Positions 1 to 64,000 of a stretch of 64,000 bases of DNA are shown piece by piece. The stretch's first letter is position 1. Every line of letters begins with the position of its first letter. Position numbers and translations under genes: made by a program. The notes beneath the pieces were generated by a model. That model was not told the DNA's origin, did not search any database, and was given only the letters and a program-made list of their open reading frames with translations. The stretch comes from Lysobacteraceae bacterium (GTDB lineage Bacteria; Pseudomonadota; Gammaproteobacteria; Xanthomonadales; BQJN01), in assembly GCA_021604725.1 (NCBI GenBank), contig BQJN01000001.1:37184-101183 (forward strand). The letters run 5' to 3'.

Positions 1-244
1 CCAGGCTGCGTCTTTGTGCGGGGTCTGCAAACACTCTGTCGCGCAACGCCGCGCGGTCTAGCGTGCCATCCTCGCGCAACACTGTTTCTCCAAAAAGACT
101 AATGACGCCGCGCAGACCCTCGCTACCTACTTCTACGACATCGCGCGCCAGTATATCGGTGTCGACCACACAAATACCCAAGTCGGCGAATCGATTTGAA
201 ACGGCGGTTTTTCCGCTGGCGATACCACCGGTGAGAGCAACCAC
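1..244 (-). CDS. coaE: Dephospho-CoA kinase, partial (C-terminus beyond window edge)
   Basis: Minus-strand reading gives VALTGGIASGKTAVSNRFADLGICVVDTDILARDVV (P-loop and DTD motif typical of CoaE); likely GTG start; adjacent to pilD as in many gammaproteobacteria. Confidence 0.85.
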   Translation of the reverse strand, partial: MVALTGGIASGKTAVSNRFADLGICVVDTDILARDVVEVGSEGLRGVISLFGETVLREDGTLDRAALRDRVFADPAQRRSL

Positions 245-275
245 AAAGGGCGATGGTTTCGATTCTGATCGGGGC

Positions 276-1142
276 TTATTCGAGACCGGCAAAACTCAGG
301 TAGGCTCCAATCAGCTGCTGTCCCCAAATCAACCCTATCCAACCGGCGATGGCCAAATAGGGCCCGAATGGAATTGGTGTTTGCCGGTCGGCTCCTTGCA
401 TCTTAAGCGCAATGCTGCCCACCACAGCACCGACCAGCGATGACATGATGATGATCAAGGGCAATAGCTCCCACCCTCCAAACGCTCCAAACACAGCAAG
501 CAACTTGAAATCGCCGTACCCCATCCCTTGCTTGCCTGTTACAAGCCTGAATAGCTGAAATACGGTCCAGAGACTCATGTAGCCGGCTATGGCACCGACA
601 ATGGCCGCTTCAGCCGGGATGAATACAGACCAAAGTGACAGCAACAGGCCAAACCAGATCAAAGGTAGCGTGAGGTTGTCGGGCAGTAACTGCGTTTTGA
701 TATCGACGCCGGACATGGCGATCAGGAACCAGGTCAGAACCAACATCGATGCGCCTTGAACGGTCGGTCCAAAGTGCCAAATGACGTATGCGGAAAGCAG
801 TCCGGTCAGCAGCTCGACCAGAGGGTACTGGATGGAGATTCTGGCTTTGCATTGCGCGCATTTTCCGCCCAGTAGCAGGTAACTGACCACCGGAATATTC
901 TGATGCGCCCTGATCGGGTTGTTGCAGTGCGGACAACGCGATGCCGGCCGAACCAGTCCAGGCGGGGGTGCCTCTTCTACAGGCTCAAGCTCAAGTACTT
1001 CGCGACTCTGGCTTCGCCACTCATGTTCTATACGCGCCGGCAGCCGCGCAATGACAACGTTCAGAAAGCTGCCGACCATCAGGCCAACGATTCCGGCACC
1101 AGCGGCTGCCAGCCCCGGATAGGCTACGAGCACATCAAGCAC
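276..1142 (-). CDS. pilD: Type IV prepilin peptidase / N-methyltransferase
   Basis: CPHCNNPIRAHQNIPVVSYLLLGGKCAQCKARI zinc motif; GYGDFKLLAVFGAFGGW aspartyl protease motif. Confidence 0.95.
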   Translation of the reverse strand: MLDVLVAYPGLAAAGAGIVGLMVGSFLNVVIARLPARIEHEWRSQSREVLELEPVEEAPPPGLVRPASRCPHCNNPIRAHQNIPVVSYLLLGGKCAQCKARISIQYPLVELLTGLLSAYVIWHFGPTVQGASMLVLTWFLIAMSGVDIKTQLLPDNLTLPLIWFGLLLSLWSVFIPAEAAIVGAIAGYMSLWTVFQLFRLVTGKQGMGYGDFKLLAVFGAFGGWELLPLIIIMSSLVGAVVGSIALKMQGADRQTPIPFGPYLAIAGWIGLIWGQQLIGAYLSFAGLE

Positions 1143-1147
1143 GGTAA

Positions 1148-2392
1148 TTAAATGGTCGCCGCGAGTTTGAAGATAGGCAGATACATGCCAATCACCATGC
1201 TACCGACGATACCGCCGATGATGATCATGATGAACGGTTCAAGCAGGCTGGATAGCGCATCAACCGCGTTGTCGACTTCTTCTTCGTAGAACTCTGCAAC
1301 TTTGGTCAACATCGCATCAAGGTTACCCGATTCCTCGCCGATGGCTGTCATTTGGACCACCATATGAGGGAACACGTCGACCTGACGCATTGCCAGTTGC
1401 AACTGGTGGCCTGTGGCAACGTCGTCACGGATTTTCAGTACTGCGTCACTGTAGACGATATTGCCGGTGGCTCCCGCCACAGTTTGCAGCGCGTCGACCA
1501 GTGGTACACCTGCAGCGAACGTGGTCGCCAGAGTGCGCGCAAAGCGGGCGATGGCAGCGTGATTCATGATCTGGCCGACGATCGGAACTTTCAGTATTGC
1601 CCGGTCTAAAAAGTGCGCGAATTTTCTGCTGCGCTTTTTCAGCTGGATCAGTCCGAAGATAGCTCCACCAGCAATAATCGCGTAGAAGAACCCATGCTCC
1701 TGCACGCTCTCGGAGGCATCGACGATCATTTGCGTAAACGCTGGCAGGTCGCCGCCAAACGATTTGAAGATTGACTCAAACTGTGGAACCACCCAGACCA
1801 ATAGCAGAATACTCACGAGGATTGCTACAGCCATGACGGTCGCTGGATAGAACAACGCCTTTTTGATCTTGCCTTTGATCGACTCAGTCTTTTCCTTGTA
1901 AGTGGCAATGGTGTCGAGCAAGGTGTCCAACACACCCGCTGTTTCACCTGCTCTCACCAGGTTTACGTAGAGTTCGTCAAATTGCAGTGGACGGTGGGAC
2001 ATGGCTTCACTCAAGGTGGCCCCGCCTTCAACATCGCTTTTGATGCCGAGTACCATTTCCTTCATGCTGGCGTTGTCTGACCCGCCGGCGATAATCTCGA
2101 AGCTCTGCACCAACGGCACGCCCGAGTGCATCATGGTGGCCAGCTGACGTGAAAAGATGGCGATCTCGCGTGGTGTGATTTTCTTTTTGCCGCCGCCGAA
2201 CAAGGCCTTGGGCTTTTTCCGCACGCGCTTGGGCTGGATGCCTTGACGCCGCAGCTCCGCCTTGACCAAAGTCGGGTTCTTGGCGGCTTGCTCGCCTTTC
2301 ATTTTGGTCCCGCGCTTGTCGGTCCCTTCCCAGATGTAGGTATTGAGTTCTGCTGCCTTGGTGGCCATCGCTTTACGCTCTTGTGTACTCAA
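1148..2392 (-). CDS. pilC: Type IV pilus inner-membrane platform protein
   Basis: T2SF/PilC features: FSRQLATMMHSGVPLVQSFEII, GEESGNLDAMLTKVAEFYEEEVDNAVD. Confidence 0.95.
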   Translation of the reverse strand: MSTQERKAMATKAAELNTYIWEGTDKRGTKMKGEQAAKNPTLVKAELRRQGIQPKRVRKKPKALFGGGKKKITPREIAIFSRQLATMMHSGVPLVQSFEIIAGGSDNASMKEMVLGIKSDVEGGATLSEAMSHRPLQFDELYVNLVRAGETAGVLDTLLDTIATYKEKTESIKGKIKKALFYPATVMAVAILVSILLLVWVVPQFESIFKSFGGDLPAFTQMIVDASESVQEHGFFYAIIAGGAIFGLIQLKKRSRKFAHFLDRAILKVPIVGQIMNHAAIARFARTLATTFAAGVPLVDALQTVAGATGNIVYSDAVLKIRDDVATGHQLQLAMRQVDVFPHMVVQMTAIGEESGNLDAMLTKVAEFYEEEVDNAVDALSSLLEPFIMIIIGGIVGSMVIGMYLPIFKLAATI

Positions 2393-2484
2393 ATGAGGCG
2401 TTCGGTCGGCGAACGCTAAACGTTATAGTTATCACCTGTGCATATACAAATCAAGGAATTAGGGCACGAAATTAATGTTGCGGC

Positions 2485-4203
2485 CTAATCTTTAGTCACT
2501 CGATTGATTTCTGCCAGGCTGGTGATTCCCTGGCGTGCCTTGTTCAGGGCCGAAGCGCGCAGGTCATTGATACGTTCAACCTTGGCCTGATCGGCGATCT
2601 GAATCGCGTTGCCGCCTTTCAGAATGATTCGTTGCATTTCTTCACTAATGCCCATCACCTGGTAAATGCCGACACGGCCCTTATAGCCTTCGTTACACAG
2701 AGGGCAACCCACCTGCTCAAATAGCTTCAGGTTGTCTACTTCATCTTCCTTGAAACCCTCCCGTAGCAAGGCCTCAGGAGGAATCTCCGCGTGTTGCTTG
2801 CAATCGGGGTGCAGACGACGCGCTAGCCGCTGGGCGATTACCAGAGAAACTGCCGATGTGATATTGAATGGTGCGATGCCCATGTTCATCAAACGGGCAA
2901 TCGTCTGTGGTGCGTCATTGGTGTGTAGTGTAGATAGCACCATGTGTCCGGTCTGGGCAGCCTTGATTGCGATCTCGGCCGTTTCGATGTCTCGTATCTC
3001 CCCGACCATGATGACGTCGGGGTCCTGTCGCAAGAAGGAACGCAGTGCGGCTGCGAAAGTCATGCCCTTCTTGGTGTCCTGTTGAACCTGGTTGACACCG
3101 CTGACTCGAATTTCAACCGGGTCCTCTACGGTAGAAATGTTGCGGCCTTCCTCATTCAGAATGTTGAGTGCCGTGTAAAGAGAAACTGTCTTACCACTAC
3201 CGGTTGGGCCGGTTACAAGCACCATGCCGTAGGGTTTCTGAATGGCGTCAAGAAACAATTCCTTTTGATCGTCTTCATACCCCAGTTTTTCGATGCCCAT
3301 CTTGGCGGCGGATGCGTCCAGTACACGCAGCACTACCTTTTCTCCAAAAAGCGTCGGGCAGGTGCTGACACGAAAGTCAATTGACTTGGTTTTCGACAAG
3401 TTCAGCTTGATTCGGCCATCCTGAGGAACACGCCGCTCGGCGATGTCGAGACCGGACATGACCTTCAGTCGCGAGGACAGGCGCGGTGACATCGCTGTAG
3501 GTGGGCTGGCAACCCTGCGCAGGACTCCGTCCATGCGAAAGCGTACACGGTACATTTTTTCGTAGGGCTCGAAGTGAATATCTGATGCGCCACGTTTAAT
3601 GGCATCCAGTAACACCTTGTTGACGAATTTTACGACCGGGGTATCGTCACCGGTGGCTTCAACTCCGGCGTCGGACTCATTTTCGAGCTCCGCAGCATCT
3701 GCGAAATCAACATCCTCCAAGCCCTCATCGTCTTCCATGTCATCCATCATGGCGTCGGTAGCTTGCAGAGCATCCTCTATTGCTCGCTCCAACAAGTCGT
3801 CGCGAATCAGAATCGGCTCGACACCGAGGTTGGTGTGAAACTTGATCTCATCGAGTCCACGCAGGTTGGTGGGATCGGAGACGCCGACAAATAGACGGCT
3901 ACCGCGCTTGAAAAGGGGTAAGGCACGGTGTTGGTGAATCAATCGCTCTTCGACCAGACGAACCGGAGCCTGGCCCAGGTCCATCGCCGAGACGTCGAAC
4001 ACCGGCACCCCGAATTCGGCAGAGGCTGCGGCCACAACCGCACTTGCGTCCGCGATATTGTTTCCAACGACGTAGGTAACAAACGGAATGCGCTGCTTTA
4101 ACGAAGTTTCCTGCGCACTGACTGCTTCTTCTTCGGTGATCAATTGGTCGGTGACCAGCCTCCGTGCGAGGCCACTAAGCCGGACTGGAACTTTGGTTGC
4201 CAT
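2485..4203 (-). CDS. pilB: Type IV pilus assembly ATPase
   Basis: Walker A GPTGSGKTVSLYTAL, GEIRDIETAEIAIKAAQTGHMVLSTLHTNDA, CxxC zinc motif; likely start at MATKVPVRL inside the longer ORF. Confidence 0.93.
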   Translation of the reverse strand: MATKVPVRLSGLARRLVTDQLITEEEAVSAQETSLKQRIPFVTYVVGNNIADASAVVAAASAEFGVPVFDVSAMDLGQAPVRLVEERLIHQHRALPLFKRGSRLFVGVSDPTNLRGLDEIKFHTNLGVEPILIRDDLLERAIEDALQATDAMMDDMEDDEGLEDVDFADAAELENESDAGVEATGDDTPVVKFVNKVLLDAIKRGASDIHFEPYEKMYRVRFRMDGVLRRVASPPTAMSPRLSSRLKVMSGLDIAERRVPQDGRIKLNLSKTKSIDFRVSTCPTLFGEKVVLRVLDASAAKMGIEKLGYEDDQKELFLDAIQKPYGMVLVTGPTGSGKTVSLYTALNILNEEGRNISTVEDPVEIRVSGVNQVQQDTKKGMTFAAALRSFLRQDPDVIMVGEIRDIETAEIAIKAAQTGHMVLSTLHTNDAPQTIARLMNMGIAPFNITSAVSLVIAQRLARRLHPDCKQHAEIPPEALLREGFKEDEVDNLKLFEQVGCPLCNEGYKGRVGIYQVMGISEEMQRIILKGGNAIQIADQAKVERINDLRASALNKARQGITSLAEINRVTKD

Positions 4204-4302
4204 AGATCTTTGCGCAATGGTAGCGAGTGACGCTTCAATCCTACCAGTTGTGCCAGGACGTGTGCCACAATTGGGCAATGTGACCCTTCGGCGATTTGCC
4301 TT

Positions 4303-5892
4303 GTGCCAATTCCCCCGCAGCCGTTCAATGTGACAGTGAAGTCCGATAAACAAGGCCTTCCTTTGTTGCGCTACGGTGCGCTGATCATTGTTTTATTGGC
4401 CGTTGTTTGCCTGCTGGTATGGACCTTTCTCATTGTGCCGCTGGGACCGCTGACGTTCTTTGACGATGGCGGCACCTATTTGATGATGGCAAGGGCGTTG
4501 GCGTTCGGTGGCGAGCCACTGCCTTCGTTGGCGGATTCTTTCCGAGTCTTGCCCGGGCTCTACCCGCTGGTTATCGGCGCGGTCGCCGCAAATACCGAAG
4601 GCCTGATTGCTGCTGCCAGATTGACCAACGTGCTAGCTACGATGGTGGTGTGGCTGTGTTGCTGGTGGCTGGCATTTCGATTGCTGCAACCGGGTCGTGC
4701 GGTGCTGGCATTGTTGGTGATTTTGTCGCTGCCAGTGGCGTGGTTCATGTCTCCTGCCGTTGTCAGCGAGCCGGTATTCACAGCTCTGACCATGCTCAGT
4801 TTGGCGATCTCCGACGCATTGGTTTCCACCCGCCACCGGAGCAGGTGGCTGGCCCTGGCTGCTTTCGTTCTAGGGTTATGTCTGATCGGTTCAATACTGA
4901 CTCGTACCATCGGCATTGCGTTGATCCCCGCAATCGTCGCCATGTTGTGGCAGCTGCAGCATCGGCTGCGTCTGGCTTGTTACCTTGGTGCAGGCCTGCT
5001 GGTGGCGATGGTGGTCGCCGTTGGCTATGGACTGCCATGGACTGGCTCGGGTTACGGTGGTCACGTGTTGGCCAAGTTCAACGACTTCTCGTTGTCGCAA
5101 GCGGCAACGTTTGCCCTATCGCAGTGCAAACAAATGCTCGCCGCTTTCCTTGCCAACCTGACGTTGATTCATGAGCCTGAGCGGATGTTTGCGCTTTGGT
5201 TGGTCGGTGGCGGCCTTTTCTTCTGGGTGATTTGGTCGTTGTTGCGCCACGCCTTGGCGCTCAACCCAATCGCGATTTATGTCGTGACATCATTGCTTAT
5301 AGTCTTGATCTGGCCGTTTCCGGATCACATGGTGCGTTTCCTGTACCCACTAATGCCGGTGACGATCATCCTGGCTTTGCGGTCTACTGCTGGGCAGATG
5401 ACGGTTTTTCGCACCTTGGTCGCAAGCTGCTTTGTGCTGATGGCCGGACTCGGATATGGGCGCTTCATTGATCGCTCACTCTGGGCCGGGGCAGCTGTTC
5501 TTGGGTCAAGCACGCTTTACGCCAAGGACAACGCAGAGAAGGCGCAGTACGAAGCGTTTGGCTTTGTGAATGCGATCAACGATTGGCGCGAATTTCGTTA
5601 TTTGTTGCCAACAGATGCACGCGTTGTCTGTTTCAAGCCGCATTACTTTGAGGCGTTGTCGGGACGCAGTTGCGTGTTGCCGCCGCTCAATCTCAGTGCA
5701 GACTGGATCACGCAGCAGGCAATCACTCATGCCTATCTATCGCCGTTGACCCGCCCGGACCGCCCGGCCGACCTGATCAATCAACGATTCGCTGGCTGTG
5801 GAGATGGAGTATGGCAACGACACAACGGACGGGGCCATGTTGAAGCCGCGTTGGTGTTGATTGACGGCTGCATAACCCCCGGTTCGCACTAG
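4303..5892 (+). CDS. GT-C (GT39-like) polytopic membrane glycosyltransferase
   Basis: Many predicted TM segments, N-terminal FFDDGGTYLMMARALAFG, LTRTIGIALIPAIV, LIWPFPDHMVRFLYPL. Confidence 0.7.
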   Translation: MPIPPQPFNVTVKSDKQGLPLLRYGALIIVLLAVVCLLVWTFLIVPLGPLTFFDDGGTYLMMARALAFGGEPLPSLADSFRVLPGLYPLVIGAVAANTEGLIAAARLTNVLATMVVWLCCWWLAFRLLQPGRAVLALLVILSLPVAWFMSPAVVSEPVFTALTMLSLAISDALVSTRHRSRWLALAAFVLGLCLIGSILTRTIGIALIPAIVAMLWQLQHRLRLACYLGAGLLVAMVVAVGYGLPWTGSGYGGHVLAKFNDFSLSQAATFALSQCKQMLAAFLANLTLIHEPERMFALWLVGGGLFFWVIWSLLRHALALNPIAIYVVTSLLIVLIWPFPDHMVRFLYPLMPVTIILALRSTAGQMTVFRTLVASCFVLMAGLGYGRFIDRSLWAGAAVLGSSTLYAKDNAEKAQYEAFGFVNAINDWREFRYLLPTDARVVCFKPHYFEALSGRSCVLPPLNLSADWITQQAITHAYLSPLTRPDRPADLINQRFAGCGDGVWQRHNGRGHVEAALVLIDGCITPGSH

Positions 5893-5991
5893 GCGCGTGT
5901 CAAATCGTGACTTGTTCCGAATCAGCGCCGTCGCTGGCTATATACTGACTACCATCGACCTGCCACGCGCCGAGGAGCCATTCGCGAAACC

Positions 5992-6930
5992 ATGAAGGAT
6001 CAGACAACCAGCACCGGCTCGATCGCCGAGCACCGCTCTGCCTGTAGCGACGGCAGCGATGTATCGATTGTGATCCCGATGAAAAATGAGCAAGGTTCGG
6101 TTGCGGCGTTGGTGGGCGATATATTGGACCGACTGCCAGAGGCAGAGGTCATTGTTGTTGACGATGGGTCGACCGACTCAAGTGCACAACTGGCTGCGGC
6201 CGCTGGAGCGGTGGTGGTTCAGCATCCAGTATCCATGGGAAACGGCGCCGCTATCAAAACCGGTATTAGAGCGGCGAGTCGCGAATTCATCGTTTGTATG
6301 GACGCTGACGGGCAGCATCAGGCCAAGGATATTCCTGCGCTGCTGGCTGGCTTCGCGCAAGGCTATGACCTGGTGGTCGGGCAACGCGACGCAGCAGGGC
6401 AGGCCAGCCTGGCTCGCCGTTTGGCAAATAACTTCTATAACGCAGTGGCCAGCTTCATGGTGGGCCAGAGCGTCAAGGACCTGACGTCTGGTTTTCGCGC
6501 CTTCAGGGCATCGTTGGTCAAGGGCTTGTTGCCGCTATTGCCCAACGGGTTTTCCTACCCCACCACCAGTTTGATTGCGGTCTACCGTATGGGCCACCGT
6601 GTTTCATTCGTGCCGATCGAAGTACTGAAACGACAAGGCAAGAGTCATATCTCGCCACTCAAAGATGGTCTCAGGTTTCTTGTCATCATCTTTCGAATAG
6701 CCACCCTCTACTCGCCGCTAAAACTGTTTTTGCCAGTCAGCGTTTGCATGGCGGCACTCGGTATCGCCAACTACTTGTACACCTATTTCACCGATGGGCG
6801 CTTCACCAATATGAGCGTCGTGATGCTGGTCGCGTCGGTGGTCGTATTCGTCATAGGATTGGTGTCAGAACAGGTCACTACTTTATTGTTCATTGCCTTG
6901 AGCAGGCACCGGGAAGATAACAGCAAGTAG
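5992..6930 (+). CDS. GT2 polyprenyl-phosphate sugar synthase-like protein with C-terminal TM helices
   Basis: [45 protein letters not shown]; two hydrophobic C-terminal segments. Confidence 0.85.
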   Translation: MKDQTTSTGSIAEHRSACSDGSDVSIVIPMKNEQGSVAALVGDILDRLPEAEVIVVDDGSTDSSAQLAAAAGAVVVQHPVSMGNGAAIKTGIRAASREFIVCMDADGQHQAKDIPALLAGFAQGYDLVVGQRDAAGQASLARRLANNFYNAVASFMVGQSVKDLTSGFRAFRASLVKGLLPLLPNGFSYPTTSLIAVYRMGHRVSFVPIEVLKRQGKSHISPLKDGLRFLVIIFRIATLYSPLKLFLPVSVCMAALGIANYLYTYFTDGRFTNMSVVMLVASVVVFVIGLVSEQVTTLLFIALSRHREDNSK

Positions 6931-6947
6931 TGGGCAGCGGAGCTTCC

Positions 6948-7931
6948 CTAGCTGTCGAGCACTTCTTCGTACAAACAGCGATAGGCTCGTGTCATTGCGA
7001 GCAAGGAGAACGAGGACTCAATTCGTTGTCGGTTGTACTGTCCCATGGCCTTGCGCAGGTCGGGTTGTTCCGCCAACTCATTGAGCGCTGAGGCGAACGC
7101 GGTTATATCGCCGGGTGGGCACAAGATTCCACCTTTTTGCGCGACAACCAGCTCAGGCATGGTTGAACAGTTGCTGGCCACCACTGGCAGGCCACAGGCC
7201 ATGGCTTCGGCCACCGCAAGGCCAAAGCCCTCACGAAAGGTTGGCATCAACAGGATGTCGGCGTGCCGGTAAATCTCGGGCATCTTGTCTGGAGCAACCG
7301 GGCCTAGTTCGATCAACTTGTGGTGCCGCCAGCGCTTGGGCAAGTTGGTGCGGCCGGTCGCGCAAATAATGGTGCAGGCATGGTCCAGTTGCTGGGCGAT
7401 GTCGGGCAACAGGTGAGCGCCTTTGCGCAAAGAAGGATTGCCACAAAACAGGATATTGATTTTTCTGTCCTGTCGCCGTTCAGGCGTTGGAATAAAGCGT
7501 TCTGTACAAACCCCATTGGGTATTACGCGAACCTCACCGTCAAACTCCATGTCTTGCCTGACCAGGTCGGCAACGAATTGACTCACAGCCGTCACCATCG
7601 TTGCCTTTTTCAATGCCATCGATGTCCACAAACGCAAATCACTTCGCCAATGCAGTCGCTGTAATGCAGTGCCGAACTGGCGCATGTATTTATCCAGGAC
7701 ATAGCCATGGAAGGTCGCAATTAGCGGCGCCTTCTGTCGCAAGAAAGCAGCATGGTCCGGTGCCGTATGCACCAGATCGGCATGGCCCCCAACCGACAAG
7801 CCGATGGCCGGTGGGAATAATTCCAGCCATCGACTGTAAGGCCTGATTTCTACCGCCTCGATATGGCTTGCCAATGCCCTGTGCAACTCGATTGCACCGG
7901 ACCCGGCAGGCAATGGCGTCAGCACTTTCAT
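6948..7931 (-). CDS. Glycosyltransferase family 4
   Basis: ADILLMPTFREGFGLAVAEAMACGLPVVASNCSTMPELV; start taken at MKVLTPLPAG, giving a 4-bp overlap with the upstream GT2. Confidence 0.88.
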   Translation of the reverse strand: MKVLTPLPAGSGAIELHRALASHIEAVEIRPYSRWLELFPPAIGLSVGGHADLVHTAPDHAAFLRQKAPLIATFHGYVLDKYMRQFGTALQRLHWRSDLRLWTSMALKKATMVTAVSQFVADLVRQDMEFDGEVRVIPNGVCTERFIPTPERRQDRKINILFCGNPSLRKGAHLLPDIAQQLDHACTIICATGRTNLPKRWRHHKLIELGPVAPDKMPEIYRHADILLMPTFREGFGLAVAEAMACGLPVVASNCSTMPELVVAQKGGILCPPGDITAFASALNELAEQPDLRKAMGQYNRQRIESSFSLLAMTRAYRCLYEEVLDS

Positions 7932-8881
7932 GGCGACCTTGGCGGCAGATTGACGCCGCGATACCTGGGGTAGGCTAGCCAATACAGGTGATAGATGAGC
8001 TTTAGCAATGCGGAGTCAACATGCTGTGCATGAATCGACCGCTCTTCGCCAAATCGAATGGCAAGCGTCTGCGGGTCTGTGCTGGCACTGATGCCACTGT
8101 GACGCATGACCGAAATCACCTGCTCAATCAGTTTTGCGCTGACCCCAGCTCGATAGGCGCGAAGAAAGAAGTCATAGTCCATGGCGATTTGCAGACCGGT
8201 ATTGAACAGACCGATTCGCTCAAACAGGCCTCGGTGGCAGAAAGTTGCCTGGTGCCACAGGCTGGTCTTGAAGTTCAGGCGCCAGTTCCAGGGCCTGGGC
8301 TGCCTTTGTTGCAGGCCATCGCCATGGTCGAGCATTAAACGGCCGCTGACTATGTCGTGACCCTTCCGGAGGTATGGGGCGACGTTCTCCAGGCTATCGT
8401 TCGCATGCAGGTAGTCGTCACTGTGCAACATCAAAACGTAGTCGCCTGATGCCAGCTTGATGCCTTTGTTCATGGCGTCGCCAATACCTTGGTCAGGCTC
8501 GGAAATCCACAGCGATAGGGCCGGATCATATCGGCGTATGATGTCGATAGTCCCGTCCGTTGAGGCCCCATCGACAATGATGTACTCGACATGGCTGTAG
8601 GTTTGGCGCAATACGCTGATCAGCGTTTGCTCAATGGTTGAGACACCGTTGTAAACCACGGTGACAATGGAAATGAGCGGCTGACGATCATCAGCCGATG
8701 GGTTGACCATGCCTCCCAGCCTGAGACCGCCGACTTGCCTTTGCCTAGTCTGTTTGGGTATGGGCACGGCCCTGGAGCATGTGCCAATGTCGATCAGGCT
8801 CTGGCGGGTGCTGCAGTCGCCATAGTTAGGCTCTGGCGTAGGCACTTCATGCATCCTTCGGTTGCTTTTCGCTGTTCTCAA
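7928..8881 (-). CDS. Glycosyltransferase family 2
   Basis: PLISIVTVVYNGVSTIEQTLISVLRQTYSHVEYIIVDGASTDGT; true start probably internal (MVNPSADDRQPLISIV). Confidence 0.88.
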   Translation of the reverse strand: MRTAKSNRRMHEVPTPEPNYGDCSTRQSLIDIGTCSRAVPIPKQTRQRQVGGLRLGGMVNPSADDRQPLISIVTVVYNGVSTIEQTLISVLRQTYSHVEYIIVDGASTDGTIDIIRRYDPALSLWISEPDQGIGDAMNKGIKLASGDYVLMLHSDDYLHANDSLENVAPYLRKGHDIVSGRLMLDHGDGLQQRQPRPWNWRLNFKTSLWHQATFCHRGLFERIGLFNTGLQIAMDYDFFLRAYRAGVSAKLIEQVISVMRHSGISASTDPQTLAIRFGEERSIHAQHVDSALLKLIYHLYWLAYPRYRGVNLPPRSP

Positions 8882-9644
8882 GTGACCACAGATTGGCCCA
8901 GATCAGAAATTTGAAGCCGCCATAGAGGGTGGCCAAGATCAGGCCGCGCATGCCATCGAGAAAGCCGCGCCGCAACAGGTATCGGCCCATTGCTTCCTTT
9001 ACCGGTTCCCAGATGAGCCCAAATAGCGAGAAGCGTTGCCCCGCCTCATGCATCAGTCTGGCCTCAATGGCTGCATATCGTCCCAGCGTTTTGTGGACGT
9101 AGCCCTCAACGCTAGGGTAGGCGAGGTGCTTGAGATAACAGTCATTGGGCAGATTCAGCACGCGTCCATCGGTTTGAATGGCTCGAAAACAGCGGTGGAT
9201 AAAGTTTTCATCCTCGCTGTAACTGTCGAGGTAATGCTGTTTTCTAAAAAATCGAGCCCAGTCACCGGTGAAAAAGCCGCCTTGTCGGACCCAGCCACCA
9301 AAGAACCAAAACAGATTCCAGAGACAAACGACATCATAGTCGTCACTGTTGGCGGCACTTTCGAGCTTTTCGGCGAGTTGAGGGGTCACGCGTTCATCGG
9401 CGTCGAGTACCAGGACCCAGCGTCCATTGGCCGCGGAAATCGCTGTGTGCCGGGCTGGCTCGACGAAATCCAGTCGCGGGTGCGAAATGACGGCAGCGCC
9501 CATGCTGCGCGCAATCTCTGCGGTTCGGTCGTCGCTGTGCATGTCGCAGACAACGATTTCGTCAGCAAAGTCCAGCACAGAGCTGATGCAGTCGGCGATG
9601 TTTTTCTCTTCATTTAGAGTGTTGATGACGACTGAGATGTTCAT
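8847..9644 (-). CDS. Glycosyltransferase family 2 (WaaE/KdtX-like)
   Basis: MNISVVINTLNEEKNIADCISSVLDFADEIVVCDMHSDDRT; VLVLDADERVT. Confidence 0.88.
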   Translation of the reverse strand: MNISVVINTLNEEKNIADCISSVLDFADEIVVCDMHSDDRTAEIARSMGAAVISHPRLDFVEPARHTAISAANGRWVLVLDADERVTPQLAEKLESAANSDDYDVVCLWNLFWFFGGWVRQGGFFTGDWARFFRKQHYLDSYSEDENFIHRCFRAIQTDGRVLNLPNDCYLKHLAYPSVEGYVHKTLGRYAAIEARLMHEAGQRFSLFGLIWEPVKEAMGRYLLRRGFLDGMRGLILATLYGGFKFLIWANLWSLENSEKQPKDA

Positions 9645-11803
9645 GAATCGAAGTGCTTTGATGCAACAAGAACAGACGCAGAGGACACGATCGCCATGGG
9701 TTTGGTGCTGGAGATGGTTTTGCCGTGCATGGTAGAGAATAGATAACCGATAGCGACCAATCGCTCTACGCCCGCCACCGTGGCTGCGATGTTCGCACGA
9801 TTAACCTGGATAAAAAGCGTTGGTAGTTGCTGTGTCAGCACTTGTTCTAGACCTTCCACGGCTTGCCCAAGATTGACCGAGTCGCTGATGCGAAGGGCCG
9901 CAACTATGTCGGTCGTTCGCTCGCCAATAGCATTAGACAGTTGGTTTCGGCCCATTGGAACGTTTTTCTCCGGCGAGAAACGTATCTGTTGTACTTTCCG
10001 TTCCAGGTTGTTTGCTTCGAGAGTGCAACTAAGGCAGTCAGCTAGACTGTCATTGTTTTCAAAACAGATCACTTTGCATTTGTCGAGATCGGAGATGATA
10101 TTTAGTGCCATCATTCCTGGGCCTGAGCCGAGGTCCACAAAGCAAGGGCCACCGGGGGCATGGTTCAACGTTCTGGTGATGTGGCGCGCCAGGATGGGTT
10201 CATATATTCGGCCGCGGGCCAGGAGCTCAATGGACTGCTCTCCCCGAGGGAAATACACCTTGAACCCTCGATAGTAGATTGACCTGCGGGCGGGGCCGAA
10301 ATGGTGACCAAGTTTGTCAGGCAACGCGTAGATGAGTCGCGCCAGATTCAGCAGTGGTTTGGGAAGGTTGTGACGCAAGATCCGAATTAGTCGGTGACGG
10401 ATTCGAAGCCAAAGCAGTTTTGGGTCTGGCAAGGGCTGCGGGATTTTCTTGTTGCCAAGCAGCGCCTCGCACTTTGCTACGTCAGCCTGGTCCTTGCGCT
10501 CATTGCGAATGCGCTTCATCTCAAGAATCACGGGCAGACTAGCGATTTTTAGACTATCGAATGTGAAATGCAACCTGGGGTCGGCGATGATCTCATCCAG
10601 CGCGTGCTCGTAGTAGGCTGCTTGCGAATGGTGGCAACTGATATCGTCGGTATCGAAGTTGGCGGGCAAGTTTTGTGTGGCAATGTAATCCAGGTCATCT
10701 ACGTCTCTTACGCCGTAGGCTGCCAGTGTGGCGCTGCCAGTAAGACAAATGTTGTCCAATGTCGCACTCGACTCCGTCGCAGAGGTGAGGAATGCGGCAC
10801 GCAGTTGGTCAAACCGAGGAGTTTTTGACGGGCGGTGGGTGTTAAGCCAATGGCGAGCATTGCGATTGAGCACCAGTTCAGCCAGTCGCAAGGTTTCCTC
10901 CTGGGTGTCACTGATGTGAATCGAAAAATTACCAACACCCGCGGCCATTCGAAATTGTTTTTTTGCTTCGACAAGTGAGGTTTGATCTTTGCCGTCAAAA
11001 AACAAAAACGTGACCGGCTCGCTGCCATTGAAGCGTTGCTCGACATGCTCCATCAGCCCCTTCGTAGGCGCCGATCCATGACCCACCCAGGGTTCGTCCT
11101 TGTACATAGACCTGATTAGCGCAGGTCGAGCCGACTCGTTGATTCGTAGCTGTCGATCAATAATGATTGCCGCTTCGCCACCAATGGCGTTTCGCAGAAG
11201 CGATAGTGCCTGATGGCCGACTGGAAAAACAACCGCCACTTTGGCCCACTGGCTTAGGTAGCAGTACTGGAGGGCCATCGCCTCGAGCACATCAGCAGGC
11301 AAGCCACGACGCTCAAAATACGCGTAGTTGTAACGGTCCGCTTGGTGCTGCGGAAACTCGATAGCAGTCAGTTTTGAGTGACTGGCCAGACAGGCAGCGA
11401 GACGATGGGCACCATTGAAGATGATTTGGTCTTTAGCGAGCGGGATAGGGCCTCGGTCGTCGTCAAAGCCTGATACCTTGATCGAGTCGATTAGCGCGTC
11501 GAAAGCGTCGACAAACCCTTGCTCATTTGACTTGCTTCCATCGGCTTCGTGAAAGTCATTGAATGCCCGAATGTGTTCTGAATAAATATGGCGAGCCCAG
11601 GCCGACGGCTGTCCCCGAAGGCGGGCTTGCGCATAGACATATTTCGCGGCGATGTCGAGACGTGATGGGCAAAGTAGCGCGGACGGGTCCATATCAAGCA
11701 GTCGATGCTGCGCATCCACTTTCAAAAATGACAGTTGCCACGGCCCTAAAAGGCGGCTGACTTCTGCTCGTGAGATTGTTTTTCGAGGCCCGCTTCCCGT
11801 CAC
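9641..11803 (-). CDS. Multidomain protein: ParB-like N-terminal region, nucleotidyltransferase-like region, C-terminal FkbM-type methyltransferase
   Basis: GPIPLAKDQIIFNGAHRLAACL; LTGSATLAAYGVRDVDDLDYI; CFVDLGSGPGMMALNIISDLDKCKVICFENND. Confidence 0.65.
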   Translation of the reverse strand: MTGSGPRKTISRAEVSRLLGPWQLSFLKVDAQHRLLDMDPSALLCPSRLDIAAKYVYAQARLRGQPSAWARHIYSEHIRAFNDFHEADGSKSNEQGFVDAFDALIDSIKVSGFDDDRGPIPLAKDQIIFNGAHRLAACLASHSKLTAIEFPQHQADRYNYAYFERRGLPADVLEAMALQYCYLSQWAKVAVVFPVGHQALSLLRNAIGGEAAIIIDRQLRINESARPALIRSMYKDEPWVGHGSAPTKGLMEHVEQRFNGSEPVTFLFFDGKDQTSLVEAKKQFRMAAGVGNFSIHISDTQEETLRLAELVLNRNARHWLNTHRPSKTPRFDQLRAAFLTSATESSATLDNICLTGSATLAAYGVRDVDDLDYIATQNLPANFDTDDISCHHSQAAYYEHALDEIIADPRLHFTFDSLKIASLPVILEMKRIRNERKDQADVAKCEALLGNKKIPQPLPDPKLLWLRIRHRLIRILRHNLPKPLLNLARLIYALPDKLGHHFGPARRSIYYRGFKVYFPRGEQSIELLARGRIYEPILARHITRTLNHAPGGPCFVDLGSGPGMMALNIISDLDKCKVICFENNDSLADCLSCTLEANNLERKVQQIRFSPEKNVPMGRNQLSNAIGERTTDIVAALRISDSVNLGQAVEGLEQVLTQQLPTLFIQVNRANIAATVAGVERLVAIGYLFSTMHGKTISSTKPMAIVSSASVLVASKHFDS

Positions 11804-11806
11804 GTC

Positions 11807-13123
11807 CTACCCCATCGACCAACTGGGCGAATGATACAGGCTAACGGCGACGAATATGGACCATGCCAGCGCCAGGCAAAGGATTACCAGTTTGCTAGCC
11901 AGCAGCCGCACGGCTTTTTGGCTACGGTAAAACACCAACTCGTTGACTAATGTGGCAATGATAGCGACGCAGGCGGCTGAAAAGACTACTGCCTTAAATG
12001 AGTACATCGATGCCACTATGATTGCCCCCAGCGTGACGATGCTGCGTAACACAGAATAGTAGGTGAATGGGCGGACAACAGCCATGGAACGAGCCGTCTC
12101 GTAATTGAGCATGGCCAGATAGCCGGTCGGGACAGTGGCTGACATCAGTTGGATCACCGGCACCAGGGCAACCCATTGTGGTCCCAATAGCCACGGTATA
12201 AGCGGTGGAGCCAGCAGGTAGGCGGCAATAGCGTAGACGATGGACGCTGGTCCGGCGATCATGACGTATCGGTCGAAATGTCGCTGTATCTGGGTCTTGT
12301 CCTTAAACGAAGAAAACTCGGTAAACAAGACCTGAATAGCCTGGGGCAAGACGATGTTTGGTCCCAGTTGCGCCAATTGCCCGCCCATCCTGTAAATACC
12401 AACCTGCGCTGTTCCCAGGTTGTAGGAAATAGGAATGGCATCCAGGCTGTTGATCAAGAATCCACTCATTCGCTGCGCCATGATGTGGCGGCCTCCGCTT
12501 AGCAATGGCGCAACATCTTCCTTGCTCCATTGCAGGCGCAGTTGATGATTGGATTTCAACCACATCAACAGGGCGGTGGCATAGTGGCCTGCGATAAGAC
12601 CAATGACCAGTGCGTAAACCCCGTAGCCGTTCGCCGCCAACAGCCAGGCGACCAGGCCACTGACAAGTGGCGTAATGACCTGACGCAATGCATATGCTTT
12701 GTAGTTCTGCTTTTTCAAAAACAGCGCCCCCAAAGGGTCGCTGATCGCCGTCGCGAATAAAACCAGAGCACTTAGCGGCAACAGAACAGAAAGCGCATCG
12801 AGTTGCAATGCTGACGCGGCGACGGGTGCCAGTATCAGTGCGACAAAGGCCAGGACAATGGCCAGGCCAAGTTGCAGTGTGAACTGGTAATTGATGTGGT
12901 GGTCTGGGCTTTGCCGCATGACGAAAATCTGTGTCACGCCAAAGTCACGGATCACCTCGGCGAATGAGACAAAGACCAGAACGACCGCGAATAAACCAAA
13001 CGCGGCGGGCTCGAGCAGACGTGCCACCAGCAACTGCAGCAATGGGCCGGCCAGGCGCCCAAGAAAGGTTGCCGAGATATTCCATTGCATGTTGTTAACC
13101 ATGCGCCCATTCACCGAACTCAT
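11807..13123 (-). CDS. Lipopolysaccharide/oligosaccharide flippase (Wzx/MOP superfamily)
   Basis: Polytopic protein; WNISATFLGRLAGPLLQLLVARLLEPAAFGLFAVVLVFVSFAEVIRDFGV and polysaccharide-synthase pattern. Confidence 0.85.
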   Translation of the reverse strand: MSSVNGRMVNNMQWNISATFLGRLAGPLLQLLVARLLEPAAFGLFAVVLVFVSFAEVIRDFGVTQIFVMRQSPDHHINYQFTLQLGLAIVLAFVALILAPVAASALQLDALSVLLPLSALVLFATAISDPLGALFLKKQNYKAYALRQVITPLVSGLVAWLLAANGYGVYALVIGLIAGHYATALLMWLKSNHQLRLQWSKEDVAPLLSGGRHIMAQRMSGFLINSLDAIPISYNLGTAQVGIYRMGGQLAQLGPNIVLPQAIQVLFTEFSSFKDKTQIQRHFDRYVMIAGPASIVYAIAAYLLAPPLIPWLLGPQWVALVPVIQLMSATVPTGYLAMLNYETARSMAVVRPFTYYSVLRSIVTLGAIIVASMYSFKAVVFSAACVAIIATLVNELVFYRSQKAVRLLASKLVILCLALAWSIFVAVSLYHSPSWSMG

Positions 13124-13654
13124 TGGTGCGTCTCGGTGGGGCCAGCCAGATGGCAGGTGAACAGGGGTTGATTTGCGCTTATGTCAATCACACAGGTTCG
13201 CTGGTATTTGTTCTCGATGCTCAGTTTCGAGGGAGTAGGCCGCCGGTTGCCACTTCCGTTTTTGCATTGTCGCAATGTTGCTTGCTTTGACTATAGTCGC
13301 TCTGACGCAAGCAAGTCACCTACGGGGCCTGCAGAGCAGCCCGCACTCTTCGTTATCCCTTCTCACCAGGCAGTGAGCATACTGTCGAAGGAAAGCCTCA
13401 ATTGCGAACTGCTATGTGGGCCAGATCCGTCCTGGCAGGTGAAAAGGCCACTTTGGTCATTTCCGGGTATGCTCATCATTGTTCTCAAGCATATGTTTTT
13501 ACTGAAGTATCTGGCGATGGGTGGCCGCCTTCATGAATAATGCAGGCTAGTGTAAGATGCTGCTTCATTCGTCCGCGGTTTCCCCCAATCCAAGCGGCCT
13601 AAAAGGTTCGGAATCAATGGCAACGCAAACGCTTCTTACCGGAGAACGTTCCAA

Positions 13655-15151
13655 ATGACAACGACAGGCACTGATTCGGTGCGGCGGTGGTTGCCGATAG
13701 TCATTGCGATGTCGCTGGTGGCGACGTTTTACCTTTTGCTGCCTCCAGATTCGACCTTCGTTGGAATCCTTTCGGACGGCGTTCGTTATCTGCTAATGGC
13801 GGAGCACATTGCCGGCACCGACCAGACCGTAACCGGTGCGCAGTCTGCCTTTCACGGTAGCGTCTTTCCTCCGATCTATCCCATGGTGCTGGCGACGACT
13901 GGCGCAGACCCGGCGTATTCGGCACGTCTCACTGCATTGATGTTTGCCGTGGCGGCCATTCCATTTGCTGCCTGGGCTCGAAGAGAGTTGGCGATGAGTC
14001 ATTTGTCAGCTGCCCTGTGCGTTGTGGCAGTGTGGCTATCACCATTTATGCTGGCAGCAATACTGAGCATTCACAGCGAAAGCCTGTTCCTGGTGCTGGT
14101 CATGGCCGCGACATTAGTTAGTGCATTCAGACCCAGCCCGAAAACCATGATCACACTGGGTGTTATCGTCGGCTTGGCGATACTTACTCGAACAGTCGGC
14201 ATCGCATTGCTGCCAGCATTGGTCGTGTACCTGTGGCGGGCGCGTAGCGGCAAGTTGTGGCGTTTGTTGGCTGTGGCGACGCCACTGCTGATGGTGGCGG
14301 CATGGGAGATATACAAACGATCAACGGCAATCGCGGACGTTGCTTACACGGCCAATCTGGCAGAAGCGCTGTCCAGCCCTTTGTCATGGGCCATGGCAAC
14401 AGTCTGGGCCAACGTGCTCGCTCTGAAACTGGTTGGCGAGGCATCACAGCTATGGCTGCTTGCCCTATTGCTGGGGTTGCTGGCGCTGCCGAATCTGGGC
14501 CGGCGCCTGGTACAAGCCAAATTCGATGCAATATTCGTCTTCGCCTACCTCATCATCGTTTTTCTTTGGCCGTTTCCAGAACACATGGAGCGGTTCTTTA
14601 TCCCACTCGCTCCCTTCGTTCTAGTATACGGGTTGCTTGAAGTCACCCACTGGCGGCCAAGCTGGTCGCTCAGTTGGTTGGCAGCGCTGATTATTGTCGC
14701 TCAGCTACCTGGGCTTTGGTCTTTTGCATCCAGAATGCAGGCGGCCGTACCCGAAGCGTTGGCTGAGTATCGACCTACGCCTCAGTTTTTGCGTGCAAAC
14801 AGTGATGAAGAGGCATTGATAACAGCTGAACGGTTGCATCGCGTGGTGATTGCCGCCCGCTCCGTTGCTCAGTCGGTTGAGCCGGGCCAGTGCGTCTATG
14901 CGAGCCTCTATGAATTGGTTTTTTACTATTCGAGGGTATCGACACGGCCTCTTCAGCCGGTTGCGGAAATGACTGAATGCCGGTTTGTCCTGGCCATGGC
15001 GCTGGAAGCGGATGGACCCGGTTTCGACCCCATGTATCCGATTTTCGAAGCGCTTGAGTTCGAGCCATTGTGGGTGTCCACTGACAGTCAGGGCAAGGCA
15101 GTCGCCTCCCTGTTGGATCTGCAGCCCACCACCACCGGCGGCTCCAGGTAG
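13655..15151 (+). CDS. GT-C (GT39-like) polytopic membrane glycosyltransferase
   Basis: Shares LTRTVGIALLPALV and FLWPFPEHMERFFIPL with ORF 4303-5892. Confidence 0.7.
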   Translation: MTTTGTDSVRRWLPIVIAMSLVATFYLLLPPDSTFVGILSDGVRYLLMAEHIAGTDQTVTGAQSAFHGSVFPPIYPMVLATTGADPAYSARLTALMFAVAAIPFAAWARRELAMSHLSAALCVVAVWLSPFMLAAILSIHSESLFLVLVMAATLVSAFRPSPKTMITLGVIVGLAILTRTVGIALLPALVVYLWRARSGKLWRLLAVATPLLMVAAWEIYKRSTAIADVAYTANLAEALSSPLSWAMATVWANVLALKLVGEASQLWLLALLLGLLALPNLGRRLVQAKFDAIFVFAYLIIVFLWPFPEHMERFFIPLAPFVLVYGLLEVTHWRPSWSLSWLAALIIVAQLPGLWSFASRMQAAVPEALAEYRPTPQFLRANSDEEALITAERLHRVVIAARSVAQSVEPGQCVYASLYELVFYYSRVSTRPLQPVAEMTECRFVLAMALEADGPGFDPMYPIFEALEFEPLWVSTDSQGKAVASLLDLQPTTTGGSR

Positions 15152-15162
15152 CTGGACGAGTA

Positions 15163-16416
15163 TTGGCTTCAATGCCGAAACCTAGTACAGGCCAAGTTGT
15201 CAGCGAATCACGACCGGCCATGGTCGTGGTAACAACGACTTACCCGGTCGCATCACGGCCTGATATCGCCATTCCACAGTTTGTTTCAGATCTGTGTTCG
15301 GCCTTGTCGGACAGCTATCGAATATTGGTCGTCGCCCCACATGTCGCAGGTGCCCCGACCATCGAACGAGATGGTGCGGTCATCGTTGTTCGGTTTCGTT
15401 ACGCGCCGGCAATGATGGAGACCTTGGCCTACTGCGATGGCGGGATGTTGGCAGCCGTGAGGAAGCGGCCGTGGCGCCTGATTTGGTTGCCGATCTTTTT
15501 GTGCGCCATGGCGTTGTCGACACGTCGCCTGGTGCGCCGCTCGAAAGCGGGACTTGTTCACGCCCACTGGCTATTTCCCGCCGCATTGGCGGTCCGTTTC
15601 GCTGGCAGCTTACAGGCTAAACGGCCGCGGACGTTCGTTACCAGTCATGGGGGCGACTTGCATTCACTCTCTCGCAAAGGGTTCCGTGGTGTGCTGCGGT
15701 GGCTGATACACGGCAGCACCGGGTTTGCCGTCGTTAGCCCCGCTTTGGCCGAAAAGTGTCTGGCCGATTCGCTGGTCGACAACCGGCCCCTGGTGATTCC
15801 GATGGGGGTTGACTTGCGTAACACTTTTGCTCCGCGAGCGGCAATCACTCGCAATCGACACACACTGCTGTTCGTTGGCCGGCTTGTTCGCAAGAAAGGA
15901 ATGCAAGTGTTGCTGGAGGCCTTGGCAAAGCTCAATCGACGACCAGGCGGTTTGCGCCTTCGAGTGATCGGCGATGGACCCGAACGATCGATGTTGGAAC
16001 AACGTGCCAAAAGCCTTGGCGTCAGTGATTTCGTTGACTTTCTCGGTTGGCAACCAAAGCAGAAATTGCCCGAGGCGTTTGCTTCGGCGACCGCGGCTAT
16101 TGTGCCTTCGACGAGCGGGGACTTCGGTGATAGGGAAGGGCTTGGCCTGGTAGCGATTGAGGCAATGGGGTGTCAGTGTCCTGTGATCGTTGCCGACTAT
16201 GCTGAAATCCGGCAGCTGATCCGTAATGGCGAGAATGGATTCTTGTTCAGGGAGGGCGATGCCGGTGATCTGGCGTTGGTGATCGATCAGGTGCTCAGTG
16301 CGCAACCACAGCAACTGGTGCAGATCGGTACAGCGGCGCGGGCAAGCGTTCTACACCAATTTGACTGGTCGGAAATCGCAGCATCGCACAAGGCATGGTT
16401 CGAGGCCGGTTCCTAG
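15163..16416 (+). CDS. Glycosyltransferase family 4
   Basis: LLFVGRLVRKKGMQVLLEALAKL, GDREGLGLVAIEAMGCQCPVIVADYAEI. Confidence 0.9.
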   Translation: MASMPKPSTGQVVSESRPAMVVVTTTYPVASRPDIAIPQFVSDLCSALSDSYRILVVAPHVAGAPTIERDGAVIVVRFRYAPAMMETLAYCDGGMLAAVRKRPWRLIWLPIFLCAMALSTRRLVRRSKAGLVHAHWLFPAALAVRFAGSLQAKRPRTFVTSHGGDLHSLSRKGFRGVLRWLIHGSTGFAVVSPALAEKCLADSLVDNRPLVIPMGVDLRNTFAPRAAITRNRHTLLFVGRLVRKKGMQVLLEALAKLNRRPGGLRLRVIGDGPERSMLEQRAKSLGVSDFVDFLGWQPKQKLPEAFASATAAIVPSTSGDFGDREGLGLVAIEAMGCQCPVIVADYAEIRQLIRNGENGFLFREGDAGDLALVIDQVLSAQPQQLVQIGTAARASVLHQFDWSEIAASHKAWFEAGS

Positions 16417-16471
16417 ACCGCATCGCAGATGGACGGCATCCTCCGGAGCTTGATCGGCCAGACCACTCGCG

Positions 16472-18427
16472 CTACTGAAGCGTTCCAACGTTCTGGTTCT
16501 GGCGCGCTGCGGCGATGGCCTGTCTTAGTTGCTCAATCGGCGCCCTTAACCCACTGAAAATGTGGTCGTGGCTCTCCAGCTTGCGCAAATACTGCTCGGC
16601 CAGCGCAATGTTCTTTCGTCTGAGCTCAAGATTGGCCATGGACAAAAGCGCTTGAGTGCTATTGGGCGATGCTTCAAGTACCTGTTCGATTTGCTGTTTG
16701 GCTGCTTCAAGCTGGTTGGCCGCGACCAGCCACACCGCATACTGCATACGCCACTGGTTAATGCCACCCAGGTTATCAGGGTGGGCCTGCAGCGCTGTAC
16801 GAAGGCCAACTTCTGCGATATCCGCCATGTCCTGTGCGCCTACCAAAGAACAGGCCGACGATTGCTTAAGCTCGGCCACCTTCTGGAAAGTCCGATAGGA
16901 CTCGTAATTTCGGCTCGGCTCGGCTGCTAGCGACAAGATCGACTGTTTCCGCTCTGCAGTAATCAGCTGCCCGGATCGGCACGTTAGCAACAACTCCAGC
17001 GAGGCTAGCCTGGCGTCACCTGCAAACCTCCACTTCATCATTTCCAGGTGATTCCTGGCATCGGTGTGATATCCGGAGAATGACAGGTAGGCGACCATTT
17101 CCGAGTTGGCTCTGAACGAGCCCGATCTGAATTCGACCTCTGACAATAAAAAGCTGTCCATGGTGGCCCACGTCGTCGTGCGCCGCAGGGTCACAAAAGA
17201 CAGCGTCAACACCAGCGCCAGACCAATGGTGATCAGAACACGAGGTCGAATGGTCTCGCTTTGCATGTTGCCAATGGCGACAGCGACGAGCAACGCGGGT
17301 CCAAGCAAGGGCAGATAATTGCGGTGTTCGAAAGCCAGTTCCAGAGGCAGAACTGTAGACTCAAGCAGGTGGCCTGCGAAGAACCATAGTATTGCGAAAG
17401 CGATTAACGGTGCGCTGCGACGCAGGAGCAACGCTGTGCCCAGCGCTGCCAGGAAAGCAGCGCTGATTGCATAGGTCGCGGCAGACGCTGTTCGAACTAC
17501 CGGCATGTCATCGAGATAAAAGCCAAAATGGCTGGGCACGGGGATCAAAATAGCCTTCAAGTAGTGGCCCATCACATGAATCTGTGACAGCACGCGCTCA
17601 TACAAATCAAAGTCTCGAACCGCATAGCCACTCATCAAGGAATTGAAATGGCTGAAGAAATAGACCATGCCCAGGGCGATGGGCAGTATCGCCAGTATGA
17701 GCATGGCGGCTTTACGATCGGAGCGGCCCGACAAAGGGAACGACTGCAAAACGGTCAACTCACAAACCACAAACAATACCGGCAGCAATGCGCCGTTTTC
17801 TTTTGAAAGGACGGCGAGAGCGCAACAGGTGCCCACAGCCAAAATTGCCAGCAAGGTCGTAAACAGCGGCTTGCGAGGGCGTGAGCGTACAAACAGATAA
17901 CCGATAACAGCAAGCAACGAAAAAGTAGCGCTGAGCTGCGTCATGCGTTGCGTCACGTACAGCACCGTACTGACCTGCAGTGGATGAATAGCCCAGACTG
18001 CCGCGGCCAGGCTGGCGACGAAAATGGCTGTCTGCCTATTGCATCGGGTCAGTGACAACAGCTGCCATACCAGGACATAACAAAGGACTGCGTTGATGCC
18101 GTGAATCAGCAGGTTTGTAGCCTTGTAGCTTCGTGTCTGCAGGGTGCTTGGGTAGCCATCCAGGGCGTGGTTGACCAGGAAGCTCAAGTTTGCGACCGGT
18201 CTTCGCAACAACCCAGACTTGTTCTCGAGTGCCTTCTCTACCCATCGCGAGGCCGAGCTGCCCTCTTTTATCGTCATCAAAGTTGCGTTGGAGTAGTCAT
18301 CGAAAACGAAAGGCCCGGACAGGCCCGGTGCGTATATGGCGACCAGCAACAGGAGTGTTGCCGTCACTAGCCCGAGCGGTAATGCGATCTTCTTCATGAC
18401 TTGATTGCGCCAGGTTTTGGTCTGCAA
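16472..18427 (-). CDS. Polytopic membrane protein with C-terminal TPR-like repeats (TMTC/GT-C-like), candidate glycosyltransferase
   Basis: GPFVFDDYSNATLMTIKEG, RRPVANLSFLVNHALDG, ~10 hydrophobic segments then helical repeats (LEASPNSTQALLSMANLELRRKNIALAEQYL). Confidence 0.7.
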   Translation of the reverse strand: MQTKTWRNQVMKKIALPLGLVTATLLLLVAIYAPGLSGPFVFDDYSNATLMTIKEGSSASRWVEKALENKSGLLRRPVANLSFLVNHALDGYPSTLQTRSYKATNLLIHGINAVLCYVLVWQLLSLTRCNRQTAIFVASLAAAVWAIHPLQVSTVLYVTQRMTQLSATFSLLAVIGYLFVRSRPRKPLFTTLLAILAVGTCCALAVLSKENGALLPVLFVVCELTVLQSFPLSGRSDRKAAMLILAILPIALGMVYFFSHFNSLMSGYAVRDFDLYERVLSQIHVMGHYLKAILIPVPSHFGFYLDDMPVVRTASAATYAISAAFLAALGTALLLRRSAPLIAFAILWFFAGHLLESTVLPLELAFEHRNYLPLLGPALLVAVAIGNMQSETIRPRVLITIGLALVLTLSFVTLRRTTTWATMDSFLLSEVEFRSGSFRANSEMVAYLSFSGYHTDARNHLEMMKWRFAGDARLASLELLLTCRSGQLITAERKQSILSLAAEPSRNYESYRTFQKVAELKQSSACSLVGAQDMADIAEVGLRTALQAHPDNLGGINQWRMQYAVWLVAANQLEAAKQQIEQVLEASPNSTQALLSMANLELRRKNIALAEQYLRKLESHDHIFSGLRAPIEQLRQAIAAARQNQNVGTLQ

Positions 18428-18498
18428 GAGAGGCGGACGTTATATCGCTGTTGTTTCGCTACGCGTTCAGCTTGGTTGCCAATCGCTGAGTTTCGCAC

Positions 18499-18530
18499 AA
18501 AAAAAAAGGCCGGAGCAATGCTCCGGCCTT
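18499..18530 (-). terminator. Rho-independent terminator of pilA1
   Basis: Minus strand GGCCGGAGC-ATT-GCTCCGGCC followed by a T9 run, just after the pilA1 stop. Confidence 0.9.
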
Positions 18531-18555
18531 CTCTTCGACTATGTCGACGAGCGAA

Positions 18556-19002
18556 TTACGGTCTGCAGCTTGAAGGTGCGTAGCCGGTTGCGCCAGTTGA
18601 CGTACAAGTCCAGTCGACACCGGTGATCTGACCGTTGTTGGTCAAAGTGGTCGGGGTCAACGTAATGGCCAGCGTGCCTGCGCCTGACGGAATGTCTACA
18701 CCGGTTTCATTGACGTCGATGGTGATCGCGCCGTTAGCGCCTACGGTGACGGAGGTGCAGAAAGAGCTTACGAAGCCGTTGTAGCCGGCTGCCGTATTGT
18801 TGGCCGGATAAGCTCCACCGGTGTTGTTGATGCGAGTTTCAGCAACCGCCAGCTTGGCCGGAGCAGCTGCGTATACGCACTCAGATACGCGGGTACGAAC
18901 CGTGTAGTCTTGGTAAGCAGGAATGGCGATGGCCATCAAAATACCCAGGATCGCGATGACGATCATGAGTTCGATAAGGGTGAAGCCTTGTTGGTTTCTC
19001 AT
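18556..19002 (-). CDS. pilA: Type IV major pilin (copy 1)
   Basis: Type III signal peptide [39 protein letters not shown]-terminal Cys pair. Confidence 0.95.
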
Positions 19003-19076
19003 GTTAAGTAGTCCTCAAACTGTTGACGCGTTTTCATTGGATCGCTCGGAACGCCCGAACGTCGAGGTAAATTGAA

Positions 19077-19091
19077 GCACGATTTGTGCCA
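19077..19091 (-). promoter_or_regulatory. Putative sigma-54 (-24/-12) promoter of pilA1
   Basis: Minus strand TGGCACAAATCGTGC; GG and GC separated by 10 nt as in TGGCAC-N5-TTGC; ~75 bp upstream of the pilA1 ATG. Confidence 0.75.
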
Positions 19092-19252
19092 CAGTGGCTA
19101 GTATTGATTCGTTCAGAGCTGATTTTTTATTAAAAAACATCACGCAAGGTGATGAAAAACAATTAAAAATTGTGTTGTTTCTATGTGTTACGAAATTTCC
19201 CGCGAAGAAAACGCTTTTTTTATTTTTCTGAGGTCTTGGTGTCAGCTGACTC

Positions 19253-19295
19253 TCAGCGTCACATAAACTGGCCAAGGTGCCGTTCAGCGTCACAT
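19253..19295 (-). promoter_or_regulatory. Candidate upstream activator sites (direct repeat)
   Basis: TCAGCGTCACAT occurs at 19253-19264 and 19284-19295, 31 bp apart, upstream of the sigma-54-like promoter. Confidence 0.45.
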
Positions 19296-19332
19296 GTGGC
19301 CGCTCAATCCTGGCCAACGCTGCTGGCATTGC

Positions 19333-20661
19333 TCATTCCATTTCCAGTTTCTTCAGACGATAGCGCAGCGCTCTGAAAGTGATTCCCAACTTTTTCGCTG
19401 CGGCTGTTTTGTTGTACCGGCATTGTTCCAGCGCATGTTCGATGGCTTTACGTTCGATCTGAGCAAGGTAGTTCTCCAAGCCGACCTCGCTGACAGACAA
19501 GGCGGCGCCAATGTCGTCAGACTGGCTTGGTCGCAAATGCAAATCGCGACTATGGATGACATTCCCTTCACACAGGGTGACGGCGCGCTCGAGAATATTG
19601 TGAAGTTCTCTGACGTTGCCGGGAAATGCGTAGCTATTGAGCGCCTCGCGCGCTGAAGCGTCAACCTCCGGGCGCTCAATCGACCACTCAGGGGCAATCC
19701 GATCCAATAGGTGGTCGGTGAGCTCCTCTATGTCGTCCGGTCGCTCGCGCAATGATGGCATACGAAGCTCAATGACATTGATTCGGTAGTACAGATCCTG
19801 GCGGAACTCGTTGTCTTCGACCAATGCTTCAAGGTCCTTGTGCGTTGCGCTGAGGATTCGAACATCAATGGCCACCTCTTTCGCTGCGCCAATTGGTCTG
19901 ACGCTTTTCTCCTGTATGACTCTGAGCAGCTTGACCTGCATGTGTAGCGGCAACTCAGCGATCTCATCGAGGAACAAGGTGCCCCCGTTGGCGGACTGAA
20001 ACAGGCCTTGGTTGTCCGTCACTGCTCCAGTGAAACTGCCTTTTGTATGGCCAAAGAATTCACTTTCCATCAGCTCGGTCGGAATGGCACCACAGTTGAC
20101 TGGTACGAATGGAGCATCTGACCTGGCTCCAGACAGATGGATCAACCGGGCCGCCAATTCCTTGCCGACGCCGGATTCGCCGCTGATATAGACCGGTGCG
20201 TGGCTGCGAGCCAACTTGCTGATGGTTGCTCGTACTCTTTGCATCGGCACAGACTGACCAATGAGATTGGGCAGGCCATCGTCGGGTTGCGGTTCCTGGG
20301 TTGCCGTCTTCAGTGCCGAACGGACCAGGGCTCGCAGGACGTTCAAGTCAACAGGCTTGGATACGAAATCAAATGCTCCGCACTTCAGGGCTTTGACTGC
20401 CGCTTCAGTGTTGCCATAGGCGGTGATCATGGCAATCGGTGTACGCGGGAAATTCTGGGTGACGTGCTCGACCAGTTCAATGCCGTTGCCGTCCGGCAGG
20501 CGCATGTCGGTGAGGCACAGGTCAAAGGAATCCGATGTCAATGCGTCCTTGGCGGTGGCAACATTGCGCGCAGAGGTCACTTTCAGCCCCATTCTTGAGA
20601 GCGTTAATTCCAGCAGCTCGCGAATATCTGGCTCGTCGTCGACGATTAATGCATGGCTCAT
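19333..20661 (-). CDS. pilR: Sigma-54-dependent response regulator
   Basis: Receiver MSHALIVDDEPDIRELLEL; AAA+ GESGVGKELAARLIH, FGHTKGSFTGA; C-terminal Fis-type HTH; located by pilA. Confidence 0.93.
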   Translation of the reverse strand: MSHALIVDDEPDIRELLELTLSRMGLKVTSARNVATAKDALTSDSFDLCLTDMRLPDGNGIELVEHVTQNFPRTPIAMITAYGNTEAAVKALKCGAFDFVSKPVDLNVLRALVRSALKTATQEPQPDDGLPNLIGQSVPMQRVRATISKLARSHAPVYISGESGVGKELAARLIHLSGARSDAPFVPVNCGAIPTELMESEFFGHTKGSFTGAVTDNQGLFQSANGGTLFLDEIAELPLHMQVKLLRVIQEKSVRPIGAAKEVAIDVRILSATHKDLEALVEDNEFRQDLYYRINVIELRMPSLRERPDDIEELTDHLLDRIAPEWSIERPEVDASAREALNSYAFPGNVRELHNILERAVTLCEGNVIHSRDLHLRPSQSDDIGAALSVSEVGLENYLAQIERKAIEHALEQCRYNKTAAAKKLGITFRALRYRLKKLEME

Positions 20662-20909
20662 GTGAACTTCCTCGGATCTTGACCCAAGTGTACAACTTGA
20701 AGCGACTGTTCATCATCTGGTGAGTTTCACGATACCCACTACGCGGACCAGTTTGGGGCTGTGCGTGCGTCAGCGCAAGCCACAGCAGCGGCCCCCAAGA
20801 GAGCCGCTCGCTGTTGATGCAATGAGCGCCAGAGTCGTCTGCACTACTTGCAGTCCAAGCAGGTTCGGGGCTCGCCTTCGGCTCCATCCATGCAATTGCC
20901 AGGGTTCGA

Positions 20910-21356
20910 TCAGGGTCGGCAGCTCGATGGTGCAAACCCCGTTGCTCCGGTCGACGTGCATGTCCAATCGACCCCGGTAATCTGACCGTTGTTGGTCAAA
21001 GTGGTCGGGGTCAACGTAATGGCCAGGGTGCCTGCGCCTGACGGAATGTCTACACCGGTTTCATTGACGTCGATGGTGATCGCGCCGTTAGCGCCTACGG
21101 TGACGGACGTGCAGAAAGAGCTAACGAAGCCATTGTAGCCTGCTGCTGTGTTGTTGCCCGGAAAGGCGTTGGTGGTGCCGTTGATGCGCGTTTCTGCGAC
21201 CGCTAGCTTGGCCGGCGCAGCCGCATACACGCACTCCGAGACTCGAGTGCGCACGGTATAGTCTTGATACGCGGGAATGGCGATCGCCATCAGAATGCCT
21301 AGAATGGCGATGACGATCATCAATTCAATCAGGGTAAAACCTTTTTGTTTGCTCAT
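20910..21356 (-). CDS. pilA: Type IV pilin (copy 2)
   Basis: [41 protein letters not shown]; nearly identical to copy 1. Confidence 0.95.
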   Translation of the reverse strand: MSKQKGFTLIELMIVIAILGILMAIAIPAYQDYTVRTRVSECVYAAAPAKLAVAETRINGTTNAFPGNNTAAGYNGFVSSFCTSVTVGANGAITIDVNETGVDIPSGAGTLAITLTPTTLTNNGQITGVDWTCTSTGATGFAPSSCRP

Positions 21357-21799
21357 AAGTTCTTTCCTAAGTAAATCATCAACGGTTGGACAGCCAGTCC
21401 AAGTCCTCGTGCTTCCCTGCTGTCGTGTTGAAAACCGACTGTCTCAAAAAACCTCGCGCGTCCATATACGCATTTGCATGCCCAGACCCATAGGCCACGT
21501 TGCTATGAGCGGCGAGAGCTGTTGCGCTTCGATGCCACGATAAGCTAACGAATAGTCGGCCCAAGGGCTAGTCGTTGTCTGGCACGTTTGCCACGTCTTC
21601 GTTTACAAGCGTTTTCTAAATGCATGATTTGAAAATGTTTAACAAAATTGTTTCGGCGTGTAAAAAACTGCTCGCGGCACGCGCAATTAACTTGGTGACA
21701 TGTGCGTGCGCATAGGTCCCGTGCTCGAAGAGCCTCAGGTGCCTGCATATCCCAAATGTACGACCATCAGCCCAATTATTGGCCGATTTCTGGCCAAAG

Positions 21800-21822
21800 A
21801 AATGTGCGCTGTTGCGCACATT
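21800..21822 (-). terminator. Hairpin downstream of the GT39-like ORF 21840-23444
   Basis: AATGTGCGC-(loop)-GCGCACATT inverted repeat between this ORF and pilA2; only a short T-rich follow-on. Confidence 0.4.
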
Positions 21823-21839
21823 TGGCTAGTTGCAAGCAA

Positions 21840-23444
21840 TCAGGGGATAAGCTTGAGCAACACGCCCAGCGTCTCTTGTTGACTGGGGTCGCGAGGGGTA
21901 GGTGACCGGAAAACAGGCTGGTGACGATCACTCAAATTGCGCACATCCTGTTCTGTTGTTCCCGGCAGTGCCAAAGGAACAAGATAGTAGTATCTGCAAC
22001 TCAAGGTATGGGCCTGGATTTGATCTGTGGTGCGCCATGGTGACGCCAGCGCGACCCGATGTGCTTGGGCCGTAACGATCGCTGGCAATTCGCTATACAC
22101 GCACTCCCCGGGTGCAATCGCACCCTTCAGTTGCTCCATGTCCGCGGAAAACTGCGCTCGAGCGCGCAGCACGTCTGCCCCCATGTTGACATCCGCGCTA
22201 CGTGTCCATTCGTGCATTCGCGACAACGCAACTACATCGGCTGGTGGGTTCAGCGTTCGGGACAGGGTACGGCCGACCCCGCTGTGCACGCTCAAGCCAA
22301 TGGTGGATACCAGGACCACCGCGATGACGCGACGTGCGCTGTGCGACGTGATCAATGCGCCCGTTGACGCGGCCGCCGCGAGAATCGATGGCAGCAACGG
22401 CCACAACAGCCGGGGCATATGGTCTGGAAACGGCCACAACATGATCATCATGATGCTGACAAGGAGAAACCAGGCATCGGTCTTGCCCTGGCGCATTCGG
22501 GCCCACCAGCCAGGAAGCATCGCGACAAATACCAAAACAGCGCCAGGTGTTGAGCCCAGCAGTTGGACGTAAGCACTGCTTAACGCTTTGCCTTGTTGCA
22601 GCACGAAGCCCAAGGACAGTCCGTTGTCCAACATCGAACTGAGGGTGGATCTGTAATTTGGCGGGTTGGGCCAGTCCAAACTCACGATATATTCAGCACC
22701 GACGATCACCGTGACGCCTGCCAATACCCAAAGCCCCATGATGCGGTGCCGGTGCAATGATGTAATGGCAATCGCCAAGACCAGAGCGACGGCGGCGCTT
22801 CTGGTAATCATGGCAAGCCCAACCACCACGCCGACCAACATTAGCTTGGCTGCCAGACGTTGTTTTCCCTTTACTAACCAATGTCCAGCAGCGGGTGTTG
22901 GCTGGTCGCCATTGTCGGCGGCGTCAGCGTTGGCGCGCTCAAGCAATAGAAACGTCAACACCAGCAGGAAAATAAATAGATGCTCTGAGAATAACGTGGG
23001 TAACCACGTCAACGCGACTGGATTGGTGAGCAGTAGAACGCTGCAACACAGGGCAACGACCAGGCCGCCAATCGGTCTGAGCCAGACAATCAGCAGTGCG
23101 CTGGACGCTGAGGTCAATAGCGCATTGACCCAAAACCCCGGAGCGGGGTCGTTCACACTTGCGCCGGCCATCGCTATCAGCGCTGAATACAGCGGTGGGT
23201 ATTGACGCACATGCAGCATGCTTGAGGCCAGGTGTTGATGCTCAGTGCGTCCTGACAGCCATTCAGCCATCAGCAAATACCAGCTGTCATCCCAATAAAA
23301 ACCAACAGGCGGTTCGGGAATGACCAACCAAAGCGACAACAGCAGGTAGCCGACCGTAGTCAGTGTGATTATGATGGCGGTGCTGGGCAGGGTGTTGCCC
23401 GTATCAGGAGTATTGTTTGTGTCGAATCCAGAGCTATCTGTCAT
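21840..23444 (-). CDS. GT-C (GT39-like) polytopic membrane glycosyltransferase
   Basis: [51 protein letters not shown]; shares motifs with ORFs 4303 and 13655. Confidence 0.7.
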
Positions 23445-24120
23445 CGTGCCATGTTACAACGAGGTGACTACGGTTGCGGCTTTGATTGATCGGGTGCGCC
23501 AGGCGGAGGTCGATGGACTTGAGGTTATTGTCGTTGACGATGGGTCGACGGATGGTACGGTGGACTTATTGCAAGGTGAGCTTCGATCGAAGATAGACCA
23601 ACTGCTTGTTCACCAACACAATCAGGGAAAAGGGGCGGCCCTGCGTACCGGCTTTGAGCATGCCACAGGTCAGTACGTTATCGTGCAGGATGCAGATCTC
23701 GAATACGACCCAGCTGACTATCCAAAGTTGCTTTCCCCGGTCCGACAGGGCAATGCCGATGTCGTCTATGGCAGTCGGTTCAAGGGTGGGGAGTCGCACC
23801 GCGTACTGTATTTTTGGCACTACCTGGGCAACCGTTTCCTTACCTTGCTGTGCAACATGTTCAGCAATTTGAACCTGACCGACATGGAAACCTGTTACAA
23901 GCTGTTCAAACGGGAACTGATTCAGTCCATCGAGATCAAGGAAAATCGCTTTGGCTTCGAGCCTGAGATCACTTTGAAGGTTGCACGGATACCGCGAGTT
24001 CGAGTCTACGAAGTAGGCATCTCCTATGCAGGTAGAACCTACGACGAAGGGAAAAAAATTGGTTGGAAGGATGGCGTCAGTGCCTTGTACTGCATCGTCA
24101 AATATGGCCTGTTCAAATAA
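23419..24120 (+). CDS. GT2, polyprenyl/dolichyl-phosphate sugar synthase-like
   Basis: [47 protein letters not shown] start at 23419 fits family N-termini better than the upstream start at 23365. Confidence 0.88.
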
Positions 24121-24154
24121 CGAGATCCGATTTTTGTTACGGCAGGTTTGACCA

Positions 24155-25180
24155 TTGAACAAAAAAACAATCCTGATCTCGCTCAAAGTCCTTGTCTCGG
24201 TCGGCATCATTTGGTGGCTGTTGGCAACGGTCGACATGGCGCGTTTTTGGTCTGCATTTTCTGAGGCAGACATTCCATTGCTGCTGCTCGGAATATTGGC
24301 GCAGCTTGGAGTTTTCCTGGTCCTGTGTTTGCGCTATTGGGTGATGCTCGACGCATTGCACCGCTGTCCACTGCTTAAGCTGCCCGGTAGCTATTACGCG
24401 GGAATATTTGCCAACAACTTTTTGCCGACAGGGGTCGGTGGCGACGTGATTCGCAGCTGGCGTTTGCGCGGCCTGGGTATTGGCTGGGATCGCCTCCTCT
24501 CCTCCAGTCTGGTCGACCGCGTGCTCGGCCTGATTAGTATCCTGTTTCTTGGCTTGTGTGGTATTGCAGCATCCGATGATGTCGTGCTCGATGATCGCTC
24601 GCAGGCCTTGGTCATCATTATTCTGCTTGCGCTACCGGTGGCTCTGGTTGTGTTGTTCTCACGCCGATGCCATGCATTGATCAAACGCCTCGCCGGCGGG
24701 TTAGATCGGTTCGCACCGGTCAGGTTCCTGTTTCAGTTGCTGGCGCAGTGTGCGGTCTACCAAGGGCATATCGATCGGGTGCTGTTGGCGATAGGCTTGA
24801 CCCTGCTATTGCAAAGCTTGACTGTGGCCGCGTATTGGCTGATCGGGCTGTCGATTGGCATAGAGTTGAGTCTGTTGGCCTACTTTGCCATTGTGCCGAT
24901 CGTTGTTGTGGTCACCAATTTGCCTATCTCTCTTGGTGGGATTGGTGTACGAGAGGGCGCGGCGGTGGCGCTGTTGATGCAATTTGGTGTTGACCAATCA
25001 TTGGCTACTGCAAATGCAATTGGCTATCTTGGTGTGCTGCTGTTGACCTCACTTCCCGGTGGCCTGGTGTTGTTGACTGACTCCCCGGTACCGTCGGCTG
25101 GCGCTCACGGAGAGAGCGGGCGAACGGTTGAGGCAAATGTGACTCGGAATACGGAGCGCTCTGAGTCCACCCTGTTGTAA
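24155..25180 (+). CDS. Lysylphosphatidylglycerol synthase TM-like / UPF0104 flippase-like protein
   Basis: FANNFLPTGVGGDVIRSWRL, SLVDRVLGLISILFLGL, LPISLGGIGVREGAAVALL. Confidence 0.85.
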   Translation: MNKKTILISLKVLVSVGIIWWLLATVDMARFWSAFSEADIPLLLLGILAQLGVFLVLCLRYWVMLDALHRCPLLKLPGSYYAGIFANNFLPTGVGGDVIRSWRLRGLGIGWDRLLSSSLVDRVLGLISILFLGLCGIAASDDVVLDDRSQALVIIILLALPVALVVLFSRRCHALIKRLAGGLDRFAPVRFLFQLLAQCAVYQGHIDRVLLAIGLTLLLQSLTVAAYWLIGLSIGIELSLLAYFAIVPIVVVVTNLPISLGGIGVREGAAVALLMQFGVDQSLATANAIGYLGVLLLTSLPGGLVLLTDSPVPSAGAHGESGRTVEANVTRNTERSESTLL

Positions 25181-26706
25181 TCCAGTTCAGCCCCGTTTGC
25201 TTCGCAGATCTGGCGGGCGATATAAAGCCCAATTCCGGTACCCGCCTCACTGGTGGTGAAAAACGGTTCGAACACTTTCTGCCTGATCGCCTCAGGGATT
25301 CCAGGGCCGCGGTCAGAGACTTCCAGCGCTGGACCCGACGCGGTGACCCTGATCGTCACTTGTGACGGCTCACCTGGCGGGTGGCCGTAGGTCAATGCAT
25401 TCTGCGTTAGATTCCATACCACCTGATTGAGCTGGCGACGATCAAAGACGCCAACAACGCCTCGCTCGCAATCACATTGCAAGGTGCTGCCATCGTCCAG
25501 GTTGTGCGTTTGCAAGTATTCGCTGACAAAGTTCTGCACCCAGTCCGACAAGTCCAGCAATTTTGGGTCGGCTTGTTCACGTCGCGAAATCTGCAGCACG
25601 TTCTCAATAATGTCGTTCATGCGCTGACAGTGCGTGGTGACGATACGGGCCAACCGTTTGTCAGCATCGATCAGGTCGGAGGATTCTTCGAGTAGCTGAC
25701 TGGCATGACTGATGGCGGCCAGGGGATTGCGAATTTCGTGCGCGATGCTTGAGGATAGTCGCGCCAGCGAGCTCAGCGTGATTTCTTCAGCTCGTTTGGC
25801 AATCAATCGGCTGTCCTCAAGGAAAATCAGAATTCCGGCATCGGCGTCACCGATATTTGCAAACCTGGGAACGACCCGCGGAACGCCCTTGGCCAAGGCC
25901 ACAGGATTGAGTGTTCGGGTTCCACTTTTGACCCATTCCTCAAGGTGGCTGGCCAGCAGCGGTTTGATCTTGCCCAGCTGGCCGCGTCGAAGTGGCGGCA
26001 TTCCCATCAAATACCAGGCCGACTCATTCATCAAGCGAATGTTTCGGTCCTCGTCGACCACCAGCACGCCAGTGCGCATGCGCCTGATCACAAGTTCATT
26101 TAGCTGAGCCAGATTGGCGACATCGACACTGCGTTGCTCTGCCAGCTCCATGCTTTCGCGCGTTCGGGCGGCTAATTGGTTGGCCATATGGCCGACCAGG
26201 AAGTAGACCAGGCCAAACATGCCCGCCTCTGGAATCTCGGCAAGGCTAGCTGTGCCAGTAATGATTCCGCTGGTCAGTACGATCATCAGACTCAGTGTTG
26301 CAATGGCGGCATAGGCCAGTGCGATGTTTCGCGGCAGTAGCACTGCCACGGCGGCAACAACGCCCACCAGCGCCACTGGGACGCCACTGTGAACGCCGCC
26401 AAGGCTGCCCATCAGGATGCCCAATGCAACAACGTCGATTCCCGAGCCGATGAGGGTCAGCAGCCGAATGACGGAGCGATTTCGTCGGCCGGCAAAAAAC
26501 AGGATGGTTGACGCCGTCAGGTACGTAAGCGCTGTAGCTCGCAATACGAGGCCGGGTTGATCCGCCAGAATTTGCAGCAGGGCGGGCGCGAAGAATAGCC
26601 CAACGAAGAACAACGCCAGTATCATTCGATACAGATTCAGGTAGTCCATCGCCTGGTGGGCGATTTGTCTGGTTGCTCTGGCGGTGGGCGGAGGGGAAGC
26701 TTTCAT
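25105..26706 (-). CDS. pilS: Two-component sensor histidine kinase
   Basis: N-terminal TM segments, PAS-like region, H-box [22 protein letters not shown]-box [28 protein letters not shown]. Confidence 0.9.
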
Positions 26707-26742
26707 TGGTCGATCATACCGCGCGTCGCTCGTTGACGCGCT

Positions 26743-28554
26743 TTAATCAAGGCGCGTGTCGGCGGTGAGTCGGAATGCTCTGACCACAGGCCGGTCAAGC
26801 ATTCCCTTGGCTTCCGCCAGTATGCTCCAACCCTGTGGAGTGTGGCTCAGCAACTCCTGACCAAGCGGCGCTGAACTATCCGCGCTAACAAGGACATAGC
26901 CAATGGCCTCCGGTTCGGTGCCAATGTTGGCAGAGTGCATCTGCATTAGCTCGTTAACACGAGCAATCTTCTCAGCGTGCAGCGGTGTCATGATGAAATA
27001 GTTGGCAATCACTGAGCATTCAGTGGCGTAACGTAGCACGTGACCCCAGCCTGGTGTTGCCAAGACGATGCCAGGTTCCTGCTTGCATGCTGCAGACAAG
27101 GCTTGGATGACAGGCAGGGCGGTCAGGTATCGGGCATCCATGCCAGGTTTCGGCGGGTTGGACAAGACCCAGTAACAGGGTACGTAGCAAACAACCAGCA
27201 ATGCCAGCAGATAGACCCGCGCTCGCATCTTCTGAAACACCTGCGAAGCTTGCATGGCGGGGAGAAGAATTAGAAATGGCAAGCCAAAGTAGAACAGTCG
27301 GTATTGGGTAGCAAGCAGTACCAGGCCAAGGCATGCCCACAAAGCGAATGCTCGAAGAGACGGGCGGAATATCAGACACCACAAGGCGAAAGTGAATGCG
27401 ACAGGCCAAAGCCAAAGCAATCCCGAATACAGGGATGTCGCCTGTGCAGGTGGCAGTGCCGTCGAAGCGGTCAAGCCGAACGGGCTTTGTGTTTCAGTCA
27501 CTGCAGTGAGCTGTGGAAAGCTTGCCGAAACAAAGCTCATTCCGTGTGAGAACTCTGTTGCCAACGGCAGCGCTATCAGTGCCATAGCAACCCAAATCAA
27601 CGTCTCTCGCCACTTGCCCATGCGACGTGATGATGCGAATGCGATGGCAACTGCACTGACCGCCGCACTGTGCAGGTGAAACCACGATAGTGTGTGGAAG
27701 TGGTAGGTGGCTTGCATCAAAGCAGAGGTTGGCAACAGCACCAGCAGCTGCGTGAGAAACAGAGAAGCCGCCATAGCCAGGCAGGCACGCTGGTCAAGCT
27801 GACCGCCAAAATACCGTTGTGAAAGCACGTACAAAACCAAAGGCAGTTGAACGATGAACAGCCCATTGTGAAACGCACTTGCCATTCCAGCCAATGCACC
27901 GCAGGTGATGGCAATCCACATGTTCTTTGGCTGTGAGCGCCAGCTCATTACGGCGAGCAATGTTGCCATCCAGAACCAGTGCTCGATGTTGTGATGGTCC
28001 AGCATGCCGGCGCCATGCAGGTTCAGAGTCAACGGTGACAATCCGTAGGCAAGGCAAGCGGTGAGCGCGATCCACCGATCTGCCACCGTTCGCATCGCTA
28101 GCATGGCAAAAGTCAGGCAGTTGACCGCCAGGATCAGCAGAGGAACACTTGCAAGCCATTGCGCTCGGTTGGCGAGGTCGACCACGGATAAGGTCAAGCC
28201 AAGCAAATAATCGTAGGCCCAGGGCCAGGTCAGCCAGGAACCTTCTGGCGCGTGTATTTTGGGGTCGAATTCGTAAAGACTGGATGGGTCGGCAGCGATG
28301 TCGAGAATTCGGGCAGCATGATAGAAGCTGTCGTAGCCCATTGGATGGAAGGCCGACTGGTACAGAGTTGCGGGTAGCCAGCTTAGAGCCAACCATAGCG
28401 CCGGGCTGAAGGCGACAGCGAAGCCAAGGGCGGTAATTGGATAGCGGACGTTGGTGATAACGTGTTGTTGACGTGCGTCTGCTGGTTTAAGGCCGATCCA
28501 CAGCTTTTCCAAGATGTTGAGCATCAGTGATTTCAATGGCTGCGCCCATTGCAA
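26743..28554 (-). CDS. STT3/AglB-like GT-C membrane protein (oligosaccharyltransferase-like)
   Basis: HPMGYDSFYHAARI, LDHHNIEHWFW (DHHxxE), many TM segments, ATPGWGHVLRYATECSVIANYF in the place of a WWDYG-type loop. Confidence 0.65.
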   Translation of the reverse strand: MQWAQPLKSLMLNILEKLWIGLKPADARQQHVITNVRYPITALGFAVAFSPALWLALSWLPATLYQSAFHPMGYDSFYHAARILDIAADPSSLYEFDPKIHAPEGSWLTWPWAYDYLLGLTLSVVDLANRAQWLASVPLLILAVNCLTFAMLAMRTVADRWIALTACLAYGLSPLTLNLHGAGMLDHHNIEHWFWMATLLAVMSWRSQPKNMWIAITCGALAGMASAFHNGLFIVQLPLVLYVLSQRYFGGQLDQRACLAMAASLFLTQLLVLLPTSALMQATYHFHTLSWFHLHSAAVSAVAIAFASSRRMGKWRETLIWVAMALIALPLATEFSHGMSFVSASFPQLTAVTETQSPFGLTASTALPPAQATSLYSGLLWLWPVAFTFALWCLIFRPSLRAFALWACLGLVLLATQYRLFYFGLPFLILLPAMQASQVFQKMRARVYLLALLVVCYVPCYWVLSNPPKPGMDARYLTALPVIQALSAACKQEPGIVLATPGWGHVLRYATECSVIANYFIMTPLHAEKIARVNELMQMHSANIGTEPEAIGYVLVSADSSAPLGQELLSHTPQGWSILAEAKGMLDRPVVRAFRLTADTRLD

Positions 28555-28956
28555 CTTGTGTCAGCAGCGTTCAGACATGTCCGGTCGTGTGTTACGCGGG
28601 CAAGACACAAGGTTTGAAAGTGCGCTTCGCTCACTCCGCACATGAATGCGCCAGCCTTTTCAAGTTGTTGAAAAAGAAAGGTTTCACTGATCGACCTCAT
28701 TTAGCCGCTGTCCACTTTGGCGACGGTGTCGCCCATCATGTTCGACACTAAGCAAATGCCGAACCACATCGATCTCGGCTGGATGTTCGATATTGTCATT
28801 GTTTAACACTGCGGCTCCATTCCCGGCAGTTTTAGAGTCTTCGCTCGTCTGTTGCAGACAGTAGATGTAAGGTTTGTTGCCGTCAAATGGTTGGCAAGAG
28901 GCGGCGCATCAAGCACAATACCGCGGCCGTTCGAGCTATGACTTCTTGAGGAAACC

Positions 28957-30120
28957 ATGAACTTTCACGAGTACCAGGCAAAAGACCTGTTTGCTGCATA
29001 TTCAATCTCCGTGCCCAAGGGCAAGGTGGCCGACTCTGTCGATGGCGCGGTGGAAGCCGCCAAAGCCGTTGGCGGAAATCAATGGGTGGTCAAGGCGCAG
29101 GTGCATGCCGGCGGTCGGGGCAAGGCGGGCGGCGTCAAGCTGGTCAGCGATCTTGAAGCCCTGAAAGAAGAAACCCGCAAAATGCTGGGTATGAAGATCA
29201 CCACCTATCAAACGGGTGGCCTGGCGCTTCCAGTCAACAAGGTGTTGATCGCAGAAGCGACGGACATAGCACACGAACTTTATTTGAGCGTGTTAACTGA
29301 TCGCGCCAATCGATGCATCACCTTCATGGGCTCTGCCGCCGGTGGCGTTGACATTGAACAGGTGGCAGAAGATTCACCTGATCAGATTCATACCGTACAT
29401 GTTGATAACACGGCCGGCCTGCAGCCGTTTCAGTGTCGCCAAATCGGTTTTGCCATGGGCTTGACCAGCAAACAAGTTGGCCAACTCACCAAGATCATGA
29501 TGGGGCTGTATCGCTTGTTCGTCGACAAGGACCTCAGCCTGGTCGAAGTCAACCCATTGATCATCACCAAGAGCGGCGACCTGATGGCGCTGGATGCCAA
29601 GATCAACGCTGACGAGAATGCCTTGTTCCGTCATGCCGACCTGGCTGAGATGCGCGATGAGTCGCAGGAAGACCCGACCGAGGCTGAAGCCAGTCGCTTC
29701 GGACTCAACTACGTCACACTGGACGGCAATATCGCTTGTATGGTCAACGGCGCTGGATTGGCAATGGCGACCATGGATGTGGTCAAGCTCAACGGCGGCG
29801 AACCGGCCAACTTCCTGGACGTCGGTGGCGGTACCACCGCTGATCGGGTTGCTGAAGCGTTCAAAATCATCCTCAAGAGCGACACCGTTGAGGCCATCCT
29901 GGTCAACATCTTTGGTGGCATCGTTCGCTGTGATCTGATCGCAGAGGGCATTATCGCCGCGGTCAAAGAGGTTGGCATTGAGGTGCCTGTGGTCGTTCGT
30001 TTAGAAGGAACCAACGTTGAAGCCGGTCGCGCATTGCTGGCCGACTCGGGGCTGGCAATTATTGCCGCCGAAGATTTGAATGATGCCGCCAAGAAGGCGG
30101 TGGCTGCAGCAGCGGCTTAA
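28957..30120 (+). CDS. sucC: Succinyl-CoA ligase, beta subunit
   Basis: [39 protein letters not shown]. Confidence 0.97.
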
Positions 30121-30132
30121 GAGGAAGCAGTC

Positions 30133-31005
30133 ATGAGTGTATTGGTCAACAAGAAAACCAAAGTCATCTGTCAGGGCTTTACCGGTCGTCAAGGTACGTT
30201 CCACTCTGAACAGGCCTTGGATTACGGTACCCGCCTGGTTGGCGGTGTGACTCCGGGCAAAGGCGGTAGTGAGCATCTGGGACTGCCGGTTTACAACACC
30301 GTGTTGGATGCAGTCGACGATACCGGCGCAGAAGCATCGGTTATTTATGTGCCGCCACCATTTGCCGCCGATGCCATCCTGGAAGCGGCTGACGCTGGTA
30401 TTGAAGTCATCGTATGCATTACCGAAGGCATTCCGGTGCAGGACATGATGAAGGTCAAGGCCGTTCTGTCGTCGATGGAAGACGTCTATCTGATTGGTCC
30501 GAACTGTCCGGGGATCATCACACCGGGCGAGTGCAAGATCGGCATCATGCCAGGTGCCATTCACTCGCCAGGTCGAGTTGGTATCGTTTCGCGATCAGGT
30601 ACGCTGACCTACGAGGCGGTGTTTCAAACCACCAACGCGGGCCTGGGACAGAGCACCTGTATTGGCATCGGTGGTGATCCGATTCAGGGCATGAACTTCA
30701 TCGATTGCCTGCGCCTGTTCCAGGCTGATGACGCCACAGACGGCATCATCATGGTGGGTGAGATTGGCGGTTCAGCTGAGGAAGAGGCGGCCGAATTCAT
30801 TGAGTCCGAAGTGACCAAGCCAGTGGTTGCCTATGTTGCAGGTGTAACGGCACCTCCGGGCAAACGCATGGGCCATGCCGGTGCCATTATTGCCGGTGGC
30901 AAGGGTACAGCGGATGCCAAGTACGAAGCTCTGGAAGCGGCTGGTGCAACCACCGTTCGCTCGCCGGCTGACTTGGGAACGGCCTTGTCCAAGAAGCTCG
31001 CTTGA
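30133..31005 (+). CDS. sucD: Succinyl-CoA ligase, alpha subunit
   Basis: [40 protein letters not shown] phosphohistidine motif. Confidence 0.97.
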
Positions 31006-31025
31006 GCCTCTAGCAGAACGCAGAG

Positions 31026-32645
31026 GTGTCATTGCGGGTAGCCCTGGCGCAGGCCGACTTCCTGGTCGGCGCGCTTGATGCCAACACCGAACGTGTCATC
31101 GAGATGCTGGTCGCCGCGCGTGACCAGCATCAAGCCGATGTGATCGTGTTTCCTGAACTTGCACTCAGCGGCTACCCACCCGAAGACTTGCTATTGCGAC
31201 CGTCGTTTATCCCGGCGGTTATGGCGTGCCTTGAGCGTGTCATGGCGCAGGTACAGGGCATTGACGTGGTCATTGGCCACCCAAGCCTCGAAGCGGGTCG
31301 GCGCTACAACTCCGTCAGCTGGTTACGCCAAGGCCAACGCCTTGGCGTGTATCACAAGCACTTGCTTCCCAATTACGCTGTTTTTGATGAAAAGCGGTAC
31401 TTCGAGCCTGGTCAGGGCGCGCTGATTGTCGACTGCAAAGGCGTCAAATGTGGCGTTCTGATCTGCGAAGACAGCTGGCAGGCCGAACCTGCACAAGCGG
31501 CTGCACGCGCCGGTGCCGAGTTGCTAATCGTTCCCAACGCATCTCCGTTCCACGTTGACAAGGGTGCGCAACGTCACCGAACAATAACCGCTCGAGCGCG
31601 TGAGTCTGGCTGCGGCGTGGCCTACGTCAACCTGGTTGGCGGGCAAGACGAGTTGGTTTTCGATGGGCGGTCGTTTTTAGTCGATGCCAACGGCCAGGCA
31701 ACGCCTGTAGCACGCGCTTTTGACTGCTCCTTGCTGGTGGCAGACTTTCAGCCGTCAGACAGGTCCTGGCTGGTCTGCCAATGGCCAGTCGAGAGTGACG
31801 ACGAAAATGGCCTGGTTTACCGCGCGCTGGTATGCGCAACCAGAGACTATGTGCACAACAATGGTTTTTCCTCCATCATTCTCGGCCTTTCGGGCGGTAT
31901 CGACTCGGCGTTGACCTTGGCAGTAGCTGTTGATGCCTTTGGCGCATCCAATTGCACGGCAGTCATGTTGCCCTCCAAGTTCACTTCAGAGTTGAGTTTG
32001 CGGCTGGCCAGGCAGCAGTGCCAAATCAGTGGTGTTGAGCTAATTGACATGCCGATTGAGTCCTCGGTTCAGGCCTTGTTGAGTGCCTTGCAACCGCAGT
32101 TCGAGGGCTTAGACGAGGATCTAACGGAAGAAAATGTGCAAGCGCGCTGCCGCGGTTTGCTGTTAATGGCTTTATCCAACAAGTTCGGACACTTGCTGCT
32201 GACGACCGGTAACAAGAGTGAATACGCGGTCGGTTATGCGACCATCTATGGCGACATGTGCGGTGCCTACGCGCCGCTTAAAGACTGCGTAAAGACTCGG
32301 GTCTACGCCTTGGCCGAACACCGCAACCTCAACGCAGTGATCATTCCTGAGCAGGTCATCTCCAGGCCGCCCTCAGCTGAACTTCGGCACGACCAGACCG
32401 ACCAGGACAGTCTGCCACCTTATGAGGTTCTGGATGAGATCATTCGGCGCTACGTGGAACAGGACCAAAGTGTCGAACAATTGGTGAACGCTGGATTTGA
32501 TCGTGCCGAGGTTGCTCGGATCGTTCGCTTGATTCACATCAATGAGTACAAGCGACGGCAGTCTGCACCTGGTGCGCGAATTACGCCCCGCGGATTTGGA
32601 CGAGATCGTCGCTACCCTATGACCTCAGGTTGGCGTCACGCCTAA
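31026..32645 (+). CDS. nadE: Glutamine-dependent NAD+ synthetase
   Basis: N-terminal nitrilase-like domain, LGLSGGIDSALTLAVAVDAFG, TTGNKSEYAVGYATIYGD. Confidence 0.95.
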   Translation: MSLRVALAQADFLVGALDANTERVIEMLVAARDQHQADVIVFPELALSGYPPEDLLLRPSFIPAVMACLERVMAQVQGIDVVIGHPSLEAGRRYNSVSWLRQGQRLGVYHKHLLPNYAVFDEKRYFEPGQGALIVDCKGVKCGVLICEDSWQAEPAQAAARAGAELLIVPNASPFHVDKGAQRHRTITARARESGCGVAYVNLVGGQDELVFDGRSFLVDANGQATPVARAFDCSLLVADFQPSDRSWLVCQWPVESDDENGLVYRALVCATRDYVHNNGFSSIILGLSGGIDSALTLAVAVDAFGASNCTAVMLPSKFTSELSLRLARQQCQISGVELIDMPIESSVQALLSALQPQFEGLDEDLTEENVQARCRGLLLMALSNKFGHLLLTTGNKSEYAVGYATIYGDMCGAYAPLKDCVKTRVYALAEHRNLNAVIIPEQVISRPPSAELRHDQTDQDSLPPYEVLDEIIRRYVEQDQSVEQLVNAGFDRAEVARIVRLIHINEYKRRQSAPGARITPRGFGRDRRYPMTSGWRHA

Positions 32646-32669
32646 TAGGCGGCTCAGCAGCCTTTATTG

Positions 32670-33011
32670 CTACCGTGATTCGCCGGTGGTGCGCATGGAC
32701 ATCAGCGCGTAGTACTGAAGTTCCGCTTCCAGATAGTATTGATTGCGGTAAGCCAGCAACGGTTCACTGGCCTTAAGTTGGCTAATCCGCTCCGGGTGCA
32801 CCTCGCCCTGCGCATCGATGATTCCCTTGTTGGTCAACTGTTGCACAAGATAGGCGCTATCCTCGGGCAGCAAGCCGTCCATTTGAGCGGGGTGAAACGG
32901 CAGCATTTCTGACTGCGCGACTGGCGGCGGTCGCAGCCAGAAGTACGCGCCAGCACCGGCGATCGTCAAGCCCAATGTTGTCAATAGCGAACGGCGTCGT
33001 CGATCGGTCAT
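32670..33011 (-). CDS. Small twin-arginine-like secreted protein, putative accessory subunit of the GMC oxidoreductase
   Basis: MTDRRRRSLLTTLGLTIAGAGAYFWL signal-like N-terminus; 4-bp overlap with the GMC gene. Confidence 0.6.
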   Translation of the reverse strand: MTDRRRRSLLTTLGLTIAGAGAYFWLRPPPVAQSEMLPFHPAQMDGLLPEDSAYLVQQLTNKGIIDAQGEVHPERISQLKASEPLLAYRNQYYLEAELQYYALMSMRTTGESR

Positions 33012-34354
33012 TTGACGCCTCCTGCGACGTGTTGCAAATGTTCGGCTAGTCGGTATGACAAGGCCACAATCGTCAAAGTGGGGTTGGCCGCGCCGCCCGC
33101 TGGAAAAGTCGATGACCCGGAAACATAAAGATTCTCAAGGCCATGCACCTTGCCGTTTTCATTGACCACGGAGTTCGCGCTGCTCGCTCCCATCCGGGTG
33201 GTGCCGATGTAATGCCCTCCGCCGGTCAGGTGGCCGGCAAAATGGACGGTGCCGCGACCCAGGCCCGAACGTAACAATTGTCTCGAAAAATGATCCCAAT
33301 GTCGGGATAGCTCTTCCGCTTTGGGAAACTCGAAATGAATTGCCCCACGTTGCTGTCCCAGGCTATCCCTTTTGTCTGAGAGTGAGAGCTGATTGCTGGC
33401 GACGCTGGGCATTTCCGCTCGAAAAATCGCATGTGACCGGTAACAGCGCTGACGCTCGCCAAGCAGCGAAAGTTCTACCAGGTTATTGGTATCGAAACTG
33501 ATCGCGAAACTAAGCAAGTCATGCTCCAACGCGTATTGGTCTGTGGTCTGAATCGCATGGACAACCTTGTTGTCTGGCGTTTGCGGGAAGTTTGCTATGA
33601 CCTCGTCAATCACCGATTGGGTGAGGTCGATGACGCCGGCACCGTACACATGGGGGTGCTCCATGAACCCTTCGCCCAATGCGGGAAGGGTCGGTTTGAG
33701 GCCAGAAAGCAACAGCAGTCGGGAATTGCCAAGTCCTCCGCACGCCAACACGAAGTGTTGAGCAGAAAGTGTTGAGGTTTGGCTCGGGTCAAGAGAGTGA
33801 ACCAGCTCAGCATGGGTGACCTGATGGTCGCCAGACGCCAACTCACGGCAGGTCCAGTTTGTCAGCAACTCTATGCTCGGTGCTTGTTTGACCGCATCGA
33901 GGTAGGTCTCAGCTACTCGCACCTTGCTGAGGTGGTACGGGCGATACTGAAATGATTCATTGATCGCCACAGGCGAAGCCAGCAGGCTCTCAGGCAAGTC
34001 AAGAAAACGAAGCGCCGCGGGGTAATGGCGTGCCAGTTCCTCGAAACTGATTGGCCACTCTCCGGCGATAAAAGCGCGACGTTCCAGAGTGGTGCAGTAG
34101 CCTTCCCAAACAGCGGTGGTCCCACCGAACCCCCGAATGGCGTGGGTGGGGTAGTAGGCGGCGGCGAGGTCACCGGTGGCTACCAGGGTCGACAAGTCTA
34201 TTGACCCCGATGCCGGTTCAGCACCGCCGCTTTCAACCAGAGCAATGCGTGCAGATGGCAATCGTTCGGCGAGGTCTAGTGCGAGACTGACGCCAGCTGG
34301 CCCGCTGCCGATGACTGCGAAGTCGTACCGTTCTTTGGAGGGCTTTTCGACCAA
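33008..34354 (-). CDS. GMC family oxidoreductase
   Basis: YDFAVIGSGPAGVSLALDLAERLP FAD motif, C-terminal LYVSGSSTFPAGGAANPTLTIVALSYRLAEHL. Confidence 0.9.
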   Translation of the reverse strand: MVEKPSKERYDFAVIGSGPAGVSLALDLAERLPSARIALVESGGAEPASGSIDLSTLVATGDLAAAYYPTHAIRGFGGTTAVWEGYCTTLERRAFIAGEWPISFEELARHYPAALRFLDLPESLLASPVAINESFQYRPYHLSKVRVAETYLDAVKQAPSIELLTNWTCRELASGDHQVTHAELVHSLDPSQTSTLSAQHFVLACGGLGNSRLLLLSGLKPTLPALGEGFMEHPHVYGAGVIDLTQSVIDEVIANFPQTPDNKVVHAIQTTDQYALEHDLLSFAISFDTNNLVELSLLGERQRCYRSHAIFRAEMPSVASNQLSLSDKRDSLGQQRGAIHFEFPKAEELSRHWDHFSRQLLRSGLGRGTVHFAGHLTGGGHYIGTTRMGASSANSVVNENGKVHGLENLYVSGSSTFPAGGAANPTLTIVALSYRLAEHLQHVAGGVK

Positions 34355-34501
34355 GACATTTACTCGACGACCAAAGTTCGGACAATGCTACCACCGCCCA
34401 GGAAATTTTGGGCATCGCGTAGTCGGTATGTGGTTTTCATTCGCGGCTATGCCTGCCCCTCATTTGATGGCTTAGGCAGAAGCTGTTTTCTTTAGCAATA
34501 T

Positions 34502-34714
34502 GAGGCTGTCGCGAAACTACAGCCTCGCGCGATAAATGGATGTGCCACCCATTTCGATGAGCGCCAAGCCATTGAAATGCAAGGAACCGATAACCGCGAT
34601 TCTCGGATCCGCGGATGGGTCGGCATTTTCAAGCTATTGAAAATGAAGAACTTTCCACGCCTCTGGAAGTTCGTGTCCGCGTTAGCCACGGTTGGCTAAT
34701 CGTCGACGACCTCT
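34502..34714. repeat. Cluster of inverted repeats (hairpins) between bamD and the GMC gene
   Basis: GAGGCTGT..ACAGCCTC 34502-34526; AAATGG..CCATTT 34534-34554; ATTTTCAA-GCTA-TTGAAAAT 34625-34644; GAACTTTCC..GGAAGTTC 34648-34672; TTAGCCA..TGGCTAA 34682-34699. Confidence 0.7.
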
Positions 34715-35570
34715 AGCTGGATTCGCTGCTGTCGTCGTCATCACCGAATGGCCAAAGGTCGATGCCATCAGGCCACAGGCGTTCCATGAAACCTTCATCC
34801 TCTGGCAGCTCGACACCTTGCACGAACGGGTGTTCCGGGAAGTTCAATTTCAACACTCGCAATGAGTCATCGGCGGGCTGTGAAAGGTCCAATGCGCGAT
34901 AGCACTTGACCATCATGACCAGAGCCGATGCCACCTCAGGTGTTTCTGGATAGTGCTCAACGATGAACTTCGCCCGGTTGGCCGAGGCGACATATGCGCT
35001 GCGCCGGAAATAGTAGTTGGCGACTGCCAGCTCATGCTGCGCCAGTTGGTTGCGCAAATGCACCATACGCTTGCGCGCATCTTCCTCGTACCGACTTTCC
35101 GGGTACTCGCGCAACAGTTCCGCGAACTCCAGGAAGGCCTCGCGGGCAAACTCCAGGTCGCGATCCGACTTTTCCTGGTCGATGAATCGATCAAGCAGGC
35201 TGGCGTTGCGAGAAAAATTAACCAGGCCTTTAAGGTAGTGGGCGTAGTCAATGTTCGGGTGCGTTGGGTAGGTCTTGATGAACCGGTTGAGCGTTGTGAT
35301 CGCCAGATCTGGTTCGGCATTTTTGAAGTAGGAGTAAGCCAGTTCAAGATGCGCCTGCTCGGTATGGCGACCAAACGGGTACTTGTTCAGCAGGTTTTTG
35401 TAATAACTGATCGCCAGCTGATAGTTGTTCAGTTCCATCGCGTGCTTGGCAGACTGATAAATCTCCTGCGCGCTGCGATGGTCTTCTTTTTTCTTCTTGT
35501 CAGACGCGCAAGCGCCCAGCATCAAGGCGACACACAGGATGACGAGAAATCGGGTCAATGTTGAATGCAT
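34713..35570 (-). CDS. bamD: Outer membrane assembly lipoprotein BamD
   Basis: Lipobox LGAC in MHSTLTRFLVILCVALMLGACASDKK; TPR pattern YQSAKHAMELNNYQLAISYYKNLLNKYPFGRHTEQAHLELAYSYF. Confidence 0.93.
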   Translation of the reverse strand: MHSTLTRFLVILCVALMLGACASDKKKKEDHRSAQEIYQSAKHAMELNNYQLAISYYKNLLNKYPFGRHTEQAHLELAYSYFKNAEPDLAITTLNRFIKTYPTHPNIDYAHYLKGLVNFSRNASLLDRFIDQEKSDRDLEFAREAFLEFAELLREYPESRYEEDARKRMVHLRNQLAQHELAVANYYFRRSAYVASANRAKFIVEHYPETPEVASALVMMVKCYRALDLSQPADDSLRVLKLNFPEHPFVQGVELPEDEGFMERLWPDGIDLWPFGDDDDSSESS

Positions 35571-35742
35571 GCATCTATACGGAAAAATTGGAACGCGGAT
35601 AATAGCGGACCGCACCGCTGTCACCAAGTGACTACAGTCAATTGATCATGTGTTCGCTGGCGTTCAGTGCGTTATGCTTCGACACAATTCGTGGAATCGG
35701 GGACCGTCCACGCCGATTTCATCAAACATAGGCACAGGATTG

Positions 35743-36711
35743 TTGAACACGTTAGAACGAATAGATCGATCGGCTGTGATTCCCGACGACGCTGTCGGTG
35801 ATCGCTTAGACCAGGTTTTGGCCGAAATGTTTCCTGAATTCTCGAGATCTGTATTGGGTCGGTGGGTACGAGAGGGTTTTGTCGTTGTCGACGACAAGAA
35901 GGTCAAGCCCAACTACCGCGTGCGCGGTGGTGAGTCGGTCGTTGTGGCAGCGACGCTGGAGATACGGTCGGAAGATCAGCCGCAAGCAATCGAGCTGGCC
36001 CTATTGCACGAGGATGAACACATCATCGTCCTCAACAAAGCCGCGGGTTTGGTGGTTCATCCCGCTGCCGGAAACCGTGATGGCACCTTGCTCAACGCCT
36101 TGCTTCATCACGCTCCGGAGCTGGCCTCACTGCCTCGTGCCGGAATTGTCCATCGCCTCGACAAGTTGACCTCAGGAGTGATGGTGGTCGCGCGCTCGCT
36201 GAGCGCTCATCAACATTTGGTCAGGCAGCTGCAAAACCGCACCATGGGCAGGGAGTATCTGGCGTTGGTGCGCGGCAAGGTGATTAGCGGTGGTAGCGTC
36301 ACGGCACCGATCGGACGGCATCCAAAAGACCGCAAGCGAATGGCCGTGCTGGACATGGGCGGCAAGGAGGCCACAACACACTTTCGGGTAGAACAAAGGC
36401 TGGGGCCGTACACTTTGCTCAGATGCCATTTGGAAACTGGTCGCACCCACCAGATCCGCGTCCACATGGCGTACCGTGGCTATCCGTTGGTAGGTGACCC
36501 GGTCTATGGCGGGCGCTTGAAGTTGCCTGCCGCCGCTGACGACTCGATTCGCGCGGGGCTTTCAGGTTTTCGTCGACAGGCGCTACATGCGCAACGATTG
36601 ACGCTAAACCACCCGGCAACGGACGAACAGGTCTCGTTCGTGGCTGCCGTGCCGGACGACATGCAGTCATTGTTGCAGCTGTTGGCCAAAGGCTATGCTG
36701 ATCACGCCTGA
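35743..36711 (+). CDS. rluD: 23S rRNA pseudouridine synthase
   Basis: GIVHRLDKLTSGVMVVARS (HRLDxxTSG), S4-like N-terminus. Confidence 0.9.
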   Translation: MNTLERIDRSAVIPDDAVGDRLDQVLAEMFPEFSRSVLGRWVREGFVVVDDKKVKPNYRVRGGESVVVAATLEIRSEDQPQAIELALLHEDEHIIVLNKAAGLVVHPAAGNRDGTLLNALLHHAPELASLPRAGIVHRLDKLTSGVMVVARSLSAHQHLVRQLQNRTMGREYLALVRGKVISGGSVTAPIGRHPKDRKRMAVLDMGGKEATTHFRVEQRLGPYTLLRCHLETGRTHQIRVHMAYRGYPLVGDPVYGGRLKLPAAADDSIRAGLSGFRRQALHAQRLTLNHPATDEQVSFVAAVPDDMQSLLQLLAKGYADHA

Positions 36712-37429
36712 CTGGCCGGCACCGGCGAGCGTCAAGGCGGTCAGTTCGACGCGCTTGGGCGGCGTTAGTGAAGGGCCTTTTGCCAGCTTGAACGTGGGTC
36801 TCACGGCGGGGGATTTACGGTCGATTGTGACGCGAAACAGAGCATTGTTGCGCCGCGCTGCGAGCATGCCCGCTGAACCGGCATGGTTGCAGCAAGTCCA
36901 TGGCACCGAGCTCGTTGAGCTCAATGGTGATGATCCGCAAGGGGTCACAGCCGATGGCAGTCACACCACTAGGAGCAGTGTGGTGTGTGCTGTAATGAGT
37001 GCCGATTGTTTGCCAGTTTTGCTTTGCAATCATGCTGGTACGAAGGTTGCCGCGCTGCACGGTGGGTGGCGTGGGTTGGCTGCTGGCATTATCAACAAAG
37101 GCGTTGAGCGGTTTGCGAAATCTGATCGTTTGCTGGCGTGGCTGGGTCCGGCAATTTCTGTAAGCGCATACGAGATTAGCGCTGAGGTGCGTGATCAATT
37201 CATCTGCAAAGACGAGACCATGGCCACGTGTTTCAAGCCTTCCCGGACGGGGCATTGGTTTGCGGACCTGTATGCCCTGGCACGAAAGCAATTGGCGAGC
37301 GTTGGCGTCACCGCGGTGTATGGAGGACAATTTTGCACCTACACCCAGGCGGACAAGTTCTTTTCATTTCGCCGAGATGGCAAAACCGGTCGAATGGTTA
37401 GTGCGGTTTGGCTAGACCCGGACCGTTAG
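36695..37429 (+). CDS. pgeF: Laccase-domain protein / polyphenol oxidase family (YfiH/PgeF)
   Basis: SADCLPVLLCNHAGTKVAALHGGWRGLAAGII; GPAISVSAYEI. Confidence 0.92.
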   Translation: MLITPDWPAPASVKAVSSTRLGGVSEGPFASLNVGLTAGDLRSIVTRNRALLRRAASMPAEPAWLQQVHGTELVELNGDDPQGVTADGSHTTRSSVVCAVMSADCLPVLLCNHAGTKVAALHGGWRGLAAGIINKGVERFAKSDRLLAWLGPAISVSAYEISAEVRDQFICKDETMATCFKPSRTGHWFADLYALARKQLASVGVTAVYGGQFCTYTQADKFFSFRRDGKTGRMVSAVWLDPDR

Positions 37430-37439
37430 AGCGCTGCGC

Positions 37440-39143
37440 TTAGTTTTCGACTTCCGCCCGCCGGCGAAAAACCGCCATCACGTAGTAAACACCAACGTCA
37501 GCACTTTCGAACAAGTACTCGGCACCTAACCTTTCCACCAAGGGCAAAAACTCTGGCGGTGTCGGTGTATCCCCGATCGGTTCATCGGCCGGGCGTAAAT
37601 ACTTTTCCCTGAAGTCGGGGTGGCGGTAGATGTTGAGCTCGGCTCTGGTCCAGAACGACCAACCCGCGTCAGCGGCGGGTGGTGGTTCACCTTCTTGTCT
37701 GGGAATCGTCAGAACGGTAACAACATAATCGGGCCGCCGGTCCAGGACATACGATGGGTCGTATCGCTTGTCCAGAAATCTGCCTTCGGACTTGGCAATG
37801 AAGCGGTCGGTCAAACCGGTGATGTCGATAATTTCGGATTTGCGACAGATGTGGCTGATCAAACCAATGTCCATAAGGGCGATTGACGGGGCACTAGGGC
37901 CGCTGCAAATATGCTGCGCCAAAGCCGAATGGCCCTGCTCATAACCGCCGGCTCGCAATGTCGTCTCGCCGATTAGATACTGCCGTTGCGACGATTCCAG
38001 CCACCACAGCCCGGCCGTTAGTGACAGAACGACAGCAAAGCCGGTGTAAGGGGACAGATGGCTGTTGACGGGAAGTGCACGTACTGCATGGGCGATACCA
38101 TAGATTGTCACCGCAATGACTACCGGCAAAGCATGCACCACGAATCGATAGCCAGGCATCCAGTCTGAGCCAACGACAAGTGGCAAAGCTGCGGCTACCG
38201 TTGCCATTACCATCAGCGGAGCAACGCGCTTGAAGTCCGCCCATTTCACTATGGCCGCGATGGCAATCAACAACAGGACACCTTTGGCCAGACTTGGGCC
38301 GAGACCTGAGGCAACGTAGGGCAGAGCCGGCCCCCAGAATCCGCCAGCTTTGGCAAAGTAGGTGTTCGGCAACAACTCACCGTCATAGATAAAGTAACGA
38401 ACAGCGACAGAAGCAATCAACACAGTGCCGACGGTAATGCCATTGGCGAGCAGCAACAGCAGCTTTCGTTTCAGCTTCGGATCATCGCGATCAGCCATGG
38501 CGAGCACAGCTCCCGTGATCCAGAAAACCGCAAACAACAGCACACCCTCCGGCCGACAGAGCACCAAAAGGGCGAATAGCAGACCACTGCCGAGATATCT
38601 ATGCGCGCGTGTTTCCAGGTCAGCAAGCCAGGCCGCCATGATCATCAACGCAGCAAACATGGTGGTCTCAAGCCCACTGGTACTGTTGACAGCGAAATTC
38701 GGATTCACCGCCAGCATGCTGGCAGCCAACAGGGCCCAAAGGTTTGCGCTGGGTCGGCTCAGCCGATCACTGAGCAGTCGGCGGACCAATGCGAAAAGAA
38801 AGACAATCGCCAGCACGCCAAAGCTGACACTGATGAGTTTGGCGCCGGTGGGCGCTGCAGCATGGCCGAACACAAATGAAATGGCCGCAATGGCCAGCAT
38901 CTGCAAGGTGTTGCTGTAGCCCTCGACGTGCTCACCTGGGTTGAAGTAGGGGCCGATGCCACTGGCAAGGTTGGTCGCATAGCGGATCGTGATGTAGGCA
39001 TCGTCATTCAAATAATGCCAAAACTGGTAGCTGTGCCACAGGAAAAGGCTACACAGTAGAGCCAGGGCTGAAGTGGCTGCGAGATCAGTCTTGTTGTCTG
39101 AGTTGTTCAACATTGTGAGGGCCGCTGACTTGGCAGAGGTCAC
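37440..39143 (-). CDS. GT-C membrane glycosyltransferase resembling AftB/TfpW-type arabinofuranosyltransferases
   Basis: NDDAYITIRYATNLASGIGPYFNPGEHVEGYSNTLQML N-terminal signature; polytopic. Confidence 0.65.
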   Translation of the reverse strand: MTSAKSAALTMLNNSDNKTDLAATSALALLCSLFLWHSYQFWHYLNDDAYITIRYATNLASGIGPYFNPGEHVEGYSNTLQMLAIAAISFVFGHAAAPTGAKLISVSFGVLAIVFLFALVRRLLSDRLSRPSANLWALLAASMLAVNPNFAVNSTSGLETTMFAALMIMAAWLADLETRAHRYLGSGLLFALLVLCRPEGVLLFAVFWITGAVLAMADRDDPKLKRKLLLLLANGITVGTVLIASVAVRYFIYDGELLPNTYFAKAGGFWGPALPYVASGLGPSLAKGVLLLIAIAAIVKWADFKRVAPLMVMATVAAALPLVVGSDWMPGYRFVVHALPVVIAVTIYGIAHAVRALPVNSHLSPYTGFAVVLSLTAGLWWLESSQRQYLIGETTLRAGGYEQGHSALAQHICSGPSAPSIALMDIGLISHICRKSEIIDITGLTDRFIAKSEGRFLDKRYDPSYVLDRRPDYVVTVLTIPRQEGEPPPAADAGWSFWTRAELNIYRHPDFREKYLRPADEPIGDTPTPPEFLPLVERLGAEYLFESADVGVYYVMAVFRRRAEVEN

Positions 39144-39215
39144 GAGTTTAACGAGGTGTCGCAGGCCCGGGCAATGAATTTCCTTGAGCTGCTTTGCCGT
39201 CGGCCGGCCGCGACT

Positions 39216-39422
39216 TTAGTCGAGCGCTTTGTGCTGCGCGCTAGTCGGCATTTCCGGCCGCTGGCAGCTGGTCTGCTTTTTTGGCGTCGGAAATGGCCCT
39301 TTTGAAATGCGTTCATCGACCAGTTCATACCAAAGGTCGACCAGCCAGCCGTGGGCATCAGTCTCTATGAATTGAATGACGCGGAATCCATCTGCCCGCA
39401 TGACGGTTTGTTCGTACAGCAT
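39216..39422 (-). CDS. Small hypothetical protein (68 aa)
   Basis: Strong Shine-Dalgarno AAGGAGG ~6 nt upstream of ATG (plus-strand CCTCCTT at 39429-39435). Confidence 0.5.
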   Translation of the reverse strand: MLYEQTVMRADGFRVIQFIETDAHGWLVDLWYELVDERISKGPFPTPKKQTSCQRPEMPTSAQHKALD

Positions 39423-39497
39423 GTCGCGCCTCCTTGTTGGCGATCGTCAGTTGCTTGGCGAACAGTTTGATCCTGATCAATGAACGGTTGCTGAACG

Positions 39498-39528
39498 TTT
39501 GAATCCTGGCTTCGCAGTCCCAATTTAT
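39498..39528 (+). promoter_or_regulatory. Putative sigma-32 heat-shock promoter of clpB
   Basis: TTTGAA-N15-CCCAATTTA resembles CTTGAAA-N11-16-CCCCATNT, ~70 bp upstream of the clpB start. Confidence 0.5.
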
Positions 39529-39599
39529 ACGTCATTGCCCGGCCACCGCGCTGCAAGCTGTCGGTGGCATGTAGGCCCCTGATTTATGAGGATTTACTA

Positions 39600-42173
39600 A
39601 TGAGAATGGACAAATTTACCAGCAAGTTTCAGCTGGCCATTGCCGATGCTCAGAGCCTGGCAGTAGGCCGCGATCACAACTTGATCGAGCCGTCTCATCT
39701 GCTGGTCGCATTGCTTGACCAGGAAGGTGGTGTGGTTCGCCCGTTGCTGACTCGCTCGGGTGTCAACGTCAACCGGCTACGCTCCAGCTTGGGTGAGATC
39801 CTGGACGATCTGCCGCGCGTCAGTGGCGATGGTGGCCAGGTTGGGGTGTCCAATGAACTGTCCAAGCTGCTCAACGTCTGTGACAAGCTGGCGCAGAAGC
39901 GCGATGACAAATTTATTTCCAGCGAACTGTTCTTGCTGGCGGTGTTGCACAGCGGCGGCAAATTGGCAGATGCGATGAAGGCCGCCGGTGCCAACGTCAG
40001 TGCCATTGAGAGCGCGATTGAGGATTGGCGCGGTGGCCAAACGGTCGATGATGCCAATGCCGAAGACAAGCGAGAGGCACTGGCCAAATACACCATCGAC
40101 CTGACCGAACGCGCTGAACAAACCAAACTGGACCCGGTGATCGGGCGTGACGAAGAGATTCGGCGCACGATTCAGGTGTTGCAGCGCAGGACCAAAAACA
40201 ATCCGGTGCTGATCGGTGAACCCGGGGTCGGCAAGACCGCGATTGTAGAGGGCCTGGCACAGCGCATTGTTAATGGTGAGGTACCTGAAGGCGTCAAAGG
40301 CCGCCGCTTGTTGTCGCTGGATATGGGGGCCTTGATTGCAGGCGCCAAATTCCGTGGCGAGTTTGAGGAGCGACTTAAAGCGGTGCTGAGCGACCTTAAG
40401 GCTCAGGACGGTCAGGTCATTCTGTTTATCGATGAGCTGCATACCATGGTCGGGGCTGGCAAGGCCGAAGGCTCGATGGACGCCGGCAATATGCTCAAAC
40501 CTGCGCTGGCTCGAGGCGAGTTGCATTGCATCGGTGCCACCACGTTGGACGAGTACCGACAGTACGTCGAAAAAGATGCGGCACTGGAGCGTCGTTTTCA
40601 GAAGATTTTCGTCGGCGAGCCCAGTGTTGAAGACACCATTGCCATCCTGCGTGGCTTAAAAGAGCGCTACGAAGTGCATCATGGCGTAGAGATTACCGAT
40701 CCGGCCATTGTTGCTGCTGCGACCTTGTCGCATCGCTACATTAGTGATCGCAATTTGCCTGACAAGGCGATTGACCTGATGGATGAGGCCGGCAGTCGAA
40801 TCCGTATGGAAATCGATTCAAAACCCGAGGAAATGGATCGCTTGGAACGGCGCTTGATTCAGCACAAGATTCAACGCGAAGCCCTGGCCAAGGAAACCGA
40901 TTCGGCCTCCCGGCAGCGGCTGGAGAATCTGGATGGCGAAATCGCTGATCTGGAGAAGCAATTTTCCGATCTGGAAGAGGTGTGGAAGGCTGAGAAGGCA
41001 GCCGTGGAAGGTGCGGCCCAATTCAAGGAAGAGCTGGAACGGGCGCGTGCCGAGTTGGAAACAGCGCGTCGTGCGCATGACCTTGCCCGCATGTCAGAGC
41101 TGCAATACGGTCGTATTCCGCAGTTGGAGAAAGACCTGCAGGCGGCCAGCGAAGCTGAAACGCAAGAGATGACCTTGTTGCGCACCAAAGTCACCGATGA
41201 GGAAATCGCTGAAGTTGTGGCCCGTTGGACCGGCATTCCTGTAGCCAAGATGCTGGAAGGTGAGCGCGACAAGTTGCTGCGCATGGAGCAGGAAATTCAC
41301 AAGCGAGTGATCGGGCAACATGAAGCCGTGGTGGCGGTGTCCGATGCGGTTCGACGCTCCCGTGCAGGTCTTGCCGACCCGAAACGTCCCAGCGGCTCGT
41401 TCCTGTTCCTGGGTCCCACCGGGGTAGGCAAGACCGAGCTGTCCAAGGCACTGGCGACGTTTTTGTTCGACACCGACGAGTCAATGATTCGTATCGACAT
41501 GTCGGAGTTCATGGAAAAACATTCAGTAGCGCGACTGATCGGTGCGCCACCGGGATATGTCGGCTACGAAGAGGGCGGTTATCTGACCGAAGCAGTGCGG
41601 CGTCGACCCTACTCGGTGATCTTGCTGGATGAGGTGGAGAAGGCGCATCCGGACGTTTTCAACGTGCTGCTGCAAGTGCTGGATGACGGGCGTTTGACTG
41701 ATGGTCAAGGTCGCACCGTTGATTTCAGAAACTGTGTGATCGTGATGACCTCAAACCTGGGCTCGGACGTCATCCAGGAGCTGACTCGGGATGGTCGAGC
41801 CGATGAGATCAAGCCGGCGGTGATGAAAGCAGTAACTGGCTATTTCCGTCCAGAGTTTCTCAACCGTGTGGACGATATTGTGGTGTTCCATCCTCTGGAG
41901 CGCGAACATGTTCGCAAGATCGCGGGGCTGCAGGTCGCCATGGTGGCCCGACGCTTACTCTCCAGCGGCTATACTTTACAGGTGTCAGAAGACGCACTGG
42001 ATTACATTGGCCAGGTTGGATTTGATCCGGTCTATGGTGCACGGCCATTGAAGAGGGCGATCCAGGACACACTGGAGAACCCGCTGGCCCGCCGAGTGCT
42101 GGCGGGTGAATTCAACGTTGGCGACACCATCGAGGTGGATGTTGCCGATGATGGCTTGACCTTTTCCAGTTGA
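39600..42173 (+). CDS. clpB: Disaggregase ClpB
   Basis: Two AAA+ modules ([33 protein letters not shown]) and middle coiled-coil domain. Confidence 0.97.
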
Positions 42174-42313
42174 AAAAAGCGACTAGCGTCGCTATGAAGG
42201 GACGGCGTGATGATGACCAGGTCGTCGTCATGCCGCAAGCAACGAGCCCGGACCACATGGCGTGTTTCGGGTTTTGTATTTAAAACAGTCAGACTCACCG
42301 ACGGTACACTGTC

Positions 42314-42640
42314 ATGCCCATCTACGAATACCAATGCAAGGCCTGTGGTCATCAACTTGAGCGACTGCAAAAAATGTCAGACCCGGACCCGGTCGATTGC
42401 CCCGAGTGCGACAAGCCGGAGCTTAACCGTATGATTTCTGCCGCTGGTTTCCGCCTTAAAGGCGGCGGCTGGTACGAAACCGACTTCAAATCCAGCGGCA
42501 AGCGCAACATTGCTGGCGACAATGGCGGTGAAAAGCCGGCCAAGGGCAGTGATAGCAAGGCCAGCAGCAGCGATGCCGGTGCCAGCAAGAAATCCGAATC
42601 TACGAGCAAGAAATCAGGCGACAGCGGCAAGGCAGCCTGA
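42314..42640 (+). CDS. FmdB-family zinc ribbon protein
   Basis: MPIYEYQCKACGHQLERLQKMSDPDPVDCPEC; low-complexity Ser/Lys tail. Confidence 0.93.
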   Translation: MPIYEYQCKACGHQLERLQKMSDPDPVDCPECDKPELNRMISAAGFRLKGGGWYETDFKSSGKRNIAGDNGGEKPAKGSDSKASSSDAGASKKSESTSKKSGDSGKAA

Positions 42641-42691
42641 CGCGAACCGGCGACCAGGTTCAGTTTTTAAAATTCATATCGAGAATACACC

Positions 42692-44446
42692 ATGCGAACT
42701 CATTACTGCGGCGAGCTCAGCGAAGCCCTTGTCGATAACACCGTTACCGTCTGTGGATGGGTAGATAATCGCCGCGATCTCGGGGGCGTGGTTTTTCTAA
42801 AGCTGCGCGATCACAGCGGTGTGGTTCAGACTGTGGTCGAAGAAGATCACGCCGAAAGTTTTGCACTGGCCCAAAAGGTCAGCTATGAGTATTGCCTGAA
42901 GCTGACTGGCACGGTTCGGTTGCGACCTGAAAACCAGCGCAATGATCATGAGGCCAGTGGCCAGGTGGAGCTGGTGATTGAGCAACTGGAGTTGCTCAAT
43001 GCCTCGGATCCGCTGCCGTTCATGCTCAGCGATGAAACATCGGAAGAGATGCGTCTTAAGCATCGCTACCTGGATTTGCGCCGCCCTCAGATGCAGCGCA
43101 CCTTGCGCATGCGCGCCGCTCTGACGCGAGCACTCCGAGACAATCTCGACAACGCGGGTTTCATTGATACGGAAACTCCGATTTTGACGCGGGCAACCCC
43201 GGAAGGCGCACGCGACTACCTGGTGCCCTCGCGAAACGCGCCGGGTCAGTTCTACGCGCTGCCGCAGTCACCGCAGTTGTTTAAACAGCTGCTGATGATG
43301 TCAGGGCTCGATCGCTACTATCAGATTGCGCGTTGTTTTCGTGATGAAGACCTGCGCGCCGATCGCCAACCGGAATTCACTCAGTTGGATATCGAGATGG
43401 CTTTCGTCGAAGAGCAGGACGTGATGCAGATGGCCGAAGATCTGATCTGCGGTGCCTTCAAGTCGGTGATCGACGTTGATCTGCCGCAGCCGTTTCCTCG
43501 CATGACCTACGCTGAAGCCATGCGTCGTTTTGGCTCGGACAAGCCAGACCTGCGCATCGCACTGGAATTGGTGGATGTGGCTGACGCGGTCAAAAGCTGT
43601 GAGTTCAAAGTGTTCTCGGGTCCTGCCAATGACAGCGAAGGTCGTGTTGCCGCGCTATGTGTGCCCGTTGGTGCCGAGCTGTCTCGCAAGAACATAGATG
43701 ACTATGCGGCCTATGCCGCGCGCTATGGTGCCAAGGGCCTGGCCTGGATGAAGGTCAAGTCAGCGGCTGATGCAGAAGTGCAATCGCCCATCGCCAAATT
43801 TCTCGATGCCACAGCGATCGGTGCCATCATTGCTGCGGCCGATGCCAACGATGGCGACCTGTTGCTGTTCGGTGCTGGCGATGCGGGCACTGTGTCCGAA
43901 TTCATGGGCGCATTGCGCTTAAAAATTGGTCAGGACCGAGGTTTGGTTGAGTCTGGCTGGCGGCCGCTTTGGGTGATTGAGTTCCCGATGTTCGAACAGG
44001 TGGATGATGGTCTGCAGGCCCTGCATCATCCGTTCACCGCTCCGGACAGCAGTGACCCGGACCAAATCAAGGCCAACCCTGGTCAGTTGGGATCGCGCGC
44101 CTATGACATGGTGCTCAATGGCAGCGAAGTCGGTGGTGGCTCAATTCGTATCCATCGGCCGGAAGTTCAGCGCGCCATTCTTGAGGCACTCGGCATTGAT
44201 GAGACAGAGGCAGAGGCCAAGTTCGGCTTTTTGCTTGAGGCCTTGCGTTACGGCTGCCCACCGCATGGCGGTATCGCTTTTGGTGTCGACCGACTGGCGA
44301 CTTTGTTGGCAGGCCGCGACTCGATTCGCGATGTTATCGCCTTTCCAAAGACCACTAGTGCCAGCTGCCTGCTGACCGACGCGCCGTCAGCCATCGATGC
44401 CAAGCAATTGGCAGAGGTGGGCGTCCAGGTCGTGTCCAAGGACTGA
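42692..44446 (+). CDS. aspS: Aspartyl-tRNA synthetase
   Basis: [43 protein letters not shown]; class II motifs. Confidence 0.97.
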
Positions 44447-44474
44447 CTAGTCAGACTTCCCTGACTGTTTTGTT

Positions 44475-44909
44475 ATGACCTACCACCGGCAACCGTATTC
44501 GGTGCTGGTGGTGGTCTATGCCGAGTGCGGACATACGCTGCTGCTGGAACGTCGCGACTTGCCGGGGTTCTGGCAGTCGGTCACCGGTACTATAGAGCGC
44601 GGTGAGACGGCTGTGGCCGCAGCCCAACGCGAATTGCTCGAGGAGACCGGCATAGAAGCGACGCCGGTATGCACCGGGCGGCGACGTCGCTTCAAGATTT
44701 TCGACCAGTTTCTGCCGCGCTTCGCGCCGGGCACGGTCTCCAACGTTGAAAGCGAGTTCGTCGTTTGTTTGCCGGCGCGATGTAAGATCAAGCTCGACCC
44801 CGCAGAGCATACGCAGTATCGCTGGATGACGGTCAATGAGGCCATTGCAGCGGTGGGGTCGTGGACTAACCGGGCAGCATTGGAGGCACTAAGAGTCGCG
44901 CAACTTTGA
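44475..44909 (+). CDS. nudB: Dihydroneopterin triphosphate pyrophosphatase (Nudix)
   Basis: Nudix box GTIERGETAVAAAQRELLEETGI; located after aspS. Confidence 0.88.
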   Translation: MTYHRQPYSVLVVVYAECGHTLLLERRDLPGFWQSVTGTIERGETAVAAAQRELLEETGIEATPVCTGRRRRFKIFDQFLPRFAPGTVSNVESEFVVCLPARCKIKLDPAEHTQYRWMTVNEAIAAVGSWTNRAALEALRVAQL

Positions 44910-44948
44910 TAAAGCCCGATGGCGAGAAACCATGGCACAATGCGCGAA

Positions 44949-46528
44949 TGCACACAGTCAACACGCTGATCGCCGTTATCCTCGCAACGTTAACTGGCCT
45001 GGCAACCGCAGCGCCAGTTCGTGAGCCCGATGGTGGCTCCGGTTTGGCCCCTGACCAGCACGCTGACTATTCAACATTGGCATGGTGGTCCGAGTATGAA
45101 CAAAGGCGTCGCAACAACGTAGAGCGGCTGCTGGCCGAAGGCCGATTGGCGAAAAACAAGGGAACGCCACCCCAATTTGCCTGGCCCATCGCCACCGCCA
45201 GCTCGCACTTGGGTGTGACGGCCATTTCGAACTTTGTCGACCTTGATCCGCACTTTCCCAACCAACTGCTCGACTACAACTGCGGCGAGAGATCCTACGA
45301 CCTGACCAGTGGTTACAACCATCGCGGTATTGATATTTACCTGTGGCCGTTTGCGTGGTGGCAGATGGATAGAGACGAGACCTGGGTTGTGGCTGCAGCG
45401 CCAGGCACCATTACCTTGCGCGCAGACGGCAACTTCGACCGCAGCTGCGGCTTCAACCAACTGCCATGGAATGCGGTCTATGTTGAGCACGACGATGGCT
45501 CCTGGACCGCTTACGGGCACCTCAAAAACGGTTCGGTCACCGAAAAGCAGGTGGGCGACCGTGTTGAAACCGGCGAACGGCTGGGCGTTGTCGGCAGCTC
45601 AGGAAGCTCGTTCACGCCGCACTTGCATATGGAAACCTACGATGCGCAAGGGGCACTGGTGGAGCCCTTCGCTGGCGCATGCAACAACTTGAATGACTCC
45701 TGGTGGCAATCGCAGCGGGAGTACTACGACTCACAAGTGAGCTTGCTGGCGACGCATCACCAGCCACCTCAATTTCCGGCCTGCCCGCAAACCGAACAAC
45801 CCAACTACGCCACCGCATTCGAGCCCGGTGATGATGTCTTTATTGCCGCATACTATCGAGACCAACTTGCAGGCCAAAGCACCGACTACACGGTGTACGA
45901 TCCGGATGGTCTGATGGTAGATAGCTGGCAGCAGCGCTTTTTGTTTCCGCAACATTACCCGTCCTCATACTGGTTTTACCAGGTGCAGCTGGCAGCCAAC
46001 GCCAAGCCCGGTCAGTGGGCGGTCAAGGTTGAATACCTGGACCAGGTTGTGGAGACCTCGTTTGTCGTCCGCGATGAAGACTTTGTAGTCAACAATGGGC
46101 TTGGCGGCGTTTGGTCGTTCGACGATAGCGGCAGACCAGTACAGAGTGTCGGCATGGTGCTGCAGTTGGTCAGTGCGGAAAATCACCCGGCCTCGATCAA
46201 CGCAGTTGTTGGCGCCATGTTCACTCATGACGATCCCGGCACAGCAAAATTCTCAGGGGCGGCCCAACGCTGGTTCACTTTTCAGGGCGAGTATGATCCG
46301 GCCAGTGCGACCATCACGGGTGTACCCGTTTACCAGGTATTGGGCGGCGACTTCTCTGGATCCGGCCCCGGTCAAACGCAACAAGTGGGCACCGTCGATT
46401 TTGACTTCTTCAACTGTCGGCAGGGCAACATCGAAATGGCCTTGTTTGATGGTTTGAATGTCGATTGGCAGATGAGTCGAACGTTCGGTGACGACGACGT
46501 GCTGTGCCAATCGCAACTTTCTCGTTGA
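44949..46528 (+). CDS. Secreted M23-family (LasA/lysostaphin-like) peptidase
   Basis: Signal peptide; NHRGIDIYLWPF, VYVEHDDGSWTAYGHLKNGSV, GSSGSSFTPHLHMET. Confidence 0.85.
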
Positions 46529-46684
46529 TACAACGGGCATCTTTCGAGCAATCACTACTAACCCTTCAGTCCACGCTCCGGCTGCTTATGGTCGAACGCT
46601 GGGTGCGTTATAATGCCCGGCTTTCCATGGCGAGCTGATCATCGGCGCGCCGACGACTGACTTTGAGCAAAAGGGCACGCGTTC

Positions 46685-47428
46685 ATGGCTGGACATAGTA
46701 AATGGGCCAACATTCAACACCGCAAAAAGGCGGTTGATGCCAAGCGAGGCAAGATCTTCACGCGCGTCATCCGTGAGGTGACCATCGCAGCACGAGAGGG
46801 CGGTGGCGATCCTGATGGCAATCCGCGTTTAAGGCTGGCAATGGATAAAGCCAATGCTGCCAACGTGCCGAAAGACACCATTGAGCGCGCTATCAAGAAA
46901 GCAACTGGCGAGCTGGAAGGTGTGAACTATGAAGAGGTGCGCTACGAAGGGTATGCGCCTGGTGGTGTCGCGGTGTTGGTCGAGTGCATGACCGACAATA
47001 GAAATCGCACCGTCGCTGAAGTGCGGCATGCCTTCAGTAAACACGGCGGCAACCTTGGTCAAGACGGTTCAGTGGCCTATCTGTTTGACAAGGTTGGTGT
47101 CATCACCTTTGCTCCCGGTACCGATGAAGAGTCGGTGATGGAGGCAGCGCTTGAGGGTGGCGCCGAAGATATCGTCACCAATGACGACGGTTCGATTGAA
47201 GTCACCACCACGCCGGAGACCTATATGGAGGTCAAGCAGGCGATCAAGGACTCCGGGTTGGCACCGGACGAGGCGGAAGTGACGATGAAAGCATCGACCC
47301 AGATCGAAGTGGACGTCGACAAAGGACGCTCAGTGTTGAAGTTGCTGGATGTGTTGGAAGACCTTGACGACACACAGGATGTCTACTCCAACGCCGACAT
47401 TCCGTCGGAAAGCTACGAGGACGAGTAG
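46685..47428 (+). CDS. yebC: YebC/PmpR family regulator
   Basis: [52 protein letters not shown]. Confidence 0.97.
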
Positions 47429-47440
47429 GCCATCGGCCGC

Positions 47441-47971
47441 ATGGCCTCAAAAGCTCACTATCGCCTGATTGGCATTGATCCCGGTTCCGTGCGCACTGGG
47501 GTTGGTATTGTTGCGATCAATGGACGTGACATTGAACACCTGCACCATTGCGAGTTAAAGGTCGGTGGGGAAGACTTCCCGCAACGCCTGGCGGCAATTT
47601 TTGCCGGCGTCGGCGAATTGATCGCGTCCTATCAACCTACCGTGCTGGCCATAGAAAACGTGTTCGTCAGTCGAAATCCACAGAGCGCGCTGAAGCTTGG
47701 CCAGGCGCGTGGAGCGGCCATTTGTGCTGCCGTATCACGCGGACTGGAAGTGCACGAGTACGCGCCGCGCGAAATCAAGAATGCGGTGGTCGGCACCGGG
47801 CGCGCAGACAAGACGCAGGTGCAGCACATGGTGCGTTTGCTCCTTAAGCTGGATCAGTCACCAGGTAGCGACGCGGCCGACGCACTGGCGGTTGCCATTT
47901 GCCATCACAACACGGCTTCCACACTGGGTGGTCTTAATATCACTGCCAGTCAATGGCGTCGCCGCCGATGA
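47441..47971 (+). CDS. ruvC: Holliday junction resolvase RuvC
   Basis: IGIDPGSVRTGVGIVAI, SDAADALAVAICH. Confidence 0.96.
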   Translation: MASKAHYRLIGIDPGSVRTGVGIVAINGRDIEHLHHCELKVGGEDFPQRLAAIFAGVGELIASYQPTVLAIENVFVSRNPQSALKLGQARGAAICAAVSRGLEVHEYAPREIKNAVVGTGRADKTQVQHMVRLLLKLDQSPGSDAADALAVAICHHNTASTLGGLNITASQWRRRR

Positions 47972-48116
47972 CTGACGACGAAACGGTTTTCCCCAGGCCG
48001 CTTCGTTGTGGGCTGAATCCAATTCGGCCATAATCGCCGGTTGATATCGGCCAACTTGTCGAGTAGCCGAATGAAAACTCTGAGCGTTGTTCCGCTCGCC
48101 ACCTAAGATCCCGCGC

Positions 48117-48701
48117 ATGATAGGCAGAATAAAGGGTACATTGATTGAAAAAGAGCCACCGCTTGCGGTGATTGATGTCGGTGGCCTTGGCTACGAAGTA
48201 GAAGTGCCGGTGTCGACCTTTGCTGATTTGCCACCGGTCGGGCAGCCTGTCTCGCTACGCACTCACTTTCTGGTTCGCGATGATGGGCAGTTTTTGTATG
48301 GCTTCCTGCGTGAAGGTGAGCGGGCGACCTTTCGAGCGCTGCTGAAAATATCCGGAATTGGTGCCAAGTTGGCGCTCAGCGTGTTGTCTGGTGTTGCGCC
48401 AAACGATTTGGCGCGTATGGTCAGTGAACGCGATATCACCGGCCTGACGCGGTTGCCCGGTATCGGCAAGAAAACGGCAGAGCGCTTGATCATCGAGTTG
48501 ACCGATCGTCTTGATGGCATCGGCGGCAGCAGCCTGCCCGGTGCCCCAGCCTTGGGCGCCAAGGCGGAGGCCGTTGGTGCACTGGTCGCGTTGGGTTACA
48601 AGAACAACGAGGCGGTGCAGATGGTTCGGTCGATCAAGGATGAAGACGCCGATGCTGAGACGCTGATCAGACTGGCCTTGAAGGCACAGTTGAAGAAATG
48701 A
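48117..48701 (+). CDS. ruvA: Holliday junction helicase subunit RuvA
   Basis: [42 protein letters not shown]. Confidence 0.96.
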
Positions 48702-49729
48702 ACGATCGTCTGATTCAAGCATCTGCCGAGCCGGCCGAGATTGCCTTCGAGGCGTCCATTCGTCCGCAACGGTTGCATGAATACCTGGGTCAGGCTCCCA
48801 TCAAGGAGCAGCTGGAGATCTACATTCAGGCGACCAAGCAACGCAACGAGGCACTGGATCACGTCTTGCTGTTCGGTCCACCCGGTCTTGGCAAGACCAC
48901 GTTGGCCCATGTCATCGCCAATGAGTTGGGCGTGCACATGCGCCAGACTTCGGGGCCCGTTCTTGAGCGCGCCGGTGATCTGGCAGCGCTGCTGACCAAC
49001 CTGGAGCCGCACGACGTGTTGTTCGTCGATGAAATCCATCGTTTGTCGCCGGTGGTCGAGGAAGTGCTGTACCCAGCGATGGAAGATCACCAGATTGACA
49101 TCATGATCGGAGAAGGCCCTGCGGCTCGTTCGGTCAAGCTGGACTTGCCGCCGTTCACCCTGATCGGTGCGACCACTCGGGCCGGCTTGTTAACCAGCCC
49201 GTTGCGCGATCGATTCGGTATCGTGCAGCGCCTGCAGTACTACAATCAAAAAGAACTGGCCGCCATTGTTGCCCGCGCCGCATCCATACTGGACATCGCC
49301 TGCGAGGCCGATGGCGCCGAAGAAATTGCCCGCCGTGCTCGTGGCACGCCGCGAATTGCCAATCGGCTACTGCGCCGGGTGCGCGATTACGCGCAGGTCA
49401 AGGCCGATGGTGTGATACATCGCGCTGTCGCCGATGCAGCGATGGACATGCTCAAAGTCGATGCACAAGGCTTCGACGAGCTTGATCGCAGGCTTTTACA
49501 TGTCATCGTCAATCATTTCGACGGCGGTCCGGTCGGTGTCGATTCGCTGGCGGCGGCCTTGAGCGAAGAGCGCGGCACCATTGAAGATGTCGTTGAACCC
49601 TATTTGATTCAACAGGGGTTCCTGTCGCGCACCTCCCGCGGGCGCATTGCCACAGCACATGCCTATCGGCATTTGGGCCTGGTCAAGCCGGGCCGCGGCC
49701 CTGACTTGTTTGAAGATCAAAGCAAATGA
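48698..49729 (+). CDS. ruvB: Holliday junction helicase subunit RuvB
   Basis: [34 protein letters not shown]. Confidence 0.97.
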
Positions 49730-50139
49730 GTGGTGAGGCCGGCGAATTTTCCTGGCCGATTCGGGTCTATTACGAGGATACCGATGCCGGTGGCGTTGTT
49801 TATCACGCCTCGTACCTGCATTTTTTGGAGCGGGCGAGGACCGAATGGTTGCGAGCGTTGGTTGGCAATCAGCAGCTCATCCGAGACACGTATGGTGTGG
49901 TTTTCGTGATTCGCCACATTTCGGTCAGATTTAAGTCACCTGCGCGCCTCGATGAGGAGTTGACGGTGACCGCCAGTCCAGTCACGATCGGCAGAGCCGG
50001 TTTCACGATGGCACAGACAATCGTTCGTAGTGACGAATTGTTGCTTGAGGCCGACGTGTCAGCTGCCTGTGTTCGTGCTACAGATTTTCGTCCTGTACGT
50101 ATGCCGGAATCGGTGGCTACAGCCTTGCGACAACAATAA
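49726..50139 (+). CDS. ybgC: Tol-Pal associated acyl-CoA thioesterase
   Basis: [34 protein letters not shown]. Confidence 0.95.
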
Positions 50140-50169
50140 GCAGATTCTGCCAACGGAGTTTGAACAAAA

Positions 50170-50850
50170 GTGAACAACGACCTCTCTCTCTTAGACCTGA
50201 TCATCGGGGCCAGTGTGCCGGTGCAGTTGGTCATGCTGTTGTTGCTCGGGGCATCGGTAGCCTCGTGGGTGATCATATTTCGCAAGCGGCAAGTGCTGTC
50301 GCGGGCCAGGAAAATGGCCGATGCTTTCGAGGAACGGTTCTGGTCGGGTGTTGATCTGGCTGCCTTGTTCGGCGAAATCAGCAAACGGGAAGGTGAGATT
50401 GGCGCGCTGGAAAACGTGTTTGAAGCTGGCTTTCGCGAATTTGCACGGCTGCGGCAGAGACGCAATATCGATAGCAACACCATGCTCGATGGCGCTCAGC
50501 GAGCCATGCGGGTTGCGCTCAATCGAGAAATGGACCGACTTGAGAATCACTTGAGCTTCCTGGCCACGGTCGGCTCCACCAGTCCCTACGTCGGCTTGTT
50601 TGGCACGGTCTGGGGCATCATGCTCAGCTTCCACGCGCTGGCTTCGGTGTCGCAAGCCACCATTGCGATGGTGGCACCTGGCATCTCCGAGGCTTTGATC
50701 GCTACCGCCATGGGTCTGTTTGCCGCTATTCCAGCGGTGATTGCGTACAACAAGTTTTCAAACGAGGTCGAACGCCTTGAAGGTCGCTACCAGACCTTTC
50801 AGGAGGAGTTTGCGACTATTTTGCAGCGCCAGGCGCATCTGGACGATTGA
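50170..50850 (+). CDS. tolQ: TolQ
   Basis: MotA/TolQ/ExbB-like; TVGSTSPYVGLFGTVWGIMLSFHAL. Confidence 0.96.
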   Translation: MNNDLSLLDLIIGASVPVQLVMLLLLGASVASWVIIFRKRQVLSRARKMADAFEERFWSGVDLAALFGEISKREGEIGALENVFEAGFREFARLRQRRNIDSNTMLDGAQRAMRVALNREMDRLENHLSFLATVGSTSPYVGLFGTVWGIMLSFHALASVSQATIAMVAPGISEALIATAMGLFAAIPAVIAYNKFSNEVERLEGRYQTFQEEFATILQRQAHLDD

Positions 50851-51125
50851 TATGTGGCTCGCTTCCCTTCTTTTTTCGAAGAAATCAGAACCGTCTGGAA
50901 CGGTTCGAACAGCTTTAGCTGGCCCGAAGGGTGAGGGGCATGGACAGCCCCGAATAAAAACCGGCTGCACGGGCTATTCGAACGATTCGAAAGGCTTCTT
51001 TCCTCCGGAAAACCGCCGTCCGAATCTTTTCGGCCCTCACATTTTAGGTGATGCGATGCCTCTGGATTTGCGAGCTTGGGCTCGCTCACCAACCGGCATC
51101 GCGCGGGAGCTTCCGCACAAGCGTC

Positions 51126-51146
51126 ATTCCGGACTTGATCCGGAAT
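51126..51146. repeat. Palindromic intergenic repeat between tolQ and tolR
   Basis: ATTCCGGA-CTTGA-TCCGGAAT within CGTCATTCCGGACTTGATCCGGAATCCATGG; adjacent hairpin GCGAGC-TTGG-GCTCGC at 51070-51085. Confidence 0.85.
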
Positions 51147-51219
51147 CCATGGCAATTCGCAGTGCCAATCACGATGAGATGGCGTCGCGGCCGCACGTGG
51201 CCAAGTTGGAGGTGTCCGC

Positions 51220-51627
51220 ATGAAGAAGCGTCGGCCTATGGCGGAAATCAACGTCGTGCCTTACATCGATGTGATGTTGGTGTTGTTGATTATCTTCATG
51301 ATCACGGCACCGCTGCTGAACCTGGGGGTGGAAATCGAATTGCCGCAGTCAAATGCAGCGCCGATGGATGCCGAGTCGGAACCTCTGATTGTCAATGTGA
51401 TCGAAAATGGCGATCTGTATTTGTCGATTGGTGGCGAGAGCGAGTTGATTGATTCACAAGCATTGCAAACCAAGGTCGCAGCGATATTGCGGCGCAATCC
51501 TGAGGTTCCAGTGTTGATTGGCGGTGACCAAAACGTCGGTTACGGCGTTATCTATGATGTGATGGTGCTGCTGCAGCAAGCTGGGGCCGAGAAAGTTGGC
51601 CTGATGAGTGATCCGCTCGAGTCGTGA
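51220..51627 (+). CDS. tolR: TolR
   Basis: KKRRPMAEINVVPYIDVMLVLLIIFMITAPLL. Confidence 0.96.
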   Translation: MKKRRPMAEINVVPYIDVMLVLLIIFMITAPLLNLGVEIELPQSNAAPMDAESEPLIVNVIENGDLYLSIGGESELIDSQALQTKVAAILRRNPEVPVLIGGDQNVGYGVIYDVMVLLQQAGAEKVGLMSDPLES

Positions 51628-52517
51628 ACGGTGTTAGACAACAAGCCATACGCCATCAGCCGCCACTCAAACGCTTTGGTGAGCGCACACTGGCGGTGTT
51701 GCTGTCTGTTGGCATCCATCTGTTTTTCGCTTTCATAATGTGGGCCGGCGTTTCCTTTCATTTCAGTTCTCAACAGCCGCTGGTCGCACCGACAACAGTG
51801 CAGGCCACGGTGGTCGATATCAGTGACTTGCTGGCTCAGCGCCAGGTGCAACAGGACAAAATCAACGAAGCCAATCGCGCGGCTAGAGAGAAGCGTGAGG
51901 CTGAAGAATTGCACAAGGAGTTGATGGAACGTCAACGGCGACAACGCGAACAAGCCGAGCGGGCACGTCGCGAGCGTACTGACGCTGAGCGGCAGGAACA
52001 GCAGCGCCTGGCAGAGGAGGCACGGCAACGTGCGGCCGAGGCCGAGCGGCAGTTGGCTGACCTGCGGGCCCAGCGTGAACAGGCGCGCAGAGAGCGAGAA
52101 GCAGAGGAGCGACGCTTGCAGGAGCTGGAGCAACAGCGCCTCGCTGAAGCCGAGCAGCAGATCAAAGACCTGGAACAACAACGCATGCAACAACTGCTGG
52201 CCGAAGAGCAGGCGAGGGAAGCTGCCTCCGAGCGTTCATCTTTGATGGCAGAGTATGTGTTTGCCATTCGAGCTCGTGTCACGGGCAATTGGCTGCGACC
52301 ACCAACCGCGCAGCCGGGATTGAAGTGTCGAATTCGAGTAAACCAGATCCCTGGTGGCGAAGTGATCAGTGCAACGGTAATATCGCCCTGCAATGCCGAC
52401 GAGACGGTGCGGCGATCGATCACCAATGCCGTGCTGCGCTCACAGCCTTTGCCCTATCAGGGCTTCGAGTCTGTATTTGAGCGCGAGATTGCCTTTAGTT
52501 TCAGCTACGACGGTTAG
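51624..52517 (+). CDS. tolA: TolA
   Basis: N-terminal TM, long charged/Gln-rich helical region, C-terminal TonB-like domain. Confidence 0.93.
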   Translation: MNGVRQQAIRHQPPLKRFGERTLAVLLSVGIHLFFAFIMWAGVSFHFSSQQPLVAPTTVQATVVDISDLLAQRQVQQDKINEANRAAREKREAEELHKELMERQRRQREQAERARRERTDAERQEQQRLAEEARQRAAEAERQLADLRAQREQARREREAEERRLQELEQQRLAEAEQQIKDLEQQRMQQLLAEEQAREAASERSSLMAEYVFAIRARVTGNWLRPPTAQPGLKCRIRVNQIPGGEVISATVISPCNADETVRRSITNAVLRSQPLPYQGFESVFEREIAFSFSYDG

Positions 52518-52561
52518 CAACAGTGAACAACAAACATATCAATCAGCGGACACCTCCAACC

Positions 52562-53884
52562 ATGCAAACACCGGCCAAGCGCTCTGTCATCAAAACAATA
52601 ATTGCTGTTGCCGCATTGCTGGTCCTGAGTTTCGGCTCGGTGGTTCAAGCTGAGCTGGAGATCGAAATCACTCGCGGGCGCGAGTCGGCTACGCCAATAG
52701 CGATCATCCCGTTTGATTGGCAAAGCACACAGCCGCAATCAGAGACCGATGTTGCCAAAGTGATTGGTGATGATCTGGCTCGATCGGGCTTGTTTCGCAC
52801 AGTGCGCGAAGCTGACCTGATCGAACGGCCAAATTCGTTTTCCGATATTCGCTTCGGCACCTGGCGGTTGCTGGACGTCAACTACTTGTTGATTGGCCGC
52901 ATAAAAGATCAGGCACCCGCCTATTCGGTTGAATTTGAGCTGTACGATATCGCGTCTGAACAACGGGTTGCCGGCTACGCCTTGCCAGTCCGCGCCGGTG
53001 CTTTGCGCGATGCTGCCCACCAGGTCGCGGATTTGGTCTACGAAGCGCTGACCGGTACGCCGGGTGCGTTCTCAACGCGCATTGCTTACGTCACCGCCAG
53101 TCAAACCGCTGACGGTTTGCGTTATCGACTGGAAGTGGCGGATGCCGATGGTTATCGGCCGCGGTCTATTGTCGAATCCAGAGAGCCCTTGCTATCGCCA
53201 GCATGGTCACCGGATGGTCGGCAGTTGGCCTACGTATCCTTCGAGTCTGGAAACTCGTCCGTCTATCTGCAGGAAATCGCCACTGGATCGCGAAGTCGAA
53301 TAGCCAGTCACAAGGGCATCAACGGTGCCCCCGCGTTTTCTCCAGATGGCAAACAATTGGCATTGGCCTTGTCCAAGACTGGAAATCTCGAAATTTATGT
53401 AATGGATTTGGGAACCGGCGGTCTACGTCAACTCACCAACCATTGGGGCATCGACACTGAGCCGGTTTGGACTGACGATGGGCAGAGCGTGATCTTCACC
53501 TCAGACCGTGGCGGCAAGCCGCAGTTGTATCAAGTGGCGATCAATAGCGGGACACCGCGTCGTATCACCCGTGAGGGCGATTACAATGCGCGAGCTACCA
53601 TTGCGCCCGGCAAAGGCTTGATCGCCATGGCGCATGGGGTGGGGAATGTGTATCGAATTGCGGTCTTGAACACCGAAACCGGGCTGTTGCAGATCGTTTC
53701 TGACGGAACCTTGGATGAATCGCCGAGTTTTGCCCCTAACGGCAGCATGATCCTGTATGCTTCCAGAGAAGGAATGCAAGGTGTACTATCTGCGGTTTCG
53801 GCTGATGGCCGTGTGCGGCAAAGGTTGATATTGAGCGGCGGTGACGTTCGCGAACCGGCCTGGTCGCCGCTGCCCAGGCGCTAG
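52562..53884 (+). CDS. tolB: TolB
   Basis: Signal peptide; beta-propeller repeats SPAWSPDGRQLAYVSFE, APAFSPDGKQLALALS. Confidence 0.96.
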   Translation: MQTPAKRSVIKTIIAVAALLVLSFGSVVQAELEIEITRGRESATPIAIIPFDWQSTQPQSETDVAKVIGDDLARSGLFRTVREADLIERPNSFSDIRFGTWRLLDVNYLLIGRIKDQAPAYSVEFELYDIASEQRVAGYALPVRAGALRDAAHQVADLVYEALTGTPGAFSTRIAYVTASQTADGLRYRLEVADADGYRPRSIVESREPLLSPAWSPDGRQLAYVSFESGNSSVYLQEIATGSRSRIASHKGINGAPAFSPDGKQLALALSKTGNLEIYVMDLGTGGLRQLTNHWGIDTEPVWTDDGQSVIFTSDRGGKPQLYQVAINSGTPRRITREGDYNARATIAPGKGLIAMAHGVGNVYRIAVLNTETGLLQIVSDGTLDESPSFAPNGSMILYASREGMQGVLSAVSADGRVRQRLILSGGDVREPAWSPLPRR

Positions 53885-53985
53885 AACAAGCACAATGCGT
53901 CGGAAAAGCGGGAATGCCCGCGACTGAATCCAGGTGGATTCGCACAATGTACGTTTTTTTTGACCCAACACTTCGGGAGAAAACA

Positions 53986-54519
53986 ATGACGGTCCGAATG
54001 AAGTTAATGATTTTGATGGTAGCCGTGCTGACACTGGCTGCATGTAAGTCCAAAGAGCCTAGAGTCACCGAGCCGGTCGACCAGCAGCCGACCGAACGCG
54101 TTGATACGCAGCCGGCGGAAACGTTTCCGTGGACAGGTAAGCCTGATACCGATCCGGCACATCTGGACAATCCGGACAGCCCTCTCGCTCAGCGCATCGT
54201 TTACTTCGATTTCGATCGCTCTGATCTGAAAGCCGAATACCGCGACATGGTTAGAGCCCACTCCGCTTTTGCGGCTGCAAACCCGAACTATCAGGTGACC
54301 CTGGAAGGGCATGCTGATGAGCGTGGCACGCGTGAATACAACCTGGGCCTGGGTGAGCGACGCGCGCACACCATTCGCGATTTGATGCGAGCGCAGGGTG
54401 TCGGCATGAATCAGATCGACAGCGTCTCTCTGGGTGAAGAGCGCCCAGTGGCCATGTGCCACGAAGAGGCCTGCTGGTGGAAAAACCGCCGTGTCGAAAT
54501 CGTCTACACCAAAAACTGA
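53986..54519 (+). CDS. pal: Peptidoglycan-associated lipoprotein
   Basis: Lipobox LAAC; OmpA-like YFDFDRSDLK, TLEGHADERGTREYNLGLGERRA. Confidence 0.96.
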   Translation: MTVRMKLMILMVAVLTLAACKSKEPRVTEPVDQQPTERVDTQPAETFPWTGKPDTDPAHLDNPDSPLAQRIVYFDFDRSDLKAEYRDMVRAHSAFAAANPNYQVTLEGHADERGTREYNLGLGERRAHTIRDLMRAQGVGMNQIDSVSLGEERPVAMCHEEACWWKNRRVEIVYTKN

Positions 54520-54554
54520 TTGAGCCATAAGCAACTCAATCGTTGGAAGGAAGT

Positions 54555-55502
54555 ATGACGAAACTCGATAGCAAGGGTCGAATCCTGACGGCAAGCCTGG
54601 TGCTTGCCGTCTCCTTTTCAGGATGGGCCAACGCTCAAGCCTCTCGCAGCATGAGCCTGGCTGAGCGTGTCGCCGTATTGGAGCGGCAGATGGGATCTGG
54701 CGCCTCAGTAGAGCCGGCCCAGTCCAACGTCATGGTCGACATGCTCAACCGTATCGATCAACTGCAGCGCGAGGTTCAGGAACTGCGAGCTGTTGTTGAG
54801 CAACAGCAATTCGAGCTGGAAGCCAGTCAGCGCCGACAACGAGACCAGTATCTCGATCTTGATCAGCGACTGTCCTCGGTCGGTGGCGGCGCAACGGGTC
54901 AGTCCAGTGCGTTCACATCCTCGCCAACAAGGCCAGTACAAAGCGATGTGGCTCCACTGGCTGAGCAAACCGCTAGTCCTCAAACTACACCTGACAACGC
55001 CGTGGTCAGCAGCCAACTGCCTGAGGTACGCCCTCCGGTTGAGGCTGATCTACAAACCTCCGCCATTGATGCTTCGGTCGCGCCTGCCGCGGTGGCTTTT
55101 GTCGACCCGGCGCAAGAAAAAGCGGCCTATGACGCGGCCTTCAATGAACTGAAGAACGGGCGATATGCTTCGGCAGCGCGTAGTTTTAGCGCCTTCGTTC
55201 AAAGCTATCCGGACAGCGAATTTTCCGATAACGCACAATACTGGCTTGGTGAGGCTTACTACGTCACTGGCAACTACAGAATTGCGCTGGAGTCGTTTCA
55301 GAATTTGCTAAATCGCTATCCAGACAGCACTAAAGTGGCCGACGCTTTGCTGAAAATCGGCTATGCCCAATACGAGTTGAAGGAGTGGGCTGCAGCTGAG
55401 CACGCCCTCACCGATGTGGTCGAGACCTATCCAGGCACGACGGTCGCCAGGCTAGCCGAAGGGCGCTTGCGCGCCATGCGCCTGGAAGGCCATATTCAAT
55501 AG
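54555..55502 (+). CDS. cpoB: Cell division coordinator CpoB (YbgF)
   Basis: Signal peptide, coiled coil, TPRs; follows pal. Confidence 0.92.
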   Translation: MTKLDSKGRILTASLVLAVSFSGWANAQASRSMSLAERVAVLERQMGSGASVEPAQSNVMVDMLNRIDQLQREVQELRAVVEQQQFELEASQRRQRDQYLDLDQRLSSVGGGATGQSSAFTSSPTRPVQSDVAPLAEQTASPQTTPDNAVVSSQLPEVRPPVEADLQTSAIDASVAPAAVAFVDPAQEKAAYDAAFNELKNGRYASAARSFSAFVQSYPDSEFSDNAQYWLGEAYYVTGNYRIALESFQNLLNRYPDSTKVADALLKIGYAQYELKEWAAAEHALTDVVETYPGTTVARLAEGRLRAMRLEGHIQ

Positions 55503-55534
55503 ACATAGTCGCCGACCTTGGCGTCGGCGCAGTC

Positions 55535-56209
55535 TTGAAACAAGTGACAATCGTGTCCAAGCCCAATCGCAGTGAAAGACTGCGCATCACCGAAATATTT
55601 TACTCCATCCAGGGCGAGTCCAACTCTGTTGGATGGCCCACTGTGTTTGTGCGCCTGACGGGCTGCCCACTGCGCTGTCAATATTGCGATACCGCCTATG
55701 CCTTCCATGGTGGCGACTGGCGGGATATCTCGGACGTTATCGACGAGGTGGCCAGTTACAAGCCGCGTTACGTAACAGTTACCGGTGGCGAGCCGCTGGC
55801 TCAACGGCCTTGCCTGAAGCTGCTCGAGCAGCTTTGTGATGCCGGGTATCAGGTCTCGCTGGAGACCAGTGGAGCCATCGATCTGGCGACGGTCGATCCT
55901 CGAGTGGTCAAGGTAATGGATTTGAAAACGCCTGGATCAAAGGAGGTAGCGCGCAACCGCTGGCAAAACCTCGAGTACTTGAACGAGCATGACCAGATCA
56001 AGTTTGTTTTGTGCTCGCGACAAGACTTCGACTGGATGTGTCAGCAGATAGCGCAGCACGAATTGGATCGCTGGCAAGTACTGGCATCGCCGTCGGCGGA
56101 TGAGCTTGATCCAAGGGATCTGGCTGAATGGGTCTTGGCCGACCGACCTCCGATTCGCATGCAATTGCAGCTGCACAAGTTTATCTGGGGCGATGTCGCA
56201 GGGCACTGA
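55535..56209 (+). CDS. queE: 7-carboxy-7-deazaguanine synthase
   Basis: [38 protein letters not shown] (radical SAM-like). Confidence 0.95.
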
Positions 56210-56885
56210 CAACAAAGGTCGCGACGCGGTTGTTCTGCTGTCCGGCGGGCTCGATTCAGCTACTGTGCTGGCATTGGCGCTAGCCCGTGGCTTTCGTTGC
56301 CACACATTGGCCATCGACTACGGTCAACGGCATCGCGCCGAGTTGGATGCCTCGGAGGCCTTGTCGAAACAGTTGGGTGCAGCGTCTCATCGAGTCATTG
56401 CCATAGACCTAAGGGCCATTGGTGGGTCGGCGCTGACTGACGATATCGCCGTGCCTGAGGGCGGCACAGAGGGCATACCGATAACCTATGTGCCGGCACG
56501 CAACACGGTGATGCTGTCGCTGGCTTTGGGTCTGGCCGAGACCCTCAACGCCATGGACCTGTTTATCGGCGTAAACGCGGTCGACTACTCAGGTTATCCG
56601 GACTGCCGACCAGAATTTATTGCCAGCTTTCAAACACTGGCCAACCTTGCGACCAAGGCCGGGGTGGAAGGGCGGCGCTTTACTATTCACACGCCTTTGA
56701 TCGACTTGACCAAAGCGCAAATCATCGCCGCCGGTATTGAGGTCGGCGTCGACTATTCGCTGACTGTTTCCTGTTATCAGGCGAATGGGCGAGGGGAGGC
56801 ATGCGGACGGTGTGACTCCTGCCGCATCAGACAGTCAGGGTTTGAAACTGCGGGAATAACCGACCCGACTCGATACTGCCAATAG
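56193..56885 (+). CDS. queC: 7-cyano-7-deazaguanine synthase
   Basis: [22 protein letters not shown]-terminal [10 protein letters not shown] zinc motif. Confidence 0.95.
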
Positions 56886-56964
56886 TTCGGCGCATCCTCC
56901 AAGATCGCCAACGTTCCGGAAATGCTCTAGAATCCGGCATCAGTTTCAAAAATAGGGCGGAAAA

Positions 56965-58323
56965 GTGGAGTCAAAGCATTTACTCGGGCTGGGTCTAGGT
57001 CTGGCATTGTTATGTGGCGGAGCGCAGGCAGTGGAGTGGGGTTCATGGGAACAGCGTTTACTGCAGCCGGCCGAACGCACAGGTCTTGATTTACTGCTGG
57101 TCGACAAACAGCAAGGGATGAAAAAGGCGGGTGACTTCAGAGATGTTGTCATAGAGACCGGCCACCCCTACGCGGTGGGTAGCCCAAGTGAGAAGAGCGT
57201 TGAGATGGTGTGGTCACGCACTATTCATGAAAAGAACGCCAGTTTCATCATGCCCCACTTCCTGAGTATGGACTTGGCGGAAGGAGATTTTCTGGTATTG
57301 AGATCGCCCGACAACAGTCGCGAGCGCATCTACACCGGTTATGGCAAGAGTGATCGAGGACGCCCGGGCGCTGGTGGGTTTTGGGGTATTCACATCTCCG
57401 GCGACACTGCCATTTTGGAACTATATTCAAGCGGAAAACCTAGCCGCCATGGGGTACTAGTTGACCGGATCAGTGTCGGCTTTCCGGACTTCGATACCGG
57501 CGGTGGGAGTACACGTTCGCTTTGTACAGTTGACGACAGCGAGAATTCGACATGTTATGCCGATACCCATCCATTTCAGTACCAGAGAGCACAAACGGTT
57601 GCACGACTGCTGATCACCAAGCCGACCGGGACGTTTTTCTGCACCGGTTGGCTGGTTGGTAGCGAGGGCCACTTCATTACTAACCAACACTGCATCGAAA
57701 ACGGCACCCAAGCGATGGATACGACTTTTGAGTTTGCTGCCGAAGGTGCCACGTGCGCCACCAACTGCAGGACCGGAAATGGCTGCCCCGGCGTGGTTGA
57801 AGCGGATAACTCCACGCTAATCAAGGTAAGTAGCCCGTTGGATTATGCGCTGGTGGCTGTAGACACTAGTGGCCTAGGTGGCACCGATTTGCCAGCGACT
57901 TATGGGTTTTTGACTTTGCGTCCAGGGGGTGCTGAACTGCTGGAGGAAATCTATATTCCTCAACACCCAGCGGGCTGGGGTAAGCACATTGCCTTAACTT
58001 CCAGTTACCCTTCGGATGTCAACCTTGGTGGGATGGGGTATGTGCAGTCGGTGACAGAGTTCGCCTGCACCGGTGGAACCAGTGACGTAGGTTATTTTCT
58101 CGACACTCAAGGGGGTTCGTCCGGGTCGCCGGTACTTGCGTCGGCCGACCATGCGGTTGTCGCCTTACACCATTGTCGCGGCAGTGCTTTCTGTGCATCG
58201 GGAAACCCTGCGACTGATGACCCAAATCGTGGTGTGCCGATCGAAGACGTGATCGCTCATATCGATGCCGATATGCCAGCAGATGCACTTTGGGTCGACG
58301 AGTACTTTGTAGATAGTTTCTAG
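56965..58323 (+). CDS. Secreted trypsin-like (S1) serine endopeptidase
   Basis: Signal peptide; His in FITNQHCIEN, Asp in SSPLDYALVAV, Ser in TQGGSSGSPVLA. Confidence 0.85.
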   Translation: MESKHLLGLGLGLALLCGGAQAVEWGSWEQRLLQPAERTGLDLLLVDKQQGMKKAGDFRDVVIETGHPYAVGSPSEKSVEMVWSRTIHEKNASFIMPHFLSMDLAEGDFLVLRSPDNSRERIYTGYGKSDRGRPGAGGFWGIHISGDTAILELYSSGKPSRHGVLVDRISVGFPDFDTGGGSTRSLCTVDDSENSTCYADTHPFQYQRAQTVARLLITKPTGTFFCTGWLVGSEGHFITNQHCIENGTQAMDTTFEFAAEGATCATNCRTGNGCPGVVEADNSTLIKVSSPLDYALVAVDTSGLGGTDLPATYGFLTLRPGGAELLEEIYIPQHPAGWGKHIALTSSYPSDVNLGGMGYVQSVTEFACTGGTSDVGYFLDTQGGSSGSPVLASADHAVVALHHCRGSAFCASGNPATDDPNRGVPIEDVIAHIDADMPADALWVDEYFVDSF

Positions 58324-58341
58324 CGGACACGTCCACTTCTA

Positions 58342-58380
58342 CTCTCCCCAGGCTTGGTGATCGTGCCGGTCTGGGGAGAG
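58342..58380 (+). terminator. Possible terminator hairpin after the protease gene
   Basis: Perfect 10-bp arms CTCTCCCCAG ... CTGGGGAGAG with 19-nt loop; weak T tract. Confidence 0.45.
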
Positions 58381-58460
58381 ATTCGAACTTAAGTTGATCT
58401 TTCTTCCAATCCCGCTTGTAAGCAGCAAAAGAAACCCTTAGAATTGCGCCCCCTTGGAAT

Positions 58461-58536
58461 GGGCCGTTAGCTCAGTTGGTAGAGCAGTGGACTTTTAATC
58501 CATTGGTCGTAGGTTCGAGCCCTACACGGCCCACCA
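58461..58536 (+). tRNA. tRNA-Lys (anticodon TTT), CCA encoded
   Basis: GGGCCGTTAGCTCAGTTGGTAGAGCAGTGGACTTTTAATCCATTGGTCGTAGGTTCGAGCCCTACACGGCCCACCA folds as a canonical cloverleaf. Confidence 0.97.
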
Positions 58537-58830
58537 TTTCCCTCCTCCCGTTCGAAGCGACAATCCCTTCAAGTATCATCTTGCCTGGGATCAAGCGGCT
58601 CGAACCGTCTTCTGTCGCAAACCGCGTAGCCGGAATGGTTTTCGCTTCGCGAAATGAATGTAGGCGGAGCCTCCAACCCTCGAGCCCTACACGGCCCACC
58701 ATTTCTCCTCCCGTTCGAAGCGACAATCCCTTCAAGTATCATCTTGCCTGGGATCAAGCGGCTCGAACCGTCCTCTTTCACAAACCGCGAAGCCGAAATG
58801 GTTTTCGCTTCGCGAAATGAATGTAGGGTG
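58515..58830 (+). repeat. Tandem direct repeat, unit ~165 bp, each unit starting with the 3' end of tRNA-Lys
   Basis: TCGAGCCCTACACGGCCCACCATTTC at 58515 and 58680, followed in both by CTCCCGTTCGAAGCGACAATCCCTTCAAGTATCATCTTGCCTGGGATCAAGCGGCTCGAACCGTC...GGTTTTCGCTTCGCGAAATGAATGTAGG. Confidence 0.93.
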
Positions 58831-58930
58831 AGGCGGATTGAGAACGAGTGGCTTGCCGCAAAGTATTTCTGCGCAGGCATACTGAGCTGCCATCCCTGGC
58901 GAACCCAAAGCGCTCCGTGAGGAGATTCCG

Positions 58931-59320
58931 GCCTTGCCATCCTTGGCAAGGCGTTCAGCGGGATCGAATGCCATTCAAGGCATTCGATCGAGATCCGCTT
59001 CACCCCGCCGAACGACTCGACAGGACGTCGAGGCTGGGGGTACGTATGACGCACGATGGCAACAACCATCCCTGGGCCGCACCCTTCGGTAGGCGAGGAT
59101 GAAGCCAACAACCATCCCTGGACCGCACCCAGCCGGCACATCCATGTGCCGTCGTTCGCCACCTGCGGCGTGGCGTTCAAGGCACCCGTCATTGCGGCTT
59201 CGTAGGAGAGGATTGGAGTTGCCTTCCCTGGCGAGACGATTCAGCTTCGAGTGAACCCCCAGCCCAACCATCCATGGTTGGTCGTTCGCCACCTGCGGCG
59301 TGCCATTCAAGGCACCCCGC
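58931..59320. repeat. Array of hairpins with conserved loops and different arms, plus a repeated GTCGTTCGCCACCTGCGGCGT segment
   Basis: GCCTTGCCA-TCCT-TGGCAAGGC 58931-58952; GATCGAATGCC-ATTCAA-GGCATTCGATC 58962-58989; CGGCACA-TCCA-TGTGCCG 59134-59151; CCAACCA-TCCA-TGGTTGG 59264-59281; GTGCC-ATTCAA-GGCAC 59300-59315; GTCGTTCGCCACCTGCGGCGT at 59151 and 59281. Confidence 0.85.
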
Positions 59321-59483
59321 GTCTACGGTGGCTCACCCATCCCTGGCGCAGCATGGGGAATCTCATCAAAAACTATGCATAAGGCGCGGGAATCGCTCGG
59401 TCTACCGACAATCTGCTGCTGCGAAGCGAATCTGCATGCTATATTTTGTCAGTGACTGAGTTTTCGGTAGCCGTGCGGGCGGC

Positions 59484-60230
59484 ATGCATACTTTGAAGAG
59501 ACGTTTAGCAATAACATTGACCAGTGCGATGGCCGTTTTTATGGCTGCTGCGCCAGCTGTTGTCTCGGCACAGGCCATTATCAAACACTTGGCAACGTCC
59601 TCGCTGGCAGACAAGGAATTGACTCGTGAGTCTTTCGACCTGTCGGAACTGAATGATGCCAAAACCTTGGCGCGCACCGGCGATGTTGAATCTCAATACA
59701 AGGTGGCGATTCTCAACCATATGCGCGGTGCTTATGGGCAGGCCATTAGCTGGTATCGGCGGGCAGCTCTGTTTCGTCATCCGTTGGCGTCTTATAACCT
59801 TGGCTTGATGTACTACCAGGGCGAAGGCGTTGATGTCGACTACCACGAGGCCGCTCGATGGTTTGAGGTTTCGGCTGGCGCGGGCTATCCAGAGGCGGCC
59901 TTCCAGCTTGGGCTGATGCACTACCGTGGAGAAGGGGTGCCAAAGGACAATCAACTGGAAGCGCAGTGGTACAGAAAGGCCGCGCTGGGCGGTAATGCTG
60001 AGGCTCAGTACAACCTGGCCGTTCTCTATTCCAAGGGAGAAGGTGTCAAGGACGATCCAGTTGAAGGCCTGGCGTGGCTTGAACTGGCGGTGGCAGGTGG
60101 CGTTGATGCCGATGACCAGTTGGCCGATATGCGTTCATCGCTCAGCCAACAGCAACGCCAGGCAGCGGCTGGCTTGCGAAGTCAGTTGGAAAGCCAAATC
60201 AAAATCCCCCGTTTCCTGGCCGCTCAGTAA
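59484..60230 (+). CDS. Secreted Sel1-like repeat protein
   Basis: Signal peptide; SLRs ASYNLGLMYYQGEGVDVDYHEAARWFEVSA, AAFQLGLMHYRGEGVPKDNQLEAQWYRKAA. Confidence 0.88.
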   Translation: MHTLKRRLAITLTSAMAVFMAAAPAVVSAQAIIKHLATSSLADKELTRESFDLSELNDAKTLARTGDVESQYKVAILNHMRGAYGQAISWYRRAALFRHPLASYNLGLMYYQGEGVDVDYHEAARWFEVSAGAGYPEAAFQLGLMHYRGEGVPKDNQLEAQWYRKAALGGNAEAQYNLAVLYSKGEGVKDDPVEGLAWLELAVAGGVDADDQLADMRSSLSQQQRQAAAGLRSQLESQIKIPRFLAAQ

Positions 60231-60468
60231 ATCTCTGCCGCACTGGCGGTCAAACATCGAGGCATCTCAACCTTCCTCAACTCTGAAATCGAGTTGGGCC
60301 CAGCCTGTTCGTCCTGCATTCCATGCACAGTTTCGATGCCGTTTTTTCGCTCATTGTGCAGATGCTGCGCCAACGGTTCGAGGGCGCGAATTCGGCACAC
60401 TCGCGAGCAGTGCCGCATGCTAGGTTCTATTCATACACGCACTAAACGAACGAGTATTTGAGGCAGCA

Positions 60469-61206
60469 ATGTATAGACCCTTGTTGAATTCAATGGCCCT
60501 TGCCATAGTCACTTTTATCGCAACAGCGCCGCAAGCGGCTTATGGCCAGGCCATCATTAAGCACTTGTCGACCTCTTCATTGGCTGGAAAGGAACTGACC
60601 CGCGATTCATTTAGTCTATCCGAACTTAACGATGCCAAGACCTTGGCCAAGTCCGGTGATGTTGAAGCGCAGTATCGTGTTGCGATCCTGAATCATATGC
60701 GCGGTGCCTACAGCCAGGCTGAAGCCTGGTATCGGCGCGCCGCGCTGTTTCGTCACCCCTTGGCCGCCTACAACCTGGGATTAATGTATTACCAGGGTGA
60801 AGGCGTTGAAATGAATCATGAGGAGGCCGCTAGATGGTTTGAAGTCTCGGCCAACGCTGACTACCCGGACGCCGCATTTCAGTTGGGCCTAATGCATTAT
60901 CGTGGAGATGGTGTACCGAAAAATCCGGCGCTTGAGGCGCAATGGTACCGCCGCTCTGCCCTGGGCGGGAATGCTGAGGCACAATTTAATATGGCGGTCT
61001 TGCACAGCAAAGGTGAGGGGGTGGCTGAGGATCCCGTAGCAGCGCTCGCCTGGCTCGATATGGCGGTGGCCAATGGTGTCGATGCGCAGGCGCAACTGTC
61101 TGATATGCGCAGCACCATGAGCCCAGCCCAACGGCAAGCGGCTGCTTCCCTGCGCGCTGAGACCGAGTCCTTGGTCAAGCGACCGATTTATATCGTTACT
61201 AATTAG
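60469..61206 (+). CDS. Secreted Sel1-like repeat protein (paralog of the preceding gene)
   Basis: Same architecture and extended shared sequence (IIKHL.TSSLA.KELTR.SF.LSELNDAKTLA). Confidence 0.88.
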   Translation: MYRPLLNSMALAIVTFIATAPQAAYGQAIIKHLSTSSLAGKELTRDSFSLSELNDAKTLAKSGDVEAQYRVAILNHMRGAYSQAEAWYRRAALFRHPLAAYNLGLMYYQGEGVEMNHEEAARWFEVSANADYPDAAFQLGLMHYRGDGVPKNPALEAQWYRRSALGGNAEAQFNMAVLHSKGEGVAEDPVAALAWLDMAVANGVDAQAQLSDMRSTMSPAQRQAAASLRAETESLVKRPIYIVTN

Positions 61207-61246
61207 AGGTCGTCCACGATTAGCCATTCATGGCTAACGCGGACAC
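61204..61246 (+). repeat. Intergenic hairpin element shared with the bamD 3' end
   Basis: TAGAGGTCGTCCACGATTAGCCATTCATGGCTAACGCGGACACG; minus-strand counterpart at 34672-34715. Confidence 0.85.
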
Positions 61247-61430
61247 GGGTTTCAAGGAGCTACGCCACCCACACGCGGATCGCTCTGACCACAGCCAAAC
61301 GCACTACGGAAGGTGCGTACCAGGCAAATAACAAAATGGCCAGGGACGGCGCAACCTGCAACTTCTCTGGCACAAGGAGGTGCCAGCGTCTATTTCGTTC
61401 GGCGATCTCAATGTGGCACTATGGCGGCCG

Positions 61431-61769
61431 ATGCCAATCGATCCTGAGATTATCTACAACGCCGTTCGTTCGGTACCCCCAGGTCTGGTCGCCAGTTATG
61501 GTCAGGTGGCCGCCATGGCTGGCTTGCCTGGACGAGCGAGACTGGTGGGGCGCACCTTGCGCGTGGCCCCGAACAACATTGATGTGCCGTGGTACCGAGT
61601 GGTTCGGGCTGATCGATCTTTGGCCTTCACGGATGGCAGCGATGCCTATGAACGACAGCGTCAGCTACTGGAAGCCGAAGGCGTTGAGTTTCGCGGCTTG
61701 AAGGTGCTGCCGGCATTTCAGATTCGATTCGATGCCCTGGACGCGGCCCTGTGGGCACCTATTGACTGA
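61431..61769 (+). CDS. Alkyltransferase-like protein (ATL; MGMT C-terminal-domain fold without active-site Cys)
   Basis: IYNAVRSVPPGLVASYGQVAAMAGLPGRARLVGRTLRVAP...VPWYRVVRADRSLAF: Trp where MGMT has Cys in PCHRV. Confidence 0.82.
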   Translation: MPIDPEIIYNAVRSVPPGLVASYGQVAAMAGLPGRARLVGRTLRVAPNNIDVPWYRVVRADRSLAFTDGSDAYERQRQLLEAEGVEFRGLKVLPAFQIRFDALDAALWAPID

Positions 61770-61776
61770 CGGACCA

Positions 61777-62211
61777 ATGAGCGAACGATCGACCAACGAC
61801 CTCTACCGTGACACGGTGCTCAAACACAATCGAAAGCCGCATGGCTATGACGGTGATCATGAGGTGACGCATCAAGCCAGCCTGCACAACCAGGTCTGTG
61901 GTGATCACGTGACAGTGCGGCTGCTTGTGGAGCACGAGCAAGTGCTTGCAGCCTCCTTCTGCGGCGAGTCATGTGCGATTTGTACCGCTTCTGCGTCCAT
62001 CTTGTGCCAGAGTGCCGTAGGGCGTTCGGTGTCTGCCCTGGTGGCTGGCCATCGCGACCTTGAGCGGGCGCTGGGTTCGAATGGTGATCAGGTGCTGGAC
62101 TGGCCCGATGCCAATGGTCTGGTAGGCGTCAGGAAGTTTCCGTCTCGAGTACGTTGCGCCCTGTTGCCCTGGGAGGCGAGTACCAAGGCCCTGCTTGAAG
62201 CCTCATTGTAG
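61777..62211 (+). CDS. SufU/IscU-like iron-sulfur scaffold protein
   Basis: LYRDTVLKHNRKPHG, NQVCGDHVTVRL, GESCAICTASASILC, RVRCALLPWEA. Confidence 0.85.
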   Translation: MSERSTNDLYRDTVLKHNRKPHGYDGDHEVTHQASLHNQVCGDHVTVRLLVEHEQVLAASFCGESCAICTASASILCQSAVGRSVSALVAGHRDLERALGSNGDQVLDWPDANGLVGVRKFPSRVRCALLPWEASTKALLEASL

Positions 62212-63516
62212 TAGAGGCTGACGTCGCAGGTACCAGGCCAGCGAAAGGGCACGCGCGATCAGAAATACCATAAAACTAATCCAAAGGCCGTGGTTACCAA
62301 ACTCAAACAACTGCTCAAGCAGATAGTAGACGCCAAGATAAGCCAGCAGTGATGCGATCATGCCATTTCGCATGTCGCTGCCGCGCGAGGCACCAATGAA
62401 AATGCCATCGAGCACAAAGCTCCACACCGAAATCAACGGTGAGGCGATCATCCACGGTAGAAACGCGGCGGCCGATGCCATGACTTCGGGCAAATCAGTC
62501 ATCAATCCAATCAGCGCGTTGCCAGCGACGGCAAAGGCCAGTGTGGCCAACACCGCAGTGCCGAGCGACCATGCGAACACAGCGCGCAATGTCTGGCTTA
62601 ACTCAGACCGGTTGCGACGCCCCAGTGCTTTGCCGACCAAAGCCTCTGCGGCATGGGCGAAGCCGTCCAGGCCATAGGCCATCAATCCCTGTAGGTTCAT
62701 CAATATGGCGTTGGCTGCCAGAATGACGTCACCCTGGCTGGCGCCGGCCTGAGTGAAAAAGGCAAAAGCGAAGATCAAACAAAGCGTGCGAATGAAGATG
62801 TCGCGATTGACAGCCAGTTCAGCAGTTAATTCGGACCACCGCCAAAGCCGAGCAATATTGATCGGGCCGGCGATTGGGCGCCAACGCCTGACCAACAGGA
62901 CCAGGCCGGTAACTAGTCCGGTGTACTCCGCGATTACCGACGCCGTGGCAACGCCATTAACCGTCCAGCCAAGGTGAACGACAAAATACAGGTCGAGGAC
63001 GATATTGGTAACGTTGGTGGTGAGCAACATGATCAGCGGTCCACGCGCTGACTGCAGCCCCAGAAACCATCCAATCAAGACGTAGTTGAGCAGTGTTGCC
63101 GGTGACGACCAAATGCGGACGGTGAAGTACTCTGTCGCCAACATTTCTACATTTTGGCTGGCATCAATCAGCCAGAAGGCAGCTGATTGAAGTGGCCCGC
63201 CCAACGCAACCAGCGCTGCGGCCAGTAACAATGCGAAGGATGCCGCGCGCAATAATAGGTGTCGAACGCGCGCGTAGTTGTCGGCACCGAATGCTTGCGC
63301 AGTCAGGCCGGTTGTAGCCATGCGCAGAAACCCAAACCCCCAGAACACAAAACTGAAGATCATGGAGCCGACAGCTACCGCTCCAATGTACTGGGGATCG
63401 GGCAGATGACCCATGACCGCAGTGTCTACAATCCCGATCAGGGGGATAGACAGGTTGGACAAGATCATCGGCCCAGCCAGTCGCCAGACCTCATGGTGCG
63501 TTGGCGACAACCTCAT
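62203..63516 (-). CDS. MATE family efflux transporter (DinF-like)
   Basis: EVWRLAGPMILSNLSIPLIGIVDTAVMGHL; 12-TM pattern. Confidence 0.92.
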   Translation of the reverse strand: MRLSPTHHEVWRLAGPMILSNLSIPLIGIVDTAVMGHLPDPQYIGAVAVGSMIFSFVFWGFGFLRMATTGLTAQAFGADNYARVRHLLLRAASFALLLAAALVALGGPLQSAAFWLIDASQNVEMLATEYFTVRIWSSPATLLNYVLIGWFLGLQSARGPLIMLLTTNVTNIVLDLYFVVHLGWTVNGVATASVIAEYTGLVTGLVLLVRRWRPIAGPINIARLWRWSELTAELAVNRDIFIRTLCLIFAFAFFTQAGASQGDVILAANAILMNLQGLMAYGLDGFAHAAEALVGKALGRRNRSELSQTLRAVFAWSLGTAVLATLAFAVAGNALIGLMTDLPEVMASAAAFLPWMIASPLISVWSFVLDGIFIGASRGSDMRNGMIASLLAYLGVYYLLEQLFEFGNHGLWISFMVFLIARALSLAWYLRRQPLLQ

Positions 63517-63521
63517 TGGCT

Positions 63522-64000
63522 CTACCAGGGTATCGCTTGACCATCATATGCAAAGAATCCGGCGGACTTTGATGAGTCGCTGTCGGCAATCACTTTGCGC
63601 ATGCCCTGCACGCTTTCAGGAGTATCGATCAAGCCGTTTGGCCCACCCATATCGGTACGTACCCAACCTGGGTGCAATTGCAGCACCACCAGGCCCTGAT
63701 CGGCGTGGTCCAGTGCTACGCTTTTCATTGCCGCATTGAGCGCCGCTTTCGATGAGCGATAGATGACGCTGCCACCGGAGCCATTGTCGGCGATGCTGCC
63801 CATTTTCGAGGTGATGTTGGCTATAGTCCGTTTGTTGCTAGCCAGCACCTGCGGCATGAAAGCCTCGGCCACTTTTACTGGCGCAACAGTATTGATTCGA
63901 AGCACGTCCATCCAGGTGTCTACCGGTTGGTCGAAGGCGATGCCCTTGGGCCCATAAACGCCGGCATTGTTGATCAAGACATCAATGGGTTGGCCCGACA
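63522..64000 (-). CDS. SDR family oxidoreductase (partial; N-terminus beyond window edge)
   Basis: SGQPIDVLINNAGVYGPKG, SSKAALNAAMKSVALDHADQGLVVLQLHPGWVRTDMGG. Confidence 0.9.
   Translation of the reverse strand, partial: SGQPIDVLINNAGVYGPKGIAFDQPVDTWMDVLRINTVAPVKVAEAFMPQVLASNKRTIANITSKMGSIADNGSGGSVIYRSSKAALNAAMKSVALDHADQGLVVLQLHPGWVRTDMGGPNGLIDTPESVQGMRKVIADSDSSKSAGFFAYDGQAIPW

Follow-up and report, generated by a model that had tools for sequence, protein, structure and literature searches.

The window analysed here, a stretch of 64,000 nt in full length, carries on its plus strand a tRNA-Lys(UUU) gene with an encoded CCA (58461-58536), on which ARAGORN and Rfam agree. The final 22 nt of this tRNA, which reach from the T-loop through the CCA (58515-58536), form the original tail, and the base right after the CCA opens a first body of 143 nt (58537-58679). 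It is followed on the same strand by a copy of the tail matching the tRNA 3' end at 22 of 22 positions (58680-58701) and by a second body (58702-58827), which is about 95% identical to the first and finishes without a third tail. Immediately 5' of the tail copy lies the junction stretch CGGAGCCTCCAACCC (58665-58679, plus strand), which is unlike the end of body 2. Including its flank, the repeated sequence amounts to 26 nt: TCGAGCCCTACACGGCCCACCATTTC is present at 58515-58540 and at 58680-58705 with 26/26 identity and a start-to-start spacing of 165 bp, which bears out the recurrence of the tRNA tail reported in the initial annotation. Further downstream, 58542-58669 and 58705-58832 align over 128 nt with 95% identity; the spacing is 163 here, not 165, because unit 1 carries two extra nucleotides, and the two bodies differ by a few substitutions and one 2-nt indel. 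The two near-identical units of about 165 bp described at first stand as far as the bodies are concerned, whereas the second unit is incomplete: homology ends at GTAGG (58827) and is succeeded by unrelated sequence. TRF delimits the array at 58515-58827 (period 163, 1.9 copies) and reports it as the sole tandem array within the 64 kb. An exact copy of 26 nt together with 128 nt at 95% identity cannot be due to chance.

The opening 80 nt of the bodies are C-rich and G-poor (28 C and 15 G in body 1, 27 and 14 in body 2). The motif GTAGG is common to both bodies (58660-58664 and 58823-58827) and also occurs 5' of the tRNA's T-loop. A search for intrinsic terminators between 58300 and 59500 found none, folding of the units as RNA was no better than that of shuffled sequence (z -0.96 and -1.63), and the body matched no Rfam family. 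A dispersed element of the own genome was considered for the body and rejected, as no second copy exists elsewhere in the 4.68-Mb assembly. In 60 relatives of the same order no conserved trailer corresponding to the body was observed, and tRNA-Lys trailers elsewhere look unrelated; one short match in genome G004 (L013), an apparent extension into the trailer, turned out on inspection not to be a conserved trailer.

The tRNA-Lys gene had been placed beside queC. The two are not direct neighbors, since a gene for a 452-aa trypsin-like protease (56965-58323) separates them. A tRNA-Lys was found in 70 of 80 queE neighborhoods of other genomes, most often some 1.4-2 kb downstream of where queE begins; the distance of 2.9 kb observed here exceeds that in the 70 relatives having the tRNA.

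Repeats of this kind are known from Escherichia coli as tRNA-linked repeats (TLRs; Egan and Landy, 1978; Rudd, 1999) and include rtT/RttR of tyrT-tyrV (PMC8144298). The E. coli set comprises 22 units at ten loci, each unit closing with 18-19 bp that are identical to the 3' terminus of the tRNA or rRNA before it. Although known since 1978, TLRs have no agreed function, and the role in the stringent response claimed for the tyrT unit was withdrawn (PMC8144298). Three E. coli TLRs that follow 5S rRNA give rise to processed transcripts, a 3' end of which was mapped 3 nt beyond the tail copy, and for the rRNA-linked units RNase E was suggested to recognise the copied tail (PMC8144298). RrA, RrB and RrF are E. 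coli TLRs situated in rRNA operons between the terminators; they bind Hfq and CsrA, the latter in vitro, whereas the TLRs of tRNA operons are predicted not to bind CsrA (PMC8144298). In the open-access literature searched, no report of TLRs outside the enterobacteria was found.

The Lys array shares the defining features of these repeats. It lies directly 3' of a tRNA gene on the same strand, its unit ends like the upstream RNA over 22 of 22 nt, where at least 18-19 bp are expected, and it is one of three such loci in its genome, in keeping with several loci per genome of one to five units each. The E. coli units measure about 150-180 bp, likewise follow their gene directly and end in its 3' tail; the Ser-linked units of the own genome, described below, additionally share the TAATCC junction with E. 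coli tyrT. Differences are the host, which belongs to another order of Gammaproteobacteria, the tail of 22 instead of 18-19 nt, and the last element, which is a body without tail in the Lys array and a tail in E. coli. RrA, RrB and RrF resemble the Lys array in class, size and position behind a stable RNA gene; they are located behind 5S rRNA, however, and their binding of Hfq and CsrA is experimental (PMC8144298), while the Lys array is known from its sequence. The comparison with rtT in the initial annotation holds for the layout, and the E. coli tyrT/tyrV repeats (175/178 bp), used as a positive control, are picked up by our tail-copy scan, whereas the body is no RtT homolog. With the RtT model RF00391 no match in the genome exceeded the cut-off of 45 bits and none lay near the array; the best score was 15.8 bits on another contig. 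Among the control genomes 1 of 14 was above the cut-off, and E. coli was among those matching. In our classification the Lys array is a TLR, which adds to a known and unexplained class a member outside the enterobacteria in which TLRs were described.

The occurrence of such repeats in relatives had been set beforehand as a test of the locus, and further TLRs are indeed present both in the own genome and in related ones. Among the 35 tRNA and tmRNA genes of the own genome that were checked for tail copies, three represent TLR loci: tRNA-Lys, tRNA-Ser(GCU) with an exact copy of 19 nt at +166, and tRNA-Ser(UGA) with a degenerate copy (2 mismatches) at +270. Across five genomes of the order, a copy of the gene's own tail was detected up to 700 bp downstream of 15 of 183 tRNA and tmRNA genes (own genome 3/35, G081 5/37, G091 6/27, G017 0/40, G053 1/44), a lower bound because some genes sit near contig ends; upstream copies were found for none of the 183. 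Unit lengths are chiefly 155-191 bp, with exceptions of 117-138, 223-273 and 67 bp (L112), and in most of 27 cases the junction lies in the T-loop or adjoins it. Many TLRs have a hairpin directly adjoining the tail, with a combined p of about 3e-11 over 27 junctions, not all of which are independent; the Lys array has no such hairpin (p = 0.82). The layout and the exact tail copy recur within this genome and among its relatives, and on these sequence comparisons TLRs are a real, recurring class and not a one-off accident.

In genome G081 a single body is common to tRNA-Lys, tRNA-Met, tRNA-Val and tmRNA (L162, L191, L210, L221). At each of these genes it closes with that gene's own tail, and it has a hairpin that starts directly after the CCA; we read it as a TLR family dispersed over several loci, with a tail specific to each.

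Arrays behind tRNA-Lys itself are rare. A pattern search for two tRNA-Lys tails 108-168 bp apart, run on 399 genomes of the order, gave matches in 8, and six of these proved to be real arrays on inspection (own genome, G081, G136, G091, G397 and G260), the matches L152 and L156 being due to chance. The array in G091 has at least three tail copies and an N gap in the assembly; tRNA-Lys(CUU) is the gene concerned in G397 and G260 (tRNA and two more tails, spacing exactly 135 bp). A Lysobacterales MAG reached via queE (L130) carries a tRNA-Lys with three more tails at exactly 117 bp, and a search at the class level added one array (G499, L226), the other matches being mostly whole tandem tRNA-Lys genes. 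The bodies are mostly unrelated among the arrays of G081, G136, G091, G260, G397, L130 and L226. Two loci have a different architecture: in Arenimonas fontis (L112) 35 nt of the tRNA-Lys 3' end are repeated 67 bp downstream of the gene, ahead of a terminator-like hairpin, and G185 (L169) contains the remnant of a second tRNA-Lys, whose T-loop is split by a GGA-hairpin module (see below) and which then continues with the acceptor end and CCA.

We consider it probable that the Lys locus is a TLR array in which tail and trailer were duplicated, which is transcribed by read-through and which is cut at the tail copy. The tRNA-Lys 3' end from T-loop to CCA would have been duplicated in tandem together with its trailer, with a breakpoint in the T-loop, and similar duplications would have arisen repeatedly behind stable RNA genes, both in this order and in E. 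coli. Transcription of the array would start at the tRNA-Lys promoter, read-through being most likely because no intrinsic terminator was found within it. A first cut after the CCA of the tRNA would yield the mature tRNA. The tail copy would re-create the 3'-processing site, so that a cut at the second CCA would free an RNA of about 165 nt ending in CCA; this is the simplest view because the copied tail was suggested as an RNase E target in the E. coli rRNA case. Body 2 would serve as the 3' trailer, with termination perhaps by Rho, which would suit the C-rich and G-poor beginning of the bodies. Transcription, cleavage and release of an RNA are what we infer for this array; the evidence supports no specific regulatory role of the Lys unit. 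3'ETS-leuZ of E. coli is a tRNA trailer acting as a sponge that is freed by processing. The likeness proposed for the Lys array is that of a processed tRNA trailer, 3'ETS-leuZ itself having no tail repeat. The idea that the sequence upstream of a tail pairs with the copied acceptor strand to give a mini-tRNA was suggested by visual inspection of L130 and G091 and was rejected, since the best-stem scores did not exceed those of shuffled sequences in 10 of 10 cases; the tail-pairing test of the Lys array was not significant.

A neutral tandem duplication, by slippage or unequal crossing-over at a short T-loop-like homology, whose idle copy will decay, is a somewhat unlikely explanation and the likeliest of the alternatives. 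It would fit an array of two units with the second incomplete, a body that is weakly folded and not conserved in relatives, the rarity of tRNA-Lys arrays (6 of 399 genomes including the own) and the presence of GTAGG in both bodies and before the T-loop of the tRNA, a possible site of crossover. Yet 15 of 183 stable RNA genes have this layout downstream and none has it upstream; this, the narrow unit length and the preferred T-loop junction point to a recurrent mechanism or to selection and not to ordinary random duplication, although a TLR layout, even if recurrent, could be neutral in effect. The conservation of the tail at the Lys locus is uninformative on selection: between sequences that differ by about 5%, a run of 22 identical bases would arise by chance about one third of the time or more and is nothing unusual. 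More telling in this respect are G081 and G091, where the tails are identical and the bodies have diverged (84% alignment; background level).

The copied tail with its boundary in the T-loop is what stays constant among the TLRs compared; this directs attention to processing or to a common duplication mechanism and away from the body. With independent sets in another order that have unrelated bodies, the same tail rule and a similar length, the question of TLR function becomes testable by comparison.

A second line of evidence concerns the bodies behind other stable RNAs. The Ser bodies of the own genome, the Gln and Pro bodies of G091 and intergenic repeats of Pseudomonas form one structured family with three helices, from which, together with related repeats, we built the model R1. 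In the last helix 6 of 7 pairs show changes on both sides, and the structure as a whole has a covariation score of 0.387 compared with 0.092 in shuffles, a control that overstates significance since closely related copies are mixed. GGA, the core of CsrA sites, is located in the loops of this family, and the own genome encodes CsrA. On the same strand, R1 modules also occur downstream of tmRNA (three, L242) and tRNA-Thr (three, L048) of the own genome, where no tail copy was found. As the module is encountered away from tRNAs and in reverse orientation, too, it seems to behave also as a mosaic intergenic repeat. The sole R1 match in the window (50887-50960, plus strand, E 8.7e-8) falls between two genes that we take to be tolQ-like and tolR-like from recognising their sequences. 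In Pseudomonas (L082, L083, L106) tandem repeats of about 75 bp belonging to this family are intergenic, upstream of queE and antisense; those of L106 gave no Rfam match over cut-off. Against the record of the E. coli tyrT operon R1 gave four weak matches on the tRNA strand (12.3-14.7 bits, E 0.1-0.5), and the RtT model a sub-threshold match to the G185 module (26.5 bits, E 0.19). A remote homology of the E. coli TLRs to the GGA-hairpin module is possible on these grounds.

A wider scheme may be drawn from this, in which TLRs are widespread trailer RNAs of Gammaproteobacteria whose GGA modules, in this order, couple stable RNA transcription to CsrA; they would have spread between tRNA genes, each time ending in the local tail, with the Lys array as a divergent member and the E. 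coli TLRs maybe as remote homologs. We regard this scheme as unlikely in its entirety. The modules in question sit behind tRNA-Ser, tRNA-Thr, tRNA-Gln, tRNA-Pro and tmRNA, which provides a concrete and assayable hypothesis of CsrA titration coupled to stable RNA synthesis. For the Lys trailer RNA itself, titration of CsrA as proposed for RrA, RrB and RrF is highly improbable. The CsrA gene, the covarying family with GGA loops behind both tRNA-Ser genes, the modules on the tRNA strand behind tmRNA and tRNA-Thr, and the binding of the three E. coli RNAs in vitro would speak for it (PMC8144298). The Lys array, however, contains neither an R1 match, for which reason a CsrA-type module was rejected there, nor a convincing GGA hairpin, and the E. 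coli TLRs of tRNA operons are predicted non-binders (PMC8144298).

The initial annotation offered as an alternative that site-specific integration left the repeat as a scar. Such an origin, with attL and attR of a lost island or mini-element at the 3' end of tRNA-Lys, is very unlikely. The tRNA-Lys genes are common targets of integration, the repeated segment fits the usual att core from T-loop to CCA, and L154 (tRNA, body, tail, native trailer) and L112 with its partial tRNA copy would look no different after an insertion, but the repeat keeps 95% identity for about 130 bp beyond the tRNA, which an att duplication would not leave, and a single attP is insufficient for the G081 body with its different local tails at four genes. 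Neither an integrase nor a remnant of a phage or island was detected at the site, as judged from ten predicted proteins at 55.5-64 kb without integrase domain, from viral contigs without a copy of the 26-mer, and from a search for phage relatives of the array without meaningful match.

Next to the array, eight CANGGA(T/A)G sites are clustered on the minus strand at 58890-59350, out of 18 on this strand in the whole window. Several of them lie within perfect hairpins, three of which have NGGA tetraloops on stems of 7-9 bp. The cluster has no Rfam match and resembles either intergenic palindromes assembled as a mosaic or a sponge of the CsrB/RsmZ type.
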